A DNA stretch of 15,244 nucleotides, taken from the NCBI GenBank assembly GCA_947631485.1, contig CANRLJ010000005.1, positions 1 through 15,244 of the forward strand, given 5' to 3'. Below the pieces are notes generated by a model that was not told the origin of the DNA, ran no database searches, and saw only the letters and a list, made by a program, of their open reading frames with translations. This stretch comes from an uncultured Clostridia bacterium (GTDB taxonomy: Bacteria; Bacillota; Clostridia; Christensenellales; UBA1242). How positions within the stretch are numbered: the stretch's first letter is position 1; every line of letters starts with the position of its first letter. Of the stretch, positions 1-15,244 are shown one piece after another. Position numbers and translations under genes: made by a program.

Positions 1-981
1 CCATTTACATTAACCTACACAGATGTTGAAAGCGGAAACGAAGTTACAACCGAGCCAATCAACAAAGCAACCTACAACGGAACAGTCACTCTTAAGGTTG
101 ATTCAAGTTCTTACTACACAGAAAGCGGCCCACAAATAAGCGTCACACGAAATGGTCACGATTACACACCTTTCACAAGCAATGGAAACTACATATTCTC
201 AGAGACCGGAACATACAGAGTTTCCTTCACAGCAACAAGCAAACTTGGCACCAGCCCAAATGTTCAGTTGAGACAAGAGTGGTATGAATTCACAATAATA
301 AGCGAAGACCAGCACAGATATTCCTACATCTTCAATGAATATGAAAACTATTATGTTGAAAAGATTGTAAAGGATGGAAATGACGTAACCGAAGTTTATG
401 CACAAACACTAAACCTGCCAAAAATAACAATAAATGGAAGAAAATATTTGTCAAAATTGGTTTTATCCTACATGGATGAAAAAACTGGTGCAGGAACTTA
501 CACAATCACAGTAAATTCAAACGACAGATATTACAGTGGCTCAACGGTGGCAACACGATGGACATACAAAGTCACAATTCAAACAGGACAAGCACCAATT
601 CGAGTTTCGTTGGCACAAGGCGAAACAACAACAGGCGGCATCACAGTCACCTTCAACAGGTCAAACATGTGGAACGAAATTGGTGAGTGCACCGTCAGAG
701 TTGTGACATATGACAGAAGTGAAAGTGGAAATCTGGTTTACTCAAGCCACATCGACAGCACAAACAACACCGGCGAAACAAGATACACCATAACGGCAGA
801 AGGCACCTTCTTCGTGCAAGTTGTGGTTGGAGAAAACAATGACCCAATCTTCAGTTACAAAGTCACAAAGAAAGCCCCAATGAATGCAGCATCAATAATT
901 GCAATAGTTCTGGCGGCAATTGCCCTGGTTGTGATAATCTTCTTGATAGTCAAACTGAGAAAGAGAATATCTGTTAAATAA
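1..981 (+). CDS. Surface protein, C-terminal membrane anchor (5' end outside window)
   Basis: The reading frame is open from the first base, so this is the last 326 codons of a larger gene; the TTG at 268 is internal and not a credible start. The visible part is rich in Thr, Ser, Asn, Tyr and Val in alternating beta-strand patterns. Phrases such as GTYRVSFTATS and GTYTITVNSNDRYY resemble bacterial Ig-like or cadherin-like surface domains. The last 35 residues hold one hydrophobic helix (from AASIIAIVLAAIALVV on) followed by a short basic tail, RKRISVK. That is a stop-transfer anchor leaving the protein outside the membrane; no LPXTG motif is seen. The anchor layout matches the convergent 1545-aa protein at 1043-5680, so the two are probably functionally related (inference). 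Adhesin or cell-envelope interaction is a guess. The gene ends at TAA 979-981, 11 nt before the terminator palindrome. Confidence 0.85.
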   Translation, partial: PFTLTYTDVESGNEVTTEPINKATYNGTVTLKVDSSSYYTESGPQISVTRNGHDYTPFTSNGNYIFSETGTYRVSFTATSKLGTSPNVQLRQEWYEFTIISEDQHRYSYIFNEYENYYVEKIVKDGNDVTEVYAQTLNLPKITINGRKYLSKLVLSYMDEKTGAGTYTITVNSNDRYYSGSTVATRWTYKVTIQTGQAPIRVSLAQGETTTGGITVTFNRSNMWNEIGECTVRVVTYDRSESGNLVYSSHIDSTNNTGETRYTITAEGTFFVQVVVGENNDPIFSYKVTKKAPMNAASIIAIVLAAIALVVIIFLIVKLRKRISVK

Positions 982-992
982 CAGATGTTCGC

Positions 993-1032
993 AACAAAAA
1001 AAAGACTGATAATTATCAGTCTTTTTTTTGTT
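993..1032. terminator. Bidirectional intrinsic terminator, perfect 40-bp palindrome
   Basis: Every base from 993 to 1032 pairs with its mirror about the 1012/1013 axis. The core is AGACTGATAATTATCAGTCT, flanked by eight A on the left and eight T on the right. Read on either strand it gives a stem followed by a U tract. It lies between the converging stop codons at 981 (+) and 1043 (-), so it can terminate both genes. Confidence 0.93.
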
Positions 1033-1042
1033 TTCTCTTCAA

Positions 1043-4000
1043 TTATTTCTTCTTCAACTCTTTGTCAAGCTTAACTTTTGAAACTATGAAGTAGATTACA
1101 ACGCCTGCAAGCACAACAACAGAAACAACAATCAAAACTGTTCCGATTACTCTGTAAGTTTCTGCTGGGTCTTGAGAGTTGGTCGTGATTGAAATTCTCT
1201 TTGTCCAAGTTCCAACATTTCCGTGGGTGTCTGTGGCTTCAATCTTAAGTTCATAAGTTCCAACTTCGTCAAGATTAAATCTGATTCCGCCGTTAAACTT
1301 TGTTCCAACGATGTCCTCTCCGCCTGAAGATGTGTTTCTGAGAGTGATTACTGGTTCGCTTTCCCCATCCCAACCATATCCTGGGTCTGTTATGTCGATG
1401 TCTGCATATCTGATTGTGAGTTCCGAGCCAACTTTGTAAGTTTCTTTAATAATCTTGTCTGAAACTGAAATTTCTGGAGCAATTACATCGCCGACTGTGA
1501 TTGTCTTTACAAGTTCGTTTTCATTGCCATAATTGTCCTCAACATGATATCTGAAGGTGTATGTTCCGTCAAGACGTGTGCCATCACTGTTGATGGTGAA
1601 GAACGCACCATTTCTCATCTTGTCGTTATACCATGTTTCAGAACCATTGTTGGTGTTTCCAGCCATATCCCATCTGATTGTGATTCTTGAATTGTCGTAG
1701 TTAATTCCGGCTCTGTCTGTGGCTTCAACGCCAGGAACAAAGAATTTATAACCATCAGCAATTTCTTCACGAGTCAAACTCTTTGGGAAATATTGTTCGT
1801 CGTCATAAATGCTTGAGAATTGTGGACCCTTGTTGTCGTTTACAGTAATTGTGTAGGTGTCAGATGTTTCACGATAGAAGATCAATCTTTCAAAGAATTC
1901 GTCAAGGTCTTTGTCTTGCATGCTGTAACTTGCGAAAGTTGTCTTTGCATCAGTAGCAGGGACTTCGTCTGTTTGACCAACCTGACGAGTGTAATATTTG
2001 CCATCTTCTGCTGATTTAAAGAGGTGATATTGCGTTGTGGTTGCTCCGTCAGTTACAAGATAGCCGTCTGGATTTGTTTCGTCAAATTCAACCATCAGTT
2101 TGTTTTCGACGTTCTTCTTTTTGGTGTAGAACAAGCCTGCTTCACCTGTTGGCTTTCCCTCTTTGTTGATCGTTCTTTCAGTAAATTCAAAGTATTCTCT
2201 GTCATAAACAACCAAGTTTACTGTGTATTGAATAGGCACAACTTCTTGTTTTGTTGCGATAAATCTTTGGTTTCTACCTGTTCTTGTGGTGTACCAATCA
2301 ACTGCAGCGCCATTTTCATCAACGCCCTTTATGATTGTCTTTGGAGCAGATGTTTGTGATTCTGGCTCCATTGCCTTATATTCTTCATAAGAAATGCTGT
2401 CATTGATTTCGTATGAAACTGTTGGTGCGTCAATTTCAAGTCCAACTTCTGGATTGTAGTTGTCGTCGCCATCAAGTTCGATTGTCTTGTCACTGAAAGT
2501 TGTGTTAATCTTTGGAGCCTGCAAGATTGTCTTTTTGGAAACATTATAGTTCATGTAGTAAACTGCAGCCTTGTTGTTTATATCAACAACGGTAACTCTT
2601 GCCTGATATTGTCCATAAGAACCAGCAGTAAACTTTCCTGGAGTTATTTTAAGTCTCAAACCATATGGGTCTCTTTCTGCCTTTGTGTCATAAACGCTGA
2701 CCTCTGTCTTTGTGACTTCTGGTTCTCCCTCGTCATTTGTTGTTGTTCTGAAATGATAAACAGAAACATCATATGACAAGTAAGAAACTTTATCGTCGCC
2801 AAACGTTAAGGTTGGAAGCACAATTTCGTCGCCCTGAGTGTATTTTGTCTCATCTGCTTTTAAGTCCTTAACACCTTCAAGCCATGGAGCGTATTCATCA
2901 ACGACATTTGCAATGCTGACAGATGTTGCTGCCATTGTGATGTTTCCGCTGTCATCATAGACATAAGTTACAATCTGCAATTTTGCAACTGGGTCTGCCT
3001 TTCTTGTGTCGTCGTTTATTTCATTGAGGTCGATTGTGTAAGATGATGCATCTGGGTTTGTCAGTTTGACATATCCCTTTGCCTCAAAGTCTTTGTCAAA
3101 GTATGCAGCAAATTTTGTCAGATATCCTTTTGAAACATTGTCACCCTTTTTGTTTAAATCTGTGTAAAGTTGTTTCAAAGAGTTTGAAGAGATGACTTCT
3201 TCTTTGTCTTTAAGGTCTTCCACAGGTTTTCCTGCAGCAGTCAAATATCTGTAGTAAGTCTCAACGCGCATATTTGTGTCTGGGCTGTCGCCGTTGTCTG
3301 ATGCGGTTGGTGCTGTAAATGTTATCTTTGAGTCAGGAAGATATGTGTCGCGAAGTGATGGCGCAAAAGTGAGTGTTGGTGCTTCGCTGTCTGTGTAAGA
3401 GCCAATATAGATTGACTTTGTGGATGTTCTTTCATTGCCTGCTTCGTCGGAAACGATGTAGTCAATATAATATTGTCCATAACCCATGCCCGCAATGTTG
3501 TCATATTCGGTTGCGCCATTTGTTGTTGCACCAAATATTGTGCTTATTGGCAGATATGCAAATCCAAGTTCTTCAAGAGCGGTCTTAACCTTTTTAAGAT
3601 TGTCAATTTCGTCTTGAGTTGCTTCTTCAGAACTTGCCTTTGTCAAAAATTCCTTAAATTTTGCACCTGAATTGAAGAGGTCGGTGTTAAGTTGGTTTCC
3701 CTCTGTCAAAATGCCGGCAATCTTTTCTGAAAACAAGTTGTAGATGTGCTCTGCGTTTGCATTGTCGATTACAATCAAGTAGTTGTTTTGTGCAAGCCAC
3801 GCTCTTGCCTCTTCATCAGTGTGAAATTCTGAGTAATTTGTTGCTTGTTGAATAAGGAAGTTGTTTTTATACAAAGAACTGTAAGCATTGCTGTCTTTGG
3901 TTGTTGTTCGATAGTTGAACACAAGGTTTTTGTCGCTGTATTCAACAATATCATATTTTGTTTCTTGATCAGTTCTGATTCTTCTTACGCGTTTAAGTTT

Positions 4001-5680
4001 GCTGTCAGCAGAAAGTTCTTTATTAAAGTCCTCATTTGTGTTTACATTGTCGTCGATTCCGATTGCGAAAAGCACAACTGAGTTTGGAACTGCACGTGTC
4101 TTAAACTTGTATGTCACATCAACAGGCTTGTCCTCTGACTTTTCTGAAGCGTCATAAAGAACAGGTGTTGGTGGGTCTTTATCAACGATGTTGTTCCAAT
4201 AATAGATTCCTGCTGGGGATTCAACCTTATTTCCATAGAAGTCATAGACTGTGTAAATGAAGGTGTAAGTTCCGTTAAACAATGGTTTAAACTTTGTTGG
4301 GTCTTTCAAAACATATGTTTCTCTTTCGCCCTCTTTAAAGTCGTCAGCCTGTTCCAGAACATCTTTGTAGTCCTCTGTGCTGAGTTCTTCTCTCTTTGAA
4401 GTGCTGCCCTTTTGATAGAGCACTTTCACTGTGTATCTTACATCAACTTCTTTGTCTTCGTCGCCATCTTTGACATATGCAACGGCCTTTGGCAGTGTGA
4501 TTTCCTTTCCTGTTTGTCCGTCGTTTCTGTTCCAAGATGGAGAAAGTCTCTGTTCGAGTTTGTATGTTTTGTAATATGGGGTTGTGCCGTCACCATCAGG
4601 ATACACCTTTGTGCTTTTTGATGTTGAAGCAATAAATTGCCCATCTTCATAATATGAGAAATTTATTGTGTAATCATAAGCCCCAACTGTTGAAAATGTC
4701 TTTCCTTCAATGTAAAGGTCGCCAACAGCATGAACAACAGTGTCGCCATCCTTGACTTCTTCTTCGGCTTTCTTGATTTCCACCTTTCCGCCATCAACGC
4801 CGCCCGTTGCTGTCACAACGACATACTTGCCTTCTTTAAATGGACGAGTGTCTGGGCCTTCTTCCAAAGGTTCTCCAACTCTTGGCAATGCAGTGACATA
4901 GTGTTTTTGAAGGTCTGTTTCGCTTTCTTTTGCGTCCAAAAGATTTATAGCCTCGCCGTCCTCGTCAAGAATTTCTGGCATAGGAAGACTTAAGTCTCTG
5001 TAAACTTGTTCTCCCTCAACATGTGCCCATTTAAGGTCGATTATGCTTGGGATGAAATATTTTGCGTTGTCTTTAAAACTAAATGATGCGCTTGGAACTT
5101 GTGCGATGACCTTTAAGTCATAACTGTTTGTGAAGGTGTTTCCACTTGCATCTTTATAGTCATAAGAATACCTTATTGTGTATGTGCCTTCTTTGTCAGC
5201 TACAAATTCGCCATAGTTTGCTTCATATTTTGCTTTGTCAGCCAAATAGCCTTCATCGCTTTCTTGTTGTGGATATGAACTTGCTTCTGGTTTTTCATAT
5301 ATTTCAACTTCGCCGCCTTCATCTTTCTCTTTCAGCACCTTTGTGTTGTAGAGAACTGTGACGGTTTCATTTGAAATTGTGCCGGAATCCTCAAATCTTC
5401 CCAAGATTTTGTCTTTTTTTCCGCCAACATAAGCAAAAGGTATTTTGTATGTGTCGCCTTTTGTGACTGTCGTAACAACTTCGCCACTTGAAATGACATT
5501 GCCACCATCGGGTTGTGTGACAGGGTTTGAGCCAATCAACAAATAGTTGTAATTTGTCTCTGAGTCAGTTTCAAAATATGCAAAAGCCGTAAGAGCGTTT
5601 AATGGAAAACACAATATTGTCATAGCAAAAGCCATGGCAAACACTAAACCTCTGAAAAAAGTCTTTCTTCTAACTTTCAT
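1043..5680 (-). CDS. Giant secreted, membrane-anchored Ig-like repeat surface protein (1545 aa)
   Basis: The start is the ATG at 5680, preceded by AAGGAG with 8-nt spacing. Residues 1-34 are a typical Sec signal peptide: basic MKVRRK, a hydrophobic core, and a likely cleavage after ALTAFA. The body is a chain of beta-rich modules. Recurrent elements are G.EI.LP near module starts, GTY..RY.V.D..GN near module ends, and D..AP- or DK.PP-like linkers at roughly residues 505, 765, 925, 1280 and 1395. These resemble bacterial Ig-like or HYR-like domains of adhesins. The C-terminus has one transmembrane helix (about 1512-1534) and a Lys-rich tail, KLDKELKKK. There is no LPXTG sortase motif, no S-layer homology domain and no recognisable catalytic motif. 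It is probably a surface adhesin or envelope protein; ligand unknown. It is monocistronic, with its own promoter and a terminator shared with the convergent gene. Substantial Asp/Glu content could indicate calcium-binding linkers, but that is inference. Confidence 0.9.
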   Translation of the reverse strand: MKVRRKTFFRGLVFAMAFAMTILCFPLNALTAFAYFETDSETNYNYLLIGSNPVTQPDGGNVISSGEVVTTVTKGDTYKIPFAYVGGKKDKILGRFEDSGTISNETVTVLYNTKVLKEKDEGGEVEIYEKPEASSYPQQESDEGYLADKAKYEANYGEFVADKEGTYTIRYSYDYKDASGNTFTNSYDLKVIAQVPSASFSFKDNAKYFIPSIIDLKWAHVEGEQVYRDLSLPMPEILDEDGEAINLLDAKESETDLQKHYVTALPRVGEPLEEGPDTRPFKEGKYVVVTATGGVDGGKVEIKKAEEEVKDGDTVVHAVGDLYIEGKTFSTVGAYDYTINFSYYEDGQFIASTSKSTKVYPDGDGTTPYYKTYKLEQRLSPSWNRNDGQTGKEITLPKAVAYVKDGDEDKEVDVRYTVKVLYQKGSTSKREELSTEDYKDVLEQADDFKEGERETYVLKDPTKFKPLFNGTYTFIYTVYDFYGNKVESPAGIYYWNNIVDKDPPTPVLYDASEKSEDKPVDVTYKFKTRAVPNSVVLFAIGIDDNVNTNEDFNKELSADSKLKRVRRIRTDQETKYDIVEYSDKNLVFNYRTTTKDSNAYSSLYKNNFLIQQATNYSEFHTDEEARAWLAQNNYLIVIDNANAEHIYNLFSEKIAGILTEGNQLNTDLFNSGAKFKEFLTKASSEEATQDEIDNLKKVKTALEELGFAYLPISTIFGATTNGATEYDNIAGMGYGQYYIDYIVSDEAGNERTSTKSIYIGSYTDSEAPTLTFAPSLRDTYLPDSKITFTAPTASDNGDSPDTNMRVETYYRYLTAAGKPVEDLKDKEEVISSNSLKQLYTDLNKKGDNVSKGYLTKFAAYFDKDFEAKGYVKLTNPDASSYTIDLNEINDDTRKADPVAKLQIVTYVYDDSGNITMAATSVSIANVVDEYAPWLEGVKDLKADETKYTQGDEIVLPTLTFGDDKVSYLSYDVSVYHFRTTTNDEGEPEVTKTEVSVYDTKAERDPYGLRLKITPGKFTAGSYGQYQARVTVVDINNKAAVYYMNYNVSKKTILQAPKINTTFSDKTIELDGDDNYNPEVGLEIDAPTVSYEINDSISYEEYKAMEPESQTSAPKTIIKGVDENGAAVDWYTTRTGRNQRFIATKQEVVPIQYTVNLVVYDREYFEFTERTINKEGKPTGEAGLFYTKKKNVENKLMVEFDETNPDGYLVTDGATTTQYHLFKSAEDGKYYTRQVGQTDEVPATDAKTTFASYSMQDKDLDEFFERLIFYRETSDTYTITVNDNKGPQFSSIYDDEQYFPKSLTREEIADGYKFFVPGVEATDRAGINYDNSRITIRWDMAGNTNNGSETWYNDKMRNGAFFTINSDGTRLDGTYTFRYHVEDNYGNENELVKTITVGDVIAPEISVSDKIIKETYKVGSELTIRYADIDITDPGYGWDGESEPVITLRNTSSGGEDIVGTKFNGGIRFNLDEVGTYELKIEATDTHGNVGTWTKRISITTNSQDPAETYRVIGTVLIVVSVVVLAGVVIYFIVSKVKLDKELKKK

Positions 5681-5695
5681 AAAGTATTCTCCTTG

Positions 5696-5720
5696 TAGTC
5701 TTATAGTTATAACAAGACTA
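5696..5720 (-). repeat. Inverted repeat at the transcription start of the giant surface gene
   Basis: TAGTCTT (5696-5702) and AAGACTA (5714-5720) are perfect inverted 7-mers around an 11-nt spacer that includes TTATA-GT-TATAA. It abuts the proposed -10 box (5720-5725) and lies between the predicted start site and the ribosome binding site. It could be a 5' mRNA stabilising hairpin or an operator. Confidence 0.5.
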
Positions 5721-5749
5721 TTTTATCGTAAAACCCGCAACCAAGTCAA
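5720..5749 (-). promoter_or_regulatory. Promoter of the giant surface protein gene
   Basis: On the minus strand a -35 box TTGACT (5744-5749) is followed, after 18 nt, by a -10 box TAAAAT (5720-5725). Each matches the sigma-A consensus at 5 of 6 positions. It lies 40 nt upstream of the start codon, and no other gene separates it from the ORF. Confidence 0.6.
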
Positions 5750-5844
5750 ATAAATTGCTGGCAAGGTGGCGAATTTTCAAAAATATTTTGTAAAATATAA
5801 ACATGATTATGCTGTTTAAAAAGCACTATTTTTGTCGATATCTT

Positions 5845-5861
5845 CTGCCAGACTTTGGCAG
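5845..5861. repeat. Small hairpin downstream of the rplA terminator
   Basis: CTGCCA (5845-5850) and TGGCAG (5856-5861) form a 6-bp stem with a 5-nt loop. It sits just beyond the rplA terminator U tract and could be a back-up terminator or RNA-end stabiliser. The rest of 5750-5864 shows nothing else recognisable. Confidence 0.45.
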
Positions 5862-5864
5862 TAT

Positions 5865-5895
5865 AAAAAAGCAAAATGTGCAAAGCACAATTTGC
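5865..5895 (-). terminator. Intrinsic terminator after rplA
   Basis: On the minus strand GCAAATTGTGC, a TTT loop and GCACATTTTGC form an 11-bp stem with one mismatch, followed by six T. It begins at the base after the rplA stop codon (TAG, 5896-5898). It closes the rpmG-to-rplA cluster, so rplJ and rplL are not in this transcription unit. Confidence 0.85.
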
Positions 5896-6576
5896 CTAAA
5901 TATTGTATGTGACCTTAACGCCAGGCCCCATTGATGCAGCAAGGGTGACACTCTTGATGTATTGTCCCTTTGCAGCCGCTGGTTTTGCCTTCACAAGTGC
6001 TTCCATGATTGTGTTGAAGTTTTCAAGAAGTTTTTCCTTCCCAAAACTCTTTTTGCCAATTATGACATGCACATTGTTTGTCTTGTCAAGTCTATACTCA
6101 ACCTTTCCGGCTTTAACATCTTTGATTGCCTTTGTGACATCCATTGTAACTGTTCCGCTCTTTGGGTTTGGCATCAAGCCCTTTGGCCCAAGGATTCTTG
6201 CAATACGTCCAACAATGCCCATCATGTCTGGGGTTGTGATGCAGACATCAAAATCAAGCCATCCGCCATTGATTTTTGCAACTATTTCTTCTCCACCAAC
6301 AAAGTCAGCACCTGCCTTTGTGGCCTCGTCTGCCTTGTCGCCACGAGCAATAACCAAAACTCTTACAGTTTTGCCGGTTCCATTTGGAAGAACAACAACA
6401 CCACGAACTTGTTGGTCTGCGTTTCTTCCGTCAACACCAAGTCTGACATGAAGTTCTACACTTTCATCAAACTTTGCTGTTGCTGTCTTTAAAACATTTT
6501 CAAGTGCCGTTGAAACATCATAGGACGCTGTTTTATCAAAACTTTCAAGACACTTTGTCATCCTCTTATTTCTCAT
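5896..6576 (-). CDS. rplA: 50S ribosomal protein L1
   Basis: L1 forms the mobile L1 stalk on 23S rRNA, which helps release E-site tRNA; in many bacteria it also represses translation of its own L11-L1 mRNA. Family signatures are plain: [20 protein letters not shown], the VLPNGTGK segment, and [17 protein letters not shown]. The protein is 226 aa, close to the usual 225-235. I chose the ATG at 6576 because AGGAGG (6583-6588) sits 6 nt upstream. A longer reading from a TTG at 6597 would overlap rplK and lacks a ribosome binding site. The gap to rplK is 10 nt, and the AGGAGG overlaps the rplK stop codon, so translational coupling is likely. A terminator follows immediately. Confidence 0.97.
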
Positions 6577-6586
6577 TTTCAGCCTC

Positions 6587-7012
6587 CTAGTCAACAACCT
6601 CTACGCCCATAGACCTTGCAGCACCTGCAATCATGGACATAGCACTTTCGATACTTTCTGCGTTCAAATCAGGAAGTTTTGTTTCAGCGATCTTTCTGAT
6701 TTGCTCTTTTGTAATCTTTCCGACTTTTGTTTTGTTTGGTTTTGCAGACCCTTTTGCAAGGCCGATTGCCTTTTTGATGAGGACTGCTGCTGGTGGGGTT
6801 TTCAATTCAAATGTGAAACTTCTATCTTCATAGATAGTAAGCACAACAGGAATAATAAACCCTGCTTGTGAAGCCGTTTTATCATTAAATTCTTTAACAA
6901 ATGCCGCAATGTTGATTCCGTGAGGTCCAAGAGAAGAACCTACTGGTGGTCCGGGTGTGGCTTTGCCGGCTTCGAGTTGTAATTTAACAACTGCTTTAAC
7001 TTTTTTTGCCAT
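6587..7012 (-). CDS. rplK: 50S ribosomal protein L11
   Basis: L11 binds the GTPase-associated region of 23S rRNA and supports elongation-factor function and the stringent response. At 141 aa it has the standard length. Family signatures include the N-terminal [20 protein letters not shown] followed by [13 protein letters not shown], and the C-terminal RNA-binding segment ending AARSMGVEV. The start ATG at 7012 is preceded by AGGAGG (7018-7023). rplA follows 10 nt downstream. The upstream gap to nusG is unusually long (350 nt) and full of structure (see the entries at 7030-7319), which suggests rplK-rplA has its own regulation, either by autogenous L1 binding or from a separate promoter. Confidence 0.98.
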
Positions 7013-7029
7013 TTTTTGCCTCCTTATAA

Positions 7030-7065
7030 TGTAGTCTAGTTGAATCTTGGCTTGATTCTCCTACA
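7030..7065 (-). promoter_or_regulatory. Two-tier stem-loop just upstream of the rplK ribosome binding site
   Basis: TGTAG (7030-7034) pairs with CTACA (7061-7065), and inside it GAATC (7042-7046) pairs with GATTC (7054-7058). On the mRNA strand this leaves an asymmetric internal loop of 2 nt on one side and 7 nt on the other. The base of the stem is 7 nt from the AGGAGG of rplK. A stem with an asymmetric internal loop in this place suits autogenous repression by L1 or L11, but the L1-binding consensus was not matched base by base. Confidence 0.45.
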
Positions 7066-7066
7066 A

Positions 7067-7095
7067 ACTATAATGTCAGTTTAGTGTCATAACAA
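7067..7095 (-). promoter_or_regulatory. Candidate internal promoter for rplK-rplA
   Basis: On the minus strand TTGTTA (7090-7095) and TATAGT (7067-7072) are separated by exactly 17 nt. Both boxes are imperfect, matching 4 of 6 and 5 of 6 consensus bases. The -35 box lies in the centre of a TGTC-N8-GACA dyad, so binding of a protein to that dyad would block it. Transcription would start near 7060, giving a leader that contains the two-tier stem. Confidence 0.4.
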
Positions 7096-7102
7096 GGACA
7101 AT
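7072..7102 (-). repeat. 31-nt direct repeat, copy B (TGTC-N8-GACA dyad)
   Basis: This segment matches 7289-7319 at 27 of 31 positions in the same orientation. It contains the dyad TGTCCTTGTTATGACA on the minus strand. The sequences flanking the two copies are unrelated, so the boundaries are sharp. Confidence 0.75.
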
Positions 7103-7105
7103 GCT

Positions 7106-7166
7106 GGTGCAGACACCATTTCCGTAACGCGGACACGACCTTTGGTCTAACCGCTACTTCAATGGT
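7106..7166 (-). ncRNA. Structured leader arm with three stacked helices and an alternative hairpin
   Basis: Nested pairings are ACCATT/AATGGT (7115-7120 with 7161-7166), GCGG/CCGC (7129-7132 with 7151-7154) and GACC/GGTC (7137-7140 with 7144-7147, loop of 3). GGTG (7106-7109) with CACC (7114-7117) forms a competing hairpin that shares 7115-7117 with the outer helix, so both cannot form at once. GC content here is higher than in the surroundings. It resembles a structured cis-regulatory RNA, but I match it to no known family, and the function is unknown. Confidence 0.45.
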
Positions 7167-7196
7167 TTCTCGTCCCAATCCTCTTCCCTGATTGTG

Positions 7197-7248
7197 ATTT
7201 TTAATTTATGCTTGCTGGGCAAAGCCCTACGCGTGCAAAATTAAAAAT
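7197..7248. repeat. Long imperfect hairpin with GGGC-AAA-GCCC core
   Basis: The outer arms are 7197-7211 and 7235-7248, about 14 bp of mostly A-T pairs plus a terminal GC with one bulged base. They enclose an inner hairpin GGGC (7217-7220)/GCCC (7224-7227) and the palindrome ACGCGT (7229-7234). No U tract follows on either strand, so it is not a standard terminator. It could be an interspersed palindromic repeat or an mRNA processing site between nusG and rplK. Confidence 0.55.
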
Positions 7249-7252
7249 TGAT

Positions 7253-7290
7253 TTGAAAATGAGGAAGTTTGACTTTGTTTCCATTTTCAA
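7253..7290 (-). repeat. Hairpin in the nusG-rplK gap
   Basis: TTGAAAATG (7253-7261) and CATTTTCAA (7282-7290) are perfect 9-nt inverted repeats around a 20-nt loop. Only scattered U runs follow on the minus strand, so termination would be weak. It adjoins 31-nt repeat copy A. Confidence 0.5.
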
Positions 7291-7319
7291 TGTTGGTTTA
7301 TTGTCATAACAGGGACAAT
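7289..7319 (-). repeat. 31-nt direct repeat, copy A (TGTC-N8-GACA dyad)
   Basis: This is the partner of 7072-7102, 217 nt away in the same orientation. Its dyad is better than that of copy B: ATTGTC-N8-GACAAT on the minus strand. There is no -10 box at the matching position, so only copy B carries the promoter-like arrangement. Confidence 0.75.
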
Positions 7320-7362
7320 ATTTAAAATGAAAATTGGGTTGTATTTTCACTAAATATCAAAA

Positions 7363-7893
7363 TTAAGCGTTTACTTTGTGAACTTGTTCGTAAGAAAGCT
7401 CAACATTGTTCTCTCTTCCAAACATTTCAACAGTCACTGTCAATGTGCCAGCCTCTGGTGCAATTGAAACAACTGTTCCAACCATCTTGTCAAGTGGGCC
7501 ATCAATAATCTCAACTCTGTCGCCAACTTCGATGTCGGTTTCAACCTTAATCTTTTCAAGCCTCATCTTCAAAACTTCTTCGTCTGTCAATGCAAGAGGT
7601 CTTCCTTTTGGCCCAACAAAACCTGTTATTCCGCGGGTGCGTGTGACATTGTGCCAAAGGTCATCGCCATAAATCATCTTTACAAGAAGATAACATGGCA
7701 TGCTTTTTCTTACAACAAGTTTTTTCTTTCCATTTTTTTCTTCAATCACTTCCTCTTCAGGAATAATGATGTCGAAAATTCTGTCTTGTAAGTTGAATTT
7801 TTCTACAACGGTTTCAAGATTTTCCTTGGCAACATTTTCATATCCAGAAAATGTGTGAAGAACATACCATTTTGGCTCTCTTGAGTGTTCCAT
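7363..7893 (-). CDS. nusG: Transcription termination/antitermination protein NusG
   Basis: NusG binds the RNA polymerase clamp and, depending on the partner, modulates pausing, Rho termination or ribosome coupling. The protein is 176 aa. An N-terminal NGN domain starts with KWYVLHTFSGYE (residues 8-19) and includes the TRTRGITGFVGPKGRP segment. A C-terminal KOW domain (about 120-175) carries VGDRVEIIDGPLDKMVGTV. The common PGY motif reads PCY here (RKSMPCYLLVKM), a small departure. The ATG at 7893 follows AAAGGAG at good spacing. The secE stop is 26 nt upstream, as expected for the conserved secE-nusG pair. Downstream, rplK is separated by a 350-nt structured gap instead of the usual short one. 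Confidence 0.97.
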   Translation of the reverse strand: MEHSREPKWYVLHTFSGYENVAKENLETVVEKFNLQDRIFDIIIPEEEVIEEKNGKKKLVVRKSMPCYLLVKMIYGDDLWHNVTRTRGITGFVGPKGRPLALTDEEVLKMRLEKIKVETDIEVGDRVEIIDGPLDKMVGTVVSIAPEAGTLTVTVEMFGRENNVELSYEQVHKVNA

Positions 7894-7919
7894 AACCTAA
7901 AATCTCCTTTACTATGTTA

Positions 7920-8252
7920 CTAAAACTTAATGAGCAATTCTGCAAGATATCCTAAAAGGGAGTTTACTCCAAAAAGAAACAAACCAAAAATAACGACAAA
8001 CGCAACAACAATGCCTGTCTTTTTTACAACCTCAGCAAAGGTTGGCCAAGTGACCTTTTTAAGTTCGGAAACTGTTTCTTTCGTCTTTTTAACAAGACTG
8101 CCCTTTTCCTTTTTGTCCTTTTTCTTTTGGTCTTTTTTGTTGTCTTTGGATTTTTTGTCACTCTTTGCAACTTTGCCCTGAGTTATTTGGTTTTGTTTTT
8201 GAGAACTCTTCAGGGTTTCTTCTGCAACAAGTGCTTTTTGTTTCTTTGACAT
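7920..8252 (-). CDS. secE: Preprotein translocase subunit SecE
   Basis: SecE clamps the SecY channel of the Sec translocon in the cytoplasmic membrane. The C-terminal half matches the short single-span Gram-positive SecE type: an amphipathic segment with ELKKVTWPT (about residues 64-72) followed by one transmembrane helix (about 80-103, VVAFVVIFGLFLFGVNSLL). The first 55-60 residues are an extra Lys/Asp/Gln-rich, low-complexity, probably disordered extension that makes the protein 110 aa; the core alone is about 60 aa. The ATG at 8252 is kept because GGAGG precedes it and the extension is in frame without another strong start. rpmG lies 53 nt upstream and nusG 26 nt downstream. Confidence 0.95.
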   Translation of the reverse strand: MSKKQKALVAEETLKSSQKQNQITQGKVAKSDKKSKDNKKDQKKKDKKEKGSLVKKTKETVSELKKVTWPTFAEVVKKTGIVVAFVVIFGLFLFGVNSLLGYLAELLIKF

Positions 8253-8305
8253 AAAGCTAAAGCCTCCATCTAATTTGAAAAATCAAGTTTGCAAGTTTTG
8301 CAACC

Positions 8306-8467
8306 TTATTTTGTCTCTTTGTGAACCGTTCTCTTGCCACACTTAGGACAGAATTTTTTTACTTCAATTCTTTCTGGGTTTGCAGTGGTGTTTTTTTCTG
8401 TGGAATAGTTTCTTTCTCCACACACTGTGCACTCAAGTGTAATTATTTTGCGTTTTGGTGCTGCCAT
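8306..8467 (-). CDS. rpmG: 50S ribosomal protein L33 (zinc-binding, four-Cys form)
   Basis: This 53-aa protein reads [20 protein letters not shown] at the start and ends in [16 protein letters not shown]. Cys13, Cys16, Cys40 and Cys43 form the two CxxC pairs of the zinc-ribbon C+ type of L33, as opposed to the Cys-free C- type induced under zinc limitation. ITLECT..ERNY and KFCPKC..RTVHKE.K are family signatures. AGGAG (8474-8478) lies 6 nt before the ATG at 8467. rpmG-secE-nusG is a widely conserved order in Bacillota. A strong promoter and a terminator-like hairpin lie immediately upstream. Confidence 0.97.
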
Positions 8468-8481
8468 AATCTTCTCCTAAC

Positions 8482-8516
8482 AAAAAAACTAACACCCTTT
8501 ATTCAAGAAGTGTTAG
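8482..8516 (-). terminator. Terminator-like hairpin at the start of the rpmG transcript
   Basis: On the minus strand CTAACAC (8510-8516) pairs with GTGTTAG (8489-8495) around a 14-nt loop, followed by seven T (8488-8482). This looks like an intrinsic terminator, yet it sits between the rpmG promoter and the rpmG ribosome binding site, almost at the predicted start site. It may stop read-through from the 240-aa gene upstream, attenuate rpmG-secE-nusG, or protect the mRNA 5' end. Confidence 0.6.
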
Positions 8517-8520
8517 CCAT

Positions 8521-8549
8521 AATATACCATATTAAAACCCACAAGTCAA
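8521..8549 (-). promoter_or_regulatory. Promoter of rpmG-secE-nusG
   Basis: On the minus strand TTGACT (8544-8549) and TATATT (8521-8526) are separated by 17 nt. TATG lies one base upstream of the -10 box, forming the TRTGN extended -10 element favoured in Gram-positive bacteria. This is among the best promoter matches in the window. It begins 35 nt after the stop codon of the upstream gene. Confidence 0.8.
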
Positions 8550-8584
8550 GTGTTTTCCGAAATTGTTTAGATATTTTTTATGCG

Positions 8585-9307
8585 TCATTTCTTGCCAATG
8601 CCTGCCGCAGTTTTCTCCCTCTTCTTTTCTTGGCAAAAAGCATGAATTTGTCTTTGCAATGTCTTTGTTCTTTCTGGGAATCTAAACAGCCTGACTCTGT
8701 CAAGTTCATAGTTTGCTTTTGGGTCAAAACCCTTCATGTCATAACCCAATATGACAACATCTGAAAACTTGGAACTTTGAATCATCATTGCATCAAAACC
8801 GTTTCTGACAAAATACTTAAAACCCGAGCGAATTTTCAGAGCCGTTTCAACAGAATCGCGAGAGTTTTTGCTGACATGCATTGCAGCCATCATCTTTTCA
8901 AAATAGAAGGCATACAAATCTCTTGCAAATGCCTTGATGAAACTGCTGTATTTGCAATCTCGATAAGCCCTGCCGTCCTTTGTTTTAAGTTCTATGTTCA
9001 CAGGCACTGAAAGGCGCTCTTCCGTTGCGGTTTTTCGCGTCATGTCGGAAGTTGAAAGTTGGTCCATCTTAAACATCACTTGTTCAAATCCGTCATCATC
9101 TCCCAAGCAGATGTAATATGGGCTGGTCTGAAACAAATCAACATCCTCGCTTGCCGACAATGGCAATGTCAAAAGCACCTGTTTTAGGTCTGCCTCATCA
9201 ACTTTTTGTTGTTGTATTCCGTGCAGTCTTTCTCCAGTTCTGACTCTTGGCAAAACCAACAATTTTTCGCTTAACACATCATAAATTTCTTCTTCAAATG
9301 TCTTCAT
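8585..9307 (-). CDS. Hypothetical protein (240 aa)
   Basis: I do not recognise this protein. The frame is open upstream to a GTG at 9376, but that would overlap the preceding terminator. I start at the ATG at 9307 (MKTFEEEIYDVLSEKLLVLP), preceded by GGAGAGGAAA. The product is soluble-looking with no signal peptide or membrane helix. It has a mixed alpha/beta character and a very basic C-terminus (ERTKTLQRQIHAFCQEKKREK, then TAAGIGKK). The middle contains the aromatic-rich SSFIKAFARDLYAFYFEKMM, probably a helix. No catalytic or DNA-binding motif is evident. Codon use and base composition match the neighbours. It lies between the hicB-like terminator and the rpmG promoter and appears to be a single-gene unit, but its own promoter is not clear. 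Confidence 0.8.
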   Translation of the reverse strand: MKTFEEEIYDVLSEKLLVLPRVRTGERLHGIQQQKVDEADLKQVLLTLPLSASEDVDLFQTSPYYICLGDDDGFEQVMFKMDQLSTSDMTRKTATEERLSVPVNIELKTKDGRAYRDCKYSSFIKAFARDLYAFYFEKMMAAMHVSKNSRDSVETALKIRSGFKYFVRNGFDAMMIQSSKFSDVVILGYDMKGFDPKANYELDRVRLFRFPERTKTLQRQIHAFCQEKKREKTAAGIGKK

Positions 9308-9356
9308 TTTCCTCTCCAATAAACAGTATTTGACGATATTTTTGTGATTTAAGTAT

Positions 9357-9380
9357 AAAAAAGAGTGATATCTCACTCTT
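9357..9380 (-). terminator. Intrinsic terminator of the hicB-like gene, overlapping its stop codon
   Basis: On the minus strand AAGAGTGA (9373-9380), a 4-nt loop and TCACTCTT (9361-9368) form an 8-bp perfect stem, followed by a T tract (9362-9357). The stem includes part of the hicB-like stop codon (TAA, 9379-9381). Confidence 0.85.
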
Positions 9381-9654
9381 ATTCTTCTATGTCAACAATG
9401 GCATCTATGTACATAGCAATTTCAGAAGGTTTACACTTTTCCATAATCTTTTCTATATTTGTCGGCTTGTTGAAGTCAATCTCATATTTTATTGCATAAG
9501 ACAGATATGATTTCAAAAGGCCTTTTGCATACACATACGCTTCGGTCATGTTTTTGCCATCAGTGTAGATGTTTAAATCTGGAAAAAGAACTTGGCAACT
9601 TTCATCTTCATCTTTAATAAATATTGCTGGATAAATGTATTGACGCTTTTTCAT
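9379..9654 (-). CDS. HicB-like protein (orphan antitoxin-type domain)
   Basis: This 91-aa protein resembles the N-terminal partial-RNase-H fold of HicB antitoxins. Its features are YPAIFIKDEDESCQVLFPDL, the turn IYTDGKNMTEAYVYAKGLLK, a helix LKSYLSYAIKYE and then N-K-P. In HicAB systems HicB neutralises the HicA mRNA endonuclease and represses the operon through a C-terminal DNA-binding domain. Here the C-terminus (KCKPSEIAMYIDAIVDIEE) is too short for a full ribbon-helix-helix or HTH domain. No HicA-type ORF is seen on either side. It may therefore be a solitary HicB-like regulator or a remnant. The ATG at 9654 follows GGAG; a promoter and a 12-bp palindrome lie upstream, and a terminator overlaps the stop. 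Confidence 0.8.
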   Translation of the reverse strand: MKKRQYIYPAIFIKDEDESCQVLFPDLNIYTDGKNMTEAYVYAKGLLKSYLSYAIKYEIDFNKPTNIEKIMEKCKPSEIAMYIDAIVDIEE

Positions 9655-9683
9655 AAATTCTCCAAAAATACAATCTCACCTAT

Positions 9684-9711
9684 ATGATATCACAAAAAAT
9701 TGTAATTACAA
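9684..9711 (-). promoter_or_regulatory. Promoter of the hicB-like gene with overlapping palindrome
   Basis: On the minus strand TTGTAA (9706-9711), a 16-nt spacer and TATCAT (9684-9689) are preceded by TGTGA, giving a TRTGN extended -10. The -35 box is part of the perfect 12-bp palindrome TTGTAATTACAA (9700-9711), which could be an operator. The 18 nt at 9680-9697 match 9955-9972, the promoter of the 51-aa gene, at 16 positions. Confidence 0.6.
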
Positions 9712-9722
9712 AACGAAAAAAC

Positions 9723-9753
9723 AAAAAAATATCGCAAATTTGCGATATTTTTT
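9723..9753 (-). terminator. Intrinsic terminator of the 51-aa gene, perfect 30-bp palindrome
   Basis: Bases 9724-9753 are a perfect palindrome with core ATATCGCAAATTTGCGATAT. Seven A at 9723-9729 give a U tract on the minus strand, and T at 9748-9753 gives one on the plus strand. It separates the 51-aa gene from the hicB-like promoter. Confidence 0.88.
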
Positions 9754-9765
9754 CTTTAAGTCAAA

Positions 9766-9921
9766 TTATATTCTTTCTCTGCCCTCGTCCTTAACTTTTG
9801 CAGCCATAAATTGCTCTGTCTTTTCTCCAACAACAACACCCTGCAAATCTGGGCCATAAACAGGCAATCCTTCTGAGCCCATATTTATGAGTGAACAAAC
9901 GTCTCTTGTATTCTTAACCAT
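9766..9921 (-). CDS. Hypothetical small protein (51 aa)
   Basis: I do not recognise the product. It reads MVKNTRDVCSLINMGSEGLP, then VYGPDLQGVVVGEKTEQFMA, and ends KVKDEGRERI. The case for a real gene is strong. GGAGG (9929-9933) lies 7 nt before the ATG. A -35/-10 pair with extended -10 lies 38 nt upstream of the ATG. A perfect palindromic terminator follows 12 nt after the TAA. The protein has no signal peptide or membrane helix, one Cys (residue 9), several Gly, and a charged C-terminus. It is not HicA-like (no H-G-S-H double-stranded-RNA-binding core), so it is not an obvious partner for the neighbouring HicB-like protein, although the two promoters are nearly identical in the -10 region. 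Confidence 0.8.
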   Translation of the reverse strand: MVKNTRDVCSLINMGSEGLPVYGPDLQGVVVGEKTEQFMAAKVKDEGRERI

Positions 9922-9958
9922 AACAACACCTCCGTGTGAATATCTTTTAACTGTCCAT

Positions 9959-9987
9959 ATGATAACACAAAACTTTTGATTTGTAAA
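9959..9987 (-). promoter_or_regulatory. Promoter of the 51-aa gene
   Basis: On the minus strand TTTACA (9982-9987) and TATCAT (9959-9964) are separated by 17 nt, with TGTG one base before the -10 (TRTGN extended -10). Each box matches consensus at 5 of 6 positions. Confidence 0.72.
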
Positions 9988-10042
9988 GACCTTTTTTAAA
10001 AATTTTCCAAAATAATTTTTTGCCCCATATTATATAATAAAT

Positions 10043-10063
10043 AAATATTTTCAGAAAATATTT
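10043..10063 (-). terminator. Possible weak terminator after argS
   Basis: AAATATTTT (10043-10051) and AAAATATTT (10055-10063) form a 9-bp stem of A-T pairs only, with loop CAG, 29 nt after the argS stop. The tail on the minus strand is U-rich but interrupted by A. It would be a weak terminator. Nothing else is evident in 9988-10091. Confidence 0.4.
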
Positions 10064-10091
10064 TTTATCAAATTAAATCAAAAAATTTTTG

Positions 10092-11870
10092 TCACATCTT
10101 TTCAACAGTGTCAATGCCAAGAGTCCAAAGAGCCTTTTCAAGACACGCCTTCACAAGCGCACACAAGCCAAGCAAACTCAGCTTCTTTTTGTCATCTGTT
10201 TCTGATAAAATCTTTTGATTGTTATACAGCGTCGAGAAGGCACTTGCAAGGTCAAAAGTGGCCGAAACGAGAGCGTTAAGTGAATAGGCATCATAACAAA
10301 TTTTGTAGGAAGAATTAAGCTTTAATATTGCCAAAACAATCTCCCTTTCATCCTTGCCAGAAATTGCAATCCTGCCTCCCTTATATTTTGCTTTTGAAAG
10401 GATGGAGTTTATTCTTGCAATAGTGTATTGAACATATGGCCCCGTCTTGCCGTCAAAGGACAAAAACTTTTCAATATCAAAGACATAATCCTTTGTCACC
10501 AAGTTTGACAGATCACCAAATTTCATCGCACCAACACCAATTCGGCGTGCAAGTTCTTTGTCGCCAACAATTCCATTTTGGGCAAGTTTGTCCTCTGCAC
10601 TTTTTGTCAGCATGCCAACAACTTCCTTCAGCCTGACAACACCGCCAGAGCGGGTCTTAAAAGGCTTTCCATCCTTTCCGTTCATAGTCCCAAAAGGCAC
10701 ATGTGTAAGTTTCTGCTCTGCTGGGCTGATTCCAGCAAGTTTGCTGCATCTGAACACCTGTTCGAAGTGCATGGATTGTCTGTTGTCGGTCACATATATG
10801 ATTTCGTCCGGTTTGAAATCTCTGTTTCTCATGAATATTGTGGCAATGTCGGTTGTGGCATAAAGGTCTCCACCGTTGTATTTTTTTATGATTGCTGGCG
10901 GCATTGGGTTTTTGTATCTCTGAGGCTCATCTTCACTCTTTTTTGGAAGTGGAATATGTTCTCCCTCACGCGCAACATCAACCACCAAAGCGCCTTCGCT
11001 CTCGTGCGCCAAACCCTTGTCCACAAACAGTTGGATTGTCTTGTCAATGAAAGGTGCAGCATCACTTTCTCCATAACAAAAGTCAAAATTGCAATTCAGC
11101 ATGTCATAGTTTTTCACAATTTCTTGCACGGACAATTCTCTTATCTTTTGATAAATTGTGTAATATGGCTCTTTCTTTTGTTGGATGAAAAGGGTGTATT
11201 GGTCGGCAAGTTTCTTAAACTCATCATCAACATCCTTCCTCTTGGAAGCCTTTGGATATTCATCATTTAAAACATCCAAAGTGACATTTTTTAATGAAAT
11301 TTCATTTATTTTTGCGTTTTTTTCAAAAAAATCGTCCAAAAAATGGTCATTTTTCAGTTGCAAGATGGTCAGCCCCATCTGCAAACCATAGTCGCCAAGG
11401 TGCATATCTGAAACAACTTTGTCGCCCAAAGTGAAGTGCAAACGCTTCAACGCCTCGCCCACAATAGGAGAACGCAAATGCCCTACATGCAACTCTTTTG
11501 CCACATTTGCCCCGCCATAATCAAAAAAGACAAGCCTTTGTTTTTCAACTTTTTCGATGCCCAAGTCTTTGTCATTTAAAACAAAGTTGGCAATTTCAGA
11601 AAGGCAAAGTTCGGTCAGTTTTATGTTTATAAACCCAGGCATAACAGCGTCAAATTCAAATTTTTTGCTTTTTTCTGCATTTTTTACGATTTTTTCTGCC
11701 AAATCAATAGGTTTTTCTCCAAGTTCCTTTGCCATGAGCATTGCAAAGTTTGTCTGATAGTCGCAAAGTTCTGGCCTGTTGGAAAAGACGACAGAAAGCC
11801 TGTCTGCATCCAGACCCACCTTCTTTATTGCTGCACTCAATATTTTTGCTATTTCATCTTTAACGTTCAT
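10092..11870 (-). CDS. argS: Arginyl-tRNA synthetase
   Basis: ArgS charges tRNA-Arg with arginine using ATP. The protein is 592 aa, within the usual 550-600. Features in order: an N-terminal Add-1 domain (about 1-100); the class I HIGH motif as HVGH at 128-131 in the segment AKELHVGHLRSP; GDYGLQMG at 159-166; the loop at 404-410 (FKTRSGG) in the place of KMSKS, as is normal for ArgRS; and a C-terminal DALR-type anticodon-binding region (about 470-592), entered by GKTGPYVQYTIAR. The ATG at 11870 follows GGAG, and recR ends 14 nt upstream, so argS is the last gene of the pgk-to-argS cluster. The stop is TGA. Placing argS behind dnaX-ybaB-recR is not the commonest arrangement and looks like a lineage-specific join. 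Confidence 0.97.
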   Translation of the reverse strand: MNVKDEIAKILSAAIKKVGLDADRLSVVFSNRPELCDYQTNFAMLMAKELGEKPIDLAEKIVKNAEKSKKFEFDAVMPGFINIKLTELCLSEIANFVLNDKDLGIEKVEKQRLVFFDYGGANVAKELHVGHLRSPIVGEALKRLHFTLGDKVVSDMHLGDYGLQMGLTILQLKNDHFLDDFFEKNAKINEISLKNVTLDVLNDEYPKASKRKDVDDEFKKLADQYTLFIQQKKEPYYTIYQKIRELSVQEIVKNYDMLNCNFDFCYGESDAAPFIDKTIQLFVDKGLAHESEGALVVDVAREGEHIPLPKKSEDEPQRYKNPMPPAIIKKYNGGDLYATTDIATIFMRNRDFKPDEIIYVTDNRQSMHFEQVFRCSKLAGISPAEQKLTHVPFGTMNGKDGKPFKTRSGGVVRLKEVVGMLTKSAEDKLAQNGIVGDKELARRIGVGAMKFGDLSNLVTKDYVFDIEKFLSFDGKTGPYVQYTIARINSILSKAKYKGGRIAISGKDEREIVLAILKLNSSYKICYDAYSLNALVSATFDLASAFSTLYNNQKILSETDDKKKLSLLGLCALVKACLEKALWTLGIDTVEKM

Positions 11871-11884
11871 AAAAACTCCGTTGT

Positions 11885-12469
11885 TTAAAGTTCTTGTCTT
11901 CCTCTCAAAGCCTTTTCAAGTGTGAGTTCGTCTGCAAACTCAATGTCGCTTCCTATTGTGATTCCTTGCGCAAGTCTTGTCACTTTCACGCCCATAGGTT
12001 TCAGCAGTTTTGCAATATACATCGCAGTTGCCTCCCCCTCAACATCAGGATTTGTTGCCATAATCACTTCTTCCACGCCGTTTTTGTTCACTCTTGCAAG
12101 CAACTCTTTGATTCTTATGTCATTTGGCCCTTTGTTTTCAAGTGGATTGATGCAGCCAAAAAGCACATGATACACTCCGTCAAAGGTCTTAACCCTTTCC
12201 ATCGAGATGATATCCTTTGGCTCTTGCACAACACAGACGAGTTTTTGATTTCTCTTTTGACAAATCGGACAAATCTCTGATGAAGAATAATTTCCACACT
12301 CTTTGCAAAGGTGAACCTTGTCTTTCACCTCAACAATGGCCTTTGCGAAATTTATCGCCTTGTCTCGATTGTTTTCGATTATATAAAAAGCATAGCGTTG
12401 GGCTGTCTTTTTGCCAACGCCAGGCAATGCACGAAAATATTCTATCAGTCTTTCAATAGGCTCGTCCAT
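11885..12469 (-). CDS. recR: Recombination protein RecR
   Basis: RecR works with RecO and RecF in loading RecA onto SSB-coated gaps. The protein is 194 aa (family 195-205). Features: an N-terminal helix-hairpin-helix with LPGVGKKTAQRYAFYI (15-30); a four-Cys zinc finger at Cys55, Cys58, Cys67 and Cys70; a TOPRIM domain from about 78, with VVQEPKDIISMER and then ATNPDVEGEATAMYI; and the C-terminal TRLAQGITIGSDIEFADELT signature. The ATG at 12469 is one nucleotide past the TGA of ybaB. Only a weak AGG lies upstream within the end of ybaB, so translation probably depends on coupling. ybaB-recR adjacency is conserved across bacteria. Confidence 0.97.
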   Translation of the reverse strand: MDEPIERLIEYFRALPGVGKKTAQRYAFYIIENNRDKAINFAKAIVEVKDKVHLCKECGNYSSSEICPICQKRNQKLVCVVQEPKDIISMERVKTFDGVYHVLFGCINPLENKGPNDIRIKELLARVNKNGVEEVIMATNPDVEGEATAMYIAKLLKPMGVKVTRLAQGITIGSDIEFADELTLEKALRGRQEL

Positions 12470-12470
12470 A

Positions 12471-12788
12471 TCACATACCTATATTTGGAAGTCTTGAGTG
12501 CTCATCTTCTGTTATCTTTGTGATGCAGTCGTTCACCGCACTCATAACCAAATCTTCAAGCATCTCAACATCATCTGGGTCAACCACTTCTGGCTTTATC
12601 TTCACAGATTTGACCGTCTTGTTTCCAAGCATGCAAACCTCCACCATGCCGCCTCCAACGGATGACCTGTATTCTGTGGAATCAATCTCCTCGCGGATTC
12701 TCTTCATCTCCTCTTGCATTTTTTGTGCTCGACGCATCAGGGCTTGCATGTTTCCTCCACCAAACCCTCCTCCAAAACCATATGCCAT
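12471..12788 (-). CDS. ybaB: YbaB/EbfC family nucleoid-associated protein
   Basis: YbaB/EbfC proteins are small dimeric DNA-binding proteins, nearly always encoded between dnaX and recR. This one is 105 aa. A Gly-rich start (MAYGFGGGFGGGNMQALMRR) leads into a helix with AQKMQEEMKRIREEI. Then come the conserved YRSSVGGGMVEVCMLGNKTV strand region and IKPEVVDPDDVEMLEDLVMSAVNDC. The ATG at 12788 follows AAGGAG with 10-nt spacing. It lies 34 nt after the end of the -1-frame extension of dnaX (stop 12823-12825), and its own TGA is one nucleotide from the recR ATG. A link to DNA repair or replication is inferred from the neighbours. Confidence 0.96.
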   Translation of the reverse strand: MAYGFGGGFGGGNMQALMRRAQKMQEEMKRIREEIDSTEYRSSVGGGMVEVCMLGNKTVKSVKIKPEVVDPDDVEMLEDLVMSAVNDCITKITEDEHSRLPNIGM

Positions 12789-12822
12789 TGCTCTTGTTCT
12801 CCTTTTTTGTTAGTTTAATGTT

Positions 12823-13164
12823 TCAATCTTCTATTGTCAACTTTGACCCAAAGAAATTTTCGAGTTTTTTAACATCTTTTGCCACTTTTTGTTGGTCACT
12901 TTCAAACTTGATAATCTCAAATTTTATGTCCAATCCCTGCCAACGCAATGCCGCCTCGATGTCTTTTCTGCCGTTTTCCAAGACATCAATCAAAAAATTG
13001 TCTGAGGTACGGATTATCAAACTGTTGTTTTCCAGCGTTGCATTTGTGATGTCTCCGCAAGCAACATGAAGCGCAACCTTTTTGTGTTCCTTCAAATACA
13101 AAACAACCTTTCCCCAGACATTTTTTGCAGTCTGCTTTGTTGGGTCTTTCTCAATTTTCAGTTT
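12823..13164 (-). CDS. dnaX: DnaX C-terminal (tau-type) extension in the -1 frame
   Basis: Starting within the A9 run, the -1 frame relative to dnaX is open for 113 codons to TGA at 12823-12825. It begins KLKIEKDPTKQTAKNVWGKV. The segment VWGKVVLYLKEHKKVALHV, a strand pair ending in NSLIIRTSDNFLIDVLENGR, and a final LENFFGSKLTIED follow the pattern of the C-terminal domain of Gram-positive DnaX, which contacts the polymerase. It has no start codon with a ribosome binding site: the first TTG (13101) lies in the middle of the domain and has no Shine-Dalgarno. It should be expressed only as a fusion to residues 1-366, giving 479 aa, by ribosomal -1 frameshifting or by RNA polymerase adding one A. 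If the run is really A10 in the genome, this is simply the 3' end of an intact dnaX. Confidence 0.85.
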   Translation of the reverse strand, partial: KLKIEKDPTKQTAKNVWGKVVLYLKEHKKVALHVACGDITNATLENNSLIIRTSDNFLIDVLENGRKDIEAALRWQGLDIKFEIIKFESDQQKVAKDVKKLENFFGSKLTIED

Positions 13165-14261
13165 TTTTTTACATCATAGCCCAGCATTGCTGCAAGACAA
13201 GTTGTTTCAAGCAGCAATCTGACAGACAATGTGTATCTCAGTTCGCTTTCTGCACCGGAAAAGACCTGCATATATCTGACCAAATCCTTTTCGGCAAACC
13301 TTGCTGATTGCTGAACATATCTTTCCAAAATTTCGTCTGGAAGATTTAGGATTTCTTTTGCGTTTTTGCACGCTTTGCAAACCAAAAGGTCTCGGGAGTG
13401 CTTTGACAAATCCTTTGCAAACACTGCAAGATTTTTTCCTTCCTTTTCAATTTGGTCAATCAGTGACAAAACGCCGCCAACATCCTTGTCCAAAAGTTTG
13501 TCAAAAAAGTTTAAGATAAGGTCGTGGTCGGTTGTGCCCAAAACGCTGAGAGTCTTTTCTTTTGTTATGTCTTTTTGACAAAATGAGGCAATGCTGTCGG
13601 CAATTGAAAGCGTGTCTCTGACACTTCCCTCACCAGCACTTGCAATTATTCTTAAACTCTCTTCGTCATATTTGATGTTTTCTTTATCAAACACCTTTGC
13701 AAGATGTTTGGCAAGCATGTCCACACTGACAAGTCTGAAATCAAACCTCACGCAGCGCGACAGAATTGTCTGAGGAAGTTTGTGCACCTCTGTGGTTGCC
13801 AAAATGAAGATGACATATGAAGGTGGCTCTTCCAAGGTCTTTAAAAGTGCATTGAAGGCGCTGTCGGAAAGCATATGAACTTCGTCCACTATGTAAACCT
13901 TATACTTTGCCCCAACAGGCATAAACTTCACTTTTTCTCTGATTTGTCTTATGTCGTCAACTTTGTTGTTTGAAGCGGCGTCAATTTCAATTATGTTTAT
14001 GTCGTTTTCTTGCTCCAACCTCTTGCAGTTTTCGCATTTCCCACAAGCAGAGCCCCTCACAGGCGAAAGGCAGTTGACAGATTTGGCAAATATCTTTGCA
14101 ACGCTTGTCTTTCCTGTTCCGCGCGTGCCCGTGAAAAGATAGGCATGACCAATCTGCCCGCTCATAATTTGATTTGCGAGCGTCTTTGTTATGTGGTCCT
14201 GCCCAATAACTTCATCAAAACTTTTAGGTCTGTATTTCCTATAAAGTGCAATATGTTCCAT
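13158..14261 (-). CDS. dnaX: DNA polymerase III gamma/tau clamp-loader ATPase (367-aa in-frame product)
   Basis: DnaX is the motor subunit of the clamp loader, which places the sliding clamp on DNA. Features: ALYRKYRPKSFDEVIGQ at the N-terminus; Walker A GTRGTGKT (45-52); zinc module Cys64, Cys73, Cys76, Cys79; Walker B VDEVHML (125-131); sensor ATTEVHKLP; arginine-finger SRC (168-170); and domain III ending near SELRYTLSVRLLLETTCLAAML. The normal frame stops at TGA 13158-13160, right after nine A (13162-13170), so this product has domains I-III only, like the gamma form. The tau-like remainder is open in the -1 frame (see 12823-13164). The ATG at 14261 follows AGGAG, which overlaps the tpiA stop, so coupling is likely. 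Most Gram-positive DnaX proteins are longer and unbroken, so an assembly indel must be considered. Confidence 0.95.
   Translation of the reverse strand: MEHIALYRKYRPKSFDEVIGQDHITKTLANQIMSGQIGHAYLFTGTRGTGKTSVAKIFAKSVNCLSPVRGSACGKCENCKRLEQENDINIIEIDAASNNKVDDIRQIREKVKFMPVGAKYKVYIVDEVHMLSDSAFNALLKTLEEPPSYVIFILATTEVHKLPQTILSRCVRFDFRLVSVDMLAKHLAKVFDKENIKYDEESLRIIASAGEGSVRDTLSIADSIASFCQKDITKEKTLSVLGTTDHDLILNFFDKLLDKDVGGVLSLIDQIEKEGKNLAVFAKDLSKHSRDLLVCKACKNAKEILNLPDEILERYVQQSARFAEKDLVRYMQVFSGAESELRYTLSVRLLLETTCLAAMLGYDVKKN
13161..13170 (-). promoter_or_regulatory. A9 slippage site in dnaX
   Basis: The minus strand reads GTA AAA AAA AAC TGA in the dnaX frame, so a run of nine A is followed at once by a stop. 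One base backward, or one extra A in the mRNA, yields AAA CTG AAA ATT and stays open for 113 codons. A9 is the run length known to cause transcriptional slippage in Thermus dnaX, and A AAA AAA is also a slippery heptamer. No upstream Shine-Dalgarno-like stimulator is seen. A downstream hairpin CAGAC/GTCTG (13115-13119 with 13130-13134) is weak and further away than in classical sites. Confidence 0.75.
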
Positions 14262-14269
14262 CCTGTCTC

Positions 14270-15034
14270 CTAATAAGTTTCTCTTGTAATGACGGCAAAG
14301 TTGTCAACATCAAGACAAGCGGCCCCAATCACAGCGCCGTCAATCGCCTCATTGGTTAAAACCTTTTTATAGTTGTTTATGTTTATGCTTCCGCCATACA
14401 AAACAGTGATTTTTTGGCTTGCCTTTTTGGAATATTGTGCTTCAATTTCTTTCCTGATTGTCTCAGCCATTTTTGTTATGTCCTTGTTTGAAACATTTTT
14501 TGACTTTGATGTTCTGTTTGAACTGATTGCCCAAACTGGTTCGTATGCAATCATAACGCTTTCAAGTTCGTTTTCATAGATGCCCTTAAGGTCGTCATCA
14601 ATTTGCTTTCTGACAAAGGCACACTCTTGCTTTTGCTCTCTGGTTTGCAGGTTTTCCCCGACACACAAAATGACTTTAAGCCCGTTTGCCAGCGCTGTCT
14701 TAATCTTTCTGTTTATCATTTTGTCGTTTTCTTTAAACTTGTTTCTTCTGTCAGAGTGACCAATGACAACATATGTTGCCCCGACATCCTTTATCATCTT
14801 TGCCGAAACTTCGCCGGTGTATGGCCCACTTTCTTCATCAAAAATGTTTTGTGCACCCACCAAAACCTTGCTGCCAGCAAGAAATTCTTGTGCAGTGGAA
14901 AGGTGTGTGAAAGGTGGACAGATTATTATGGTGTTTTTAGAACTTTTTGCCTTGGTGGCAAGCGACATTGCGTATGTTTTAAATTCGCTTGGTGTCGTGT
15001 TCATCTTAAAGTTTCCCACTATAACCTTTTTCAT
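14270..15034 (-). CDS. tpiA: Triosephosphate isomerase with divergent active-site motifs
   Basis: TpiA interconverts dihydroxyacetone phosphate and glyceraldehyde 3-phosphate. The protein is 254 aa (family about 250). Catalytic residues are in place: Asn8 and Lys10 (GNFKMN), His93 (IGHS) and Glu164 (AYEPVWAI). The phosphate-binding LYGGS motif (211-215) is present. Departures from consensus: GHSERR reads GHSDRR (Asp95), the catalytic loop after VWAI reads SSNRTS instead of GTGKT, with a few extra residues (KSKNV) following, and the C-terminal GGASL motif reads GAACL. The ATG at 15034 follows AAAGGAG; pgk ends 21 nt upstream and dnaX starts 8 nt downstream. The pgk-tpiA context argues for a genuine glycolytic enzyme, but its activity may be altered. 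Confidence 0.95.
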   Translation of the reverse strand: MKKVIVGNFKMNTTPSEFKTYAMSLATKAKSSKNTIIICPPFTHLSTAQEFLAGSKVLVGAQNIFDEESGPYTGEVSAKMIKDVGATYVVIGHSDRRNKFKENDKMINRKIKTALANGLKVILCVGENLQTREQKQECAFVRKQIDDDLKGIYENELESVMIAYEPVWAISSNRTSKSKNVSNKDITKMAETIRKEIEAQYSKKASQKITVLYGGSININNYKKVLTNEAIDGAVIGAACLDVDNFAVITRETY

Positions 15035-15055
15035 AATGCTCTCCTTTTTTGTTTT

Positions 15056-15244
15056 TTAAAGTGCGTCAATAACCTCAACAGCAGGCAAAACTTTTCCTTC
15101 CATAAGTTTCAGGCTGGCTCCGCCACCTGTGGACAAGTGATCAATCTTGTCGGCAACTCCGCAAGCATTTATGGCACTCACGCTGTCGCCACCGCCTACT
15201 ATTGTATATGCATTGCTCTTTGCCACTGCCTTTGCAATCTTCAC
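15056..15244 (-). CDS. pgk: Phosphoglycerate kinase, C-terminal fragment (cut by window edge)
   Basis: The frame is open to the right edge, so only the last 62 residues are seen; the first visible codon, GTG, is an internal Val. [20 protein letters not shown] and [19 protein letters not shown] are the nucleotide-binding and C-terminal signatures of phosphoglycerate kinase, which makes ATP from 1,3-bisphosphoglycerate in glycolysis. The terminal LPAVEVI replaces the common LPGV form. The stop is TAA at 15056-15058, 21 nt before tpiA, so the two are probably one transcript with dnaX, ybaB, recR and argS behind them. Confidence 0.96.

Follow-up and report, generated by a model that had tools for sequence, protein, structure and literature searches.

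A conserved A9 run and a putatively reversed gamma/tau arrangement in the dnaX gene of a Clostridia genus, with unlike devices in related genera

The dnaX gene of Escherichia coli gives a short and a long DnaX protein from one gene, with the break after domain III; the site is A_AAA_AAG, with a stem-loop and an SD-like word beside it, and it is the short form that arises by frameshifting (PMC5009743, PMC3711429). In Thermus thermophilus, dnaX carries an A9 run with stops nearby in the wrong frames; there the template frame encodes tau, and slippage leads to gamma (PMC1088944, PMC5009743). Antonov et al. described in 2013 a two-ORF, reversed dnaX, in which the zero-frame stop lies at the slip site, the tau part follows in the -1 frame with, in most cases, poly-A at the join, and recoding is needed for the longer subunit. 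That paper gives 17 such genes of 12 genera, nine of them with A10, and the cases it names with A9, A8, and A7 are Chlorobi (PMC3711429). Atkins et al. (2016) ascribe the reversed form to "many fewer bacteria" and treat the bacterial need for a separate gamma as controversial (PMC5009743). A homopolymer frameshift in Blochmannia dnaX lies further down the gene, in the tau-only part (PMC3017870).

The window analyzed here, a stretch of 15,244 nucleotides from an uncultured Clostridia bacterium, is one entire contig of a 780-kb draft genome (118 contigs, 76.6% complete). Its dnaX locus shows the following features.

13158..14261, minus strand: zero frame of dnaX including its stop; gamma-like product of 367 aa with AAA+ core, lid, and domain III
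13162..13170, minus strand: A9 run, putative slip site (GTA AAA AAA AAC), read from the sequence; kept in 94 of 96 same-genus loci
13158..13160, minus strand: zero-frame stop TGA, end of the short form, read from the sequence
13151..13153, minus strand: third-frame stop TGA, two codons past the slip site, read from the sequence
12823..13161, minus strand: -1-frame ORF of the tail, 112 aa plus stop, a tau-like C-terminal domain

The frame opens with the ATG at 14261 on the minus strand and runs for 367 codons to GTA AAA AAA AAC TGA, with GTA at 13172-13170 and AAC at 13163-13161. An earlier note on this DNA described nine A's followed at once by an in-frame TGA; run and stop are both present, separated by the C that ends AAC. 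The site is thus A_AAA_AAC and not the A_AAA_AAG of E. coli-type dnaX, and it does not resemble the prfB type, as no CCC precedes the stop and the tail lies in the -1 frame. The zero-frame product matches the gamma/tau model PRK05563.1 of NCBIfam at 500.6 bits (cut-off, 400), and Pfam domain III (PF12169) covers its residues 232 to 354; this frame thus encodes a complete DnaX core. The neighbors on the same strand resemble pgk and tpiA upstream and ybaB, recR, and argS downstream, as read by eye from their translations.

Entered at 13161, the -1 frame encodes 112 residues and closes with a stop at 12825-12823, so that the long -1 frame of the earlier note stands, its 113 codons being reached only when the stop is counted. 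That the tail has no start of its own is borne out: it contains no ATG, and the earliest of its ATG, GTG, or TTG codons, the TTG at 13101, already belongs to the conserved stretch WGKVVLYLKEH, with no such codon upstream of the conserved WG motif. Its proposed identity as a DnaX C-terminal domain also holds, since it is homologous to the C-termini of two loci of the same genus (L162 and L163), where it is fused in frame to DnaX. The tail profile also matches 11 of 14 outgroup loci from the order. The fold predicted for the window tail is a compact domain; a Pfam search with this tail and a comparison of a sequence profile with the PDB gave nothing usable. The Pfam family PolC N-terminus II is matched by 6 of 25 aligned C-termini, with a best E value of 5.8e-5.

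On the evidence of the site, its frames, their conservation, and the purifying selection on the tail, all of it drawn from sequence, the arrangement is best read as programmed recoding with the default reversed: gamma would be the default product and tau would come from slippage at A9, mostly by RNA polymerase. We assign this reading a probability of roughly 70%. Ordinary decoding of the template would give a gamma-like clamp-loader subunit ending just after domain III, and a net one-base slip at A9 would join it to the -1 frame to yield a tau-like protein of about 479 aa. RNA polymerase would make most of the slip, copying the A9 template into mRNAs with 8, 9, 10, or 11 A's. An mRNA with A10 (or A7) would read on into tau, while translation of mRNAs with A9/A12 or A8/A11 would end at a stop a few codons on and yield gamma, so that both proteins would be expected in some presumed ratio. 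The tail would link the clamp loader to the polymerase or the helicase. Short and long DnaX from one gene with a break after domain III recall E. coli, the long form being predicted here. The A9 run, the nearby stops in the wrong frames, and the two expected products recall Thermus; in contrast to Thermus, the template frame of the window is gamma. The zero-frame stop, the -1 tail, the poly-A join, and the need for recoding to reach the longer subunit agree with the reversed dnaX of Antonov et al. The difference is that here A9 (A10 in 7 of 94 sites) is spread over a genus of Clostridia and 12 more genera of the same family, in which other devices occur as well, although the nine A10 species of that paper may include Clostridia.

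The site was followed first in 61 genomes and then in 297 genomes of the family. The window's genus (g1) contributes 97 loci, that of the window included, of which 96 are readable at the site. These counts do not include four same-genus genomes (G012, G307, G314, and G315) and genus g34 (G069), which gave weak or partial matches only, or L190 (G319), which was cut by the choice of region. The pattern NNA AAA AAA AAC/T plus stop, with a homologous -1 tail, is found in 94 of the 96 readable loci. The last codon before the stop pattern is AAC in 87 sites and AAT in 7, and the run is A9 in 87 and A10 in 7, with identical phase throughout. The seven AAT sites have ten A's because their preceding codon is CAA or GAA; what is kept is therefore the frame relation and not the count of A's. 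The zero-frame stop follows immediately in 89 sites and two codons on in 5. The codon before AAA AAA encodes six different residues and yet ends in A in 94 of 94 sites, against 27.7 expected from the codon usage of the genes themselves; no p-value is given, since relatives are not independent samples. This suggests selection for the full run, beyond what a ribosomal heptamer needs. In 131 of 131 usable pairwise comparisons the dN/dS of the tail stays below 1, with a median of 0.36 versus 0.10 for the core and with synonymous sites near saturation. Conservation of the site together with these ratios indicates that the break is kept and that the tail is selected as a protein, the first of the two possibilities named in the earlier note, which had considered the tail to be under selection or very recently broken.

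These data also bear on the suspicion, raised in the earlier note, that A9 had been assembled in place of A10. If the assembly or the sequencing were in error, or if the gene had only recently become a pseudogene, the true gene would be uninterrupted. The 118-contig draft state of the genome would fit such an error, as would two same-genus loci, L162 (G316) and L163 (G299), which carry one extra A (A10) and an open frame giving uninterrupted DnaX proteins of 482 and 500 aa. The comparison with relatives nevertheless finds the A run, the zero-frame stop, and the -1 tail in 94 of 96 loci, and an A9 or A10 run with a -1 tail in 12 further genera; a homopolymer error fails as a general explanation. 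With purifying selection on the tail in addition, error and pseudogene are rejected as highly improbable. The reversed gamma/tau logic proposed in the note is the best reading, with uninterrupted frames among the readable loci of the genus confined to G316 and G299. The A10 open frame of those two may be a natural register flip, strain variation, or an assembly error. They sit at separate places in the genus tree, as could be expected if replication slippage between A9 and A10 acted as a phase switch of tau. This is the least probable of the explanations considered, since 94 of 96 loci are in one phase, a replication subunit is an odd target for such a switch, and the nearby third-frame stops and the CCC sites of sister genera would be left unexplained.

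A more serious alternative accepts the same reversed arrangement and lets the ribosome make the -1 shift, at A_AAA_AAA or A_AAA_AAC, aided by the adjoining stop. Valid heptamers stand in phase at 94 of 94 same-genus -1 sites. An SD-like word of at least 4 lies within 16 nt upstream of the site in 34 of 94 loci, versus a background of 16%, a mild excess. Downstream folding is slightly stronger in 25 of the 94 loci (mean z of -0.75 versus -0.09 for a control stretch, p of 0.046; z below -2 in 3 of the 25). In 29 other -1 loci this strengthening is absent (mean z of -0.04). Two other genera have -1 tails behind short runs, with six A's in g46 (L146, TCA AAA AAC CAA TAG) and seven in g61 (L133, TCA AAA AAA TTT TAA), and these sites look ribosomal rather than transcriptional. 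For the window, the retention of all nine A's speaks against the ribosome as the main agent, since a heptamer needs six or seven. The early closure of the third frame, for which a pure -1 shift has no need, points the same way. In each of the 93 same-genus tails measured, the third frame meets a stop within 9 codons. This stop lies nearer than the downstream background of the group itself in 16 of 16 -1 groups (15 genera and one named locus, with g28, g31, g38, g66, and duplicates left out; Wilcoxon 1.5e-5) and in 3 of 6 +1 groups (0.66), in a comparison that was chosen after the data had been seen, in which relatives are not independent, and in which the linker may simply be A/T-rich. Ribosomal shifting at the window site is on balance unlikely, and we hold transcriptional slippage to be about three times as likely there.

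The rarity of A9 contributes little to this choice. The genome of the window has 132 runs of exactly A8 versus 5 matches of A9. Three of the other four matches are intergenic and one lies in an 81-codon open frame taken to be spurious, so that the dnaX run appears to be the only A9 of this genome in a convincing gene. Fewer A9 matches than A8 runs are, however, found in 33 of 34 genomes counted, regardless of dnaX type, and the exception, G088 (91 versus 64), has overlapping matches in long runs counted repeatedly. Scarcity as a mark special to A9-type dnaX was therefore dropped; at most it shows that A9 is costly in these bacteria.

The tail could also be a separate protein, made from its own start or by re-initiation after the zero-frame stop. 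Exactly this looks to be the case in a sister genus, g38, whose dnaX seems truly split: in its five loci (L132, L243, L247, L255, and L259) the frame relation of tail to core varies, and a start codon with an SD-like word precedes the conserved motif in 5 of 5, as in the L132 junction, TAA AAGGTG AATTA ATG. Some ATG, GTG, or TTG occurs before this motif in 61 of 94 same-genus tails of the window type as well, with ATG in 22. A start with an SD-like word is found in only 3 of these 94; among the other -1 tails 4 of 29 have one, and among the +1 tails 2 of 12. The window lacks any candidate codon before WG. The fixed -1 relation would moreover be unneeded for re-initiation, and its conservation makes a frame change the better reading than a separate start. 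An own start was thus accepted for g38 and rejected for the window type, where it is very unlikely.

Reversed recoding, as preferred for the window, is only one of several arrangements in the family. The survey covers the site in 41 of 42 genera, most of them represented by one to five loci. An A9 or A10 run with a -1 tail occurs in 13 genera (g1, g27, g35, g37, g39, g40, g42, g44, g48, g51, g56, g60, and g65), the run standing in another phase in g27 and g39. Another 15 genera have an uninterrupted gene. Of the 28 uninterrupted loci of the family, 11 have a run of A8 to A10 close to where domain III ends, and each of the two other frames closes within ten codons, which is a Thermus-like layout; these loci are found in g26, g29, g30, g41, g45, g47, g52, and g53 and in the two A10 genomes of g1. 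Nine of the 28, all of them outside the genus of the window, have an A8 or A9 run in the tau-default register, and A9 in this register is what would be expected if the run itself is the device. Tails in the +1 frame are present in g32, g49, g54, g57, and g59 and in the named loci L057 and L072, while g55 carries a +1 site with the contig ending within the tail. In the fast-evolving lineages g28, g31, g43, and g66, six tails were tested, and five of them show an SD-like word ahead of a start codon. No tau-like tail was found after the short DnaX of L157 (g43) and L160 (g31), both on long branches; there it has perhaps been lost or moved.

The +1 sites recall prfB, in which a slippery CTTT lies three nucleotides past an SD-like word (PMC12421855). 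Seven of the eight +1 loci outside g57 (L072, L137, L138, L148, L149, L177, and L244) show GGTG, any codon, CCC, and then a stop, which places the SD-like word 3 nt before the slippery codon as in prfB (RF2). They differ from it in having CCC instead of CTT and TAA, TAG, or TGA as the stop; since the +1 product is tau, no RF2 feedback is implied. In L177 one codon separates CCC from the stop, in L149 the contig ends and the tail frame is not readable, and in L244 GGTG was read by eye from the sequence where the script gave another word. The eighth locus, L057, has AGGAG at a spacing of 5 instead of GGTG. The residues around the GTG codon of the site vary. Outside their last ten codons, these genes show the same in-frame spacing at 9 of 5889 codons (16 loci, three of them duplicates). 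In Listeria phages, CCC_UGA serves as a +1 site (PMC5009743). Together these observations make a good sequence case for ribosomal +1 shifting in the sister genera. The five loci of g57 (L144, L245, L248, L252, and L256) form a variant, TTT CCC AGN stop with no SD-like word in 5 of 5, in which the slip could be at TTT_C or CCC_A.

Outside the family, uninterrupted dnaX predominates. Among the best 150 matches in an order sample of 198 genomes, 17 belong to the family of the window, and 132 of the 133 others are uninterrupted (491 to 706 aa); the one exception is short, starting at base 31 of its contig and cut by the contig end. In the first search, 23 of 24 order genomes had DnaX frames of 501 to 612 aa and one had a 254-aa fragment.

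A tree of the DnaX core, built by a quick method from 110 rows and with weak support in places and some long branches, requires 19 changes of device in all, undecided lineages included; its starred branches force at least 5 changes for -1 and at least 4 for +1. A single clade of the 8 +1 rows outside g57, a group named after the tree had been seen, is rejected with a p-AU of 0.0056, which tests the clade and not a single origin. The outgroup locus L039, which is uninterrupted and has its A9 at codon 374, is placed within the family as a neighbor of g27, so that the gene tree is not a clean species tree. Given the weak support, the long branches, and this outgroup row, repeated change is claimed here and not exact numbers. 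The family has probably kept two DnaX forms and changed the device several times. The devices would comprise slippage at A9 with either tau or gamma as the default, the prfB-like +1 shifty stop (GGTG-NNN-CCC-stop), the TTT CCC AGN-stop +1 variant of g57, and fission in g38. What selection preserves would then be the two products and a break where domain III ends, not a particular mechanism.

A short form as template default and unlike devices that break the gene at the same domain boundary argue that both forms are under selection. Transcriptional slippage, -1 and +1 recoding, and fission can be compared within one gene in this family, which forms a natural series. The family also accounts for database entries in which the tail is listed as a small protein of its own, in some cases under the name "hypothetical protein." One tail cluster bears the name Candidatus Caccovivens sp.; NCBI assigns that genus to Clostridia, and PMC8035907 gives its GTDB order as Christensenellales and its family as UBA1242, which is a lead to the name of the family. 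Taken alone, the window is a new member of the kind published in 2013, and the apparent novelty is the family around it: +1 dnaX, register flips, and fission within one family were not found in print among open-access full texts, supplements excluded.

Elsewhere in the window, the minus strand carries at 9379-9654 a candidate HicB-like antitoxin of 91 aa (PF15919, 26.4 bits, just below the cut-off of 27), followed at 8585-9376 by a 263-aa protein with no Pfam match. A surface-like protein of 1545 aa, with matches to bacterial Ig-like domains (PF19077, 29.4 bits), is encoded on the same strand at 1043-5680.
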